Assembly (NCBI GenBank): GCA_007693955.1
Contig: RECR01000065.1
Span: forward strand, 1-64,000
Source: Gloeocapsa sp. DLM2.Bin57
GTDB lineage: Bacteria > Cyanobacteriota > Cyanobacteriia > Cyanobacteriales > Gloeocapsaceae
Direction of reading: 5' to 3'
Length of the DNA stretch: 64,000 nt
Shown here: positions 1-64,000 of the stretch, in pieces
Numbering within the stretch: position 1 is the first letter of the stretch
How the letters are laid out: each line of letters opens with the position of its first letter
Program-made: the position numbers and the translations under genes
The notes under the pieces: model-generated
What the model was told of the DNA's origin: nothing
Databases searched by the model: none
Seen by the model: the letters and a program-made list of their open reading frames with translations, nothing else

Positions 1-755
1 AATGTAGATATCGATGTTTTTCCCAATGGTGGACGTGTTGACTTAGAACTTTATCAAGATAGCAATAATAATGGAAGACTAGATAGAGATGATCAACGTA
101 TCGATAGATCTAATACCAGTGGAAATCAGTCTCTCAATAATAGATTAGCACAAGGTACTTATTTTACTCACGTAGGTTTAGGAAGACTTAATCGTGGGGA
201 AGACGAGTTAAATTACGAGATAGAAATAGACACCAATAGCAATAATAATTCTAGACCACCTTTATTATTTGAGGAAAAAGCTACTAATTATGAAGTAGAA
301 TTCCGTCGAGGTAGTTATAGTAATGAAAGTTTTCTGATTCCTAATGAATTTGAACACGATATTTATACTTTTGAACTAACTCGCAGAACTAATGTAGATA
401 TCGATGTTTTTCCCAATGGTGGACGTGTTGACTTAGAACTTTATCAAGATAGCAATAATAATGGAAGACTAGATAGAGATGATCAACGTATCGATAGATC
501 TAATACCAGTGGAAATCAGTCTCTCAATAATAGATTAGCACAAGGTACTTATTTTACTCACGTAGGTTTAGGAAGACTTAATCGTGGGGAAGACGAGTTA
601 AATTACGAGATAGAAATAGACACCAATAGCAATAATAATTCTAGACCACCTTTATTATTTGAGGAAAAAGCTACTAATTATGAAGTAGAATTCCGTCGAG
701 GTAGTTATAGTAATGAAAGTTTTCTGATTCCTAATGAATTTGAACACGATATTTA
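1..755 (+). repeat. Perfect tandem duplication, 390-bp period
   Basis: Bases 1-365 and 391-755 are identical base for base. The spacing of 390 bp equals exactly 130 codons, so the reading frame is kept. Identity stops at 366 versus 756, where the third, diverged module begins. The left end of the repeat is cut by the window edge, so more copies may exist upstream. Confidence 0.95.
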
Positions 756-1167
756 CAAGATTGAACTAAATAGTAGAGAACAAATCAGAATATCTGCGCG
801 TCCTTTTAATGGTTCAGTTACCCTAGAACTATATCAAGACGATAATAATAATGGGGTATTAGACAGAGATGACGATCTCATCGAAACCTCTGATCATCAA
901 AGAGGTAGAGAAGTTCTCACAGATACAGTACCACGAGGTACTTACTTTGCTCATGTAGGTTTTTCTAAACTTAATAGTGGTGAAGATGAGTTAAACTATA
1001 GCATTGAAATTGAGACTAGTAGTAATAGTTCCCGAATAAGTTCTTTATCTGAGGAAATTATTAACTCTGATCAATTGGGTAGAAATAATAACAGCAATTC
1101 TTGGATTCCCATGGAATCGACAGAGGATGTTTATGGACTCAATGGTTTATCTGATAGTATTCTATAA
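1..1167 (+). CDS. Partial secreted repeat protein with PPC-like domains and calcium-binding loops (3' end)
   Basis: The reading frame is open from the left edge and ends at TAA 1165-1167, giving the last 388 residues of a larger protein. It consists of three modules of about 130 residues starting at bases 1, 391 and 781. Each module has a beta-rich pattern like bacterial pre-peptidase C-terminal (PPC) domains: a LELYQD strand, then a GTYF(T/A)HVG strand and an ELNY.IEI strand. Each also carries the loop DSNNNGRLDRDD or a variant, which fits a calcium-binding DxNxNGxxDxxD loop. The first two modules are almost identical and the third is diverged. The last 40 residues are Ser/Asn-rich without a recognised domain. 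The family suggests an exported surface or calcium-dependent protein; catalytic domains, if any, lie outside the window. The 3' end overlaps the convergent gene's stop region by a few bases. Confidence 0.75.
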   Translation, partial: NVDIDVFPNGGRVDLELYQDSNNNGRLDRDDQRIDRSNTSGNQSLNNRLAQGTYFTHVGLGRLNRGEDELNYEIEIDTNSNNNSRPPLLFEEKATNYEVEFRRGSYSNESFLIPNEFEHDIYTFELTRRTNVDIDVFPNGGRVDLELYQDSNNNGRLDRDDQRIDRSNTSGNQSLNNRLAQGTYFTHVGLGRLNRGEDELNYEIEIDTNSNNNSRPPLLFEEKATNYEVEFRRGSYSNESFLIPNEFEHDIYKIELNSREQIRISARPFNGSVTLELYQDDNNNGVLDRDDDLIETSDHQRGREVLTDTVPRGTYFAHVGFSKLNSGEDELNYSIEIETSSNSSRISSLSEEIINSDQLGRNNNSNSWIPMESTEDVYGLNGLSDSIL

Positions 1168-1674
1168 ACAAGAGGATTGATAATCCCTTAACCAGAGACG
1201 AATAGCAGAAGCGATCGCACTTTGATTACTTTCACGGGGTGGGGTGAGTAGTTGATCGGTTTGATTAGCTGAAAGTAAAAAGAAAAAATCCCACCCTTGT
1301 TGAGTTTCTACTAAAAATAACCAATGGAAACCTTGGGTTTCTACTCCTCGATTTTGTACATATATTCTCTCTAGGGTGGTAAAAAATATTTGTGTGGGTG
1401 AATCGTCAAAGACTCTAGTATATTGAAGTTGAGGTAAGGGTAAAGGTTGAAATTCTGGTTGAGATACCGCTATGATATGACGAATTTGTAGATTAGAAAT
1501 ATCTAAAGGTTGTCCACTGCGTATAACTCTATTGGTATAGTTGGGTAAGTCTTCTAACAGTTGTTTTGTCAGTTGGTTGATATCTTCAGTACAAATGGGT
1601 TGAGAATGACTAGGTATAGTCATGAGATTAATCCCTAATAAGATAATCATAGCCTGGATAACTGTTTTAAACAT
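1162..1674 (-). CDS. Hypothetical exported protein, 170 aa
   Basis: The N-terminus (MFKTVIQAMIILLGINLMTIPSHSQ) has a hydrophobic stretch ending at a plausible SPase I site (SHS/Q), so the product is probably periplasmic. The rest is a small mixed domain with an aromatic-rich centre and a C-terminal Cys. I recognise no family. Its ATG directly follows the pyrF stop codon (TAG then ATG), so it is the third gene of a tyrS-pyrF-hypothetical operon and is probably translationally coupled. It converges with the repeat-protein gene on the other strand and their stop codons almost touch. Confidence 0.7.
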   Translation of the reverse strand: MFKTVIQAMIILLGINLMTIPSHSQPICTEDINQLTKQLLEDLPNYTNRVIRSGQPLDISNLQIRHIIAVSQPEFQPLPLPQLQYTRVFDDSPTQIFFTTLERIYVQNRGVETQGFHWLFLVETQQGWDFFFLLSANQTDQLLTPPRESNQSAIASAIRLWLRDYQSSCL

Positions 1675-2388
1675 CTAGATTACCGCTAACTCAGCTTGAA
1701 GATTTTCCCACGCTATTTGAGGGTTAGTGGTTTGAGTTAAAGGACGTCCAATCACTAAATAATCAGCACCTGCTTTAATCGCTTCTGAAGGTGTTAGAGT
1801 TCTACTCTGGTCATCATTTTGACTTAATTTTGACCATTTTGGTCTTACTCCAGGACAAACCAATAAGAAGTCTTGGTTACAGCTTTCTCTAAGTTGTTGG
1901 ACTTCTTGGGGTGAACAAACTACCCCATTTAAACCAGCTTCTTGACCTAAAAGCGCCATTTTTAAGACGTATTCGGGTAATTCTAGGGGTATTCCTAAAT
2001 CAAAGGCTAAATCACGAGAGTTTAAGCTAGTTAACAGGGTAATTCCTAATAGTTTCGGGATAGGTTGTCTAGGATCAAAAGCTGTTTGAGCGGCTTGTAA
2101 GGCTTTTCTCCCCGCGGTAATATGGAGAGTGAGTAAATCTACTTGATAACGTTGCGCACAACGACAAGCACCAGCTATAGTATTGGGGATATCGTGTAAT
2201 TTTAGGTCTAGAAAAATCCGTTTTTCTCTCTCTTTGAGTTTAGTTAGAATAACAGGACCTGTAGCGACAAAGAGTTCTAAACCTACTTTCCAGAAACTGA
2301 CTTCAGGAAGAAGATCAACTAGGGCGATCGCTTCTTCTAGAGTAGGTACGTCTAAAGGTACAATAATTTTATCGAGATTATTACTCAT
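1675..2388 (-). CDS. pyrF: Orotidine 5'-phosphate decarboxylase
   Basis: Catalyses the last step of UMP synthesis, OMP to UMP plus CO2, in the cytoplasm. At 237 aa it has the usual size of the short bacterial form. The signature [10 protein letters not shown], with the catalytic Asp-Lys-Asp set, lies near residues 60-70, and the C-terminal phosphate-binding segment reads YLVIGRPLT. The N-terminus ([13 protein letters not shown]) is the typical first beta strand. The start codon overlaps the tyrS stop in an ATGA arrangement, which implies co-transcription and translational coupling. Confidence 0.97.
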
Positions 2389-3596
2389 GGTACTAAACGC
2401 ACAAATTTCTTTTTACCTACTTGTAAAACGCGATCGCACAATTCCTCGGGAGTAGCAAAAGTCGTCTCTACCTGATCCAGGCGATCGCCATCTAATTTTA
2501 CAGCACCTCCTTGAATTTGTCTTCTCCCTTCACCGCTACTTTGACATAATCCACTCGCACTTAACAGATAAAATAGCTTCACAGGGAATTTGACTTCAGA
2601 CAGAGAATATTCCTTAATCCCTTCTGTGGAAGCGGTTTTACCTCCTAAGACTATTTCCATCGCGTTAGTTTGCGCTTGAATTGCTGCATTTTCCCCATGA
2701 TATTGACTAACTATGTTCAATGCTAAAAGTTTTTGCGCTTCTCTAGGGTTATCGGGAAGATCTTCTAAGGAAAGATTGGTTAATAACTCAAAATAGTCTT
2801 TTAATAACTTATCGGGGGTTTTCTCTAATTTAGAGTACATCGAGAGAGGATCTTCGGTTAAACCTACATAATTATGGAGAGATTTAGACATTTTTTGCTC
2901 TCCATCTGTACCAACCAAGATAGGTAATAATAGACCAAATTGAGGTTTTTTACCGAAATGACGTTGTAAATCACGACCAACAGCGATATTAAATTTTTGA
3001 TCAGTTCCCCCTAATTCTACATCTGCTTCTACCATTACTGAATCATAACCCTGCATCAAAGGATAGAGAAACTCGTGGAGAAAAATCGGGTTTTCTTGTT
3101 CATAACGTTGGGAAAAACCCTCTTTAGCTAGCATTTGGGAAACAGTCATAGTAGATAATAACTCTAGAATCTTTCCTAAATCTAGCTTCGATAACCACTC
3201 AGAGTTATAACGAATTTCTAACCTTTCTGGATTGTCAAAATCGAGAATTGGTTTTAACTGATTGAGATAATCTTGAGCATTTTCTTGTACTTCTGTTGGG
3301 GTTAATTGACGACGAACTTCTGATTTTCCCGTTGGATCACCAATTCTGGCGGTAAAATCCCCTATAATAACCACAGCTGTATGTCCTGCGTCTTGAAAAG
3401 CTCTCAATTTGCGAAAAGGGATACTATGACCTAAGTGTAATTGTGTTCCTGTAGGATCAATCCCTAGTTTAATCCGCAAAGGGCGATCGCTTTGTTGCAA
3501 AATGTTAACTAAATTTTCTTCGGGTTGATCGGGAAAAATCTCGACAGTTCCGCGTTTTAGCCAATTTAAGTTAAGTTGTTGTTGTTGATCTCTCAT
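2385..3596 (-). CDS. tyrS: Tyrosyl-tRNA synthetase
   Basis: Charges tRNA-Tyr with tyrosine in the cytoplasm. The class I HIGH-type motif appears as HLGHS near residue 54, and the KMSKS loop is present near residue 236. The last 70 residues form an S4-like RNA-binding domain ([19 protein letters not shown]). Length (403 aa) matches the TyrZ/TyrRS-2 type common in cyanobacteria. First gene of the tyrS-pyrF-hypothetical operon. It diverges from the metallo-beta-lactamase gene, with about 64 bases between the two start codons to hold both promoters. Confidence 0.97.
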
Positions 3597-3660
3597 TAGT
3601 TAGGTTAACAGCAGTGTACAATATTAGCTCAAAAGGTGATAATTAACATTCTACCGATTT

Positions 3661-5268
3661 ATGACCCTTGCCCAACATCAGCTATCTTGCTATACCTATG
3701 GTGTAGGTCATAACAGTACCGAAGGACTCTGTTTATTAATCAATTTCGGTACGTATCGTCTTTTGCTCGATTGCGGTTTAAAAACGATAGAATCATTACT
3801 CAGAGAGGATAAAACCCCCGCAGATTGGGTAATCTGTAGTCATGCTCACAGTGACCACGCTCAAGGTATATTAGCACTACATCAAGCTTATCCTGACATC
3901 CCTATTTACGCTAGTGAAGTCACAGCTAAACTCCTCCCTCTCAATTGGTTAACTTCAGAAGTTCCCCCCAATTTATGTCAGACTATCCCATGGCGATCGC
4001 CTTTGCAACTTAATCAACATCTGTCAGTAGAATTATTCCCCGCGGGACATTTACCTGGAGCATCTTGTATATTATTAAAGTATAAAACTCCTATACGTAC
4101 TTATACAATCTTTTATACGGGTGATTTTTGTCTCTCCAATTTACAACTAGTAGAAGGATTATCTCTAGATACTATCAGGGGAATTAATCCCGATGTGTTA
4201 ATTGTAGAAGGAACTTATGGTACTTCTCGTCATCCCCATCGACGTCAACAGGAAAAACACCTAATGGAAATTCTTAAACAAGGGATTGATAGCAATAGAA
4301 GTATTTTACTACCTGTTCCTCTATTAGGTTTAGCCCAAGAAATTCTCAAATTACTGCGATCGCATTATTTATTCACAGGGAAAGATATTGATATTTGGGT
4401 AGATCAAAGAGTAGCGATCGCTTGTAACCAATATCTGGAGATTCTCCCCTATTTACCTTCTACTGTGCAAAATTTCGCTAAACATCAACCCTTATTCTGG
4501 GATGATAGAGTATGTCCAAGAATGGGTCAATTATCTCCTCAACAGATTCCTAACCTAGGTCAAAATCCCTCAATTGTCGTCGCTTATTATCAAAGTGATT
4601 GGCTGAATTATTGTCACTCTGGTAACTGGTTAATCTTAGTTCCCCAACAACATTATACAGAAGATTTAGCCCAACTAGCAGAAACCAGAGATAACCTGAA
4701 ATTAGACACTTACCTACTAGCTGAACACAGCGATAGTCGCAATACCATTCAACTAATCCATAACCTTCGACCACAGCATATCATCTTTGTCCACGGATCA
4801 CCTAATTATCTAGGGGATTTAACTAGTTTAGAAGAGTTACAAAACCGTTATCAATTACACTCCCCCAATCAAAATGTTTTAGTGGATTTACCCCTAGGGG
4901 AAAAATTTATTCAACCTACCATACCCCGTCAAAACCAATACGAAGGAGAATTAAACGAAGATAACTCTCAAGTCACCATCACTCTACCCCAACAAATTAC
5001 TAGCGATCCTCGTTGGTTGAGTTTCTCTGATACTGGTATCGTAGAAGCACGTTGGCAAGGAGAAGAGTTACTTATTAGGGGTGTATCTCAAAGAGAATTA
5101 GTCCAACAAAGCAATCAAGGTAAAAAACCTACTGATATCGATTGTTGCAATACTTGTTATTATTTTAGGGGTCAACGCTGTTGGAATCAAGCATCTCCCC
5201 TATATGGATTTAAGGTTACACCCGATGGTTGTTGTCCCGTCTTTGAACCAAAAATAAGCTCAAATTGA
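3661..5268 (+). CDS. MBL-fold hydrolase (beta-CASP-like) with Cys-rich C-terminus
   Basis: The N-terminal metallo-beta-lactamase domain shows the metal-binding motif HAHSDH at residues 61-66, GHLPGA near 140, YTGDF near 160 and a C-terminal HGSP. The middle (about 180-350) resembles the beta-CASP insertion of RNA-processing nucleases of the CPSF/YSH1 type, so a role in RNA cleavage is an inference from family. The last 45 residues hold a cysteine cluster (DCCNTCYYF, RCW, GCCPVF), suggesting an extra metal or Fe-S site. No clear Shine-Dalgarno precedes the ATG. 535 aa; cytoplasmic. Close homologues probably exist in other cyanobacteria. Confidence 0.85.
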   Translation: MTLAQHQLSCYTYGVGHNSTEGLCLLINFGTYRLLLDCGLKTIESLLREDKTPADWVICSHAHSDHAQGILALHQAYPDIPIYASEVTAKLLPLNWLTSEVPPNLCQTIPWRSPLQLNQHLSVELFPAGHLPGASCILLKYKTPIRTYTIFYTGDFCLSNLQLVEGLSLDTIRGINPDVLIVEGTYGTSRHPHRRQQEKHLMEILKQGIDSNRSILLPVPLLGLAQEILKLLRSHYLFTGKDIDIWVDQRVAIACNQYLEILPYLPSTVQNFAKHQPLFWDDRVCPRMGQLSPQQIPNLGQNPSIVVAYYQSDWLNYCHSGNWLILVPQQHYTEDLAQLAETRDNLKLDTYLLAEHSDSRNTIQLIHNLRPQHIIFVHGSPNYLGDLTSLEELQNRYQLHSPNQNVLVDLPLGEKFIQPTIPRQNQYEGELNEDNSQVTITLPQQITSDPRWLSFSDTGIVEARWQGEELLIRGVSQRELVQQSNQGKKPTDIDCCNTCYYFRGQRCWNQASPLYGFKVTPDGCCPVFEPKISSN

Positions 5269-5293
5269 TTCTAACATCTAATCAAAACACACT

Positions 5294-5323
5294 GGAAAGT
5301 CCACTGTCAAGAGTGGATTTTCC
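5294..5323 (+). terminator. Hairpin downstream of the MBL hydrolase gene
   Basis: GGAAAGTCCACT and AGTGGATTTTCC form a 12-bp stem with one G-T pair around a 6-base loop. It lies 26 bases after the stop codon. There is only a short T-run inside the 3' arm, so termination is likely but not certain. The rest of the gap to the psaD terminator (5324-5512) has no gene that I can support, only pyrimidine-rich low-complexity sequence. Confidence 0.5.
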
Positions 5324-5514
5324 CGACTTAGCTTTAGTTTCAAATATATAGCACTAGGGAATAAGGGCGATCGCTTATCGAATTGTACAGTGAGAGCATG
5401 ATCAAGTGGTGGAAACAAAAGCAGCAACCTTCATTCTTCCCACACTCCCCCATCTCTTCCTCCTCCCTTTTGTAGAGTTCCCTAACTCAAGTAGCGCTAT
5501 AAATATTAAGGGAC

Positions 5515-5544
5515 AAAAAAATCCCCATCCCGATCAGGAAGGGG
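5515..5544 (-). terminator. Rho-independent terminator of psaD
   Basis: On the minus strand CCCCTTCC, a short loop, and GGATGGGG form a stem with one mismatch, followed by a run of seven T. It begins about 20 bases after the psaD stop. Confidence 0.8.
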
Positions 5545-5565
5545 AAGAAATTACTAATTGATTGA

Positions 5566-5991
5566 CTACACTTCGTAGGGAGCTTTACCCGAGAACTTCA
5601 AGGTAGCAGGCTCAGGATTGTTACCAATTTTGCGCTCGATTTTACCGTTATATTCCCGTCCTTGGTTAACTTTTTCAGGGAAAACACCATCAGCGGGGTG
5701 AAGATATTGTATTTCACCATTGGGATAAACGCGATAGATTTTATAGTCTTCCATTTTGGGCTTAAATTTGGTACGTAACTGAGTACCGAGTGCTAAACAT
5801 TGTTCTTTACGAGCAAAATAAAGAAGATTTTCACCTTCGTGCATAATTGCCGCCCCACCTGTAGGCATTTCAAAAACTTGCTCTTGAGAACTAGTCCAAG
5901 TGATCGCGTATTTTTCCTCTCTGTCAGCAGCAGATAATAAACCACCAGTACTACCGCCAAATTTAGGAGTTTGTCCTGTAAGTTCTGTCAT
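5566..5991 (-). CDS. psaD: Photosystem I subunit II (PsaD)
   Basis: Stromal-side PSI subunit that forms the ferredoxin docking site together with PsaC and PsaE. The 141-aa sequence follows the family along its whole length: an N-terminal [18 protein letters not shown], a basic central part ([17 protein letters not shown]), and a C-terminal [12 protein letters not shown]...[13 protein letters not shown]. Single gene with its own terminator. The upstream gap (5992-6166) probably holds the promoter. No membrane segment, as expected. Confidence 0.98.
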
Positions 5992-6160
5992 AACTTTCTC
6001 TCACTGATTTTTTGTTAAGTTAAACGGTGGATAATAGCAAGCTCCACTTTAGGTTATATTACCCTTCCTTTTTCACTCTCTGATCAAAATGTCAAGAACT
6101 GTAACAATAGAGCTAGGAAAAGATGTTTTAGCCTAACATCAAGTCTAGGAGTCAATGTAA

Positions 6161-7276
<1,116 letters not shown>

Positions 7277-7278
7277 CA

Positions 7279-7851
7279 ATGATCACACTTAATCTCAAAC
7301 CTCTAATTGTCCTTAACCCTGAACAGTTTTATCGATTGTGCGTCGCTAATCCCGATACTAAATTAGAACTTGATGCTCAGGGAGATTTGATTATTATGTC
7401 TCCTACAGGTGGAGAAAGTGGAATACGTAACCAAAAATTAACGATGCGTTTAGGTATCTGGGCTGAGTTAAACGCTACAGGAGTTGCTTTTGATTCATCT
7501 ACTATGTTTCAACTTCCTAACGGCGCATTACGCTCCCCTGATGCAGCTTGGATATTATCCTCTCGTTGGCAACTTTTGCCGAAAACTGCTAGAGAAGGTT
7601 TTCCCCGAATTTGTCCCGATTTTGTGACTGAGTTACGTAGTCAAAGTGATAATCTAACCTCGTTACAGGCAAAAATGCAAGAATATATTGATAATGGAAT
7701 TAGTTTAGGTTGGTTAATTGATCCTTATAATAAACAGGTAGAAATTTATCGTCCTTCACAAGCTAAACAGGTTCTGCATAATCCTAGTGAACTCTCAGGC
7801 GAAGCTATTTTGCCTAACTTTGTTCTATCTTTAGAGGGAATTATTAACTAA
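7279..7851 (+). CDS. Uma2 family (DUF820) endonuclease-like protein
   Basis: This 190-aa protein matches the Uma2/DUF820 family, a PD-(D/E)XK-fold group greatly expanded in cyanobacteria. Visible hallmarks are EL(D)..GDLIIMSPTGG near the N-terminus, LRSPDAAW near residue 76, PDFVTELRSQSD near 112-123 and a C-terminal GWLIDPYNKQVEIYRP. The substrate is unknown for the family. Its position inside the formaldehyde operon is unusual: two bases after frmA, and overlapping fghA by one base. It may be carried passively or may share regulation. Confidence 0.88.
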   Translation: MITLNLKPLIVLNPEQFYRLCVANPDTKLELDAQGDLIIMSPTGGESGIRNQKLTMRLGIWAELNATGVAFDSSTMFQLPNGALRSPDAAWILSSRWQLLPKTAREGFPRICPDFVTELRSQSDNLTSLQAKMQEYIDNGISLGWLIDPYNKQVEIYRPSQAKQVLHNPSELSGEAILPNFVLSLEGIIN

Positions 7852-8705
7852 TGTCGTCTCAACTTAATCTAGTAAGTGAACATCTTTGTTTTGGAGGTAA
7901 CCTCGCCTATTACCGTCATTATTCCCACTGCTGTAATAGTAATATGTCTTTTTCCATCTTTTTACCTCCTCAATCCCTCCAGCAAACATTACCAGTACTT
8001 TATTATCTCTCTGGTTTGACTTGTACTCCTGAAAATTTTACGGTTAAAGCCGGTGCGCAAAGATACGCCGCTGAACATGGTTTAATTATAGTTGCTCCTG
8101 ATACTAGTCCTCGTGACACGGGAATACCAGGAGAAAGCGATCGCTTCGACCTTGGCTCTGGTGCTAGTTTTTATGTAGATGCTATCATCTCCCCTTGGTG
8201 TGATTATTATCAGATGTACAGTTATCTAACCCAAGAATTACCAGCAGTAATTAAAGCTAACTTCCCCATTATTCCCACAAAACAAGGTATTTTCGGACAT
8301 TCTATGGGAGGACATGGCGCCTTAGTCGCCGCTTTGCGCAATCCTAATCAATATCTCTCGGTTTCAGCTTTTGCGCCTATAACTGCTCCCTCTCTTGGGG
8401 TTTGGGGAAAACAAGCTTTTACTACCTATTTGGGATCAGATCCTAGTCTCTGGGAAAATTATGACGCATCTAAATTAGTGAGCAAAAATCAACTGCCTAC
8501 TACTATACTCATAGATCAGGGTACAGCTGATCAATTTTATCAAGAGCAACAATTATTACCCGAAGTATTTCAAGAAGCTTGTCAAAAAGCAGGACAAAAG
8601 TTAGAATTGCGTTTACAACCAGGATATGACCATAGTTACTTTATGGTAGCTAGTTTTATTGGCGATCATCTCCGTCATCACGCTCAAATCTTATCTTCTT
8701 TATGA
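7851..8705 (+). CDS. fghA: S-formylglutathione hydrolase
   Basis: Hydrolyses S-formylglutathione to formate and glutathione, the step after frmA. It is an alpha/beta hydrolase of the esterase D type. The nucleophile elbow is GHSMGGHGAL near residue 148, with the acid in DQGTADQF and the base His in GYDHSYF near the C-terminus. The conserved LSGLTCTPENF segment is near 53. 284 aa is the usual size. The start overlaps the Uma2 stop by one base, and the end overlaps the next gene by four bases (ATGA). Confidence 0.96.
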   Translation: MSSQLNLVSEHLCFGGNLAYYRHYSHCCNSNMSFSIFLPPQSLQQTLPVLYYLSGLTCTPENFTVKAGAQRYAAEHGLIIVAPDTSPRDTGIPGESDRFDLGSGASFYVDAIISPWCDYYQMYSYLTQELPAVIKANFPIIPTKQGIFGHSMGGHGALVAALRNPNQYLSVSAFAPITAPSLGVWGKQAFTTYLGSDPSLWENYDASKLVSKNQLPTTILIDQGTADQFYQEQQLLPEVFQEACQKAGQKLELRLQPGYDHSYFMVASFIGDHLRHHAQILSSL

Positions 8706-9061
8706 CTCAAAAACGCTTAATTATTGAAATGGGTATGGGAGTGGATCAACATGGACAAGATCCTACCACAGCTGCGGCTAGAGCAGTACGTAACGCGATC
8801 GCTCATAACGCTTTACCAGGAGTTTGGGAAGTCGCAGGTTTAGATCATCCCGAGCAAATGATTGTAGAAGTTAAAGTAGCTGTACCCTATGCTAATCAAG
8901 TTAGAGAAGAAGAGGTACTAGGAGTACTTCCTTTTGGTCAAAAAACCCTTACCCTGAGTGAAGGTGGTATGATCGTCGAAGGTAGAGCCATTGCTTCTCT
9001 AAATGATAAAAATGCCGATATGTTGATCGCTGTTGCTGCTGTTACTGTCATTATTCCTTAA
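8702..9061 (+). CDS. Lin0512 family protein
   Basis: Small (119 aa) conserved protein matching the Lin0512 family. It starts KRLIIEMGMGVDQHGQDPT, followed by TAAARAVRNAIAHNALPG, the pattern of that family. No biochemical role is established. Its ATGA overlap with fghA places it firmly in the frmA-Uma2-fghA operon, so a link to formaldehyde or formyl-thiol metabolism is a reasonable inference. It converges with hemW, eight bases away, with no obvious terminator hairpin between them. Confidence 0.85.
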   Translation: MTQKRLIIEMGMGVDQHGQDPTTAAARAVRNAIAHNALPGVWEVAGLDHPEQMIVEVKVAVPYANQVREEEVLGVLPFGQKTLTLSEGGMIVEGRAIASLNDKNADMLIAVAAVTVIIP

Positions 9062-9068
9062 TCTTATC

Positions 9069-10244
9069 TTAATAGTCTAATCTGGCAAATAAACTAGCGA
9101 GGATGGTATTAGAAAATAATAAACCTTCGGGGTCTTGTAACCTCATTCTCTGATCAACAATTTCTACCCATCCTTTTTCTAAATAAGGAGAAACAGTCTC
9201 TAGGATAATCTCGCGAATCGGATTAGAGAAGGATGAGAGCTTTACTCCTTCAGTTAAGCGTAAACCCAACATCAGGGTTTCTAAAACCCGATCAGACTCT
9301 CTAAGAGGCTCTGATTCCATAGGACAATTGGACTCTAACCAGTTATAATATTCTCGGCGAGTGCGTGGACGAGTAAAACGAACCCCATTGACGTAACTAG
9401 CTGCTCCCATACCAAAAGCGTAATAAGGACGATTTTCCCAATAAACCCGATTATGACGACACTGATAACCTGGTTTAGCGTAATTAGAAATCTCATAATG
9501 TTGATAACCCGCAGTGGTAAGCATTTGTTGTGCTAGTTTATACATGGCGGCTGTGGTAGTATCGGTAGGTAAGGGTTGTTCTCCTGGTTGATAACGCTTA
9601 CCAAAGACTGTAACCGGTTCTAAAACTAAATCATAACAGGAAAGATGATCAGGGTTAGCCGCGATCGCCTTAGTCAATGATTCTTCCCAATCTGCTAAAG
9701 TTTGGTTCGGTAAACCCGAAATTAAGTCTAGACTAAAGTTAAATGTTCCTATATTCTGGATTAGAGCGATCGCTTCGACAACATCCTCTAGATTATGCGA
9801 TCGTCCGCAAGTTTCTAATAATTTAGCTTGAAACCCTTGTACACCTAAACTTAGACGATTAATCCCCAATTCTTGATAAGCTTGTAGCTTAGCTAAATCA
9901 AAAGTACCAGGATCTATTTCTAGGGAAATTTCCGCACCTTGAGCTATGCCCAATTTTTGGTTTAATTTTGTTAAGATATATTCTAGATTGTAAATCGATA
10001 GTAAAGAGGGAGTCCCTCCACCAAAAAAAACCGTAGTTAGGGGTTTATCTCCAACATCAAGAAAATTTATTTCTTTACCTATAGCTTCTACATATTCTCG
10101 AATCATCTCTGACTCGTCAGGTAAAGCTTTTACTCCCACAACCGAGATGGGGAAATCACAATAATAACAACGACGACGACAAAAAGGGATATGTATATAA
10201 GCTGCTTGAGGAATCTCTAAAGCTAAACATGATTCATTAATCAT
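9069..10244 (-). CDS. hemW: HemW-type radical SAM protein (HemN-like)
   Basis: The radical SAM motif CRRRCYYC occupies residues 22-29, followed directly by DF as in HemW, which is a heme chaperone, rather than by CxC as in true HemN coproporphyrinogen dehydrogenase. FFGGGTPSLL near 75 is the SAM-binding GGE-type motif. The C-terminal HemN domain follows (YEISNYAKPGYQCRHN, then YWENRPYYAFGMGAASY). 391 aa, cytoplasmic. Many such genes are annotated as oxygen-independent coproporphyrinogen III oxidase, but the motif favours HemW. Confidence 0.92.
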   Translation of the reverse strand: MINESCLALEIPQAAYIHIPFCRRRCYYCDFPISVVGVKALPDESEMIREYVEAIGKEINFLDVGDKPLTTVFFGGGTPSLLSIYNLEYILTKLNQKLGIAQGAEISLEIDPGTFDLAKLQAYQELGINRLSLGVQGFQAKLLETCGRSHNLEDVVEAIALIQNIGTFNFSLDLISGLPNQTLADWEESLTKAIAANPDHLSCYDLVLEPVTVFGKRYQPGEQPLPTDTTTAAMYKLAQQMLTTAGYQHYEISNYAKPGYQCRHNRVYWENRPYYAFGMGAASYVNGVRFTRPRTRREYYNWLESNCPMESEPLRESDRVLETLMLGLRLTEGVKLSSFSNPIREIILETVSPYLEKGWVEIVDQRMRLQDPEGLLFSNTILASLFARLDY

Positions 10245-10338
10245 ACATTCTTGGTGTTAATTTCCCTAACCATGTTCAATTATAATAGAGACAATCAGAA
10301 GACTCAGACAAGTTTTTTAGCAACCATATAACTATTGG

Positions 10339-11430
10339 ATGGCAAATATGCTAGACGCAATCATTATTATTCTCTTTATCATAGCAGGAGGCGGTGTCGG
10401 TTTTGACAGCGTTAAATTACTTCCTGACTCAGTTTTAGCAGAAGTTTCTAATCTTGAAGCACTTCGTTTAGTAACGGCGGGCTTTGCTGCTATGATTGGT
10501 TTAGGAGTAGGTTTAGTCGCGCAAACCAGTTACCGTCGTCTTGAAGCCCAGATACGCCACACACCCATTGAGGTAATTTTAACTCGCGCTGTAGGGTTAG
10601 TCATCGGTTTACTGTTAGCCAACTTAATGTTAGCGCCTATTTTTCTACTCCCCATACCCCAAGAATTCGCTTTTATTAAACCCTTAATGGCGATTTTAGG
10701 TAGCGTTATGTTCGCTTTCTTGGGAATTAGTCTAGCGGATACTCATGGTCGCGCTTTTTTAAGGATTATTAACCCTAATAGCATGCAATCAATTCTAGTA
10801 TCTGAGGGAACTCTTGAACCTGCTACCTCTAAAGTACTAGATACTAGCTGCATAATTGATGGACGTATCGAACAGTTATTCAACACAGGGTTTCTCGAAG
10901 GACAAATAATTATACCTCAATTTGTTCTCCAAGAGTTACAACAACTCGCTGACGCCAATAACGATCAAAAACGAGTCAGAGGGAGAAGAGGTTTAGATAT
11001 CCTCAATCGTATCCAAGACGCTTTCCCGCAACAAATTATTATCAACCCTGTAGATTATGATGACATTGCTACTGTCGATGCTAAGTTAGTACACCTAGCC
11101 TTAGAAATCAACGGTACTTTACTGACTAACGATTATAATCTCAGTAAGGTTGCCAATCTGCAAAAGGTGCAAATTCTCAATATTAATGATTTAGCCCAAG
11201 CGATGCGACCTATTTATTTACCAGGAGATCCCATCGACATTAAAATCATTAAACAAGGGAAAGAACCCACTCAGGGGATTGGTTACCTAGAAGATGGTAC
11301 AATGGTAGTAGTTGAGGAGGGACGCAACTACGTTGGTGCAGAAGCTAGAGTAATCGTTACTTCAGCGTTACAAACTTCGGCAGGACGGATGATTTTTGCT
11401 AAACCTCAAACTTCTGTTACAGCTTCTTAA
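10339..11430 (+). CDS. PIN/TRAM domain membrane protein (YacL-like)
   Basis: Residues 1-130 contain about four hydrophobic segments. A PIN ribonuclease-like domain spans about 165-285, with acidic residues at VLDTSCIIDGR, LQEL and LLTNDYNLSKVA. A TRAM domain (about 290-355, ending in GAEARVIVTSALQTSAGRM) closes the protein. The layout is that of YacL-type proteins widespread in Firmicutes and cyanobacteria, proposed RNA-binding or RNA-cleaving membrane proteins. A TATAAT lies upstream in the short gap shared with hemW. Confidence 0.92.
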   Translation: MANMLDAIIIILFIIAGGGVGFDSVKLLPDSVLAEVSNLEALRLVTAGFAAMIGLGVGLVAQTSYRRLEAQIRHTPIEVILTRAVGLVIGLLLANLMLAPIFLLPIPQEFAFIKPLMAILGSVMFAFLGISLADTHGRAFLRIINPNSMQSILVSEGTLEPATSKVLDTSCIIDGRIEQLFNTGFLEGQIIIPQFVLQELQQLADANNDQKRVRGRRGLDILNRIQDAFPQQIIINPVDYDDIATVDAKLVHLALEINGTLLTNDYNLSKVANLQKVQILNINDLAQAMRPIYLPGDPIDIKIIKQGKEPTQGIGYLEDGTMVVVEEGRNYVGAEARVIVTSALQTSAGRMIFAKPQTSVTAS

Positions 11431-11434
11431 AGTA

Positions 11435-11454
11435 AGTGGGGTAATACCCCCACT
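11435..11454. terminator. Hairpin between convergent genes
   Basis: AGTGGGG and CCCCACT pair perfectly around a 6-base loop, in the 29-base gap between the convergent PIN/TRAM and methyltransferase genes. There is no long T-run on either side, so it may act as a weak bidirectional terminator or an RNA 3'-end stabiliser. Confidence 0.6.
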
Positions 11455-11459
11455 ACTGG

Positions 11460-12185
11460 TTAAATCCAACCACCAAAGACAGCTAAACCAAAGTATTTCC
11501 AAGGTACAGCGGTTACTTTAAAACCAGCGCAATCTAGTAAACTAAAATGGGTGGCTAAGGTGGCTAAGCGATCTTGTCCTGAATAACCATAGGGTTGAGT
11601 TTGTCCTAGTTTACCTCTAACTTCTTCCCTATTGATACCCTGTTGTTGAGTCCAATTGGTTCTCATTGTTTCATAGATGTCAACTAATACAGGGGATTCT
11701 TGTAAAATAGGATCGCCATTCCAAAAACACCCTCCTGGTTGGAGATGTTTACCGATACAATTAAATAATTGTTGTTTCATTTCATCACTAAGATGATGGA
11801 TAGCTAAAGAGGAGACACAAGCGTTAAAATCAGTCCCAATATTTGACTCAAGTTTACCATCAGCCCACTCCCCAAAATCAGCTTGTAAGACTTGACAACG
11901 ATCTCGATAGCCATTAGCGGTAATTTTAGCTTGAGTAGTAGCTACCATTCGCGGTGAATAATCCAAGGTAATTAATTTGGCGTTAGGACATCTTTGCAAT
12001 AGTTTTAAAGTTAATTCACCTGTACCACACCCTAATTCTAATAAGTGGTTAGCTTCAGAGGGTACACAAAGACTAATAACTTCTAACATCTCATCGTAAC
12101 GAGGTATTAATTGACGAATACCTAAATCAAAGTCAGCATTATTAGCAAAAACTTCACCTGGAAAAATTTTCTGTTGTTGATTCAT
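11460..12185 (-). CDS. Class I SAM-dependent methyltransferase
   Basis: Rossmann-type methyltransferase of 241 aa. Motif I is LLELGCGTGELTLKLL near residue 48, and the acidic end of strand 2 is LITLDYSPRM. A motif like SLAIHHL is near 128, and PGGCFWNGDP follows. Substrate cannot be deduced. Downstream on the same strand of a small lipoprotein gene, with a seven-base gap, so the two may be co-transcribed. Confidence 0.88.
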   Translation of the reverse strand: MNQQQKIFPGEVFANNADFDLGIRQLIPRYDEMLEVISLCVPSEANHLLELGCGTGELTLKLLQRCPNAKLITLDYSPRMVATTQAKITANGYRDRCQVLQADFGEWADGKLESNIGTDFNACVSSLAIHHLSDEMKQQLFNCIGKHLQPGGCFWNGDPILQESPVLVDIYETMRTNWTQQQGINREEVRGKLGQTQPYGYSGQDRLATLATHFSLLDCAGFKVTAVPWKYFGLAVFGGWI

Positions 12186-12192
12186 AATTTCA

Positions 12193-12597
12193 TTACAACC
12201 TTACTTGTAGAGTTATTTGTTCAGGATCATTAACGATAATTTGAGGTCTATTTCTATAAGTACTAATTGTACCATAAACTTGAATAAAGTTACCCTCATA
12301 TTCCTTTATATTTTCTAGAGAATTAAATTTAGGAAAATCTGAACTAAAAATGACAACATTAAAAGCTTTTTTATAATCAATATTACCCACATTGATAAAG
12401 ACAACTTTACCATCAGGATCGATATAGGTACTAGAGATGATTCCCGAAATAGTAGCCTCACAATCTTTATATCGCTTAATTTCCTCTATATTTTCGGCTT
12501 TTAGAGTTAAATTGGAGGGACAATCAGGAGAAATCAGCTCACAGCTCGATATAATTATCATAATTATGATCTGAGCTAAGATATTGATTATTTTCAT
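12193..12597 (-). CDS. Small putative lipoprotein with OB-fold-like domain
   Basis: The N-terminus has a hydrophobic stretch ending in ISSC, a lipobox-like site near residue 19, so the protein is probably a lipoprotein. The mature part (ATISGIISSTYIDPDGKVVFINVG, then FIQVYGTISTYRNRPQIIVNDPEQI) has the rhythm of an OB-fold domain of the kind found in bacterial exported nucleic-acid-binding-like proteins. Ligand unknown. AT-rich codon use compared with neighbours. 134 aa. Confidence 0.75.
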   Translation of the reverse strand: MKIINILAQIIIMIIISSCELISPDCPSNLTLKAENIEEIKRYKDCEATISGIISSTYIDPDGKVVFINVGNIDYKKAFNVVIFSSDFPKFNSLENIKEYEGNFIQVYGTISTYRNRPQIIVNDPEQITLQVRL

Positions 12598-12653
12598 ATT
12601 AAGGTTAAGTTACGCTAAAATTTGCTTAGAGTTAACTTCTATTCTAAAAATTT

Positions 12654-12896
12654 ATGGTTAATAATGATCCCAATAAAGATAACTTTCTCTATCCTATCCG
12701 TAATTACAAAGGTGAATTTACTCCCGAAAATCTGATTTTGAACGCTAATCTTCAGGAATTTGCGCAAAAAGTTGGCTTTATCTGTGGTTTAGAAGTTAAT
12801 GGTAAAATTTCTCCGATAGAAGCTTTTGAGAGAATTAAGATTCTCTGGGATAAATTGCAAGAATCCAAGGAAAATCTATTAGAAGGAGATGAGTAG
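12654..12896 (+). CDS. Small conserved cyanobacterial protein, copy 1 (probably DUF7219)
   Basis: 80 aa. It contains the segments NFLYPIRNYKGEFTPENL, FNANLQEFAQKV-like NANLQEFAQKVGFIC, and NGKISPIEAFERIK. The same layout recurs in the 85-aa gene at 39456-39713, so the window holds two paralogues. I believe the family is DUF7219 of cyanobacteria; function unknown. Soluble, helical, no signal peptide. Its 3' end overlaps the convergent protease gene by 18 bases. Confidence 0.8.
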   Translation: MVNNDPNKDNFLYPIRNYKGEFTPENLILNANLQEFAQKVGFICGLEVNGKISPIEAFERIKILWDKLQESKENLLEGDE

Positions 12897-13310
12897 TTTT
12901 TCGATTTCTCTTAAAGCTTCTGTCATACCATGTTGGGTAAGATTAGATAATTCTTCACCAAAGGCAAAATTAACCCCGGGTACCAAAATCCAATAAGCTT
13001 CGGGAACATAATTATAGAGAATTTGACTATAAGATAATAAAGTATAGGGATTACTACTATGTCCTAGAGTATCTAGTATAGCTACATCTGGGACTATTTT
13101 TTTTACTTCTACTGTTGTCTTGTCTATGGCAACATCCACAAAGATAACTAACGAGGCTATCGCTATCTCCGTAACTAATTCGGGAGTTAATTGATGAACA
13201 CTAAGCGATCGCACTTCGGGTAATTGCCAATCAGCGACAACAGCTGCGATTTTTTGTCCTACAGCGTCATCACTTCTTAAAGTATTACCATAACCGATTA
13301 TTAAACGCAT
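12879..13310 (-). CDS. Hydrogenase maturation protease-like protein
   Basis: 143 aa, with the HybD/HoxW-family start GYGNTLRSDDAVG, a second acidic site at VIFVDVAID, GHSSNPYTLLS with the family's His, and a C-terminal PGVNFAFGEELS. These endopeptidases trim the C-terminus of the large subunit of [NiFe] hydrogenases to finish active-site assembly. No hydrogenase structural gene is in the window, so its target (Hox or uptake hydrogenase) lies elsewhere or has been lost. Confidence 0.88.
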   Translation of the reverse strand: MRLIIGYGNTLRSDDAVGQKIAAVVADWQLPEVRSLSVHQLTPELVTEIAIASLVIFVDVAIDKTTVEVKKIVPDVAILDTLGHSSNPYTLLSYSQILYNYVPEAYWILVPGVNFAFGEELSNLTQHGMTEALREIEKLLISF

Positions 13311-13406
13311 TCACAATGTTAAATATTAAAACAATTTTGTTTTTTATTCACAACAAATCTTTATAATGCACAAAGATTCATAAACACAGTTTAGCAAGAA
13401 ACAGAC

Positions 13407-13661
13407 ATGATGATCGCAGCTATTCCCCAAACCGTCGAATGGAATTTTTCCGTTGCGCTGGTGATGATTTTAACTAATGCTTTTGCTATCGCTATTGGTC
13501 GTTTTGCGATTAAACGTCCTGGGGTTGGTCCTGATTTACCCGTGACTAAACCTGGTTTGTGGCGTAATTTTGGTCTTCCTGAGTTATTAGCTACCGTCAG
13601 CTTTGGTCATATCCTTGGTACAGGTATGATTTTAGGACTCGCTAACGCAGGTCTGCTTTAA
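13407..13661 (+). CDS. psaK: Photosystem I subunit X (PsaK)
   Basis: 84 aa with two hydrophobic helices separated by a basic, Gly/Pro-rich loop (RFAIKRPGVGPDLP), and the C-terminal FGLPELLATVSFGHILGTG typical of PsaK. It is a peripheral membrane subunit at the edge of PSI that binds chlorophyll. Two adjacent ATG codons could both start it; the first is used here. Monocistronic, with a strong terminator. Confidence 0.96.
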   Translation: MMIAAIPQTVEWNFSVALVMILTNAFAIAIGRFAIKRPGVGPDLPVTKPGLWRNFGLPELLATVSFGHILGTGMILGLANAGLL

Positions 13662-13677
13662 GAGAACTTACCATAAT

Positions 13678-13701
13678 TGCCCCCTTGGGGGCATTAATTT
13701 T
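13678..13701 (+). terminator. Rho-independent terminator of psaK
   Basis: TGCCCCC and GGGGGCA form a seven-pair stem on a two-base spacer (TT), followed by an AT-rich tail with TTTT. It begins 16 bases after the stop codon. Confidence 0.85.
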
Positions 13702-13841
13702 AACAAAAAGTTAATAAAGTTATATTAATTTTTATTAAGAAAATCGTGAAAAACTGCTTAAAAAATTAAAAGTAGAGAAGTAAGAATAGCTTAAAATAAA
13801 AAAGAAAAGAAAAATGTCATCAAAAGTACAAATCAAATCAA

Positions 13842-14909
13842 ATGACAACTATTTTAGCTGGAGATATCGGAGGTACAAATACACGATTAAGATTGGTTGA
13901 AGGAACAACAACTAATGGTAAATGTACAAAATCCTCACTAACAACTTTAGCTGAGGAAGATTACCCTAGTCAATCATTCTCAGATTTAGTACCAATCATC
14001 AAGAAATTTATTACAGGAGTAGAAAAAGAAACAAAAACGACTATCAAAGTAGTCAACGCCTGTATAGGTATAGCAGGACCAGTAGTTAATAATACCTCAG
14101 AATTAACCAACCTAAGTTGGGTTTTAAGTGGCGATCGCCTAGAAAAAGAACTAGGTATAAACAAGGTAGAATTAATCAACGATTTTAAAGCCATAGGTTA
14201 TGGTATTCTAGGCTTAGAAGCAGAAGACTTTTATCAAATCCAAGCCGCCCCTCAAGATCCTCAAGCCCCTATAGCCGTATTAGGAGCAGGAACAGGTTTA
14301 GGGGAAGGTTTCTTAATACCCGATCAAAATGGCAATTATCGTGTCTTTGGGAGTGAAGGATCACACGCCGATTTTCCCCCGCGATCTAGTCTAGAATTTC
14401 AACTATTAAACTATATCAAAGAAAAATACGGACTAGAGAGAGTTTCCGTAGAAAGAGTAGTCTCAGGTCAAGGTATAACCATAATTTACCAGTTTTTACG
14501 AGACCAAAATCGAGAACTAGAGTCACCAAAACTAGCCAAGATTTATAAAAATTGGGAACAAGAACTAGGAAAAGACGATAAAACCGTAGATTTAGCAGCA
14601 GAAATATCACAAGCAGCTCAAACTAAAAGCGACTATCTCTGTCAGCAAACCATGAAAATATTTATGGAAGCTTATGGAGCCGAAGCAGGTAACTTAGCTT
14701 TAAAACTATTATCCTACGGTGGCTTATATCTAGCAGGAGGAATCACGGGTAAAAATCTGGATTTGATTACTCAAGGAGACTTTTTAAAGGCATTTCACCT
14801 CAAAGGTCGTTTAAGTTCACTCATGAGCAAAATACCCATCTACGCCGTAGTTAACTCTAGAGTAGGACTGATTGGAGCATCTTTACGCGCTTTACAACTT
14901 GGAAATTAG
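13842..14909 (+). CDS. glk: Glucokinase
   Basis: Phosphorylates glucose to glucose 6-phosphate. The N-terminal phosphate loop is AGDIGGTNTRLRL. The sugar-binding LINDFKAIGYG lies near residue 112 and GAGTGLGEGFLI near 146, with GSEGSHADFPP near 170, all typical of the Glk (PF02685) family rather than ROK kinases. 355 aa, cytoplasmic. It is followed 11 bases later by the sugar permease glcP, so uptake and phosphorylation are encoded together. Confidence 0.96.
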   Translation: MTTILAGDIGGTNTRLRLVEGTTTNGKCTKSSLTTLAEEDYPSQSFSDLVPIIKKFITGVEKETKTTIKVVNACIGIAGPVVNNTSELTNLSWVLSGDRLEKELGINKVELINDFKAIGYGILGLEAEDFYQIQAAPQDPQAPIAVLGAGTGLGEGFLIPDQNGNYRVFGSEGSHADFPPRSSLEFQLLNYIKEKYGLERVSVERVVSGQGITIIYQFLRDQNRELESPKLAKIYKNWEQELGKDDKTVDLAAEISQAAQTKSDYLCQQTMKIFMEAYGAEAGNLALKLLSYGGLYLAGGITGKNLDLITQGDFLKAFHLKGRLSSLMSKIPIYAVVNSRVGLIGASLRALQLGN

Positions 14910-14920
14910 GAAATAAACAG

Positions 14921-16336
14921 ATGAGCGATTCAGCAAAACATTTACCTCAATCGGGTTCAAGTAATTTGACCTTTATTGTCTTGATTGCAGGTACAGCAGC
15001 TCTAGGAGGCTTTTTATTCGGATTTGATACCGCAGTCATTAACGGTGCAGTAGCTGCTTTACAGAATCACTTTCAAAGTAACCCTTTATTAACAGGGTTA
15101 TCGGTATCCCTAGCTTTAATCGGTTCAGCTGTAGGAGCGTTAATCGCAGGTTCTCTAGCCGATCGCTTTGGACGTGTGAAAATAATGGTTCTAGCAGCCA
15201 CGATGTTTCTAGTGAGTGCTCTAGGTTCAGGTTTACCCTTGACAATCTGGGATTTTATCTTCTGGAGAGTTTTAGGAGGTGTAGGAGTAGGTGTAGCTAG
15301 TGTGATTGCTCCTGCTTATATCGCTGAGGTAGCACCTGCTAAATTACGAGGACGTTTAGGCTCTCTACAACAATTGGCGATCGTGGTGGGGATTTTTGTC
15401 GCCCTGTTGAGTAACTTTGTCATCGCTTCTTTAGCTGGTTCAGCCCAAAACCCCTGGTTATTCAATCTCACCGCTTGGCGCTGGATGTTTTGGTCAGAAA
15501 TGATTCCTGCTGCCATTTATGGTATAGCTGCTCTGCGTATTCCTGAATCACCCCGTTATTTAATCGCCCAAGGGAGAGATCAAGAAGCAGCTGCTGTATT
15601 ACAAAAGATAGAAGGTGCAAACGCTTGGGATACCGTTGCTAAAATTAAAGAGACCATATCTCAAGAACATAAACCTAGTTTCGGCGATCTCATCGTGAGA
15701 AACAATCTCTTACCAATCGTTTGGCTGGGTATTGGTTTATCAGTCTTACAACAATTTGTGGGTATTAACGTCATTTTCTACTACAGTAGCATTCTCTGGC
15801 GCGCTGTTGGCTTCAGTGAAAGTAACTCACTCTTGATTACCGTGATTACTGGTTTAGTCAATATTATCACTACCTTAATCGCGATCGCTACTATTGACCG
15901 TTTTGGACGTAAACCCTTGTTATTATTGGGTTCAATTGGGATGTTTTTCACCCTAGGTACTTTAGCGACAGTTTTTGCTAATGCACCAATCAATCCCGCT
16001 ACCGGTGAGCCTAGTTTAACTGGTGCAGGTGGAATAGTAGCCCTTTTAGCTGCTAATCTTTACGTCTTTTGTTTCGGTTTCTCTTGGGGTCCTGTGGTTT
16101 GGGTGTTACTAGGGGAAATGTTTAATAATAAAATCAGAGCCGCTGCTTTGTCTGTAGCTGCAGGTATGCAGTGGGTTGCTAATTTTGTCGTTTCTACCAC
16201 TTTCCCACCTCTGTTAAAAACTTTAGGATTAGGAGCAGCTTATGGGTTATATACAACCGCTGCTGCTATTTCTATTTTCTTTGTGCTATTTTTAGTCAAG
16301 GAGACTAAGGGTAAGACTCTCGAACAAATGCAGTAA
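14921..16336 (+). CDS. glcP: MFS sugar transporter (glucose/H+ symporter type)
   Basis: Sugar porter of 471 aa with 12 predicted membrane helices. Signatures: GFLFGFDTAVINGA in helix 1, DRFGR after helix 2, RGRLGSLQQL, PESPRYL after helix 6, QQFVGINVIFYYS in helix 7, DRFGRKPLL, and a C-terminal ETKGKTLEQ. These match the GLUT/GalP group that includes cyanobacterial GlcP. Co-transcription with glk supports glucose as substrate; fructose or another hexose cannot be excluded. Confidence 0.92.
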   Translation: MSDSAKHLPQSGSSNLTFIVLIAGTAALGGFLFGFDTAVINGAVAALQNHFQSNPLLTGLSVSLALIGSAVGALIAGSLADRFGRVKIMVLAATMFLVSALGSGLPLTIWDFIFWRVLGGVGVGVASVIAPAYIAEVAPAKLRGRLGSLQQLAIVVGIFVALLSNFVIASLAGSAQNPWLFNLTAWRWMFWSEMIPAAIYGIAALRIPESPRYLIAQGRDQEAAAVLQKIEGANAWDTVAKIKETISQEHKPSFGDLIVRNNLLPIVWLGIGLSVLQQFVGINVIFYYSSILWRAVGFSESNSLLITVITGLVNIITTLIAIATIDRFGRKPLLLLGSIGMFFTLGTLATVFANAPINPATGEPSLTGAGGIVALLAANLYVFCFGFSWGPVVWVLLGEMFNNKIRAAALSVAAGMQWVANFVVSTTFPPLLKTLGLGAAYGLYTTAAAISIFFVLFLVKETKGKTLEQMQ

Positions 16337-16347
16337 CTTTAGTCAAG

Positions 16348-16378
16348 AATCCCTGGGTTAAAAACTTAGGGGTTTTTA
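16348..16378 (+). terminator. Probable terminator of glk-glcP
   Basis: AATCCCT pairs with AGGGGTT around a 13-base loop, and a run of five T overlaps the end. It lies 12 bases after the glcP stop. Confidence 0.65.
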
Positions 16379-16415
16379 GCTTAAGATTAGAGCAAATCTA
16401 TTTTTACTCAATCTT

Positions 16416-16841
16416 ATGGACGTAACTAACAATACTAAAGAACTCATCGTTAAAATGCAATCCCTGAAGTTGAAATATACTGATTTAGCCTCTCAAACCT
16501 TTATTGATTTTTATTGTCAGTGTAAACAGGGTTGTGATTATTTATTCCCTGATTCGGTTAAATCCTCTGTCACTATCTTACATATACTAGAATGGTTTCT
16601 CTTATCCGTAGAAAAGCGATCGCCCTATCTTCTGATTGAATTAATGTGGAAAGATATTATCGGTCCTACCTTAGCAGAATATCAAGAAGACGAAAAAATT
16701 GAGGAGAATCTAACTACTTTATTTACTCAACCAGAGTTAGCAGAAGCTGTGCAAAATTGGGATAGAAAACCTCGTCCCGATGGTGGTGTTACCTTGACTT
16801 TAAGGGAATTACTGCAAGATATGACCGACTTGGAACAATAA
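16416..16841 (+). CDS. Hypothetical cyanobacterial protein, 141 aa
   Basis: No family recognised. The protein is soluble and mostly helical, with two Cys close together (FYCQCKQGCDYLF near 33-43) and an acidic C-terminal half ending in REL LQDMTDLEQ. It reads cleanly with typical codon use, so I accept it as a gene. It stands alone between the glcP terminator and the convergent permease gene. Confidence 0.65.
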   Translation: MDVTNNTKELIVKMQSLKLKYTDLASQTFIDFYCQCKQGCDYLFPDSVKSSVTILHILEWFLLSVEKRSPYLLIELMWKDIIGPTLAEYQEDEKIEENLTTLFTQPELAEAVQNWDRKPRPDGGVTLTLRELLQDMTDLEQ

Positions 16842-16872
16842 AAAAGTTAAAAAGTCATGGTTTTTCCTCTTA

Positions 16873-18201
16873 TTATAATCCCAAAGATCCATAAATCCAA
16901 CCCGTAAAAGTTGCCATCAACACCACTAAACCAACAAAATAAGCTGTTTTTTTTAGACCAATAACGCTTTTAATTACTAACATATTGGGTAAAGATAAAG
17001 CAGGTCCTGCTAATAGTAAAGCCAATGCAGGTCCTGAACCCATACCATTACCAATTAAACCTTGTAAAATAGGTACTTCCGTTAGGGTAGCAAAGTACAT
17101 AAAAGCTCCCGCAAAAGCAGCGAAAAAATTAGCAAAAAGGGAATTACCACCCACAGCATTAGCAATCCAGACTGAAGGAATTAAAGCCTCATGTCCTGGT
17201 CTTCCTAATAATAATCCCGCCACTAATACCCCTAATAATAACAAAGGAAAAATCTGTTTAGCAAAATCCCAAGAAGCCTCAAACCATTCTCTAGGCTCTC
17301 CTTTTGTAGTCATCGTTAACCAAGATAAGCCGACAATTCCCATACCAAAAGGGATTAACGGTTGAGTAGGAAAACGCCAAGCTAAAACTCCAACAACTCC
17401 AACTATTAATAACATTTTTGAGGGTTTAATTTCTAACCATAAAACTAGCATTATTGCTAAGAGTAAAGAAGCTAAACCAGTTAATAACCATTTCCAGCTA
17501 TAAATAGTAAACCAAATCCCCACAGAAGCATCTGGTTTAGCCCAATTAGCTAAGACCAAAATTATCACCATTGCTCCACAAATCAGGGCATTTTGCCATA
17601 AAGGACGATTTACCTCTATTTCTTCAGTATTTTGTAGTGCTTCGATTTTTTCTAACTCTTCTTTGCGGAAAATAAAAGCCATGATTAAACCGATAATTAC
17701 ACTAAAAATAATCGCGCCAATTGCTCTAGCGATTCCTAGTTTAATACCTAAAATTTTAGCTGTTAAAATAATCGCTAAAATATTAATCGCCGGACCAGAA
17801 TAAAGAAAAGCGATCGCCGGACCTAATCCCGCTCCCATTCTATATATTCCCGCAAATAAAGGTAAAACTGTACAAGAGCAAACCGCTAAAATTGTTCCAG
17901 AAATAGAGGCAACACCATAAGCTAAAATAGGATTAGCTTTAGCTCCTAAATATTTTAAGACCGAATCTTGGGAAATAAAAACACCTATTGCTCCTGCTAT
18001 AAAAAAAGCGGGAATTAAACATAGTAAAACGTGTTCTTGGGCGTACCAACGTACTAAATAAAGGGCTTCCCAAACCGCATTTGTTAGCCGTTGATTATTT
18101 TGGATTGCTTCCACAGGTAGGTAAAAACAAATCAAAAAAGTTACGATTATTAGTAATAATGCTTTACCTTCTTCTTTCCAAAAAATAGAAGTTTTCATCA
18201 T
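16873..18201 (-). CDS. YraQ/ArsP-type permease (SO_0444-like)
   Basis: 442 aa with about ten hydrophobic segments. The two family blocks are visible: CSCTVLPLFAGIYRMGAGLGP near 105, followed by FLYSGPAINILA, and in the second half FATLTEVPILQG followed by LLLAGPALSLPN. Such permeases export metal(loid) or organoarsenic species; the substrate here is unknown. The Cys pair in CSC is characteristic. It follows a CxxC mini-thioredoxin gene on the same strand, a common pairing for this family. No ArsR/SmtB regulator is adjacent. Confidence 0.88.
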   Translation of the reverse strand: MMKTSIFWKEEGKALLLIIVTFLICFYLPVEAIQNNQRLTNAVWEALYLVRWYAQEHVLLCLIPAFFIAGAIGVFISQDSVLKYLGAKANPILAYGVASISGTILAVCSCTVLPLFAGIYRMGAGLGPAIAFLYSGPAINILAIILTAKILGIKLGIARAIGAIIFSVIIGLIMAFIFRKEELEKIEALQNTEEIEVNRPLWQNALICGAMVIILVLANWAKPDASVGIWFTIYSWKWLLTGLASLLLAIMLVLWLEIKPSKMLLIVGVVGVLAWRFPTQPLIPFGMGIVGLSWLTMTTKGEPREWFEASWDFAKQIFPLLLLGVLVAGLLLGRPGHEALIPSVWIANAVGGNSLFANFFAAFAGAFMYFATLTEVPILQGLIGNGMGSGPALALLLAGPALSLPNMLVIKSVIGLKKTAYFVGLVVLMATFTGWIYGSLGL

Positions 18202-18235
18202 CTTGTCCTCAATTTATCAAAAATAGCTATTATGA

Positions 18236-18250
18236 GGGCAAAAATTGCCC
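18236..18250. promoter_or_regulatory. Short perfect inverted repeat between trx-like gene and permease
   Basis: GGGCAA-AAA-TTGCCC is a perfect 6-bp palindrome in the 72-base gap between the two co-directional genes. Without a following T-run on the minus strand it is not a standard terminator; an RNA processing hairpin or protein-binding site is possible. Confidence 0.4.
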
Positions 18251-18273
18251 CCTAGGGTTGAGTTTAAATGTTT

Positions 18274-18507
18274 TTAAGTAGTTAATAACTCTTGAATCTC
18301 TTCGGAATTTAGCACTTTACCTTGACTGACTACTTTACCATCAATAGTTAGAGCGGGGGTTTTCATTATTCCTCGTTTGACAATTTCCATCGTGTCAGTA
18401 ATGTGGTCAACTTCAGCTACTAAATTAGCCTTTTGCAAAGCTTCTTTAGCATTGGCTTCTAATTCGTGACATTTTTTACAACCTATACCGAGAATCTCTA
18501 CTTTCAT
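18274..18507 (-). CDS. Mini-thioredoxin, redox-active disulfide protein family
   Basis: 77 aa thioredoxin fold with the active-site pair C10-x-x-C13 in GIGCKKCHELE, and the cis-Pro segment KTPALTIDGKVV near 54. This matches the small thioredoxin-like proteins usually encoded next to YraQ-type permeases. Likely cytoplasmic. It probably exchanges thiols with the permease or its substrate; that is inference from gene pairing. The upstream gap (18508-18633) contains an AT-rich promoter region. Confidence 0.9.
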   Translation of the reverse strand: MKVEILGIGCKKCHELEANAKEALQKANLVAEVDHITDTMEIVKRGIMKTPALTIDGKVVSQGKVLNSEEIQELLTT

Positions 18508-18633
18508 CTCTAGTTTCCTTGAAAAGTTAACGATGTTCTGATTTTGATTCTAAACCCTATATTAGAGTATAAGGTCAATATACTTAAGCATGAAATTATT
18601 AGTAGTTTAAGCAATCGTTTACTGGTAAGGATG

Positions 18634-19881
18634 TCAAGAGGGTAGATCCTTTTTTAGAGCAGGAGCAAGATTAAATTGAGCAACGATAATGCCAATGATA
18701 GCTAAAATAATCGTAGGGTAAAAAGCATAAGTATAACTACCAAAGAAATCACGAATGCGACCAGCGATTACAGTCCCAAATAAAGCACCTACACCATAAG
18801 CTGTAAAGATTAACCCATAATTTTTAGCATAGTCATCGGGATTAAATAAACTGATAGTTGCAGTAGGAGCGATCGCCAGCCATCCTCCTAAAGACATCCA
18901 AAATAAACTAAAAGCGACTAAATAAGTCAAGTTTTGACCTTCTTGAGCGTTGAGCATCAAAATCGAAGCGATTAAGACTAAAGTATAAGCGATAATCGCC
19001 GCTCCCTTGGGTTTGAGTCTATCTGTTAACCAACCAAATAGAGGTCTTCCTAAACCATTGAAAATTGCGAATAAAGACACAGCAAAAGCCGCTGTATTTT
19101 GATCAAGTTTAATGATTTCTTGAGCAACAGGGCTAGAAATACCAATAGCTGATAAACCAGCAAACGTACCTAAAGCATAACAAAACCAGAGAATATAAAA
19201 TACCCGAAAATGCCAAGCTTGTTTTGGTGTTGTTGTGTTTGTATTGCTAGTTAGAGGAGGATTCCAGCCTTGGGGTTGCCAACCAGTCGGAGGTAGTCTT
19301 AAAGTAGTAGATATGGCTACTATGATGATTATAAAACTCACTCCTAGGATAATAAAAGTAGGCAGAAGACCAAAAGTAGCGATCGCCTTAGTAGAAAGAG
19401 GAGCAGTTACCAGAGGAGAAAGTCCAAACCCAATCACCGTCAAACCTACAGCCAATCCCTTACGCTCAGGAAACCATTTAGCCGAAACCGCTAGGGGAAC
19501 TCCATAAGCAATACCCACACCAGCTCCACCAATCACCCCATAGGTTATAGTCAACATCAGCAAGTTATTAGTAAAACCAGAGAGAATATAGCCAATACCC
19601 ATAACTATTCCTCCTAGTGCAGCGATTTTAGTTGGTCCAAACTTTTGAATATAAAACCCTGCTACAGGCATTAACATAGAGTATAAAACTAAAAATACCG
19701 TAAAAGGTAAAAGACTCTCTGTGGCGCTGATTTGAAATAAATCCTCTAGGGGTTTACGAAAGATACTCCAAGAGTAAACCGTGCCCAAACACAGTAGTAA
19801 CAGTAGTCCTAGTACAACATAGAACCATCTACCCTTTTCGGCAGGTTGTCCAAAAACTCGTAAAGATTTAGGGTTGTGCAT
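18634..19881 (-). CDS. OxlT-like MFS transporter
   Basis: 415 aa with 12 hydrophobic segments. The N-terminal GTVYSWSIFRKPLE is typical of the oxalate/formate antiporter (OxlT) group, as are GIGYGVPLAVSAKWFPERKGLA near 130 and GRPLFGWLTDRLK near 275. Its substrate is probably a small mono- or dicarboxylate but cannot be fixed from sequence. It is upstream of the FAD oxidase and fumarase-like pair only in position: those genes are on the same strand further upstream, 62 bases away, so read-through is possible. Confidence 0.85.
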   Translation of the reverse strand: MHNPKSLRVFGQPAEKGRWFYVVLGLLLLLCLGTVYSWSIFRKPLEDLFQISATESLLPFTVFLVLYSMLMPVAGFYIQKFGPTKIAALGGIVMGIGYILSGFTNNLLMLTITYGVIGGAGVGIAYGVPLAVSAKWFPERKGLAVGLTVIGFGLSPLVTAPLSTKAIATFGLLPTFIILGVSFIIIIVAISTTLRLPPTGWQPQGWNPPLTSNTNTTTPKQAWHFRVFYILWFCYALGTFAGLSAIGISSPVAQEIIKLDQNTAAFAVSLFAIFNGLGRPLFGWLTDRLKPKGAAIIAYTLVLIASILMLNAQEGQNLTYLVAFSLFWMSLGGWLAIAPTATISLFNPDDYAKNYGLIFTAYGVGALFGTVIAGRIRDFFGSYTYAFYPTIILAIIGIIVAQFNLAPALKKDLPS

Positions 19882-19943
19882 AAGTTCATTTACTCAACTA
19901 CTCTTTAACCTTAATCTAGAACAAGGATTAGAGTAGTTCAGGT

Positions 19944-20480
19944 TTAGATATTTTTAATCATTTTTTCAGGGCGCACCCAATGATCAAATTCAGCCTCGGT
20001 AAGAAAACCTAACTCTATTCCTGCTTGTTTGAGGGTTTTACCCTCCTGATAGGCTTTTTTGGCGATTTGAGCCGAGCGATCGTAACCAATATGGGGATTA
20101 AGGGCTGTTACTAACATCAGGGAATTATTGAGAAATTCGTTAATTTTGGTCTCATTAACCTCAATTCCTACTACTAGATAATCAGTAAAACATCTACAAG
20201 CATCTCGTAATAATTCCACAGAGTGTAAAAAGTTGTGGATAATTACGGGTTTAAAGACGTTTAGTTCAAAATTACCCTGACTCGCTGCTACGCAGTACGC
20301 CTCTGCTGCTTTGACGGCAAAATCTGGATGAGAATTTAAGCCCGTACCCACCGACGTAATACTTAAAGTTAACTCGTATAATTCTGGTAAACTCTGTTCA
20401 ATTCTAGCGATACCGCAGGGATCGCTTGGTACAGCTATTGCTCCCCTACTGTCATATTCTTGACGTGTGAAGTTGCTCAT
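19944..20480 (-). pseudogene. Internally deleted class II fumarase (178 aa), probably non-functional
   Basis: The product aligns with fumarase C/aspartase in three pieces. Residues 9-20 ([12 protein letters not shown]) fit the N-terminus of FumC, 22-60 ([16 protein letters not shown] then [17 protein letters not shown]) fit its middle, and 67-178 ([14 protein letters not shown] to HWVRPEKMI) its C-terminus. Normal fumarase is about 460 aa. Two segments are missing in frame, including the catalytic signature GSSxMPxKxNP. The frame stays open and an AGGAG sits seven bases before the ATG, so it may still be translated. The second junction, near 20280-20300, carries a small palindromic sequence (TACGCAGTACG). 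It starts nine bases after the FAD oxidase stop. Function unlikely to be fumarase. Confidence 0.8.
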
Positions 20481-20489
20481 TTTGACTCC

Positions 20490-21989
20490 TTATGCAATAA
20501 TTCCGTATTTACCTGGGGCGATAATTCCTTGACTATCTACTCCTGCTTTAATCTGTTGTAGAAAAGCGAGTTTTTCTGGAGGAATTCCTGTATATTCGGG
20601 TAAAATTGCTTGTCTATACAGACTTAATCCTTGTCTTGCTACCATTTTTAAAACCTCTCCATAGACATTATGGGCTTTTTGCAGGGATTCTTTCTCTAAA
20701 CGAGAGTAAAATATGGTGATGATTCCTACTAGAGATTGAGGTTCAAATAAAGATAGAGTCACAGGTAATTCTAATTTAGCTTCATTAAAAATTATCTCTA
20801 ACTCTCGATAAAAATTGTTAATTACCTCTGGTTTATTAGGTATAAGTACTCCCACCCAAATAATACCCGTTGCTTCGATGCTTTGATAACGCCAACGGAC
20901 ATTTTCCCAAGGTTTAGCGATTGGGTAACCAGATTGCAACTTGATTAATTGTTCTACTCCCGCTAATTTATCTTCTAATCCAGGGCTAAAGGGTGCAATA
21001 AAACGACGTAATAACCTAATTTTCCCTTCATCCATTAAGGTAATTTTGGCTAATTTACCGATGGTTTTCTGGATTTTACGACGATAGACCTTAATCATAT
21101 CGCGATCGCCTATAAGTGCACCAAATCCCGTCCAATAATCTTGAGAGGGAATATCTGTTTCGCTAATTAAATCTTTGGCTAATAAAGAAGCATATCTCGG
21201 GTTTTCCAAAGATACAGAAGACATAAATATACGCATAGGGTTACCAAAGTGAATGATATTTTTCACTTCCCCATTAATTTTTAAGCTTTTTAACCCTGTT
21301 AAGACTTCAGGGAGTGTCTCTTTCCCTTTAACTTGAATAATTAATCCTAGTAAACATTCTGGTTGAGGAAATAACCTCAGTTTACCAGATAAAACAATGC
21401 CAAAATTACCCTGGACAAACAAAGGTGTTAAAGATGGACCAATGGCAAAAGGATGACCAGTATAAATAATTTCACCATTGGCTAAAACTACCTCTAGATC
21501 AAAAATAGCGTATCTTTTCGCTCCATAGGGAGAATAACCAATTCCTCCATCGAGAGCATTACCTAGTACACTAGCTAATGGCCCTGCTCCTGTAGAATCC
21601 ATTAAATATGGTTTATCTTGGAGAAACAAGTACAATTGTTCTTGAGTTACTCCTGTTTCAATTCTGACTTCTCCTAATTCTGCGTCATAATCGCCAATTT
21701 GCTTAAAATAAGCTAAATCTACTACTACCTGTTCTTGATTGCAGGGAAAGTTAAAACCATAACCCAAATTGCGACCACGTGAGATAGGATAGAGACTAAA
21801 ATTATGACTGTGAGCTAACCTAACTAATAGTTGTACTTGTTCTCTACTTGTTGGAGATGCTTGTAAGAAGCTTTGAAAAGGTAGTCCTATTTCTGAGATA
21901 GCTTCGACAATTTTTGTTTCTATGCCTTCATGTTGAATTATTTCTTGAATAAAATTTATTTGAGTTTTTTTTTCTGTTTCCATGTCCAA
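20490..21989 (-). CDS. FAD-linked oxidase, vanillyl-alcohol oxidase/p-cresol methylhydroxylase type
   Basis: 499 aa. The N-terminal half is a PCMH-type FAD domain with ISRGRNLGYGF near residue 75, GVTQEQLYLFL near 115 and the substrate-side LGNALDGGIGYSPYG near 150. The C-terminal half (about 225-490) fits the VAO-type cap domain, ending in IAPGKYGI, which resembles the family end (DPxGILAPGKSGI). Reaction and substrate (a phenol or another alcohol) are not known. It is the upstream gene of a pair with the shortened fumarase. It diverges from the alpha/beta hydrolase gene, 44 bases away. Confidence 0.85.
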   Translation of the reverse strand: MDMETEKKTQINFIQEIIQHEGIETKIVEAISEIGLPFQSFLQASPTSREQVQLLVRLAHSHNFSLYPISRGRNLGYGFNFPCNQEQVVVDLAYFKQIGDYDAELGEVRIETGVTQEQLYLFLQDKPYLMDSTGAGPLASVLGNALDGGIGYSPYGAKRYAIFDLEVVLANGEIIYTGHPFAIGPSLTPLFVQGNFGIVLSGKLRLFPQPECLLGLIIQVKGKETLPEVLTGLKSLKINGEVKNIIHFGNPMRIFMSSVSLENPRYASLLAKDLISETDIPSQDYWTGFGALIGDRDMIKVYRRKIQKTIGKLAKITLMDEGKIRLLRRFIAPFSPGLEDKLAGVEQLIKLQSGYPIAKPWENVRWRYQSIEATGIIWVGVLIPNKPEVINNFYRELEIIFNEAKLELPVTLSLFEPQSLVGIITIFYSRLEKESLQKAHNVYGEVLKMVARQGLSLYRQAILPEYTGIPPEKLAFLQQIKAGVDSQGIIAPGKYGIIA

Positions 21990-22033
21990 AAATAGTAAAA
22001 TGTTATCCTTAAAATTAACCTGTTTTTAATCTT

Positions 22034-22900
22034 ATGTGGCTAAAATATCTAATCATTCTGCTTAGTATAGTTTATCTTATCTATATTTTGTTGTGTCTAG
22101 CTCTGTTTCGTTGGCAAAATCGCTTGATTTTCCTTCCTACAGCTATGATTGAAGCAACACCAGCTGAATTAGGTTTACCCTATGAGGATATCTGGTTATC
22201 TGCTACTAATCAACAGGGAGAAACCGAAAAGATTCACGCTTGGTGGTTACCTAATGAGTCTAGTAAGGATGTTTTATTATATCTCCATGGCAATGGTTCT
22301 AATATTAGTGGTAATCTAGACTTAGCTGTCAAATTTTATAATTTAGGGTTTTCGATCTTATTACTTGATTATCGCCGTTATGGTTTAAGTCAAGGTAATT
22401 TTCCTAGAGAAGCTACCGTTTATCAAGATGCACAAATAGCCTGGGATTATTTAGTTAAAGATAGAGGGTTACAACCGGGACAAATCTTTGTTTATGGACA
22501 TTCTTTAGGAGGGGCGATCGCCATTGATTTAGGTGTACGTCAACCCCAAATGGCGGGATTAATCAGCGAAAGTTCTTTTACTTCTATACTAGAAGTGGCT
22601 AATTATCATGGTGGTTTATATAGTTTCTTTCCTACTCGAATTTTGATTAATCAGCGTTTTGATTCTCTTAGTAAAGTCCCCTTACTGAAAATGCCTCTCT
22701 TATTTATCCATGGTAGTAATGATAACCTGATACCTGTAGAGATGAGTAAAAAGTTATACGCTATCGCTAACCCACCCAAACAGTTATTAATTGTACCAGG
22801 AGCAGGTCATAATGATGTTAGTAGGGTAGGAGATACCAAATATTGGCAAGCAATTAAAGACTTTAAACAATTAGCCCGTAAATCAGCTTTAACCTCATGA
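22034..22900 (+). CDS. Alpha/beta hydrolase with N-terminal membrane anchor (Bem46-like)
   Basis: A hydrophobic helix covers residues 3-26, so the protein is probably membrane-anchored. The oxyanion strand is LYLHGNGSN near 82, the nucleophile elbow GHSLGGAIA near 155, and the acid and base are in FIHGSNDNLIP and GAGHNDV. This is the full catalytic set of the Bem46/YfhR-type hydrolases. Substrate unknown. Overlaps queG by four bases (ATGA), so the two are co-transcribed. 288 aa. Confidence 0.9.
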   Translation: MWLKYLIILLSIVYLIYILLCLALFRWQNRLIFLPTAMIEATPAELGLPYEDIWLSATNQQGETEKIHAWWLPNESSKDVLLYLHGNGSNISGNLDLAVKFYNLGFSILLLDYRRYGLSQGNFPREATVYQDAQIAWDYLVKDRGLQPGQIFVYGHSLGGAIAIDLGVRQPQMAGLISESSFTSILEVANYHGGLYSFFPTRILINQRFDSLSKVPLLKMPLLFIHGSNDNLIPVEMSKKLYAIANPPKQLLIVPGAGHNDVSRVGDTKYWQAIKDFKQLARKSALTS

Positions 22901-23826
22901 CTTACCCCAATGCTGAACAAATAAAGGCTAAAATTCTCTCAGTAGGGTTTCACCAAGTGGGGATAGCGACAGTAGATGATCTTAATACTGAAGCTATCTT
23001 TCACCTGGAGACTTGGTTAAATTTAGGGTATCATGGCGATCTAACTTGGATGAGTAATCCCAAACGTCAAGATATTCGCGCCTGTTTCCCTGAAGTACAA
23101 TCAGTTATCTGTGTTGTCTTAAATTATTATACCCCCTTTGAACATCCCGAAGGAGCAGAATACGCTAAAATCTCTCGTTATGCTTGGGGGAGAGACTATC
23201 ATAAAGTTCTTAGTAAGAAATTAAAACAAATATCTTCTTGGTTATCAAGTCAAGGAGAAGATATTAAAACTCGCTATTATGTAGATACAGGACCAATATT
23301 AGAGAAAGTCTGGTCACAACAAGCCGGTTTAGGATGGATAGCTAAAAATGGCAATTTAATTACTAGAAATTATGGCAGTTGGGTATTTTTAGGAGAAATT
23401 TTAGTTAATATTCCCTTAGAAGCAGATCAACCCCATACTCAACATTGTGGAAGTTGTACCCGTTGTCTAGAAGCTTGTCCTACTCAAGCGATTACTCAAC
23501 CTTTTGTGGTGGATGCTAATCTCTGTTTAGCTTATCATACCATCGAAAATCGTGCACCAGAATTACCTACAACCATCGCCGAAAATTTACAAGGTTGGGT
23601 AGCGGGTTGTGATATTTGTCAAGATGTTTGTCCTTGGAATCAAAGATTTGCTAAAGTAACGGATTGTGAAGATTTTTTTCCCTATCCTGAAAATATAGCG
23701 CCAAAACTAACCGAATTAGCCGAGATTACTGAGACAGAATGGGACGATCGCTTTAGAAGTTCTTCGTTACGCAGAATTAAACCAGATATGCTTAGACGTA
23801 ACGCTAAAGCTAATCTCAAACAATAA
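22897..23826 (+). CDS. queG: Epoxyqueuosine reductase
   Basis: Final step of queuosine synthesis in tRNA: reduces epoxyqueuosine using cobalamin and two [4Fe-4S] clusters. Two ferredoxin-like Cys sets are visible, CGSCTRCLEACPTQAI near 186-201 and CDICQDVCPW near 237-246. The DUF1730 part (YYVDTGPILEKVWSQQAGLGWIAKNG) is at 127-152. 309 aa, slightly shorter than E. coli QueG because the C-terminal HEAT segment is absent, as in other bacterial short forms. Confidence 0.96.
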   Translation: MTYPNAEQIKAKILSVGFHQVGIATVDDLNTEAIFHLETWLNLGYHGDLTWMSNPKRQDIRACFPEVQSVICVVLNYYTPFEHPEGAEYAKISRYAWGRDYHKVLSKKLKQISSWLSSQGEDIKTRYYVDTGPILEKVWSQQAGLGWIAKNGNLITRNYGSWVFLGEILVNIPLEADQPHTQHCGSCTRCLEACPTQAITQPFVVDANLCLAYHTIENRAPELPTTIAENLQGWVAGCDICQDVCPWNQRFAKVTDCEDFFPYPENIAPKLTELAEITETEWDDRFRSSSLRRIKPDMLRRNAKANLKQ

Positions 23827-23828
23827 AA

Positions 23829-23922
23829 GACCCGGATTCCACGCGTATCATAAGCATCCCGTATTGCTGCTACCTTCCGGTCCTGACAAGGTTTAGGCGT
23901 TACAATCCCATGGGTCCAGGTC
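23829..23922 (-). ncRNA. ffs: 4.5S signal recognition particle RNA (small SRP RNA)
   Basis: The minus strand carries the universal apical loop CAGGACCGGAAGGTAGCAGC. Long flanking arms fold back on each other, with ends GACC and GGGTC pairing. Length is about 94 nt, as expected for the bacterial small SRP RNA that binds Ffh. It lies directly after queG, tail to tail. Exact ends are inferred from base pairing. Confidence 0.95.
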
Positions 23923-23998
23923 ACTTATCATTATAACAGCAAATTTATCTAATTGCACTATTAAGATAGAAAAAGAGAGATGGAAATAATGCCAAATC

Positions 23999-26728
23999 AT
24001 GAATCAAATAAAGGACAACAGCTATCACGAAATTACGGATAGAGAAATATGTCAATTATTTAAGACTAATCTAGATACGGGTTTAAGTCCAGAAGAAGTA
24101 GCCAAACGCTATGAACAATACGGAAGGAATGAATTAGAAGTCAAACCAGGAAAACCTGCTTGGTTAAGATTCTTATTACAATTCAATCAACCATTATTAT
24201 ATATTCTGCTGATTGCAGGAACGATTAAAGCCTTTTTAGGATCATGGACTAATGCTGGGGTAATTTGGGGTGTAACGGTTATCAACGCGGTAATTGGATT
24301 TGTGCAAGAATCAAAAGCAGAAAGTGCGATCGCCTCTTTAGCTAAAGCAGTTACCACCGAAGCGATTACCATACGAGATGGTCAAAAAATCCGCATTCCT
24401 TCAGGAGATTTAGTACCAGGGGATATAGTCATCTTAACCTCGGGAGATAAAATACCCGCAGACGTGAGATTAACCAATATTCGCAATCTACAGGTTGACG
24501 AATCTGCTTTAACGGGAGAATCATTACCAGTCAATAAAACCACAGAATTACTCGATGGAGATATACCCTTAGCAGAACGTACTAATATGGGTTATGGAGG
24601 GACTTTTGTCACTTTTGGACAAGCTAAAGGTATCGTAGTTGCTACCGCAAGTAATACAGAAGTAGGTAAAATTTCTCAGTCAATGTCAAAACGAGTTAAT
24701 TTAACTACTCCCCTAACTCGTAAATTTGCTAAATTCAGCAAAACTCTACTCTATATAATTTTAGCCTTAGCTACTTTAACCTTATCTATAGGGATAGGAC
24801 GTGGTCAAGACTATGTAGAGATGTTTGAAGCTGCTGTAGCTTTAGCAGTGAGTGCGATTCCCGAAGGATTACCCGCGGTAGTTACTATTACTTTGGCGAT
24901 TGGGGTTAATCGTATGGCTACTCGTAACGCTATTGTACGAAAATTACCTGCAGTAGAAACCCTTGGCAGTGCAACGGTTATCTGTTCGGATAAAACAGGT
25001 ACTCTCACCGAAAATCAAATGACTGTACAAGCTATTTATACAGGAGGTCAAAGATACAATGTGACAGGAAGTGGTTACAGTCCCGAGGGTGAGATTATCT
25101 CTCCAGAATCTGATCAGATTGTATCTGATTTAAATTTTAGCTTGAAAGAATGTTTAATCGCAGGTTTATTATGCAATGACTCTCACTTAGAGAAAAAAAG
25201 TAACTATTGGCAGGTAGTAGGAGACCCTACAGAAGGTGCTTTAATTACCGTAGCTGATAAAGCGGGTTTAACTCAGTCTTTTGTTAATAATTCTTTACCT
25301 CGTTTAGACTCTATTCCCTTTGAATCTGAGTTTCAATATATGGCTACTTTACACGATGCTAGTCAACCTCATGAGGATACCCCCCGTTTAATCTACGTCA
25401 AAGGCTCAGTAGAAAGGATTCTAGCACGTTGTCAGCAGACTTTTGACTCAGAAGGTCAAATTATGCCTATCAATCCTCAATCGATTAATCAAGAGGTAGA
25501 AGCAATGGCTTCTCAGGGTTTACGTGTCTTAGCTTTAGCCAGAAAAGTAGCTAATTCTCATCAACATTCCTTAGATCATGATGATTTAGAGGATAATTTG
25601 ATTTTTCTAGGGTTACAGGGAATGATTGATCCACCACGCCCAGAAGCGATCGCCGCGGTTAGGGCTTGTCAACAAGCGGGTATTCAAGTAAAAATGATTA
25701 CAGGTGACCATGTGACTACGGCTAAAGCGATCGCTGAACGTTTGGGAATACAGAAAAATGGCGAGTTATTAGCTTTTGAAGGAGTACAAATCGCTAAAAT
25801 GGATCATCAGCAACAAAATGAGGCGGTAGTTGATGGTGTAGTTTTTGCTAGAGTCGCCCCCGAACAGAAATTACAATTAGTAGAAATCCTCCAATTAAAA
25901 GGGGAAGTCGTGGCGATGACGGGAGATGGGGTCAACGATGCACCGGCTTTAAAACAAGCTGATATCGGTATTGCTATGGGAAAAGCGGGTACAGACGTAG
26001 CTAGAGAATCGGCTGATATGTTGTTGACTGATGATAATTTTGCTTCTATTAAAGCTGCTGTAGAAGAAGGACGAACGGTTTATCAAAACCTGCAAAAAGC
26101 TATTTCTTTTCTCTTACCTGTTAACGGTGGAGAATCCATGACTATTTTGATTAGTGCTTTATTAGCTAGAGATTTACCCATTTTATCTTTACAGGTATTG
26201 TGGTTAAATATGATTAATTCGGTGACTATGACCGTTCCTTTGGCTTTTGAACCCTCTTCACTAGGTTTAATGAAGCACCCCCCCCGCAATCCTAATGAAC
26301 CTTTATTATCGGGTAATCTGGTTAAAAGGGTTTTAGCGATTTCTGTGTTTAATTGGATCTTGATTTTTGGGATTTTTGAATGGATTAGAATTAGTACTGG
26401 TAATTTGGATTTAGCTAGAACTATGGCTATTCAAGCTTTAGTAGCAGCGAGAATCGTCTATCTACTCAGTATTAGTCAACTTGGTGTGGATTTAGTTCAT
26501 AAGTTGCGCGGTATAGCTACTCCTAAAGGTAATGCTTCCGCGATGATTTTGGGTATTGTCGGGGCGATCGCCTTACAGATTTTGTTTAGTCAAGTTCCCT
26601 TACTCAATACCTTGTTTAAAACCGTTCCCTTGAATTTAAACCAATGGTTGATTTGCTTGATTCCGATGTTACCGATGATACCTTTGGCGATCGTGGTTAA
26701 TAAGTTCTTCCCCGCTTACACAAATTAA
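23999..26728 (+). CDS. P-type cation-transporting ATPase (P2 type)
   Basis: 909 aa. Domain order: N-terminal cation ATPase domain, TM1-2, actuator with LTGESLPVN near 178, TM3-4 with the ion-site motif IPEGLP near 288, phosphorylation site DKTGT near 332, nucleotide-binding domain with KGSVERIL, hinge [20 protein letters not shown] near 640, then TM5-10. It is P2-type, close to cyanobacterial proteins annotated as calcium pumps or PMA1-like ATPases. The transported ion (Ca2+, Na+ or other) cannot be fixed from sequence. Plasma or thylakoid membrane. Confidence 0.93.
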
Positions 26729-26770
26729 CAAAGATATAATATTAATATATCTCCCCTCTCACAATTAGCC

Positions 26771-28000
26771 ATGAGTCTATGTCTTGTACCAGAATGTCTC
26801 GCTAAAAACCCCCCTGAGGCTAAATTTTGTCAAAAATGTGGTTCAAAGCTTTTACTACAAGATCGTTATCGTGGGGTTAAAATTATAGGACAGGGTGGGT
26901 TTGGTAAAACTTTTTTAGCTACTGATCAAGCTAAACCCTCTAAACCTTATTGTATAATTAAGCAATCTCTTCCCGATAGTCAAGAGCCAGAATATATCGC
27001 CAAAGCCTCTGAATTGTTTAAAAGAGAGGCTCATCGTCTGGACGAATTAGGAGATCATCCCCAAATCCCCGAGTTATTATCCTATTGTAACCATGAAGGG
27101 AGACAATATCTAGTCCAAGAATATATCGAAGGTCAAAATTTAGCTCAGGAGTTAGAGAGTAAAGGGGTTTTTAATGAGCAGGAAATACGCGCTTTTTTAG
27201 CGGATATTTTGTCAATTTTGCAATTTATTCACTCTCAACAAGTCATCCACAGAGATATTAAACCAGAAAACATCATCAGACGTGCAATAGATAACAAGTT
27301 GGTTTTGGTGGATTTTGGTGCTTCTAAGGAGTTTAAACCCAATGTCAGATATAATCATTCTTGCATTGTTGGTACAGCCGAATACGCAGCACCAGAACAA
27401 ATGCGGGGTGAATCCAGATTCAGTAGTGATTTATATAGTTTAGGGGTAACCTGTTTACATTTATTGACCAACGTTAACCCTTTTGATTTGTTTAGCACTA
27501 CGGAAAATGATTGGGTTTGGCGAGATTATCTAGCTAAGAATAATCCTATTAGCCATGATTTAGCCAAGATTTTAGATAAGTTAGTACAACAGGCGACTAA
27601 AAAGCGTTATCAATCTGTAGAAGAGGTTTTAGCCGATTTAAACCCCGAAGTTAATCAGATTAAACCATTGTACATCAAACCTAAATCCAGTCCCTCACCT
27701 GCTGTCAGTCCACAATATGTCAAAGAAAATGTCCAACCAGTAGTCAAAACTAACCCTGTGACTCCTGTAAATGTCCAAACTACAGATCCATCATTGATTA
27801 CCATCAGAACCGTAATGGGGGTATTTGCCTGTATCGCTCTGGTTGCTAACCCCTTGGGTCTTTTTGTTGGTTGGTTATGTGGTTCTATAGCTGTACAAAA
27901 GAACAGAGATTTTTGGTTATGGTTTTTCTTGGGGGGTATTTTTAATTTTTTTGCCGTAATTCTCGTAGCGATTTTACCTTCTCAATCTAAATCTGGTTAA
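26771..28000 (+). CDS. Serine/threonine protein kinase with zinc-ribbon N-terminus and two C-terminal membrane helices
   Basis: Residues 4-23 form a four-Cys zinc-ribbon-like knuckle (C4, C9, C20, C23, ending CQKCGSKL). The kinase domain follows: glycine loop IGQGGFGKT at 39-47, catalytic HRDIKPEN at 150-157, DFG at about 167-169 and APEQM near 205. A Ser/Pro-rich linker (about 300-340) leads to two hydrophobic helices (about 345-405). The layout is common among cyanobacterial Hanks-type kinases; targets unknown. About 40 bases after the ATPase gene, so possible read-through. Confidence 0.93.
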   Translation: MSLCLVPECLAKNPPEAKFCQKCGSKLLLQDRYRGVKIIGQGGFGKTFLATDQAKPSKPYCIIKQSLPDSQEPEYIAKASELFKREAHRLDELGDHPQIPELLSYCNHEGRQYLVQEYIEGQNLAQELESKGVFNEQEIRAFLADILSILQFIHSQQVIHRDIKPENIIRRAIDNKLVLVDFGASKEFKPNVRYNHSCIVGTAEYAAPEQMRGESRFSSDLYSLGVTCLHLLTNVNPFDLFSTTENDWVWRDYLAKNNPISHDLAKILDKLVQQATKKRYQSVEEVLADLNPEVNQIKPLYIKPKSSPSPAVSPQYVKENVQPVVKTNPVTPVNVQTTDPSLITIRTVMGVFACIALVANPLGLFVGWLCGSIAVQKNRDFWLWFFLGGIFNFFAVILVAILPSQSKSG

Positions 28001-28037
28001 ATGTGTCACAATCAAATAAGAGTTACGACTTAATTTA

Positions 28038-28730
28038 TTGATGATGGATTCACCGATTCAAGCTGTACAAGCTCCCTATACAGGGGATGCTTCTTATCGA
28101 ACCCCTCCACCAGATTTACCTTCTTTACTATTAAAGGAAAGGATCGTTTATCTGGGGTTACCTCTGATTTCTCCTGATGAGTATAAGGATCAGATTGGGA
28201 TAGATGTTACTGAGTTGATTATCGCTCAATTACTTTATCTTCAGTTTGAAGATCCCGACAAACCAATCTATATGTATATCAATTCCACTGGTACTTCTTG
28301 GTATGGAGGAGAAGCTATTGGTTTTGAAACAGAGGCTTTTGCTATTTATGACACCCTTAAATACATTAAGCCCCCTGTACATACTATCTGTATTGGACAA
28401 GCTATGGGTACTGCGGCAATGATTTTAGCTTCTGGTTCAAAAGGTTGTCGAGCCAGCTTACCCCATGCGACTATAATCTTACATCAAGCCCGTCAAGGTG
28501 CTCAAGGACAAGCAACAGATATTCAAATCCGTGCTAAAGAAGTTCTCGCTAATCGTCAGATGATGCTAGAAATGTTTGCTCAAAATACTGGTCAACCCTT
28601 AGAAAAAATTGAGCGAGATACTGACAGAATGTTATACATGAATCCTGAACAAGCTAAAGAATATGGCTTGATTGATAAGATTTTGACTAGTCGTAAAGAC
28701 TTACCTACCCCTGTACCTTCACTTACTTAA
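28038..28730 (+). CDS. clpR: ClpR, ClpP-like protease subunit without catalytic serine
   Basis: 230 aa, homologous to ClpP throughout. Where ClpP has [11 protein letters not shown], this protein has GQAMGTAAMIL, so the nucleophile Ser is replaced (Gly in the simple alignment). The catalytic His region is still seen in LPHATIILHQ. In cyanobacteria ClpR joins ClpP3 in a mixed proteolytic core that works with ClpC. Its gene lies nine bases before clpP, the known cyanobacterial pair. Starts with two Met codons; either may be used. Confidence 0.94.
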   Translation: MMMDSPIQAVQAPYTGDASYRTPPPDLPSLLLKERIVYLGLPLISPDEYKDQIGIDVTELIIAQLLYLQFEDPDKPIYMYINSTGTSWYGGEAIGFETEAFAIYDTLKYIKPPVHTICIGQAMGTAAMILASGSKGCRASLPHATIILHQARQGAQGQATDIQIRAKEVLANRQMMLEMFAQNTGQPLEKIERDTDRMLYMNPEQAKEYGLIDKILTSRKDLPTPVPSLT

Positions 28731-28739
28731 GTTGTTAAT

Positions 28740-29342
28740 ATGCCTATTGGTGTTCCCAAAGTTCCCTATCGTTTACCCGGTCAACCCTATAGTGACTGGA
28801 TTGATTTATATAACCGTTTATATCGAGAAAGAATTATCTTTCTAGGTAGAGGTGTTAATGACGGTTTAGCTAACCAGATTATCTCGGTGATGTTGTATCT
28901 AGATTCTGAAGATCCCGGTAAACCAATTTATCTTTATATCAACTCTCCTGGAGGTTCGGTAACCGCAGGTCTAGCTATCTATGATACGATGCAGTACATC
29001 AAGTCAGAAGTAGTGACTATTTGTGTAGGTTTAGCTGCTTCTATGGGGGCTTTCTTATTAGCTGCAGGTGCACCAGGAAAACGTTTAGCTTTACCCCATT
29101 CTCGGATTATGATTCACCAACCCCTAGGTGGAATACAAGGAAGAAGACAAGCAACAGATATTGAAATCGAAGCTAATGAGATTTTACGTATTCGTGATGA
29201 ACTTAATCAAATGATGAGTCATCATACTGGTCAACCCTTAGAAAAAATCGAAAGGGATACAGATCGTGATTTCTTCATGTCAGCCGAAGAGGCTAAAGCT
29301 TATGGTCTCATCGACAAGGTGATTGAGGAAAGCCCTAATTAG
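28740..29342 (+). CDS. clpP: ATP-dependent Clp protease proteolytic subunit (ClpP3-type)
   Basis: 200 aa. Catalytic Ser in [14 protein letters not shown] near residue 101 and His in [11 protein letters not shown] near 126. The Asp is expected in the handle region near 175 ([11 protein letters not shown]). It is the active partner of the upstream ClpR, and the pair forms the ClpP3/R ring. Directly followed by a tRNA-Ser gene on the other strand. Confidence 0.96.
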
Positions 29343-29349
29343 TAGTAAC

Positions 29350-29433
29350 GGAGAGAGGGAGATTCGAACTCCCGGAAGCTTGCGCTTCATCCGATTTCAA
29401 GTCGGACGCAATCGACCACTCTGCCATCTCTCC
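29350..29433 (-). tRNA. tRNA-Ser (anticodon UGA)
   Basis: Type II tRNA with a long variable arm. The acceptor ends GGAGAGA/TCTCTCC pair, the T arm loop is TTCGAAT, and the anticodon TGA is at plus-strand 29397-29399 in the loop CTTGAAA. CCA is not encoded. Reads codon UCA. Confidence 0.95.
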
Positions 29434-29454
29434 AGACAGGAATAAATCATAACA

Positions 29455-29486
29455 AAAAAGGGGTAGTTTTGGCTACCCCCTTTTAG
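29455..29486 (-). terminator. Terminator of the RTX gene
   Basis: AAAGGGGTAG and CTACCCCCTTT form a strong stem on a 5-6-base loop, flanked by an A-run on one side and T-run on the other. The longer T-run faces the RTX gene on the minus strand, 20 bases past its stop; it may act in both directions. Confidence 0.85.
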
Positions 29487-29504
29487 TTGATATTTGTTGA
29501 GTAA

Positions 29505-32500
29505 TTAGACTATGACAATATCGTTGTTAGTTAAGTCAACACGTCCACTCATCTCTAGTAAGCGAACCTGTGGTAATGGACCACTACCATCGGGATCGTA
29601 GAAGAGAACGTTGCGATTACCTTCTTGCTGATAGATAAAGCGTTGTTCTCTGGTAGTTGCACTAGAGCCTATAGTAAACTGATTAGCAGACAGAGTACGT
29701 CCTGCTTCTAAACCACCGCCAAAACCTCGGGCAGACACTTCGATTGTATCATCATTAGGTACATAACCAACGATTAAGTCAGGTCCTTGGTCGGGAGATT
29801 CGTACACAAAAACATCCTCACCAGGACCACCAACCAAGGTGTCTTGACCAGCTCCACCAATCAGGCGATCGTTTCCTGGACCTCCTACTAAACTGTCATT
29901 ACCGAGACCACCAATCAAGGTGTCATCCCCATCACCACCTTCGAGGGTATTAGCGTTATCATTACCAATGATCACGTTATCTAGATCATTACCTGTACCA
30001 TCGATTGCACCGTTGCCAGTTAAGGTAAGGTTTTCTACGTTAGCGGGTAGAGTATAACTAGCTGAAGCCAGAACAATATCAGTTCCTTCCCCTGGTTCTT
30101 CGATAATAACATCATTGGAATTATCCACAATATAGGTATCATCACCAGGACCACCTATCATGGTATCTGCACCTGCTCCACCATCAAGGGTGTCGTTACC
30201 TGCACCTCCTGTAAGAACGTTATTGGCTTGGTTACCAGTAATTTGGTTGTCTAGTCGGTTACCTGTACCGCTAATATTATTGTTGCCAGTGAGTATGAGG
30301 TTTCTGAGATTATCCCCTAGGGTATAGTCGATAGAAGATTCAACTGTACTAACATTATTGCTACTACTTTCGATGACTTCGTCACCTTCGTTATCCACAA
30401 CATAGGTATTATCACCACCAGGACCACCTATCATGGTATCTGCACCTGGTCCACCATCGAGACGATTATTACCGCTATTACCAGTGAGAACGTTATCGAG
30501 ATTGTTACCAGTAGCGTCGATGTTGGCTCGACCAGTCAGGGTAATATTATTGACGTTATCTGGAAGTCGATAGCTAACGGAAGCCAATACCTCATCAACG
30601 TCTTCGCTGTCGGGACCTTTAGGCTCTTCTATGATTTGATCGTTTTCGTTATCAACGATGTAGGTATCACTACCAGGACCACCAATCATTAAATCAGCTC
30701 CAGGTCCACCGTCTAGGGTATCGTTACCTTCGCCACCCTCTAGGGTATCGTCTCCTTCTAAACCTCTTAAAAGGTTGTTACCATCTATAGTAACTATTCT
30801 GTTATCAGCTGAGTTACCTGTTACTTCAATATCACCCACTGAAGCAGTAAAAATGATATTTTCTACGTTGCGTGGTAAATCATAGGGTACAGAAGAAAAG
30901 ATCGTATCAATACCACCATCTCGTTCTTCAACTACCACGTCTCCCTCATGGTCAATGAGATAGGTATCATTTCCAGGACCACCTACTAAGCTATCGATTC
31001 CTGGTGTTTCTCCTTCAGGTACAGTACCATCTAGGGTATCATCTCCTTCTCCCCCAATCAGAGTATCGTTACCCGGTCCACCAATCAACAGGTTATTATT
31101 AGCATTCCCTGTAATGACGTTATCTAGGGCGTTACCTGTACCATTAACAGCTTCTTCCCCTTCTAAAGTTAAGTTTTCTAAGTTATCGCTGAGTACATAG
31201 TCAACAAAGGAAATAACCGTATCTGTTCCACCATTAGGAGCTTCCACGATCGTGTCTTCTGTACTACGAATAATATAGGTGTCATCTCCAGGACCACCTT
31301 CAAGACGGTTAGTACCTGCAACACCGTCAAGAGTATCATTCCCTGCACCCCCAATCAGGTTGTTGTCATTTTCATTACCGATAATTTCGTTGTCTAAATC
31401 ATTACCTGTACCTCGGCTAGCATTACCTGTCAGGGTGAGATTTTCTACGTTAGCGGGTAAAACATAGTCAACAGAAGATATCACTGTGTCTGTTCCTTCG
31501 TCGGGAAGTTCTACCACTCGGTCTTGTGGGTTATCGACAATATAGGTATCGTCTCCAGGACCACCTTCCATGACATCTGCACCAGGTCCACCGTCTAGGG
31601 TATCATTACCCTCTCCACCAATAAGGGTATCGTTACCTTCTCCCCCTTCTAGAAGGTTATCCCCATCGTTTCCTGTCATGACGTTGTTGAGACTGTTACC
31701 CACACTGTTGAGATTTCTGTCTCCTGTCAAGATGATGTTATTGACGTTCTCAACTATGTCATAACTAACTGAACTGATGATGGTATCGATTTCCCCAGGG
31801 GCTGCACTTTCTTTGATGACTACATCGTCGGTTCTGTTAACCACAAAAGTATTGCTACCTGATGCAGCGATCATCACATCTGCACCTAAACCACCGTCAA
31901 GGGTATCATCTCCTGCTCCACCGATGAGGGTATCATCACCACCACCACCTTCGAGTAAGTCGTTACCTTCTCCTCCTGTGATTTCGTTATCATTATCATT
32001 ACCAACTAAAGTGGTTGGTCCTTCACCTTCATAGATAATATTTTCTACGTTACGAGGAAGTGTATAAGGAACAGTGGTGATTACTGTATCAGTTCCTTCA
32101 TCTCTGTTTTCGATGATTACATCTTCAGAATTATTGATGATATAGGTATCATCCCCAGGTCCACCTCTGAGGGTATTTGTACCTTCTCCACCATCGAGGG
32201 TATCGTTTCCTTCTCCACCCTGTAAGCTATCGTCTCCTCCTAAACCCTGGAGGAAGTTATCTCGACTATTACCAATAATTACGTTATTAGCTGCGTTACC
32301 TGTACCGTTAATCGCTTGTCCTAGTAATGTCAGGTTTTCGAGATTATCTCCGAGAGTATAGTCTATAAATGATTCTACCGTATCGATTTCATTGGGGTCA
32401 GTACTACGTTCGATTACTTCGTCTAGTTCACTACGGACAATGTAAGTATTATTACCTCTTCCTCCAACTAAACGGTTACCCCGAGTAACGCCATCTCCAC

Positions 32501-34079
32501 CGTTAGAAGTATCGTCATCATCTCCTTGGTCAGGAGTCTCACCTCCTTCTCCTTGGTCAGGAGTCTCACCTCCTTCGTTTACCTCTTCTTCATTAGAGAT
32601 ACTTAAACTATCATCATCATCTGGTTCATTGATGATGGTATCAGGAACAGGACCACCACCATCTAAGGTATCGTCACCATCTCCACCGATGAGAGTGTCA
32701 CTTCCTTCTCCTCCAATAAGTAGGTTATTCCCTGCTCCCCCTACGATAAAGTTATCTAAATCGTTGCCTATTCCTACTACATCATCGTCACTAATGATGC
32801 TTAATCTTTGGACATTCTCAGGTAGGGTATAATCTACGGTGGTACGAACTTGATCTGTTCCTGTGGGTGATAGTTTGACAACTATATCTTCGGGATCATC
32901 TACAAAGTAAACGTTATTTCCCGATCCTCCTATCATACTATCTACACCAGGTCCACCGTTGAGAGTGTTATTACCCTCCCCACCGATGAGAGTATCATTT
33001 CCGTCTCGACCTACTAACAGGTTGTTACCGTCGTTACCTACGATTAAGTTATCTAGTTCATTACCTACACCTCTGAGATTGTCATCTCCTTCTAGGGTTA
33101 GGTTATGTAGATTGTCTCCTAGTATGTAACTAAATGGTGCTATAACAGTGTTGCGATCGTTTCTATTACCCCTGACTTGAACAATTCTATCTCGACGACT
33201 CGAAAGCACATAAGTATCATTTCCTGCTCCACCAATTAACAGGTTTGTACCTTCTACCCCATTGAGGGTATCGTCTCCTACTCCACCTCTGAGGGTATCG
33301 TTACCTCCATTTCCTATGAGTAGGTTGTTCCCTCTATTACCATTGATGATATTGTCTAGATCGTTACCTGTCCCATCAATATTTTGATCTCCCTCTAGGC
33401 TCAAGTTCTCGACGTTTTCAGGTAAAGTATAGGAAACAAAGGCGATAACATTATCTATCCCTGCGTTCTCTTGCTCTATGATACTATCTTCAGTATTTCT
33501 GACTATATAGGTGTCATCTCCTGGTCCACCAATCATGGTATCAGCATCAGGCCCACCGTCTAGGGTATCATCTCCCCCTCCACCGATGAGAGTGTCGTTT
33601 CCTCCTTCACCTGAGAGGAAGTTATCACCTCTGTTACCAAGAATTCTGTTGTCTAAGTCGTTACCCGTAGCCGAGAGATTGTCGCGACCTTGTAACTCAA
33701 TGTTTTCGACGTTGTCAGGTAAAGTGTAATCAACAAAAGCTAGGACTGTATCTAGCCCTTGATTAGGTTGCTCTATGATGATATCGTTAGAGCTTCTCAC
33801 TAGATAAGTATCGTCTCCTGGTCCACCAATCATGGTATCATTGCCAGGACCACCGTCTAGGGTATCGTCTCCTTCTCCACCCTCTAAACTATCGTCACCT
33901 GTTCCACCTTCGAGGATATCATCTCCACCTAGACCAAGAAGAGTATCGTTACCACCTAAACCTCTAATGGAGTCATTACCTTCACCTCCTGTGAGGAGGT
34001 CGTCTCCATTTGTACCTTCAATAACAACAAATGACCCTTCTTGGAAAAGTTCCCAGTCTGTTTCTTTAGTATTACTCAT
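29505..34079 (-). CDS. Large RTX-type calcium-binding repeat protein, 1524 aa
   Basis: Almost the whole protein is built of RTX nonapeptides (GGxGxDxL, for example GGEGNDTLDGGPGADTM). These are grouped in 13 modules that each also contain a (D/N)(D/N)TY(I/V)V strand, a (T)DTV..SV.YTLP.NVENLTL segment and GTGN.LDN.I.GN. No catalytic domain is visible. The N-terminus has no Sec signal, and the end (about 1425-1524, ending LTNNDIVIV) looks like a type I secretion tail. Likely exported and folded by external Ca2+. A very acidic linker (about 490-525) with a duplicated GGETPDQG interrupts the modules. Surface layer, adhesion or motility roles are guesses. Confidence 0.9.
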   Translation of the reverse strand: MSNTKETDWELFQEGSFVVIEGTNGDDLLTGGEGNDSIRGLGGNDTLLGLGGDDILEGGTGDDSLEGGEGDDTLDGGPGNDTMIGGPGDDTYLVRSSNDIIIEQPNQGLDTVLAFVDYTLPDNVENIELQGRDNLSATGNDLDNRILGNRGDNFLSGEGGNDTLIGGGGDDTLDGGPDADTMIGGPGDDTYIVRNTEDSIIEQENAGIDNVIAFVSYTLPENVENLSLEGDQNIDGTGNDLDNIINGNRGNNLLIGNGGNDTLRGGVGDDTLNGVEGTNLLIGGAGNDTYVLSSRRDRIVQVRGNRNDRNTVIAPFSYILGDNLHNLTLEGDDNLRGVGNELDNLIVGNDGNNLLVGRDGNDTLIGGEGNNTLNGGPGVDSMIGGSGNNVYFVDDPEDIVVKLSPTGTDQVRTTVDYTLPENVQRLSIISDDDVVGIGNDLDNFIVGGAGNNLLIGGEGSDTLIGGDGDDTLDGGGPVPDTIINEPDDDDSLSISNEEEVNEGGETPDQGEGGETPDQGDDDDTSNGGDGVTRGNRLVGGRGNNTYIVRSELDEVIERSTDPNEIDTVESFIDYTLGDNLENLTLLGQAINGTGNAANNVIIGNSRDNFLQGLGGDDSLQGGEGNDTLDGGEGTNTLRGGPGDDTYIINNSEDVIIENRDEGTDTVITTVPYTLPRNVENIIYEGEGPTTLVGNDNDNEITGGEGNDLLEGGGGDDTLIGGAGDDTLDGGLGADVMIAASGSNTFVVNRTDDVVIKESAAPGEIDTIISSVSYDIVENVNNIILTGDRNLNSVGNSLNNVMTGNDGDNLLEGGEGNDTLIGGEGNDTLDGGPGADVMEGGPGDDTYIVDNPQDRVVELPDEGTDTVISSVDYVLPANVENLTLTGNASRGTGNDLDNEIIGNENDNNLIGGAGNDTLDGVAGTNRLEGGPGDDTYIIRSTEDTIVEAPNGGTDTVISFVDYVLSDNLENLTLEGEEAVNGTGNALDNVITGNANNNLLIGGPGNDTLIGGEGDDTLDGTVPEGETPGIDSLVGGPGNDTYLIDHEGDVVVEERDGGIDTIFSSVPYDLPRNVENIIFTASVGDIEVTGNSADNRIVTIDGNNLLRGLEGDDTLEGGEGNDTLDGGPGADLMIGGPGSDTYIVDNENDQIIEEPKGPDSEDVDEVLASVSYRLPDNVNNITLTGRANIDATGNNLDNVLTGNSGNNRLDGGPGADTMIGGPGGDNTYVVDNEGDEVIESSSNNVSTVESSIDYTLGDNLRNLILTGNNNISGTGNRLDNQITGNQANNVLTGGAGNDTLDGGAGADTMIGGPGDDTYIVDNSNDVIIEEPGEGTDIVLASASYTLPANVENLTLTGNGAIDGTGNDLDNVIIGNDNANTLEGGDGDDTLIGGLGNDSLVGGPGNDRLIGGAGQDTLVGGPGEDVFVYESPDQGPDLIVGYVPNDDTIEVSARGFGGGLEAGRTLSANQFTIGSSATTREQRFIYQQEGNRNVLFYDPDGSGPLPQVRLLEMSGRVDLTNNDIVIV

Positions 34080-34165
34080 AAATTTTTCCTATGACACCAC
34101 ACCGTTAAGATCTTAACTTTTGTCTCGATCAATTTACAACATTTTGGTTTTTTCTGCAATAGTGA

Positions 34166-35071
34166 TTATTTCTGAATATTATAAAATATTTGCTCAGAAA
34201 TTAATTGATATTTTTCCCCTAACCAAACTAAACTAATTTGGCTAATTTGATAATTTTCTAGATAAACTAGGGAAAAATTGCGCAATTTACCACTTTCTGT
34301 CTGTTTAATTCTCGGAACACAAGCAGAATTAAAATAAATTGTTCCATCTAGACTTTTATTGATAGCTTGACGTGATCTTGATTGAGTATGACGTAAACGA
34401 TGGTGCATATGTCCAAAGGTTACTAATAACACTTCTTTACCCATACCTTTTATTTGCGCGATCGCCTCTGTTAAATCTGGATCGCCAAAGTCCCCACCTA
34501 GGGGATGCCAATCTTTACCACAGGAATCTTCTGGTTGATCTCCTAATCCGAATGGTCCATTATGGGCTAAGATAATTAGGCGATCGCCTTGGGTTTGTTT
34601 GGCTGCTGTGACTATCTTTTGGGTAGATTCGGTAAAGTTAGTCACTCCGTAACGTTCTTGATAAAATTCGCTATTTTTCCAAGTTGGTCCTCCCCAACTA
34701 AAAGGACGACTTCCTACTACAGACAAGTTAAACTCGGGAAAATCTTTTTGACCGTAACCAACATGACTCTCTCCTAATAAGTCTAACTGTTGTTGTACTC
34801 TGTCTTCTTTACTATGATCATAAGGACTTTTTTTTCTTCCCCAGTCTGATGCTGTGTACCAAGCGTCATGATTCCCTAAAATCACTGCTTTGGGTAATGG
34901 CAACGCGGCTATTTTCTTAACTAATGGGACTACTTCGTTACCAAAATCTCCGACAAATAAAACTAAATCTACCCCTAGATAATCTAGGGCTATTTCGTCT
35001 TCTGTTTCCCATTGGTCATGGACGTCGCCTATTATTGCTATCTTAAGTTGTTTCTTTACCTTTTGGCTCAT
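34166..35071 (-). CDS. Metallophosphoesterase (TIGR04168-like)
   Basis: Calcineurin-type phosphoesterase of about 301 aa, with IIGDVHDQWE, VGDFGNE, GNHDAWY, LAHNGP and GHMHHRL, which together form the two-metal site. The layout fits the TIGR04168 group of cyanobacteria and plastids. A longer form could begin at a TTG at 35104, but the ATG at 35071 gives a smaller overlap with the upstream gene and places the start just before the first beta strand, so I prefer it. Overlaps the DUF4126 gene by 29 bases; same operon. Substrate unknown. Confidence 0.88.
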   Translation of the reverse strand: MSQKVKKQLKIAIIGDVHDQWETEDEIALDYLGVDLVLFVGDFGNEVVPLVKKIAALPLPKAVILGNHDAWYTASDWGRKKSPYDHSKEDRVQQQLDLLGESHVGYGQKDFPEFNLSVVGSRPFSWGGPTWKNSEFYQERYGVTNFTESTQKIVTAAKQTQGDRLIILAHNGPFGLGDQPEDSCGKDWHPLGGDFGDPDLTEAIAQIKGMGKEVLLVTFGHMHHRLRHTQSRSRQAINKSLDGTIYFNSACVPRIKQTESGKLRNFSLVYLENYQISQISLVWLGEKYQLISEQIFYNIQK

Positions 35072-35657
35072 TTTTGGAGAATAATTTGGCTTTGATTTTG
35101 GCAAAGTTTAACAGGATATATACAACTAAACTTATTACTAATAATAAAGCAAAAGGAGCTAAAATCGGCACAACTACCACTATTAAGGCTAAAACAGTGG
35201 CGCTAATTGCTTCTAGGGTAGCTAGTAAAAAATTAGCTAATCCTCCCGTTAATCCAGTTAAAGCAACACGACCTGCTCCATTGATACCCGCTATAGCGCT
35301 AGAAGCTCCACCACCTGCGATTACAGCTATAGTCCATTGCGCCACTGGGTCTAAATCCCCTAAACTATTAGCGGTTAACAAAGTTCCAATTACTAAGGCT
35401 AGGGGAATTTGTACCGTATCTAATAGGTTATCTACTACTGGTATATAATAAGCCATTATTTCTACAACGGTAGCTATAGCTAATAAAATCACCGCTTCAG
35501 GAGAGCTAACCCATTGAAAATCATCACTAAGTTGAATATTACCAAACAGTGCTCCTAGACTGAGAATTAAAGGAGGGACAAAGACGCGAAATCCAGCCGC
35601 TGCACTCAGTGTTACGCCTAAGGTCAATTCTAAAAGAAGTTGCCAATAATTATCCAT
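35043..35657 (-). CDS. DUF4126 family membrane protein
   Basis: 204 aa with about six hydrophobic segments. The N-terminal LTLGVTLSAAAGFRVFVPPLILSL, a central YYIPVVDNLLDTVQIPLA and GGLANFLLATLEAISATVLA are the conserved parts of DUF4126. The C-terminus is basic and faces the cytoplasm by the positive-inside rule. Function unknown. It overlaps and probably shares a transcript with the phosphoesterase. Confidence 0.85.
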   Translation of the reverse strand: MDNYWQLLLELTLGVTLSAAAGFRVFVPPLILSLGALFGNIQLSDDFQWVSSPEAVILLAIATVVEIMAYYIPVVDNLLDTVQIPLALVIGTLLTANSLGDLDPVAQWTIAVIAGGGASSAIAGINGAGRVALTGLTGGLANFLLATLEAISATVLALIVVVVPILAPFALLLVISLVVYILLNFAKIKAKLFSKNEPKGKETT

Positions 35658-35676
35658 AATTTTAATTGATAGACAG

Positions 35677-35702
35677 AAAAAATCCCCTAACTGAGGGGAT
35701 TA
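35677..35702 (-). terminator. Terminator of the sigma factor gene
   Basis: On the minus strand AATCCCCT, a five-base loop and AGGGGATT form a perfect stem followed by a T-run. It sits eight bases past the sigma factor stop codon and before the DUF4126 gene. Confidence 0.88.
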
Positions 35703-35709
35703 GTTAAAT

Positions 35710-36666
35710 TTAACTAGCGATATATTCACTCATATCAGCTTTACGCTTCCTTAATTTAGCTAAAGCTTCTCGTTCAATTTGACGAACTCTTTCACGAGAG
35801 ATGTTTAACTGTACACCAATTTTAGATAATGTTAGGGGTTTACCATCTGTTAAACCAAAACGGAGACTAATTACCTCTTTTTGTTGTGGTGTTAAATCAG
35901 ACATCAATCGTTCTAAATCGAACTGGAGAGACGCATAATTGGCAAAATCTTCGGGTGATTGTCCGCTATCTTCTAACAATTCTCCTAATTCTGTATCGTT
36001 ATTATCTCCTACGCGTAAATCGAGGGAGAGAGGTTGACGTGCTCTTTCTAGGTATTCTCGCACCTGTTTAGGAGTTAATTCTAACTCTTCGGCTAACTCA
36101 GTGATGGTTGCTGAGCGACCTTTTTCTTGAGCTATTTGTCTTTGTGCTTTCTTGATTTTATTGAGTTTTTCGGTTATATGTATAGGTAAACGAATCGTGC
36201 GACTTTTTTCGGCGATCGCTCTAGTGATAGCTTGACGTATCCACCAGTAAGCGTAGGTAGAAAATCTATACCCTTTAGTGGGGTCAAATTTTTCTACTCC
36301 TCGCTGCATTCCGATTGTTCCTTCTTGGATTAAATCTAGTAAGTCTAAGTTACGCTTGAGATACTTTTTGGCTACAGAGACAACTAAACGTAGATTAGCT
36401 TCAATCATTTTACGTTTAGCTGTTTCTCCTGCATAAATTTCTTGGCGTAATTGGCGAACGCTAATGTTAGCAGCTTCTGCCCATTCGGCTTCTGAGATAG
36501 TTTTTTGGCTTTTTGCTTCTAATTCTTCTTGGCATTTTTCTAATTCCACTAACCGTTGTACTTGTTTAGCGTAAATAATTTCCTCTTCGTGAGTTAACAG
36601 GGGAACTCGACCGATTTCTTTGAGGTAAGCTCGAACTGAGTCAGTTGCGTTTTGAGCAGTTTTCAT
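35710..36666 (-). CDS. Group 2 sigma-70 factor (SigD/SigB-like)
   Basis: 318 aa. Region 1.2 ([22 protein letters not shown]), region 2 with [22 protein letters not shown] and the -10-recognising [19 protein letters not shown], region 3 and region 4 with a helix-turn-helix ([20 protein letters not shown]) are all present. It lacks the long acidic N-terminus of the principal SigA, so it is a non-essential group 2 factor; length and N-terminus suggest SigD or SigB, but which cannot be settled here. AGGAGGAAT lies 15-18 bases upstream of the ATG. Monocistronic. Confidence 0.93.
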
Positions 36667-36914
36667 AATGGGGAGTCTATTCCTCCTAATAGAACACAGT
36701 AAGTGTGAGGATATTGAGATAGGAGCTAATATCAGCTTAATTAGTTAATCAAACTTTGAATTCAATTTTTGCTATATTGACTACTGGTATAATGAGTGAT
36801 AAGTATTTTTACCCAAATCGACTTGATTTCAGCGAAAAACTTACTTATTAACTCTACCTTTACAATAGTACATCAATTCATTAACATTTGTAAAGTTTTT
36901 TGAGATTTATTTAC

Positions 36915-37526
36915 ATGAGCCAAACCATTTGGATTGCTAGACACGGTAGTCGCCTTGACTTTATCGATTTAAACTGGTTTAATCAAGCCCAGAGACCTTA
37001 TGATCCTCCTTTAGCTTTAGAAGGAGAAATCCAAGCTCAACAACTCGGGAGAAAGCTAAAATCAGCTACAATAGCCCATATTTTCGCTTCTCCCTTTTTA
37101 CGTACAGTACAAACTGCTCATATTGTTGCTGATATCCTGGATTTACCCCTAAAATTAGAAGCAGGTTTAAGTGAGTGGCTAAATCCTGACTGGATGTCTT
37201 CCCAACCAGAAACACTCCCTCTGGAAATTTTAGCACAAAGTTATTCACGTATAGACAATAGTTACAAATCCGCTGTTATTCCCCAATATCCCGAAACAGA
37301 AACACAACTTAATCAACGAGTTAGTATGACTACTAAATATTTAATCGAGAGCTTTTCTGAAGATATACTAATTATTGGTCATGCAGCTTCTGTAGTGGGT
37401 AGTGCTAAAACTTTAGTTCCTGAAACTCCAGAAATCAAAACCAGTTTTTGTTGTTTAATACAGATACAGCGTACATCCGAAGGCTGGAAAATGTTATTAA
37501 ATGGTGATACTAGTCATATAAAATGA
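36915..37526 (+). CDS. Histidine phosphatase superfamily protein
   Basis: About 203 aa. The catalytic RHG motif is ARHGSR at the start, the second His in IIGHAASV near the C-terminus, and a helper Arg in SPFLRTVQTAH. This is a phosphoglycerate-mutase-like fold, of the branch related to UBASH3/TFC7-type phosphatases (WIARHGSRLDF). An upstream TTG at 36900 could add five residues; the ATG at 36915 is preferred. The 36667-36914 gap holds a TATAAT at 36788-36793 that could serve this gene. Confidence 0.85.
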   Translation: MSQTIWIARHGSRLDFIDLNWFNQAQRPYDPPLALEGEIQAQQLGRKLKSATIAHIFASPFLRTVQTAHIVADILDLPLKLEAGLSEWLNPDWMSSQPETLPLEILAQSYSRIDNSYKSAVIPQYPETETQLNQRVSMTTKYLIESFSEDILIIGHAASVVGSAKTLVPETPEIKTSFCCLIQIQRTSEGWKMLLNGDTSHIK

Positions 37527-37679
37527 GTTAGGTATTAGGTTTTAGGTGGAACGGTTTTAGGGGTTAGGTTTTATATATAATGCTACTTTTGCCTTTTGCC
37601 TGAATGTCTCATTCTACATTCGCTCATTCTTCATTTCCCTATTGCTAGCATCCAAGAGTGTCTTATCTTCATTCTTCAT
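37527..37679 (-). repeat. Degenerate dispersed intergenic repeat, copy A
   Basis: Low-complexity DNA made of short blocks: (minus strand) AGGGAAATGAAGAATGAG, GCGAATGTAGAATGAG, GGCAAAAGGCAAAAG and CCTAATACCTAACTCAT. The same blocks recur near 45840, 49020 and 59190. No gene is supported here. Confidence 0.6.
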
Positions 37680-37898
37680 TTAGAGAATTTGTAGGGGTTT
37701 TGGTTGAGGAATAGGTTGATTTTCTGCTTGCCAGGCTTCTAAATACATTTCGATTACTTCTTCGGCGTTACGAATGGCTTCTAGACGAGTTTTACCATGA
37801 GTACAAGGCATGATAACTTGTGCCGAAAACTCAGGAATAGTTACTAAAAATAACTGATCTTCTTGAGACCATTCAATAAGCATACTATATTGATTCAT
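37680..37898 (-). CDS. HicB family antitoxin
   Basis: 72 aa, with the HicB partial-RNase-H fold: YSMLIEWSQEDQLFLVTIPEFSAQV, then HGKTRLEAIRNAEEVIEMYLEAW. In intact systems HicB binds and blocks the mRNA-cleaving toxin HicA. The adjoining hicA here is broken, so this is an orphan antitoxin. No added DNA-binding domain is visible. Its ATG overlaps the remnant toxin's stop (ATGA), the ancestral operon arrangement. Confidence 0.88.
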   Translation of the reverse strand: MNQYSMLIEWSQEDQLFLVTIPEFSAQVIMPCTHGKTRLEAIRNAEEVIEMYLEAWQAENQPIPQPKPLQIL

Positions 37899-38119
37899 AA
37901 ATCTTCATTATTTCTTAATTGGTGCAATTCAATGAGTAATTGAGTTAGTTGTCTTTCTAAATAAAGAGGAACATCATCGCCATCTTTACCGTAAATTGTT
38001 AAGGTTTTTTTTGATTAAAGGATGCTATCAACGTTCATGACTGCCTTTTCCTCTTTTGGCTAAATAAACAAATCCTTCACGGGCAATTTTTACCTTAACT
38101 CTCGTATTTTTCTCGGCAT
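37895..38119 (-). pseudogene. Decayed hicA toxin gene
   Basis: Reading the minus strand from ATG 38119 gives MPRKIREL, then a stop (TAA at 38090-38092). After a one-base shift the sequence continues as KIAREGFVYLAKRGKGSHER, the HicA core with its catalytic GSH. It is interrupted by TGA TAG at 38025-38030, and then, after another shift near an eight-base A-run, continues as TLTIYGKDGDDVPLYLERQ to the end. At least two frameshifts and two further stops make it non-coding. Confidence 0.85.
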
Positions 38120-38174
38120 AGATTTAAGATTTTATGCTTATTTGATCATTATTAATGAGCTTAATGTATTTAAA

Positions 38175-39452
38175 TTAACTAAAGAAAATACTCGACCAAA
38201 AACAAGCGGATAATAACCCTGCCAAATCCGCGAGAAGTCCAGCGATAATAGCATGACGCATATTAATAATCCCAACGCTACCAAAATAAACGGCTAAGAC
38301 ATAAAAAGTAGTTTCAGTGCTACCCATCATTACTGAAGCCACAAAAGCAGGGTAAGAATCGGGTGATTGCTCTAATAACTCTGTCATCACTCCTAAAGCT
38401 CCACTACCAGAAAGAGGGCGAATCAAAGCCATAGGTAAGGTTTCAGGAGGCATATTAATTAGGTTAGTATAAGGATCAAGTAGATTAATCAAGATATCCA
38501 TAGCCCCAGAAGCGCGAAACATGGCGATCGCCACTAAAATAGCAACCAAAAAAGGAATAATGCTAATAGCTACCTCAAAGCCTTGTTTAGCGCCTTCGGT
38601 AACTGCTTCATAGACTTTAACCCCTTTAGCCACACCATAAGCAATGATTAAGAGTATTAGTGCAGGAATCAGCAAATGAGAGAGAATATCGGTTTCTAAC
38701 CAATTTTGACGACCTAAATTAAAGATAACCGCTATTAAAAAAGCAATCACAAACAACCAAGCGCAAATTCTACCAACTCTACTAGGAGAAGAGAGGAGAT
38801 GTTGATAATTATTATCTAGATAATAAGCTTCAGAGGAGATAGAATCTTGGATAGGAGAGACTTGACTATTCCAAGTCAAAGAGAAACAAACTACAATAGC
38901 GACTATAGTTGATATAAGAGTAGATAATAGAGTAGGTAACCAAATAGCCGCGGGATTAGTAGCATTAGTTGCAGCTCTTATCCCAATTACCGTTAAAGGA
39001 AATAAAGTCAAACTAGAAGTATTAATCGCCAAAAACAGACACATAGCATTAGTAGCTACTCCAGGAGTCGGATTAAGTTTATTTAATTCCAACATGGTTT
39101 TAATACCTAAAGGAGTAGCCGCGTTACCCAACCCCAAGAAATTAGCAGCAAAATTAAGGGTAATTGCACCCATAGCGGGATGATTGGGGGGAACATCGGG
39201 AAATAAGTGGAGCATGATGGGTTTAAGCAACTTAGCGATCGTGTACATTAACCCACCTGCTTCTAAGACTCTGACTAAACCTAGCCACAGAGCCATCACA
39301 CCGATTAAATTAATAGCTAGAGTAACAGCATTTTTAGCTGCTTCAAAACTAGCCTCAGTTACTTCAGCAAGGCGATCGCCACCTGCACCTACTATAATAG
39401 CTATAACCAGGAAAGCAACAAAGATAGTATTAATAGCGCTAGTTTTAGGCAT
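38175..39452 (-). CDS. Fused SpmA/SpmB-type nucleoside-recognition (Gate domain) membrane protein
   Basis: 425 aa with about ten hydrophobic segments. The N-terminal half carries ALWLGLVRVLEAGGLM and GAITLNFAANFLGLGNAATPLGIKTM, typical of SpmA. The C-terminal half carries PFLVAILVAIAMFRASGAMDIL and MMGSTETTFYVLAVYFGSVGI, typical of SpmB. In spore formers these are separate spore-maturation proteins; the fused form occurs in many Gram-negative bacteria. Transport substrate unknown. Only three bases downstream of the DUF7219-like gene. Confidence 0.9.
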   Translation of the reverse strand: MPKTSAINTIFVAFLVIAIIVGAGGDRLAEVTEASFEAAKNAVTLAINLIGVMALWLGLVRVLEAGGLMYTIAKLLKPIMLHLFPDVPPNHPAMGAITLNFAANFLGLGNAATPLGIKTMLELNKLNPTPGVATNAMCLFLAINTSSLTLFPLTVIGIRAATNATNPAAIWLPTLLSTLISTIVAIVVCFSLTWNSQVSPIQDSISSEAYYLDNNYQHLLSSPSRVGRICAWLFVIAFLIAVIFNLGRQNWLETDILSHLLIPALILLIIAYGVAKGVKVYEAVTEGAKQGFEVAISIIPFLVAILVAIAMFRASGAMDILINLLDPYTNLINMPPETLPMALIRPLSGSGALGVMTELLEQSPDSYPAFVASVMMGSTETTFYVLAVYFGSVGIINMRHAIIAGLLADLAGLLSACFWSSIFFS

Positions 39453-39455
39453 TAG

Positions 39456-39713
39456 TTACTCTTGAGTGTCAGGTGAATCATTGTTAATATTCAATTCTTT
39501 TTTACTTTGTTTAAGCTTTTTCCAGAGTTGCTTAATTTCGTGATAAGCTTCATTAGTAGATATTTTCCCATTGGTTTCTAGATTACAGATAAAGACTACC
39601 TTTTGGGCAAATTCTTGTAAATTAGCGTTAAAAACTAAATTTTCAGGGGAGAAACCCCCTCTATAGTTAGCTTTAGGATAGAGAAAATTTTTTTTAGCGA
39701 AGTTATCAGTCAT
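39456..39713 (-). CDS. Small conserved cyanobacterial protein, copy 2 (probably DUF7219)
   Basis: 85 aa, paralogue of the gene at 12654-12896: both share NFLYP, ENL.(F/L)NANLQEFAQKV, FIC.LE.NGKIS and a C-terminal lysine-rich helix. Differences are spread along the sequence, so the duplication is old. Here it is immediately upstream of the SpmA/SpmB fusion on the same strand and diverges from purC with 26 bases between starts. Confidence 0.8.
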   Translation of the reverse strand: MTDNFAKKNFLYPKANYRGGFSPENLVFNANLQEFAQKVVFICNLETNGKISTNEAYHEIKQLWKKLKQSKKELNINNDSPDTQE

Positions 39714-39739
39714 AATCTCTCCTTTTTTTTATAATTACT

Positions 39740-40462
39740 ATGTCACAATTAGAGAAACTTTACGAAGGCAAAGCCAAAATAATTTATCGTACTACTGAAC
39801 CAGAAGTACTCTTAACTTATTTTAAAGACGATGCAACAGCGTTTAACGCTCAAAAGCGAGGTACAATCAAAGGGAAAGGGGAAGTAAACTGTACCGTATC
39901 AGCGACTATTTTTAAATGGTTAGAATCTCAAGGAATACCCACCCATTACCTCGAACAAACAAAACCAAATGAAATGCGCGTCAAAGGGGTTAAAATTATT
40001 CCTTTAGAGGTGGTGGTGAGAAACATTGCCGCTGGTAGTTTATGTCGTGAGACTGGTTTAGCACTCGGTAGGATCTTACCCCAACCCCTAGTAGAATTCT
40101 ACCTCAAAAACGACGAGTTGGGAGACCCGTTATTAACGAGCGATCGCTTAGCTTTACTAGAAATGGTTACTAGTGAAGAATTAGAGACAATTAAGCAAAT
40201 GGCGCTCAAAATTAACTTAGCTTTACAAGAATTTTTTGATAGTTGTGAGATTACCCTAGTAGATTTTAAACTAGAGTTTGGTTTTGATGGTAATAAACAG
40301 ATTATTCTAGCCGATGAGATTAGCCCTGATACTTGCAGACTCTGGGATCAAAACGAAAGCGATCCCCAAGCTAGAGTTTTAGACAAAGATAGATTCCGAC
40401 AAGATCTAGGAGCGATCGAAGCGGCTTATCAAAAAGTGAAAACTAGAGTAATTAACCATTAG
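39740..40462 (+). CDS. purC: SAICAR synthase
   Basis: Phosphoribosylaminoimidazole-succinocarboxamide synthase of purine synthesis, 240 aa. Signatures: LYEGKAKIIYRT at the start, FKDDATAFN, PLEVVVRNIAAGS near 90 and LADEISPDTCRLWD near 205. Cytoplasmic. It is followed, 29 bases on, by the Omp85 gene, an order conserved in many cyanobacteria. Confidence 0.97.
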   Translation: MSQLEKLYEGKAKIIYRTTEPEVLLTYFKDDATAFNAQKRGTIKGKGEVNCTVSATIFKWLESQGIPTHYLEQTKPNEMRVKGVKIIPLEVVVRNIAAGSLCRETGLALGRILPQPLVEFYLKNDELGDPLLTSDRLALLEMVTSEELETIKQMALKINLALQEFFDSCEITLVDFKLEFGFDGNKQIILADEISPDTCRLWDQNESDPQARVLDKDRFRQDLGAIEAAYQKVKTRVINH

Positions 40463-40491
40463 ACTAATTTAAATTAACCTATTTTTGGTGT

Positions 40492-42561
40492 GTGGAAGTG
40501 CCTAAAAACCATTTTTTTCTGTTATTTTTTGCAGTTAGTCTCAGTACAAGCCTATTGACGCAACCAAGTGAAGGGAAAACAATATTAGAGTTAACCAAAC
40601 CAGGAAAAACTCTCATAGCCCAGAATACCACACTTGAGCCTGAGATATCCCTAATTAAACCAGAAAAAACCCTGATAGCCCAAATACCTAGACCAGAAGC
40701 TGATAGTATAACCCTAAACAAACCTGGCAGAAAAGCTTTAATAGCACAAGGAACTACACCTCAAGCAGAGCCAAGAGTATTAGTAGGTGAAGTTAACGTA
40801 GTGGGGGTAGATGGAGAACTAGAAACCTTAATCTACAATACCATTCAAACGCGACCAGGAAGAACTACTACTCGTTCACAGGTTCAAGAAGATATTAACG
40901 CTATTTATGTAACAGGGTTTTTCTCTGAAGTAGAAGTAGATGTCGAAGATACCCCCTTGGGTGTAAGGTTAACCTTTATAGTAGAAGCTAACCCCATTTT
41001 AAGCAAAGTTGCCATTGAAACCGTTCCTTTTGCTGAAGAAGATCGAGCTTTACCAGATAGTTTAGTCGAAGAGATTTTCTCTCCCCAATACGGTAGAATC
41101 CTCAATCTCAGAGAGTTACAAGAAGGAATTATTAGAATTAACGAATGGTACTCAGAAAATGGTTATGATTTAGCCCAGGTAGTAGGATCACCCCAAATCT
41201 CACCAGACGGGGTAGTTACCCTGATTATAGCCGAAGGGGTAGTAGAAGATATTCAGGTTAAATTTTTTGACGCAGAAAATGAACCAGTAGAGGGAAAAAC
41301 TAGAGATTTTATTATTACCCGAGAGATTGAACTAAAACCAGGTAATGTTTTTAACCGTAATATAGCTCAAAGAGATTTACAAAGGGTATTTGGGTTAGGA
41401 TTATTTGAAGATATTCGTTTATCCTTTAGTCCAGGAAGTGATCCTAGTCAGGTCATAGTTAACGTAGAAGTAGTAGAAGGTAGAACAGGTTCAATCGCAG
41501 CAGGTGCGGGGATTAGTTCAGCGAGTGGTTTATTTGGAACGATCAGTTTTCAACAACGTAACCTAGGAGGAAACAACCAAACTATAGGAGCAGAAATTCA
41601 GGTAGGGCAAAGAGAGTTATTATTCGATGTAAGTTTTACCGATCCTTGGATCGCTACTACCGATGATCGAACTTCTTATACCGTTAATCTGTTCCGACGT
41701 CGGTCGATTTCTCTAGTTTATGATGGTGATAATAGTGCGATTAGAACCGCCAATGGAGATGATCGCCCTAGAATAGTGAGAACAGGGGGAGGGATTAACT
41801 TTTCCCGACCTCTGACCGAAACCCCTTACGAACGTCCTGTATGGGTATTATCTACAGGGATACAATACGAAAACGTGCGCATTGAAAATGCAGATGGGGA
41901 TCTTTCTCCTCGCGCGCGTAAACAGGATAATTCCATTAATTTGGCTTTCAGCGATCGCGGTGTGGATGATTTAATTCTGTTACGCTTTAGTGCTACTCAA
42001 GACTTACGCAATAATCCTATTCAACCCACGAGTGGTTCTATTTTTAGGGTAGGGATGGAACAAAGTGTACCGGTTGGTTCAGGAAATATTCTCTTAAATA
42101 GAGTTAGGGCTAGTTATAGTTATTTTATTCCTGTTAAGTTCCTTAATTTTGAGTTTATGAGAGATAAACCTCAAGCTTTGGCGTTTAACGTCCAGGGAGG
42201 GACGGTACTTGGGGATTTACCACCTTATGAAGCTTTTGTCTTAGGAGGTAGTAACTCGGTTAGAGGTTATGCTGAAGGTGAGGTAGGTAGTGGAAAAAGT
42301 TATTTGCAAGCTACAATAGAGTATCGTTTTCCCGTTTATGCGATCGTCGGAGGTGCAATATTTTTTGATGCAGGTACAGATTTAGGGACTGCTAGCGGTG
42401 TACCAGGGAATCCTTCTGCAATTAGAGATTTACCTGGAAGTGGTTTCGGTTATGGGTTGGGAATTCGGATTCAATCCCCTTTAGGTCCAATTAGAATAGA
42501 TTACGGTATTAACAATGAAGGAGATGGTCGCATACACTTTGGTATCGGGGAGAGATTCTAA
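40492..42561 (+). CDS. bamA: Outer membrane assembly factor BamA/Omp85
   Basis: Inserts beta-barrel proteins into the outer membrane. 689 aa, GTG start: signal peptide (residues 1-25, [15 protein letters not shown]), a Gln/Pro/Lys linker, three POTRA domains (about 100-320, beginning [12 protein letters not shown]) and a 16-strand barrel (about 330-689), with the conserved VRGY motif ([11 protein letters not shown]) and a C-terminal Phe. The cyanobacterial form with three POTRAs fits. The linker (about 30-95) holds three imperfect copies of [11 protein letters not shown]. Upstream of lpxC, one base apart. Confidence 0.95.
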
Positions 42562-42562
42562 A

Positions 42563-43381
42563 ATGCAATATACTCTCAAAGATAGTTTTACCCTAACAGG
42601 AATCGGGTTACATTCAGGGGTAGAAACTATAGTTACTCTCCAACCTAGTCATCAAGCAACAGGACGCTATTTCCAGCGTATAGACTTACCAGGAACAGCA
42701 GAAATACCCGCGGTAGTGCAAAATGTCCAACAAACCCAACTATCTACAGAATTAGGGGTAGGAGAAGCTAGGGTAAGAACAGTAGAACATCTCTTAGCTG
42801 CTTTAGTAGCCACGGGAGTAGATCACGTCTGTATCACTATTAATGGACCAGAAGTACCTTTATTAGATGGTTCAGCTAAAATCTGGGTAGAAGCAATTAA
42901 CAAAGTAGGATTGACTGAGATAGAGAATTCTAGTCTAATCACTCCTGTAATTACAGAACCGATTTGGCGACATCAGGGGGATGCTTTTGTAGCTGCTATA
43001 CCCTCTAGTTATACCTGTTTTAGTTACGGGATTGATTTTCCTACCTCAGCGATAGGGAATCAATGGTATAGCTGGAATCCTCAAGGGGAAAGTTTCAGCG
43101 AGGCGATCGCCCCTGCGCGCACTTTTGCTTTAGCTAGTCAAATCCTCTCTTTACAACAAGCGGGTTTAATCAAAGGTGGGAGTTTAGAAAACGCTTTGGT
43201 TTGTGATCAAAAACAATGGCTTAATCCTCCTTTACGATTTACGAATGAACCAGTTAGACATAAAATTTTAGATTTAGTAGGGGATCTTAGTTTATTAGGA
43301 ACTATTCCTGTTGCTCATTATCTGGCTTATAAAGCTAGTCATCAATTACACGTTCAGTTAGCCCAAGCTATTAAGGAGTAA
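42563..43381 (+). CDS. lpxC: UDP-3-O-acyl-N-acetylglucosamine deacetylase
   Basis: First committed step of lipid A synthesis; a zinc enzyme. 272 aa. Visible: GIGLHSG near residue 14, TVEHLLAAL near 75 with the zinc His, [12 protein letters not shown] near 97 and [11 protein letters not shown] near 233 with the other zinc ligands. A longer frame open from 42515 would overlap the bamA end; the ATG at 42563, one base after the bamA stop, begins the conserved [15 protein letters not shown], so I use it. Confidence 0.95.
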
Positions 43382-43383
43382 AT

Positions 43384-43848
43384 GTGTCAGAAAATACCAT
43401 TGTGCCAGCAAATCAAACTGTATTTACCGTAGAAGAAATCCAACGAATCTTACCCCATCGTTATCCTTTTGCTTTAGTCGATCGCATTCTTGAATATGTA
43501 CCAGGTCAAAAAGCGGTAGGACTGAAAAATGTTACTTTTAATGAAGAATATTTTCAAGGACATATACCAGGAAGACCTCTAATGCCTGGAGTATTAATGG
43601 TTGAAGCTATGGCACAAGTGGGGGGAGTAGTTTTAACCAAAATGCCAGGAATGGAGGGTAAATTCTTTGTTTTTGCGGGTATTGAAAAAGTGCGTTTTCG
43701 TCGTCCTGTTGTACCTGGAGATCAGTTAATCATGACGGTAGAATTATTGAGTTTTAAAAGAAATCGTATTGCTAAAATGCAAGGAGAAGGTACAGTAGAT
43801 GGTCAACTGACCGTTCATGGTGAGATGTTATTTTCCTTGCTTGATTAG
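43384..43848 (+). CDS. fabZ: 3-hydroxyacyl-ACP dehydratase FabZ
   Basis: Dehydrates 3-hydroxyacyl-ACP in fatty acid elongation and regulates supply between membrane lipid and lipid A. Hot-dog fold, 154 aa, with the catalytic His in [12 protein letters not shown], the helix [26 protein letters not shown] with the catalytic Glu, and [14 protein letters not shown] start, two bases after lpxC; the ATG overlapping it is out of frame. Confidence 0.96.
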
Positions 43849-43862
43849 TTGGAGAGATTCTC

Positions 43863-44657
43863 TTGAATAAACTAATTCATCCTACAGCGGTTATCCATCC
43901 TCAAGCTGAAATAGATCCCAGTGTTGAGATTGGTCCTTATACAGTGATTGAAGATAAGGTTAAAATTGGTGCGAATACTAGTATTGGTGCTCATGTAATT
44001 ATATCTGGACCTACGGAAATTGGCTCAGGAAATCGTATTTTTCCAGGAGCTGCTATTGGTTTAGAGCCTCAAGATTTAAAATATCGTGGGGGGGAATCTC
44101 GGGTAAAAATTGGGGATAATAATACTATTCGTGAATACGTGACGATTAATCGGGCTACCGCAGAGGGGGAAGTTACCGAGATTGGTAATCATAATCTCTT
44201 AATGGCTTATGTTCACGTTGCCCATAATTGTAACTTAGCAGATGGGATTGTTATTGCTAATAGTGTGGCTTTAGCTGGTCATGTGGTGATTGAGTCTAAA
44301 GCTGTAATTGGAGGTGTTTTGGGTATTCATCAATTTGTACATATTGGTACTATGGCTATGTTGGGGGGTATGAGTAGAATCGATCGCGATGTTCCTCCCT
44401 ATATGTTGGTAGAAGGAAACCCCGCTTTGGTAAGAACCCTGAATTTAGTTGGTCTTAAACGTAGTGGGGTGAGTCCTGAAGGTATTAAATCACTGAAACA
44501 GGCTTTTTCTTTACTATATCGTAAGGGTGACAGTTTTACTCAAGCTTTGGCAAACTTACCAACTCTCGGGGATGATTCCTGTCTAGAACATTTATATCAG
44601 TTTTTACTAAAATCAACTACTGAACAAGGGCGCAGAGGTCCTATTCCTGGACGTTAG
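43863..44657 (+). CDS. lpxA: UDP-N-acetylglucosamine acyltransferase
   Basis: Transfers 3-hydroxyacyl to UDP-GlcNAc, first acylation of lipid A. 264 aa left-handed beta helix built of hexapeptide repeats (IHPTAVIHPQAEIDPSVEIG, and so on), with the catalytic His in YVHVAHNC and the GVLGIHQFVHIG turn near 160. C-terminal helices follow. Start is TTG, with GGAGA upstream. Between fabZ and lpxB, as in the usual order. Confidence 0.95.
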   Translation: MNKLIHPTAVIHPQAEIDPSVEIGPYTVIEDKVKIGANTSIGAHVIISGPTEIGSGNRIFPGAAIGLEPQDLKYRGGESRVKIGDNNTIREYVTINRATAEGEVTEIGNHNLLMAYVHVAHNCNLADGIVIANSVALAGHVVIESKAVIGGVLGIHQFVHIGTMAMLGGMSRIDRDVPPYMLVEGNPALVRTLNLVGLKRSGVSPEGIKSLKQAFSLLYRKGDSFTQALANLPTLGDDSCLEHLYQFLLKSTTEQGRRGPIPGR

Positions 44658-44660
44658 ATC

Positions 44661-45821
44661 ATGCGTATTTTTATTAGTACTGGAGAAGTTTCGGGAGATT
44701 TACAGGGCGCTATGTTGGTAGCTGCTTTGTTTCGTCAAGCTAAACTAGCTAATCTCAATCTAGAAATTGTGGCTTTAGGTGGAGAACAAATGGTGCAACA
44801 GGGTGCTAAGTTAATTGAGAATACTAGCGCTATTGGTTCGGTGGGTATTGTAGAGTCTCTACCTCTAGTCTTACCGACTTGGCGGGTACAACGTCAAGCT
44901 AAGGCTTATCTTAACTCTCATCCTCCTGATTTAGTGGTTTTAATCGATTATCTCGGTCCTAATTTAGCTATAGGTCGTTATCTTCGTCAAAAATATCCCC
45001 ACGTTCCTATTATTTATTATATCGCTCCTCAAGCTTGGGTCTGGTCTCCTAATAACGCTGATACTAAGGAAATAGCTAAAATTACTGATCATCTCTTGGC
45101 AATTTTTCCTGAAGAAGCTCGTTTTTTCTCCGCTCAAGGTGTTAGGGTAACCTGGGTAGGTCATCCTCTCTTGGATCGTTTGGCTGATTCACCTTCTCGG
45201 GAAATGGCGCGCCAAAATTTGGGTATCGACGCACAAACAACGGTTATTACTCTGTTTCCTGCTTCTCGTCAACAGGAAATTAAGTATGTTTTACCTGTGA
45301 TGTTTGCTGCGGCTAAAGTTATCCAAGATAGGTTGTCTCAACCTCTAGAGTATCTGATTCCTCTATCTTTACCTAAGTATGCTGCTGCTATTGCAGAAGC
45401 GATCGCAACTTATGGATTAAAAGCGAGAATTATTAGAGAAAGTTCTCTGACGGCGATCGCAGCTGCTGATTTGGCGATTACTAAATCCGGTACGGTTAAT
45501 TTAGAGATTGCTTTACTTAATGTACCTCAAGTAGTCTTGTATCGGGTTAATCCTCTGACTATGTGGGTAGCTCGTAATTTATTGAAGTTCTCTATTCCTT
45601 TTATGTCTCCTCCTAATTTAGTAATGAATCGCGCTATTGTGCCAGAATTATTGCAGGAAGAGGCTAGTTGTGAAGGTATCGTCACAGAAGCTCTGGCAAT
45701 TTTGACTAATTCAGCTAAAATTAACCAAATTAAAGCGGATTATCAAGTTATGGCGACTAGTTTGGGAGAGGTAGGAGTGTGCGATCGCGCAGCTGTAGCT
45801 ATCCTAAATATGCTAACTTAG
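44661..45821 (+). CDS. lpxB: Lipid-A-disaccharide synthase
   Basis: Glycosyltransferase family 19 enzyme that joins UDP-diacylglucosamine and lipid X. 386 aa. Visible: STGEVSGDLQGAML at the start, ALGGEQM, IDYLGPNL, YYIAPQAWVW and the nucleotide-binding TKSGTVNLEIALLNVPQVVLYR near 275. Last gene of the lpx block, spaced three bases from lpxA. Confidence 0.95.
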   Translation: MRIFISTGEVSGDLQGAMLVAALFRQAKLANLNLEIVALGGEQMVQQGAKLIENTSAIGSVGIVESLPLVLPTWRVQRQAKAYLNSHPPDLVVLIDYLGPNLAIGRYLRQKYPHVPIIYYIAPQAWVWSPNNADTKEIAKITDHLLAIFPEEARFFSAQGVRVTWVGHPLLDRLADSPSREMARQNLGIDAQTTVITLFPASRQQEIKYVLPVMFAAAKVIQDRLSQPLEYLIPLSLPKYAAAIAEAIATYGLKARIIRESSLTAIAAADLAITKSGTVNLEIALLNVPQVVLYRVNPLTMWVARNLLKFSIPFMSPPNLVMNRAIVPELLQEEASCEGIVTEALAILTNSAKINQIKADYQVMATSLGEVGVCDRAAVAILNMLT

Positions 45822-45837
45822 GTTCTAATCTAGTAGC

Positions 45838-45895
45838 CCAGGGAAGAGGGAAATGCGCGAATGCGCGAATAAGGCAAGAGATGTAATAGTTAATT
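45838..45895 (+). repeat. Degenerate dispersed intergenic repeat, copy B
   Basis: AGGGAAATGCGCGAATGCGCGAATAA, with a direct repeat of ATGCGCGA, resembles the blocks found near 37600, 49030 and 59190. It lies between lpxB and the TRAP genes. Confidence 0.5.
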
Positions 45896-45988
45896 AACTC
45901 CTCCCTAGGAACTCTTGATCTGGGTTTGACAACCTGAAAATGTACTAACATTAACCTGTATTGATATTTTACTGTGTGAGGAGAAATT

Positions 45989-46945
45989 ATGTTGAAAAAA
46001 TCACTGTGGTTAGGTGTTGTGGGGGCGATCGCCGCTGTTATCCCTGGTTATCAAAGTCTCGCTCAAGAATTCTACACTATTGGGACAGGTGGAGTAACTG
46101 GGGTATATTATCCAGTGGGTGGCGCTACGGCTAAAATTGTTAATGATGCTCAAGTAGGTTTACGCTTAACGGTTGAATCTACAGGAGGTTCGGTATTTAA
46201 CGTTGAAGCGATTAATGCTCAAGAATTAGATCTAGCGGTAGCACAGTCTGATGTAGTCTATCAAGCTTATAATGGTCAGGAAGCTTTTGAGGGCAATCCT
46301 GTAATAAAATTGCGCACAGTTATAGGACTTCATCCCGAGCCAATGCACCTAGTCTGTAATCGTAGCGCAGGAGTCAATAGCTTTCGCGATATAGCAGGAA
46401 AAAAAGTCAATCTCGGTAATCCAGGTTCAGGTCAATTAAATACCGTCCAAGCTATGTTAACAGTCTTTGGCATGAGTGAACAAGATGTCCAAGCAGAGTA
46501 TCTCAGAGCTGCTGAAGCACCAGATTACCTTAGAGATGGTCGAATTGATTGTTTTTTCTACGTAGTAGGTATTGGTGCAGCTGCGATTCAAGATATCACT
46601 ACTACGGCTGATGTTAATCTAGTAGAGTTAAATGATCCCGAATTACAAGAATTAATCGAACAATATCCCTATTATAGTTATGCCACAGTTCCCGCGGGAA
46701 CTTATCAAGGACAAGATCAGGATTTAACCCTCTTTGGTGTCAAAGCTTTATTCGTTACTAGTACTGATGTACCTGATGAGGATGTTTATAAAATCGTTAA
46801 AGCTATCCTCGATAACCTGGAGACTTTTCAAGCTACCCATCCTGCTTTAGCTAATCTCACTCCAGAAGACTTTATCCAAGGGATTGGCGCCCCCCTTCAT
46901 CCTGGTGCTATTAAGGCTTACCAAGAGGCGGGATTGTTAGAATAG
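45989..46945 (+). CDS. TAXI family TRAP transporter solute-binding protein
   Basis: 318 aa periplasmic binding protein with a signal peptide (MLKKSLWLGVVGAIAAVIPGY...AQ). The mature N-terminus FYTIGTGGVTGVYYPVGGATAK is the TAXI hallmark, followed by GGSVFNVEAINAQELDLAVAQSD and a type-II periplasmic-binding fold. The ligand is unknown; glutamate-like acids are typical. GAGGAG eight bases before ATG and a TTGACA upstream suggest a promoter of its own. One-base gap to the permease. Confidence 0.93.
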   Translation: MLKKSLWLGVVGAIAAVIPGYQSLAQEFYTIGTGGVTGVYYPVGGATAKIVNDAQVGLRLTVESTGGSVFNVEAINAQELDLAVAQSDVVYQAYNGQEAFEGNPVIKLRTVIGLHPEPMHLVCNRSAGVNSFRDIAGKKVNLGNPGSGQLNTVQAMLTVFGMSEQDVQAEYLRAAEAPDYLRDGRIDCFFYVVGIGAAAIQDITTTADVNLVELNDPELQELIEQYPYYSYATVPAGTYQGQDQDLTLFGVKALFVTSTDVPDEDVYKIVKAILDNLETFQATHPALANLTPEDFIQGIGAPLHPGAIKAYQEAGLLE

Positions 46946-46946
46946 C

Positions 46947-49016
46947 ATGGTAGAAAATAGCGGGACAACTGAAGCTGAACGTTTGGTAGCGGAAACAGAA
47001 ACAGGCTCACGTAACCCCGATGGTGTGATGAAATGGGTTATTGTGTGTCTGGCTGTAGGTTGGTCGCTTTTTCAATTGGCGATCGCTAGTTTCTGGGTGT
47101 TAGATGCTACGCGATCTCGTGCTATCCATATCACCTTTGCTTTAGTACTCACTTTTCTACTGTTTCCTTGCCACAAAAGGAGCAATTTAAGCAAAATTCC
47201 CTGGTATGACTATCTATTAGCTATAACAGCAGGTTTCACTAGTCTCTATCTGGTGATTGACTATCTAGGTATTCAACAGCGTTTTGGTCTCCCTTTGGAT
47301 AGAGAGGTAATTATCGGTACGGTTTTTTTAATATTACTTCTAGAAGCTACTCGTCGTACTTTAGGACCTGCTTTAGCTATTATTGCTGTAATCTTTTTAT
47401 TATACGCTTTAACAGGTCCACGGGGAATGATTCCCATTACTCTACCTGAACTGATCGCCCATCGGGGTTATAATCTCAAACGGATTGTCAGTCAAATGTA
47501 TATCACTACTGAGGGAGTGTTTGGAGTAGCTTTGGGGGTTTCTACTCAATTTGTCTTTCTCTACGTATTATTTGGCTCTCTGTTAGATAAAGTTGGTGCG
47601 GGTAAGTATTTCGTTGATGTGGCTACAGCTTTTTTGGGTGTGTTTAGGGGTGGACCTGCTAAAGCGGCGGTAGTGGCTTCGGGGTTAACTGGTTTAGTCT
47701 CTGGTTCGTCTCTAGCTAATGTGGTGACGACGGGAACTTTTACTATCCCTTTGATGAAGCGATCGGGATATCCAGCGATTAAAGCTGCTGCTACAGAGGT
47801 GGCTGTATCTACTAATGGTCAATTGATGCCCCCTGTGATGGGGGCTGCTGCTTTTATTATGGCTGAATTTACGGGTCAACCTTATTTTGCGATCGTTCGG
47901 GCGGCTTTTATACCAGCAATTATTTCTTATTTAGCATTATTTTATATTGTACATCTAGAGGCTCTGAAATTGGGTTTACGGGGTTTACCTCGTTCTGAAT
48001 TACCTCCTCGTCGTGAAACTTTTTTCCAGGGTGTTGATAACCTGATTCCTCTGGCTTTTTTAATGTGGGGTATTGTCATTAGAGGTTTTAGCCCTGGTGG
48101 CGCGGTGATGTATGCGATCGCCTTAGTAGCTGGTTTACAACTAATCAAATCTCTGTTAATCTCCCTTAGAAATTCTGAGTCTGTTAAATTATCTCTGAGT
48201 AAGACTATCAATACCCTAATTATGGGTTTGGAATCGGGTGCGCGCAATATGATTGGTATCGCAGTAGCTGTTGCTACGGCAGGAATTATTGTGGGGATTG
48301 TTAATTTAACTGGTTTGGGTTTACGCTTAACCGAAATTATCGATTTTCTTAGCGCTTGGTTAACTCAGGGTATCGTCTGGTTGGTTTTACCTGTGGTTAA
48401 TTTGTTGGGGGGTAATCCTGAAGTTTTTAGCAATTATCTACAGTTTTTATTAGTTTTAGTGGTTACTGCTATTGCTAGTTTAATTTTGGGTTTGGGTTTA
48501 CCTACTACTGCTAATTATATCGTTATGGCTAGTTTAACTGCTCCTGTAATTGTCCAACTAGCTGAACAGTTTAATTTTAATATCCCTCTATTAGGTGCTC
48601 ATTTATTCGTCTTTTTCTTTGGTATCTTAGCTGATGATACTCCTCCAGTGGGTTTAGCTGCTTACGCTGCGGCGGCGATCGCTCGTAGTAATCCTATTGC
48701 TACTGGTATTCAGGGTTTTATCTATGATTTGCGCACGGCTATTTTACCTTTTTTGTTTATTTTTAATAGTAAGTTATTATTAATCGGTGTTGATAATTGG
48801 TGGGAGGGAGTTTGGGTATTTATTACTGCTATGATTGCGATGTTTGCTTTTGCTGCTGCAACTCAAGGTTATTTTCTCAACCCCAGTAATTGGCTAGAAA
48901 GATTATTATTATTTGTGGCTACTTTTTTACTATTTAATCAACATCTAGGCACTGATTTACTGGGGTTTTTGTTAATTATTTTAGTTGCTTTAACCTCAGT
49001 TCGACGAAGTTTATAA
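46947..49016 (+). CDS. Fused TRAP transporter permease (DctQ-DctM)
   Basis: 689 aa with about 18 hydrophobic segments. The small DctQ-like part covers about 30-170 and the large DctM-like part follows, with the conserved FGSLLDKVGAGKYFVDVA, GLTGLVSGSSLANVVTTG, PVMGAAAFIMAEFTGQPY, LGLGLPTTANYIVMASLTAPV, and FFFGILADDTPPVGLAAYAA. Co-encoded with the TAXI protein; sodium- or proton-driven uptake is the family role. Confidence 0.94.
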   Translation: MVENSGTTEAERLVAETETGSRNPDGVMKWVIVCLAVGWSLFQLAIASFWVLDATRSRAIHITFALVLTFLLFPCHKRSNLSKIPWYDYLLAITAGFTSLYLVIDYLGIQQRFGLPLDREVIIGTVFLILLLEATRRTLGPALAIIAVIFLLYALTGPRGMIPITLPELIAHRGYNLKRIVSQMYITTEGVFGVALGVSTQFVFLYVLFGSLLDKVGAGKYFVDVATAFLGVFRGGPAKAAVVASGLTGLVSGSSLANVVTTGTFTIPLMKRSGYPAIKAAATEVAVSTNGQLMPPVMGAAAFIMAEFTGQPYFAIVRAAFIPAIISYLALFYIVHLEALKLGLRGLPRSELPPRRETFFQGVDNLIPLAFLMWGIVIRGFSPGGAVMYAIALVAGLQLIKSLLISLRNSESVKLSLSKTINTLIMGLESGARNMIGIAVAVATAGIIVGIVNLTGLGLRLTEIIDFLSAWLTQGIVWLVLPVVNLLGGNPEVFSNYLQFLLVLVVTAIASLILGLGLPTTANYIVMASLTAPVIVQLAEQFNFNIPLLGAHLFVFFFGILADDTPPVGLAAYAAAAIARSNPIATGIQGFIYDLRTAILPFLFIFNSKLLLIGVDNWWEGVWVFITAMIAMFAFAAATQGYFLNPSNWLERLLLFVATFLLFNQHLGTDLLGFLLIILVALTSVRRSL

Positions 49017-49020
49017 CAGT

Positions 49021-49101
49021 AGGGAGAGGGGAATGTAGAATGTGCGAAAAAATAATTAATTCGCGCATTAGGGAATAACACCTAATACCTAATACCGAAC
49101 T
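49021..49101 (+). repeat. Degenerate dispersed intergenic repeat, copy C
   Basis: GGGGAATGTAGAATGTGCGAA, an AATTAATTCGCGCATT palindrome-like block, CCTAATACCTAATACC and CGAACTCAT. These blocks are shared with the gaps at 37527 (opposite strand) and 59190. It fills most of the 120 bases between convergent genes. Confidence 0.6.
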
Positions 49102-49136
49102 CATCTTGCGTTATGGCCATGAAAACAACTACAGAA

Positions 49137-50090
49137 TTAAATTCTTAATAAATTCAAATTAATAAATAAGTTACCATCAGTTTTTTCTGTTAACAATTGA
49201 TTGACTCTTTCGATTAAAACTTTACCGTTACGTTCGGTTTGTGGTACTTGACTATAAGCTCCCGTGATCACATTCTCTGTTTCAGAAAAGTTAATCTTTT
49301 TAGAGGTCATATAGATATCTATAGCTATATTTTGGGCTAATTCAGCAACCTGTTTTTGGTTACAGTTATGTAAAACGGCTATTTCTAAATCATTAAATGA
49401 GAGGATAAAATCATAAGGGTTAGTAATTTTCTGATTAACAATTAATTGATATAGTCTTAAAATTTTATTATAACTTTTTGGGGATATTTGCTGCATTTTT
49501 TTAGAGTTATAGTAAATAAAAATAAGAGATAAAATAGTATTTTTAGCTCTCACCATCTCTAATTCTTTTTCTAACAACAGACACAGCATATTTATGTTTT
49601 GTACATAGATTCTTGTATCTAAACGAGAAGATGGGAAAAAATCTGCGTAGGTAGTTTTAACTGGTAATTGATTATTTACTGGTTGTTTATCTGGTTGTAA
49701 AAGATTGCCTGTGGGGGCTAAATCATCGCTATTATCTTCTTCCTCAAATCTGTCTTTAACCTGATAAGTAATTTTTGTGCCATCAGGGAAATCTATTTGA
49801 TCTCCTGGTTTTAATTGGTGCATTAAACAGGGTTCACTATTAACAGTAAAACCATTAGTACTGACAATACCCTGTTCGTTACCGTCAATAATCCAAAAAG
49901 AGGTAACTTCTTCATCATAAGACTTAATCGGTAAAATTGTTGCGTGACAACGAGAGATAACCCTTGATTTGATTACCAAGGAATTAGAAGAATGTCTCCC
50001 AATCGAAAATGATTCATTATTCAGCATAAAAACTGTACTACTTCCTTCACGTTCCACCACAAGAACATGATCTAATGCAGAATTTTCCAT
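49137..50090 (-). CDS. FHA domain protein with degenerate GGDEF-like C-terminus
   Basis: 317 aa. The FHA domain (about 10-110) shows SIGRHSSNSLVIKSRVISRCHATI and STNGFTVN, the phosphothreonine-binding pattern. The C-terminal part (about 150-317) has the helix-strand rhythm and the LEKELEMVRAKNTILSLIFI beginning of GGDEF domains, but lacks a GGDEF/GGEEF loop, so it is not an active cyclase if the reading is right. Probably cytoplasmic signalling, partner unknown. AT-rich relative to its neighbours. Confidence 0.78.
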   Translation of the reverse strand: MENSALDHVLVVEREGSSTVFMLNNESFSIGRHSSNSLVIKSRVISRCHATILPIKSYDEEVTSFWIIDGNEQGIVSTNGFTVNSEPCLMHQLKPGDQIDFPDGTKITYQVKDRFEEEDNSDDLAPTGNLLQPDKQPVNNQLPVKTTYADFFPSSRLDTRIYVQNINMLCLLLEKELEMVRAKNTILSLIFIYYNSKKMQQISPKSYNKILRLYQLIVNQKITNPYDFILSFNDLEIAVLHNCNQKQVAELAQNIAIDIYMTSKKINFSETENVITGAYSQVPQTERNGKVLIERVNQLLTEKTDGNLFINLNLLRI

Positions 50091-50355
50091 ATCATAAAAA
50101 AAGCTTGATTGAATCGTAGATAGAGCCAGTATAGCAATAATTTCGACGGTTTTAAATAACTCTTGCTTTGTAATATAAAAAAAACTAATTATTTAATTTA
50201 AAATTTAAATGTTAATAGTCTTTTAATAATTTAAGTTTTAATATATGATTTTTAACATAGAATTTAATCAATGTTTAATATTATCTTCATAGACAAATGC
50301 TGATATTAAACAAATATCAAACAGATAATTTTTACTTATCTTTAGGGAAAACAAG

Positions 50356-52077
50356 ATGCAGATAACCAATTTAATACACTTTAGAAACATCAAGGGTGAT
50401 ATATTTGGCGGAATCACAGCAGCGGTAGTAGCTTTACCCATGGCTTTAGCCTTCGGGGTAGCTAGTGGTGCGGGTGCGGGTGCAGGTTTATGGGGTGCGG
50501 TGTTAGTAGGCTTTTTTGCAGCCCTATTTGGGGGAACACCGACGCTAATTTCTGAACCCACAGGACCAATGACAGTGGTAATGACAGCGATTATTGCTGA
50601 GTTAACCCTAACAGCAGAAACTCCTGAGAAAGGTATGGCGATGGCTTTCACAGTAGTCATGCTAGCGGGATTATTTCAGGTGTTGTTTGGCTTGTTACGG
50701 TTGGGTAAATACATCACGATGATGCCCTATACCGTTATTTCAGGGTTTATGACGGGTATTGGTGTCATACTTATTATACTACAAACAGCACCTTTTTTAG
50801 GACAAGCTAGCCCTAAGGGTGGGGTAATAGGAACTCTGCAGAATTTACCTAATTTAATAGCGAACATTAATCCAGTAGAGACGGGATTAGCTTTAATGAC
50901 TTTGGGTATCCTGTTTTTTATGCCGGCTAAATTCAAGAAATTTGTCCCACCCCAATTAGTAGCTTTAATCATTGGTACAGCGGTTTCTTTATTATTTTTC
51001 AGTAACGTAGATATCCGTCGTATTGGGGAGATTCCTACTGGTTGGCCCTCTCTACAAGTACCTACTTTTGGTGCTAGTCAGTTTAGACTGATGGTTGTTG
51101 ATGCTCTAGTTTTAGGAATGCTAGGTTGTATCGATGCTTTGTTAACCTCAGTAGTAGCTGATAGTTTGACTCGTACTGAGCATAATTCTGATAAAGAGTT
51201 AATCGGTCAAGGTTTGGGTAACATAGCTTCTGGTTTGTTTGGTGGTATCGCCGGTGCTGGTGCTACTATGGGTACGGTAGTTAATATTCAATCTGGTGGA
51301 CGTACCGCTTTATCTGGTATATCACGTTCTTTAATCTTGTTGGTGGTAGTGCTTTGGGCTGCACCTTTAACGGCGAGTATTCCTCTAGCAGTCTTAGCGG
51401 GTATCGCTTTTAAGGTTGGTATCAATATTATGGATTGGCAATTTCTGAAAAGAGTCCACCGTATCTCTTGGAAAGCAGCGGCTATTGTCTATGGTGTAAT
51501 TGGTTTGACTGTCTTTGTGGATTTAATCGCTGCTGTGGGTGTAGGTGTATTTATCGCTAACGTGTTAACCATCGATAAACTCTCAGAATTGCGCTCTAAA
51601 TCGGTTAAAACTATTACTGATGCTGATGATGAGATTGTCTTAACTCCTGAAGAAAGACAAATACTCAATGTAGCTAAAGGTCGTATTCTTTTATTCCATT
51701 TGAGTGGTCCGATGATTTTTGGAGTAGCTAAAGCGATCTCTCGTCAACATAACGCTATTAATCAGTATGACGTCTTGATTTTAGATTTAAGCGAAGTTCC
51801 TCTATTGGGTGTAACTTCTTCTTTAGCGATTGAAAATGCTGTTGGTGAAGCCGTAGATAATGGTCGTCAGGTGTTTATCGTTGGCGCAGGTGGTAAGGTT
51901 AAACGCCGTTTAGAAAGTTTGGGGATTAGTAACCTTATCCCTCCTCAGAATTGGTTGGGCGATCGCTTGGTAGCTTTACAACATAGTTTAGCGATTATCA
52001 GGGAGATAGAATCACAACCTTACGATATAGCGCCACTTTCCAAGGGAACTGGAAACCCCGCAACTGGGAACAGTTAG
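50356..52077 (+). CDS. SulP family anion transporter (BicA-like) with STAS domain
   Basis: 573 aa, with 10-12 helices followed by a cytoplasmic STAS domain (about 440-555, with LILDLSEVPLLGVTSSLAIENAV). The N-terminal GDIFGGITAAVVALPMALAFGVASGAGAGAGLWGA and FGGTPTLISEPTGPMTVV are typical of the group that includes BicA, a sodium-dependent bicarbonate transporter in cyanobacteria. Sulfate transport cannot be excluded. It stands alone with AGGG upstream. The 50091-50355 gap is very AT-rich and probably holds the divergent promoters. Confidence 0.9.
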   Translation: MQITNLIHFRNIKGDIFGGITAAVVALPMALAFGVASGAGAGAGLWGAVLVGFFAALFGGTPTLISEPTGPMTVVMTAIIAELTLTAETPEKGMAMAFTVVMLAGLFQVLFGLLRLGKYITMMPYTVISGFMTGIGVILIILQTAPFLGQASPKGGVIGTLQNLPNLIANINPVETGLALMTLGILFFMPAKFKKFVPPQLVALIIGTAVSLLFFSNVDIRRIGEIPTGWPSLQVPTFGASQFRLMVVDALVLGMLGCIDALLTSVVADSLTRTEHNSDKELIGQGLGNIASGLFGGIAGAGATMGTVVNIQSGGRTALSGISRSLILLVVVLWAAPLTASIPLAVLAGIAFKVGINIMDWQFLKRVHRISWKAAAIVYGVIGLTVFVDLIAAVGVGVFIANVLTIDKLSELRSKSVKTITDADDEIVLTPEERQILNVAKGRILLFHLSGPMIFGVAKAISRQHNAINQYDVLILDLSEVPLLGVTSSLAIENAVGEAVDNGRQVFIVGAGGKVKRRLESLGISNLIPPQNWLGDRLVALQHSLAIIREIESQPYDIAPLSKGTGNPATGNS

Positions 52078-52098
52078 ACTAGTTGCTAACTTATTAAA

Positions 52099-52170
52099 TG
52101 GGTCGCCTGGGGATCGAACCCAGGGCCGATCGGTTAAAAGCCGAGTGCTCTACCGCTGAGCTAGCGACCC
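52099..52170 (-). tRNA. tRNA-Lys (anticodon UUU)
   Basis: 72 nt cloverleaf with acceptor GGGTCGC/GCGACCC, D arm GCTC...GAGC, anticodon TTT at plus-strand 52136-52138 in the loop CTTTTAA, and T loop TTCGATC. No encoded CCA. Lies between sulP and secG. Confidence 0.96.
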
Positions 52171-52268
52171 TTTATCTGCACACCTTTATCAGAATAACAT
52201 AGCTTTTTTGAAAAAGCAAGGGTAAACTAAAAAAATAATTACCCCAAAATTAAGGATAAGCAAAAACA

Positions 52269-52499
52269 ATGCAAGCAGAACAACTCGTTCAAATTATCTG
52301 GGCTATTTCAGCCCTATTGCTGATAGTCATGGTCTTACTACACAGTCCTAAAGGAGATGGTATCGGTGGAATTGGAGGACAAGCACAATTGTTTACTAGT
52401 GCTAAAAGTGCCGAAACTAGTCTTAACCGCATTACCTGGGTTTTAGCTGCTATATTCATTAGTTTAAGCATTATTTTGAGCGCAGGTTGGCTACGTTAA
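52269..52499 (+). CDS. secG: Preprotein translocase subunit SecG
   Basis: 76 aa with two membrane helices and the conserved middle SPKGDGIGGIGGQAQLFTS, typical of SecG. It assists SecYE in protein export. Its 3' end overlaps by 13 bases the probable start of the metalloprotease gene in another frame. Confidence 0.94.
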   Translation: MQAEQLVQIIWAISALLLIVMVLLHSPKGDGIGGIGGQAQLFTSAKSAETSLNRITWVLAAIFISLSIILSAGWLR

Positions 52500-53230
52500 T
52501 TATCAGAGTAACCCACTGGCTAGTATTGCTCATCAGTACTAGCTTGTTGGTGGCGAGTTTGAGTAAATTAATGGTTCAAGGGAAGGAATACCCGACCCTT
52601 GGGGTTCATGCTTTACCCCCTACTCTGGGAGCATGGGTGATTGATTCAAACCAGGGGGATTATTTTGAAGAGGTTAAAGTTATTCCCGTTGTCGAATATT
52701 TAATCTGGTCACAATTTCCCGTCAGAGTTTATCTAGAAGGGGGAAATGACCTCTGGAATGAAGGAGTTGTTCAGGCGATCGCTTCTTGGGGAGAATATTT
52801 ACCCCTAACTCAAATAGAAGAGGAATCAGAAGCCGATATTATCATTAAGCGATCGCCTCCTAGTCCTAAAATTGAGCGTAACCCCCATACAGGTTTATTA
52901 GAGATTACCCGAGCTAGAGCAGGTCTTACTACATATAAACTCTATCTTAACCAAGGTATTCTCTCTCATCGTATGCTCATCGAGATTAATCCAGGACAAA
53001 ATCAGCAAGCAGTTATTGCCACTCTTACCCATGAATTAGGACACGCTTTAGGTATTTGGGGACACAGTCAAGTAGCTACTGACGCTTTATTTTACGCTCA
53101 ATCTCAGCAGTTTTCGGGTATTTCCCCTAGGGATATTAATACTTTAAAAAAAATCTACCAACAACCTACCGCTTTAGGTTGGATTCAATCTATAGAGATA
53201 GAGGGTAGCAACTCCCACCCTCAACCCTAA
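52487..53230 (+). CDS. Exported zinc metalloprotease (matrixin-like)
   Basis: About 247 aa. The N-terminal hydrophobic stretch (WLVLLISTSLLVASL) could be a signal anchor. The zincin signature HELGHALGIWGH is near residue 183 and fits the metzincin form HExxHxxGxxH; the region 75-110 resembles M10-type domains (DLWNEGVVQAIASWGEYLPLTQI). TTG at 52487 is the first usable start after an in-frame stop at 52460, so the true start may be later (for example TTG near 52526). Operon with secG is implied by the overlap. Confidence 0.8.
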   Translation: MATLIIRVTHWLVLLISTSLLVASLSKLMVQGKEYPTLGVHALPPTLGAWVIDSNQGDYFEEVKVIPVVEYLIWSQFPVRVYLEGGNDLWNEGVVQAIASWGEYLPLTQIEEESEADIIIKRSPPSPKIERNPHTGLLEITRARAGLTTYKLYLNQGILSHRMLIEINPGQNQQAVIATLTHELGHALGIWGHSQVATDALFYAQSQQFSGISPRDINTLKKIYQQPTALGWIQSIEIEGSNSHPQP

Positions 53231-53231
53231 C

Positions 53232-53435
53232 TTATAAAAGTCCAGTATTAGTGCCTGGTTTACCAGTTGCCAGTTCAACTTTAACAATTTTACCGCCCAT
53301 TTTCATAATTCTTTGTTGTTCAGTGAACCAATTCTCATAGGGAACGAGCTTAGTAAAATAAGTATTTTGTAACTCTCTTTGAGTACGGATTCTGGTTTGA
53401 CTTGGAACACAAGCGGTTACCTTAAACATACGCAT
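53232..53435 (-). CDS. apcC: Phycobilisome core small linker (L_C 7.8)
   Basis: 67 aa, with MRMFKVTACVPSQTRIRTQRELQNTYFTKLVPYE, the CpcD-type linker sequence. It caps the core cylinders of allophycocyanin. Last gene of the apc cluster; AGGAG lies about 10 bases upstream. Separated from apcB by a 190-base gap with a long hairpin. One base from the convergent metalloprotease stop. Confidence 0.96.
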   Translation of the reverse strand: MRMFKVTACVPSQTRIRTQRELQNTYFTKLVPYENWFTEQQRIMKMGGKIVKVELATGKPGTNTGLL

Positions 53436-53488
53436 GGTGGTTTTTCTCCTTGTTGATATGGTTATTTTTTATGTAGAGATAAAACAAA

Positions 53489-53587
53489 GGTCGGGAGTCT
53501 AACCTAAATACCAGATCTACAAAACTCATCTTCATAAGCAAAGACTAAGCTTTTCAAGAGCTAGCACTCACTTTAGACTTCCCGACC
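53489..53587 (-). terminator. Long hairpin between apcB and apcC (attenuator-like)
   Basis: GGTCGGGAGTCTAA at 53489-53502 and TTAGACTTCCCGACC at 53573-53587 pair with a one-base bulge, around a loop of about 70 bases. On the minus strand the second arm is followed by a TTTG TTTTA tail. This is the expected site where most apcAB transcripts stop, with some read-through into apcC. Confidence 0.65.
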
Positions 53588-53628
53588 CTCTATCTTAATC
53601 GAGAAAGAGCGAGTTACGTCTCAAGCTT

Positions 53629-54114
53629 CTAGCTTAAGCCAGAGCTGATGTAATCAAAGTAAACGCCCATTTCTTTACCAGCATCAGGACCTACTAAGCT
53701 AGCGGTTACTTCTTTCATCGCTTGGATAGCTTGCACGGTAGAAGAGATAGGTACACCTAAAGAGTTATAGGTTTCTTTTAAACCATTGAGTACGCGCTCA
53801 TCTAGGATAGAAGGATCTCCTGCTAACATAGCGTAGGTAGCGTAACGTAGATAGTAATCTAAGTCGCGGATACAAGCTGCGTAACGACGAGTGGTGTACA
53901 TATTGCCACCGGGACGAGTCACATCAGAGTATAGTAAAGATTTAGCTACAGCTTCTTTAACGATGGTAGCAGCATTAGCGCTGATTACGCTAGCAGCACG
54001 AACTCGTAATTGACCAGTTTGGAAATAGCTTTTTAGCTTATCTAGAGCTGTGGAATCAAGGTATTTACCTTGTACGTCAGCACTGTTAATAACAGAGGTA
54101 ATAGCGTCTTGCAT
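53629..54114 (-). CDS. apcB: Allophycocyanin beta subunit
   Basis: 161 aa phycobiliprotein. The phycocyanobilin-binding Cys lies in [27 protein letters not shown] near residue 81. The N-terminus [20 protein letters not shown] is characteristic. AGGAG seven bases before ATG. Second gene of the apcA-apcB-apcC transcript. Confidence 0.98.
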
Positions 54115-54172
54115 GATTTTCTCCTAATTTGAAGGTTTTGCTTAGGTAAAGAGTTGATTGGACCAGTGTAAA

Positions 54173-54658
54173 TTACTGCATAGCTCCAATAACGTAGTCA
54201 AAGTATGCTCCCGCTTCTGATGCGTCGTCAGCGGACATTTGACCGATCGCTACATCTTTCATCTCACGTACACTTTGAGCTACCGCTTCAATAGGAGTAC
54301 CTAGAGATTTGTACATTTCACGAACACCTACTAAGCCGATTTCTTCGATAGGAGTTACATCTCCTGCTACGATACCATAAGTAATAAGACGTAGGTAGTA
54401 GTCCATATCACGAAGACAGGTAGCGGTCATTTCTTCGCCGTAAGCGTTTCCACCAGGAGAAACTACATCAGGACGTTTTTGGAATAGTTGATCGCCTGCT
54501 TGTCTAATGATTCTTTCGCGAGATTCGGTTAAAGTTTGGGCGATGCGTAAACGGCTTTCACCACCTGTTACAAATGCTTTGATTCTATCTAGTTCACCGG
54601 GGCTGAGATAGCGAGCTTCAGCATCAGCATTCACGATTGACTTCGTGACGATACTCAT
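54173..54658 (-). CDS. apcA: Allophycocyanin alpha subunit
   Basis: 161 aa, starting [25 protein letters not shown]. The chromophore Cys is in [23 protein letters not shown] near residue 81. Forms the alpha-beta monomers of the phycobilisome core. GGAGGAA upstream of ATG. 58-base spacing to apcB. Confidence 0.98.
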
Positions 54659-54939
54659 GGATAAATTCCTCCGTAAAAAAGAGATTTAACTTAAAAATCA
54701 AACCAGAGTGATTAAAACTGGTTGTTATATCAACAAGATCTTTGAGTTAGTTAGTCAACTATACCCTAGATTGGTTACTTATTTTTCACCAATTTGGCGG
54801 GACTCAAAAAAACCTCATCGCAATCATTTTGCGATATTATGTCCATCTTTGCTATGATCTCTTAACATTTTTTAACATATTTTTCAGAAACAGTAAAATA
54901 CACTGTAACAATTATATAAATGTAAATGAAGGTAAACAG
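54659..54939 (-). promoter_or_regulatory. apcA upstream region with palindrome
   Basis: About 280 bases of leader/promoter for apcA-apcB-apcC, with no gene. It contains TCGCAA-N5-TTGCGA at 54818-54834, a perfect palindrome that may be a regulator site, and a TATAGT-like -10 on the minus strand around 54760-54766. Neither a strong -35 nor a start site can be fixed. Confidence 0.45.
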
Positions 54940-54977
54940 AAAAATCTCCCAGTCTAGTTAAACTGACTAGGAGATTA
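54940..54977 (-). terminator. Terminator of apcE
   Basis: On the minus strand AATCTCC...GGAGATT, with inner pairing of AGTC and GACT, forms a long stem followed by TTTTT. It lies about 20 bases past the apcE stop. Confidence 0.85.
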
Positions 54978-54997
54978 TGAGTAGGTAGGTTTAGTTA

Positions 54998-57751
<2,754 letters not shown>

Positions 57752-57917
57752 TTACCTTTTCCTTTGGGGGTGACTTTTGTTGTCAAAGTCTATGTTTGAT
57801 TTTTATGTCAGCATCTAGATTAAATCTTTTCTGACATTCTGAGGCTTATTGTTAAGAATTATGTCAAACAAAGTTTTTCGGCGTTAAGGCTTAAAGTTTA
57901 TAATAAGCGATCGCTGT

Positions 57918-59117
57918 ATGCTTAACAGAAAAATGTCAGAAAAAGTCGCTAAACTATACAATACTTATCCTTTTCCTCCCGATCCTCTCCTGTCTGAACC
58001 ACCTCCAGGGTATAATTGGCGCTGGAATTGGATAGCAGCTTATAATTTTTGTACAGGAGCAAAACCTCCACGTCAAGATATTCGTATTCTCGATGCTGGT
58101 TGTGGTACAGGTTCTAGTACAGAGTATTTAATCCATCTCAACCCCGAAGCCCAAGTATTGGGGATTGATTTGAGTGAACAAGCCTTAGCTGTAGCTAGAG
58201 AAAGAACCCAAAAGTCGGGAATAGCAGCTAAATACGGTGATAAACTCCGCTTTCAACGCTTAAAACTCGAAGATGCTGCCGAAATAGAGGGAGAATTTGA
58301 ATTGATTAACTGTGTCGGGGTTTTACATCATCTCCCCAATCCCGTAGCGGGTATTGAAGCTTTGAGTAAAAAATTAGCCCCAGGTGGGATAATGCACATT
58401 TTCGTTTACTCAGAATTAGGACGTAGAGAAATACAATTAATGCAGCAGGCGATCGCTTTGTTACAGGGAGATAACCGCGAAGATTATCGCGAAGGAGTCA
58501 AAATAGGTCGGGAAATATTCGCTAATCTACCCTCTGATAACCCCTTAGTTATACGAGAACAACAACGTTGGGCTTTGGAAAATCAACGAGATGCTTGTTT
58601 TGCTGATATGTATCTGCATCCTGTGGAAGTTGACTACAATATCGAAACCTTGTTTAATTTGATTGACGCTTCAGGTTTAGAATTTGTGGGCTTTTCTAAC
58701 CCTAGTTATTGGAATTTAGAGAGGTTATTAGGAACTTCCGAAGAGTTAATCAAACGAGGAGAACAATTAAGCGATCGCCAACGTTATCGTTTAATCGAAT
58801 TACTAGATCCAGAAATATCTCATTATGAATTTTTCCTAGCTCGTCCTCCCCTAGTTAAACTAAACTGGTCAGATGATCAACAATTAGTTGAAGCAATAGT
58901 AGAACTCAATCCTTGTTTAGATGGTTGGCCTGGTCAGAGTTTATTTAACTATGATTATCAATACGTACAACTATGCGAGTTAGAGTACCAGTTTTTAGAG
59001 AATTGTACCGCTAAACCCAGTACAGTAGGAGAACTTTTAGGAGAACTTCCCCAACTGAATTTAGAGATAGTGCGATCACTACAAACTAGACAAATAATCG
59101 TTTTAACGAGAAAGTGA
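57918..59117 (+). CDS. SAM-dependent methyltransferase, 399 aa
   Basis: Motif I is ILDAGCGTGSSTEYL near residue 60, then VLGIDLSEQAL, INCVGVLHHLPNPV near 132 and APGGIMHIFVYSELGR. A long C-terminal part (about 200-399) without a recognised fold carries FLARPP and YVQLCELEYQFLENC. The N-terminus VAKLYNTYPFPPDPL is common to a cyanobacterial group. Substrate unknown. TATAAT just upstream (57896-57902) next to a GCGATCGC. A second ATG five codons on is possible. Confidence 0.85.
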   Translation: MLNRKMSEKVAKLYNTYPFPPDPLLSEPPPGYNWRWNWIAAYNFCTGAKPPRQDIRILDAGCGTGSSTEYLIHLNPEAQVLGIDLSEQALAVARERTQKSGIAAKYGDKLRFQRLKLEDAAEIEGEFELINCVGVLHHLPNPVAGIEALSKKLAPGGIMHIFVYSELGRREIQLMQQAIALLQGDNREDYREGVKIGREIFANLPSDNPLVIREQQRWALENQRDACFADMYLHPVEVDYNIETLFNLIDASGLEFVGFSNPSYWNLERLLGTSEELIKRGEQLSDRQRYRLIELLDPEISHYEFFLARPPLVKLNWSDDQQLVEAIVELNPCLDGWPGQSLFNYDYQYVQLCELEYQFLENCTAKPSTVGELLGELPQLNLEIVRSLQTRQIIVLTRK

Positions 59118-59136
59118 GGGAGAAGTCGGCATAAGA

Positions 59137-59275
59137 AGTTCGGAGTACTGCAAAGCGCAGCACCGATAGTAGAAGGAGTAATTCTGAATTTAGAATGAGC
59201 GAATTAATTCTTCATTCTTCATTTCCCTGTTCCTTTTAACTCCGAACTCCGTTTCTCCGAACTCATACTAAAGTA
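59137..59275. repeat. Dispersed intergenic repeat copy D, flanked by inverted repeats
   Basis: AGTTCGGAGT at 59137-59146 and ACTCCGAACT at 59239-59248 are perfect 10-base inverted repeats, and CTCCGAACTCAT recurs at 59255. Between them lie GAATTTAGAATGAGCGAA and TTCATTCTTCATTTCCCT, blocks shared with 37527-37679 and 49021-49101. No gene is supported in this gap. Confidence 0.6.
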
Positions 59276-59277
59276 AA

Positions 59278-60195
59278 TTAACAACTACCTGTAAAAGGTA
59301 AAGCTAAATCCAACAATCGATAAATACCAATCAATATACCAGGAGTAGCGAAAGTCCAAAATAAAGCGTTACTCAAGGCTAAACGCCCTGCAAAATTTAA
59401 AGGTAACTTGAATAATCCCTGGAAAATCCACCGATCTAAAGGCATTACTAATGTCCACATCAGAGCCATCCAGGTTAAACCTAAACATAATAAAACCCAA
59501 CGCCAATTATTATTAAACTCGTTAAAAAACCTGTTAGTAAATAACTTTTCTAAATCAGCTTCTAGGGGTACAGATAAATAAACTCCTCCTGTTAACAGAG
59601 AAGTCATTCTGATATCTTCTGCTTCATCTCCAATGACGATCGCATGGATTCTAATTCGGTTATCTCTAGCTTGGGCTATAGTTTCAGGAGCAATACTAGC
59701 TATACCATCGGTGACTAATAATAATTCCCGACAGCGATCGTCTATCGTATTTAATAACCTGATTCCCTCTCGAATGGCTAAATCTAGGTCAGTTCCTCCT
59801 CCTAAATCCCTAATTAAGCTAGGATTAGCTAAAGTTTGATTTAACTCTTGAGTTAGTAATTGACTATCGTCTTTAAATCCCGTAGTTAATTGTCTAGGAA
59901 TACTAGCAAATCCGATAATGGTCACTAAATTTGGTCGTTGCAGAATTCCTGAGTTATTTTTCTCTAGATAAGCGGATACCGCGAGAATTTCTTGATTGAG
60001 TACTGATCCTGGTGCGTTAAACTGTGATTGTGGATAAGTACTCGGATTCAAATCTAGGGCGATCGCCACTGCTACTGTTGGTCTCCCGATACCGAGAAAC
60101 CAAACTAAGAGAGTGGTAAGTAAAAATATCAGCAAAAAGATACAGGGAATTTGAAACAGGGGATAGCGAGTTAGGGGACGAAGATAACTAGTCAT
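59278..60195 (-). CDS. von Willebrand factor A domain membrane protein
   Basis: 305 aa. A hydrophobic helix at 15-37, then a VWA domain (about 40-205), then two helices near 230-255 and 265-295, giving an anchored domain. The MIDAS is partly kept: the first strand reads ALDLNPSTY instead of DxSxS, the Thr motif is GGGTDLDLAI, and the third is LLVTDGIAS. Metal-binding is therefore uncertain. Located six bases after the binding-protein gene on the same strand, so the two probably act together. Confidence 0.82.
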   Translation of the reverse strand: MTSYLRPLTRYPLFQIPCIFLLIFLLTTLLVWFLGIGRPTVAVAIALDLNPSTYPQSQFNAPGSVLNQEILAVSAYLEKNNSGILQRPNLVTIIGFASIPRQLTTGFKDDSQLLTQELNQTLANPSLIRDLGGGTDLDLAIREGIRLLNTIDDRCRELLLVTDGIASIAPETIAQARDNRIRIHAIVIGDEAEDIRMTSLLTGGVYLSVPLEADLEKLFTNRFFNEFNNNWRWVLLCLGLTWMALMWTLVMPLDRWIFQGLFKLPLNFAGRLALSNALFWTFATPGILIGIYRLLDLALPFTGSC

Positions 60196-60201
60196 GATAT
60201 T

Positions 60202-61833
60202 TTATAGTGCTGTAAAACCATGAGTAGCTCCTGCAGGTCCATGATTTCCTGGTGTAGCTTTAACTAAGGGTACTTCACCAAAGATACTTAAATTGATTGA
60301 GCCATCAGCTATAGTAATCCCTTGTTGTAAAGATTGGTAGATATCACCACGATTAGGATTTTGACTGACTGACTCTGTTAATATTTTAGTCGCGTCATAG
60401 GCTGTTTTGGTTCTCCAGCTTACCTTTCCTCTCCATAATTGTAAAGCTTCTTGAGCAAAGGTATCACCAGGGGTAGAACTCCAGGGTACAGCTAAAACCA
60501 GATTACTAATTTTATCTTGTCCTTGTACCAGAATTTGTGGATTATACATCTCATCTCCACCGAGTAACAGCATCTGATTTTGATTATTATCAGCGATATC
60601 AATTGCTTCTGTGATTCTATCCTTACTTAAAGCGAGGATAACGGTATTAGCTTGATTTTGACCGGCTTGATTAATAGCTTGACCAGGGTTAAAACCAGGA
60701 TCATCAATATCGATCGCTTCTACTAATTCCCCATTGACTTGAGGTAAAGTAGCGATTAGTGAATCTTTGAGATTGTTACTATAGTCGCTACTGGAATTAT
60801 AGAAGATAACTACTTTTGGGGTAGTTTTTTGGGTTTGGGCATATTCTAACAGAGTTTGGGCTACAGAATTGAGATAGTCTTCGACTAATTTATCTTCTGC
60901 TTGATTGAGAGAGATTAATCTGAGGTTGGTTCCCTCTATTTTAGTATTGACAGGAGATAATACCGCTAGTTGAGATGATTCGTAGGTTTGCATTGCTAAT
61001 TTACTACTTAAATCAGCTCCATAACCGATTACTGCTAGTATATCGGGATTATCTATTAAGGCTTGGGCTAGGGGTGATGCTATACTTCGATCCCCTGGGT
61101 TTTGGTCAACTACTACTACCTCTAATAACCTACTTCCTTGATTTTGGTTGAATTCTGATTGATATTGCGCTATTCCCCGTAAAATCTCTTGAGCTGAATC
61201 GGGACTACTAGCAATCGGGACAACCGCTGCTATAGTTATGGGTGTTCCTTGTTGCCTAGCTTTAGCGTTGTTGAGATAGATTTGACTTTCTGGATCATTG
61301 GGGTTACTATCTACTGCTTGTTGATAAGCGGCGATCGCTTCTGACCAATTTTGTTGTGCAAAGGCTGTAGCTCCTGCACTTTTTTCAGGATTATCTGCTA
61401 ATAAGATTCTATTCCCTTGACTGATTAAATTAGCTGTACTTGTATTTGGTGTTGGTTGTACACCTCCTCCATTTCCTGTTGGTGTTTGTACATTTCCCCC
61501 ATTTCCTGTTGGTGTTTCTACATTTCCCCCATTTCCTGTTGTCACTGGTTCTAAGCTAGGGGGTTTTGGTCTGAGTAAAAACCAGCCAATTCCTCCTATC
61601 ATCAATACTATTGCTGCTATTGCTCCAGGAATTAGCCAGTTAATCTTAGCTGTCTTTCCAGGATTAACTATTTGGGTTGGTACTACAGTTTTCCCTGGTG
61701 ACATCGCTTCTTTTGGTAAACCACAGATTACACAAACATCCCCATAATTCTCATGAGGAGGATGAGGTCCGGAGCAATTGGGATAATTCTGATTATTTTT
61801 TGGCTCTCCATCACAAGTCCAAGTCTGAGACAT
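60202..61833 (-). CDS. Periplasmic-binding-protein-like (type 1) membrane protein with zinc-ribbon head and TPR
   Basis: 543 aa. Residues 1-45 hold four to five Cys in a zinc-ribbon-like pattern (WTCDGE, NCSGPH, VCVICGLP). A membrane helix lies near 68-88, then three to four copies of TGNGGNVQTP-like repeats, a TPR-like pair (AQQNWSEAIAAYQQAVDSNP), and a leucine/isoleucine/valine-receptor type 1 binding fold (about 200-543). The protein would face the periplasm with a cytoplasmic head. Ligand unknown. First gene of a pair with the VWA protein. The cytoplasmic metal head is unusual for a binding protein. Confidence 0.82.
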   Translation of the reverse strand: MSQTWTCDGEPKNNQNYPNCSGPHPPHENYGDVCVICGLPKEAMSPGKTVVPTQIVNPGKTAKINWLIPGAIAAIVLMIGGIGWFLLRPKPPSLEPVTTGNGGNVETPTGNGGNVQTPTGNGGGVQPTPNTSTANLISQGNRILLADNPEKSAGATAFAQQNWSEAIAAYQQAVDSNPNDPESQIYLNNAKARQQGTPITIAAVVPIASSPDSAQEILRGIAQYQSEFNQNQGSRLLEVVVVDQNPGDRSIASPLAQALIDNPDILAVIGYGADLSSKLAMQTYESSQLAVLSPVNTKIEGTNLRLISLNQAEDKLVEDYLNSVAQTLLEYAQTQKTTPKVVIFYNSSSDYSNNLKDSLIATLPQVNGELVEAIDIDDPGFNPGQAINQAGQNQANTVILALSKDRITEAIDIADNNQNQMLLLGGDEMYNPQILVQGQDKISNLVLAVPWSSTPGDTFAQEALQLWRGKVSWRTKTAYDATKILTESVSQNPNRGDIYQSLQQGITIADGSINLSIFGEVPLVKATPGNHGPAGATHGFTAL

Positions 61834-62256
61834 ATTTGCTATCTCCTTGTTCTACTACTGTACTTATAATACTATTATAATAGTTGCTATTAAATTTATG
61901 TTAACTTTTTCTTTATAATCAAGATTAACTAAGATTTTTATGTTATTATAACTTAAATAATGAAAGTTATTTAACTACCTAACTATTGATTATTAATCTC
62001 AGCCTAGTTGTGGGCTGTCAATCATCTTTGTTGATGGTTAAAATCACTTATTGACAGGGAAGATAGTTTAAAATGCTATTTTATCCCCCTCAAACACCTG
62101 TATCTGTCTTGAATCAGACAGAGTTTACTTAAGTTTACCCAAGGTTAAACTAGGGTATAATCTTAAGTATAAGAATAAGTTATTGACAAAATCACTTGAG
62201 AGCATAACTCAAGTAAAATTCACATCAAATCATAAAAAAAACTAGAGAGAAGAACA
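61834..62256 (+). promoter_or_regulatory. 423-base regulatory gap upstream of the HydE-like gene
   Basis: No gene of reasonable length is seen. It carries TTGACA at 62052-62057 and 62183-62188, a TATAAT at 62156-62161, a palindrome ACTTGAG-N7-CTCAAGT at 62194-62214, and a weaker inverted repeat AGTTTA/TAAACT at 62132-62151. The palindrome lies just 3' of the second TTGACA, the position of a repressor operator. GAGAGAAG precedes the ATG. Confidence 0.55.
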
Positions 62257-63174
62257 ATGAAATTAGTTAAAACAGAAGAAGTTTATGATCTGAAATACTT
62301 AACAAAAAGAGAAATTATCGAACTTTTAAAAGCCCAAGGAAAGTTACAACAAGATTTATTTAAAAGAGCCAGGGAAATCAGATTAGATCAAGTAAAAATG
62401 CGGGGTATCATCGATATTTCTACCGATAGTGAGGACAGAAATTGCTATTATCTAGATCATCAAGCGATTATAGCGATCGCTAAACAAATAAAAGCAGCCA
62501 ATTTAGATACAATTGTTTTACAATCAAGACATAACCTAGAATGGAATAGTCTTTTAGAAGAAGTTATTCCAGTTATCAAAAACGAACTAAATTTAAACAT
62601 AATATTATCTCTAGGAGAGAGAAATAAAGAAGTTTATCAAAAATACGCTAAACTAGGAGTAAACTCATTTGCGCTAGATTTTGGCACATCTAACCCCATT
62701 TTAGCAGCTAACGTTTTCCAAACTCCCCTAAGACAAAGACTACGTTGTCTGAATTTCTTACAACAATTGGGGTTAAAAGTTGAAACAGGAAATATAGTAG
62801 GATTACCTGGACAAACCCTAGAAAATATAGCAGAAGATATTTTATTAACCCTAGAAATTCAACCCAGTGTGATTAATTGTGTACCATTTGTTAATGACTA
62901 TAATAGCCAAGAAGAAATAAACTTAGTTTTAAATACAATTGCTATTTATCGTTTAGGGTTGAAAAAGAGTCTAATTACCTCAGCAAATGCTTTAGAACAA
63001 TTAAAATTAGATGGGAAATTAATGGGAATAAATGCAGGAGCAAATTTATTAAATATTAACTTTACTCCCGCTCAATTTGGTAAACAATATGCAATTCATT
63101 CCCGTCAAAGACTAGTAATTGGATTAGAGCAAGCAGTAGATACACTACAAAGAGCAGGGTTAAAATCAGCTTAA
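62257..63174 (+). CDS. HydE/BioB-like radical-SAM-fold protein lacking the cluster cysteines
   Basis: 305 aa. It follows HydE-type radical SAM enzymes along most of its length: an N-terminal helical lead (LFKRAREIRLDQV), MRGIIDIS at 48-55, DTIVLQS at 84-90, LSLGER at 117-122, RLRCLNFLQQLG, VGLPGQTLE at 181-189 and INAGANLLNINFTP near the end. At the place of CxxxCxxC the protein reads SEDRNCYYLD: only the middle Cys (C63) remains. The fold is kept while the [4Fe-4S] site is lost, so radical SAM chemistry is not expected. Role unknown; no hydrogenase genes surround it. Its end overlaps the FkbM gene by nine bases on the other strand. Confidence 0.75.
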   Translation: MKLVKTEEVYDLKYLTKREIIELLKAQGKLQQDLFKRAREIRLDQVKMRGIIDISTDSEDRNCYYLDHQAIIAIAKQIKAANLDTIVLQSRHNLEWNSLLEEVIPVIKNELNLNIILSLGERNKEVYQKYAKLGVNSFALDFGTSNPILAANVFQTPLRQRLRCLNFLQQLGLKVETGNIVGLPGQTLENIAEDILLTLEIQPSVINCVPFVNDYNSQEEINLVLNTIAIYRLGLKKSLITSANALEQLKLDGKLMGINAGANLLNINFTPAQFGKQYAIHSRQRLVIGLEQAVDTLQRAGLKSA

Positions 63175-64000
63175 TTTCTGCTTAATTTTGCGTAAAATCA
63201 AACTAGAGAGAGAGGAAGTTTCTAGATACTGTTTTTGAGCTTCCAAGCGAGAAATCTGGTTTTTAAGCTGGTAAATTTCCTCTTGTTGAGCTGCAATAGT
63301 AGAATGGCGATCGCGTAAACAAGCGTTAAGTAGAGCACTATGTAATTGTGCGTATCCGAGAGGATCTTTAAGATTACGATCTAAAAGTTTTTCGGGAGAG
63401 AGAAGCAATTCCGGTGCGATACCTTGAAAAGCACAGCGACGCAATTCTTGATAATTATCTTGTAATTCTTGAGTGCGTGGTGAATTAGTATAAGTTAAAA
63501 ACAGATTCACCGCGCCAATTTTATCGATTCTGAGGGGATTTTGTAGGGGGGTTAACCCTTCAGCAGTAATTAACCAACCCCCCATACCCTGAGTGTAAAG
63601 AGTATCTAATACCTTAATTAAAGCATCGCGACGCTCTTGATTGAGATTTTTGGCGGAAACCTCTAACATAATGACACAATCAGGAGAATTAGCTAAAGTT
63701 TGTAAAGCACCTGCTAAAACAGCGAATTCATAACCTTCCACATCGATTTTAACCACATCAACAGAAGATATCTCTAATTTGCTTAAAAAAGCATCGAGAG
63801 GATAAATAGGTATAGTGATTTTCTCTTTGATTTTCGCTCTTCCCGTAGCACCAATACCACTAAAAGAAGATTCTTCAGTCAGATAAAAATCTGTTTCACC
63901 CTCCATCCCACCTAAACAAATTTGATGAGCCTGTATGATATTATTTAAATGATTAAGGGTGATATTTTCTTGTAAAAGCTCATAAGCATAAGGATTAGGT
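63166..64000 (-). CDS. FkbM family methyltransferase, partial (5' end beyond window)
   Basis: The frame continues to the window edge on the minus strand (PNPYAYELLQENITLN near the edge), so at least 277 residues of a longer protein are present. This matches FkbM-type methyltransferases: after the acceptor loop comes a glycine-rich stretch (SSFSGIGATGRAKI), then VDVVKIDVEGYEFAVLAGALQTL with the catalytic core. These enzymes O-methylate sugars in glycolipids and polysaccharides. The C-terminus is a coiled coil (AAQQEEIYQLKNQISRLEAQ) followed by a basic tail. An internal Met at 63906 should not be taken as the start. Confidence 0.88.
   Translation of the reverse strand, partial: PNPYAYELLQENITLNHLNNIIQAHQICLGGMEGETDFYLTEESSFSGIGATGRAKIKEKITIPIYPLDAFLSKLEISSVDVVKIDVEGYEFAVLAGALQTLANSPDCVIMLEVSAKNLNQERRDALIKVLDTLYTQGMGGWLITAEGLTPLQNPLRIDKIGAVNLFLTYTNSPRTQELQDNYQELRRCAFQGIAPELLLSPEKLLDRNLKDPLGYAQLHSALLNACLRDRHSTIAAQQEEIYQLKNQISRLEAQKQYLETSSLSSLILRKIKQKLS

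Follow-up and report, generated by a model that had tools for sequence, protein, structure and literature searches.

The enzymes of the radical-SAM (rSAM) superfamily combine a barrel fold and a shared sequence profile with a CxxxCxxC motif, or a variant of it, that binds a [4Fe-4S] cluster for the reductive cleavage of SAM, and without the cluster there is no radical chemistry. Cluster-less relatives are already known, for example the NCBIfam 'HemN-related non-iron pseudo-SAM protein PsgB' (TIGR04419), and to our knowledge few pseudoenzymes of the superfamily have been described. A search of the literature on pseudo-rSAM proteins, cluster-less rSAM proteins and cyanobacterial HydE, conducted for the most part outside the subscription journals, returned no description of the protein studied here or of a loop excision in the HydE branch.

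The closest comparisons are an intact group of HydE-like rSAM proteins from cyanobacteria and Chromatiaceae (e.g. Desmonostoc, locus L114), the HydE maturase (TIGR03956; T. maritima HydE, TmHydE, 3CIW), BioB, PylB and PsgB. The intact group shares with our protein the barrel and the C-terminal AGAN..NFTP segment, with 47–51% identity to the Desmonostoc protein, but has CxxxCxxC, the equivalent of TmHydE Glu161, a long second loop and mostly a set of partner genes, all of which are missing here. HydE maturase is similar in fold (Z 30.5, 293 residues) and distantly in sequence, whereas our protein lacks the cluster motif, scores below the family cut-off and is encoded in a genome with no HydA and with no HydF or HydG over cut-off. 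BioB and PylB are also similar in fold (Z about 24–26) and match weakly in sequence, but our protein falls far below their cut-offs, lacks the cluster motif and has a different gene context. PsgB, by its model name, represents the same concept, an rSAM-derived protein without an iron site. It belongs, however, to another rSAM branch, and TIGR04419 weakly matched only the HemN-like partner of the intact clusters and was not among the NCBIfam matches to our protein up to E 1.

A HydE-like protein of 305 residues

The window analyzed here is a 64,000-nucleotide stretch of Gloeocapsa sp. DLM2.Bin57. Positions 62257–63174 of its forward strand hold an open frame of 305 codons with an ATG start, so the clean frame reported by a first-pass annotation of the sequence is confirmed. 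The encoded protein scores above the cut-off of the Pfam Radical_SAM profile (PF04055; 42.2 bits, cut-off 29.5, E = 1.2e-10). Its top NCBIfam model is HydE (TIGR03956, E = 2.8e-34), at 118.9 bits, which is below the cut-off of 254.6 for that maturase. In sequence, the solved proteins nearest to it are HydE entries from T. maritima (E = 1.2e-24).

An AF2 model, for which the window protein was combined with 15 relatives, has a mean pLDDT of 78.5 and a pTM of 0.82, with values under 50 for residues 58–61 and 279–286, near the cavity. The model superimposes on TmHydE with Z 30.6 over 291 residues, and the best PDB matches are all TmHydE, ahead of PylB (Z 26.0) and BioB (Z about 25). For the modeled intact relative from Desmonostoc, Z is 41.9. 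Profile, predicted fold and PDB matches together place the protein in the rSAM superfamily, in agreement with the HydE/BioB-like assignment made at first pass. The landmarks VLQS, LSLGER, VGLPGQTLE and AGANLLNINFTP, on which that assignment drew, are all present, while CxxxCxxC is missing.

The cluster loop is deleted

The first-pass annotation described the motif as destroyed and read SEDRNCYYL as its remnant, with Glu for Cys1, Leu for Cys3 and the middle Cys retained. The motif is indeed absent, but its loss was not residue by residue: alignment with intact cyanobacterial relatives rules out a mutated CxxxCxxC and shows instead an in-frame loss of about 13–14 residues (YCQKNCDYCAMRAANK in relatives) that takes out the cluster loop. 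The junction lies at codons 58–64 (SEDRNCY; 62428–62448, forward strand), where about 14 residues including the CxxxCxxC positions are missing or replaced, and the same deletion is found in the orthologue from a second genome of the genus, G001. NCYYL of the window protein aligns with the downstream ERYRL of intact relatives, and the stretch once taken for the motif corresponds to EDLEKYYL in G001 and KGLERYRL in Desmonostoc. Since Cys63 falls at the Arg of ERYRL and is Lys in G001, with no gap in the window/G001 alignment here, no cluster cysteine appears to remain, the middle one included. Gap edges vary by alignment, and one run set Cys63 under Cys2, but G001 has no Cys at the matching residue in any run; judged from the alignments, Cys63 is most likely not a cluster cysteine.

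Among cyanobacterial homologues the same loss was seen in G001 only. CxxxCxxC is kept in all the others that we read, namely about 20 of the clade, a divergent pair (G428 and G667) and 14 HydE-type proteins from distant genomes of the phylum. The motif-keeping homologues occupy another gene context than the window and G001, and the one full-length homologue in the same context, beside an FkbM-type gene in G001, also lacks the motif. As the predicted fold is HydE-like too, neither of the two refuting outcomes named at first pass was observed.

A protein that still acts as an rSAM enzyme, with its cluster held by other ligands, would be consistent with the kept fold and with the barrel landmarks LGER, R161 and GLPGQT. 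This is extremely improbable, as the loop itself is gone, the Glu161 equivalent is lost in both orthologues, and the only cysteines conserved between them, C164 and C208, are 44 residues apart. The same pair of cysteines speaks against the new cluster ligand suggested at first pass.

Other losses and gains in the barrel

Across 18 intact relatives, 90 columns never vary. Both orthologues retain 45 of these, and 30 are lost from both, the latter including the cluster loop and, in TmHydE numbering, R81, R83, D111, E161, G195, T269, M291 and Y306. The Glu matching TmHydE Glu161, invariant in the 18, is replaced by G143 in the window protein (codon at 62683–62685, forward strand) and by Gln in G001. 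The position of TmHydE R159, where intact relatives carry Lys, is lost only in the window protein. Several of the lost residues presumably touch SAM or substrate, lining the cavity, in TmHydE crystal structures. The second active-site loop, PNQNTPLEKLSYG, is also shortened: at 62899–62919 (forward strand) the alignment reads NDYNSQEE-INLV against PNQNTPLEKLSYGNINYT in relatives, and the six-residue gap is common to the window protein and G001. Residues of the N-terminal helix, R49-G50, LG.R, R161 (TmHydE R180), GLPGQT, PF, R232 and the C-terminal AGAN..NFTP are kept.

Eighteen replacements are the same in both orthologues and missing from the intact clade, including the polar residues Y65, N93, E176, N244, N266 and H281. 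Such a pattern, at columns that are otherwise well conserved and in a gene under strong constraint, might indicate that the cavity was refitted as a non-radical enzyme, with acid–base chemistry through E176, N244, N266, H281 and the kept R161. However, there are only two sequences, and identical replacements, which a hand count finds in 12 of the 24 ungapped lost columns, are no commoner than the overall identity of 65% predicts. We consider a refitted enzyme unlikely.

Orthologues and phylogenetic position

In 100 related genomes, close orthologues occur in the same genus only, in G001 and G002. The G001 protein is full length, 65% identical to the window protein and has the deletion in common with it, and G002 (completeness 77%) contributes only the C-terminal 27 residues, at the edge of a contig. 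An intact HydE-like copy was not found in the window genome (G000) or in G001. Whole-genome profile searches of overlapping samples of the phylum (386 members), order (391) and class (390), which are not biased to intact proteins, recovered intact relatives in Desmonostoc, Anabaena FACHB-1237, Gloeomargarita and others, and no further deleted member. Weak matches in other relatives (23–30% identity) resemble biotin synthases by length and score. A scan of genome contigs with the deleted pair as query gave no matches; for the intact relatives, the scan relied on N[YF]CQKNC and FLQ[AS]GQDP as patterns, which biases it towards intact proteins.

In the maximum-likelihood tree, the window and G001 proteins form one clade (100/100) nested inside the intact clade (100/100), so that by position the window protein belongs to the HydE-like cluster proteins of cyanobacteria. 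The stem of the deleted pair, 0.85 changes per column, is longer than most. Branching within the intact clade consists of open forks, and the tree does not fix the place of the deleted pair there. On the best reading of these sequences, the deletion arose in the ancestor of the two sampled species and is restricted to the genus.

Purifying selection on the deleted form

Between the window and G001 genes, omega is 0.077 in the GY94 pair model (2dlnL 174.6 against omega 1), and intact pairs give 0.078–0.165. With dS about 1.7 between the window and G001 genes, synonymous sites approach saturation and omega is rough; neutrality is nonetheless excluded. As the deletion is common to both species, the constraint measured between them postdates it, provided that it arose once. 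Full-length sequences with the deletion number two, and constraint in a new role is read from that one pair.

The gene could be a HydE-like gene without its pathway that is open by chance and heading for loss, as the pathway partners were not found in G000, G001 or G002, the stem branch is long, and G002 shows only a 27-residue tail, at a contig edge. Against decay stand the strong purifying selection and frames free of stops and frameshifts in both species, with 65% identity between their proteins. The constraint also resembles that on the neighboring FkbM-type gene (Nei-Gojobori, NG86, omega 0.144 versus 0.168). We consider decay very improbable. A kept predicted fold, a lost cluster site and purifying selection mark the protein as a putative rSAM pseudoenzyme.

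Gene context and missing partners

The HydE-like gene stands alone, with no shared operon. Tail to tail with it, with a 9-bp overlap, lies an FkbM-type methyltransferase gene, named by eye (63166–64000, reverse strand), which runs past the window end and encodes 400 residues in the whole contig; the same neighbor is present, also tail to tail, in G001 and G002. The upstream neighbors in G000 are unlike those in G001. An inverted repeat, TCACTTGAG-N7-CTCAAGTAA, is located at 62192–62216, about 40 bp 5' of the start codon. It may be operator-like or a terminator for the other strand, and visual inspection showed none 5' of the G001 orthologue. A promoter scan stayed at chance level.

The intact relatives lie mostly in a gene cluster that encodes an LTXXQ (Spy/CpxP-like) protein, the HydE-like rSAM protein, a membrane-anchored methyltransferase, an EamA transporter and a HemN-like rSAM protein, in varying order and content. 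The methyltransferase and HemN-like partners were not found at the window locus or genome-wide: in G000, G001 and G002 nothing matches the cluster methyltransferase, and matches to the HemN-like partner are only generic, of HemN/HemW level, with none of orthologue level. The HemN/HemW-family proteins in the genome, together with the kept fold and terminal segments, would allow the window protein to be the dead subunit of another rSAM protein, functional only in a hetero-oligomer. That arrangement is distinctly improbable, given that the gene is alone, with no shared operon, and that G000 and G001 have no intact HydE-like copy.

The first-pass annotation held that the ancestral role was not obvious. 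Hydrogenase maturation is improbable: HydA is absent and neither HydF nor HydG is found over cut-off in G000, G001 and G002, and the same holds in five cyanobacterial carriers of the intact motif (G179, G168, G166, G298 and G428). For this reason the intact branch is unlikely to serve hydrogenases. The ancestral role was probably that of the uncharacterized gene cluster.

A proposed non-catalytic role

We propose, at a probability of roughly two in three, that the window protein is an rSAM pseudoenzyme with a non-catalytic binding or regulatory role. The ancestor would have been a HydE-like rSAM enzyme of the Spy-like, methyltransferase, EamA and HemN-like rSAM gene cluster. In the ancestor of the two sampled species, the cluster loop would have been deleted in frame and the second loop shortened, with changes at several residues that are otherwise invariant. 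Without the [4Fe-4S] site, reductive cleavage of SAM should be impossible, and the barrel with its altered cavity may now bind a small molecule, a partner protein or both, as a sensor, carrier or regulator. This account would combine loss of the pathway, excision of the cluster site and retention of the barrel for binding. Loss of the partner genes argues for a new role outside the old pathway, and the protein probably does a new, undescribed non-radical job. The binding or scaffold role put forward at first pass is the most economical reading of a cluster-less HydE/BioB-like fold.

A more specific version, that excision of the cluster loop turned the barrel into a non-radical enzyme or a small-molecule sensor with a new polar pocket (Y65, N93, E176, N244, N266 and H281), is rather doubtful. 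If true, it would be a rare case that allows a converted form to be set directly against its intact parent clade. For the proposed pseudoenzyme more generally, close intact relatives, a clean common deletion and measurable constraint make the conversion of a radical enzyme into a non-radical protein directly open to study.

The gene cluster of the intact relatives and related loci

The window protein also points to the uncharacterized cluster around its intact homologue, in cyanobacteria and sulfur bacteria whose genomes have no [FeFe]-hydrogenase that we found, and this cluster is perhaps of greater interest than the protein itself. The cluster of LTXXQ/Spy-like, HydE-like rSAM, membrane methyltransferase, EamA and HemN-like rSAM genes is conserved at L114:6994–12825 and also in L115–L132; its carriers are diverse cyanobacteria, Chromatiaceae, a Thiosymbion symbiont and a Methanothrix MAG.

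Two large-genome cyanobacteria carry another, divergent HydE-like group, which has an intact motif (ITNACERSCNYC) and lies outside the conserved cluster (L053:9756–10928 and G667:C1:1851463–1852488). The same-strand genes upstream of it in L053 appear by eye to encode a methyltransferase and an adenylating enzyme. In Desmonostoc, a HydG/ThiH-like rSAM gene (L058; G179:C19:5805–6791), at 89.9 bits and below cut-off, adjoins a second HemN-like match, on a separate contig from the HydE-like cluster. A pair of HydE-like and methyltransferase genes also occurs at L123:2734–4867, in a MAG whose title names Borreliella garinii (isolate SulCav), a species label that is probably wrong for this contig.
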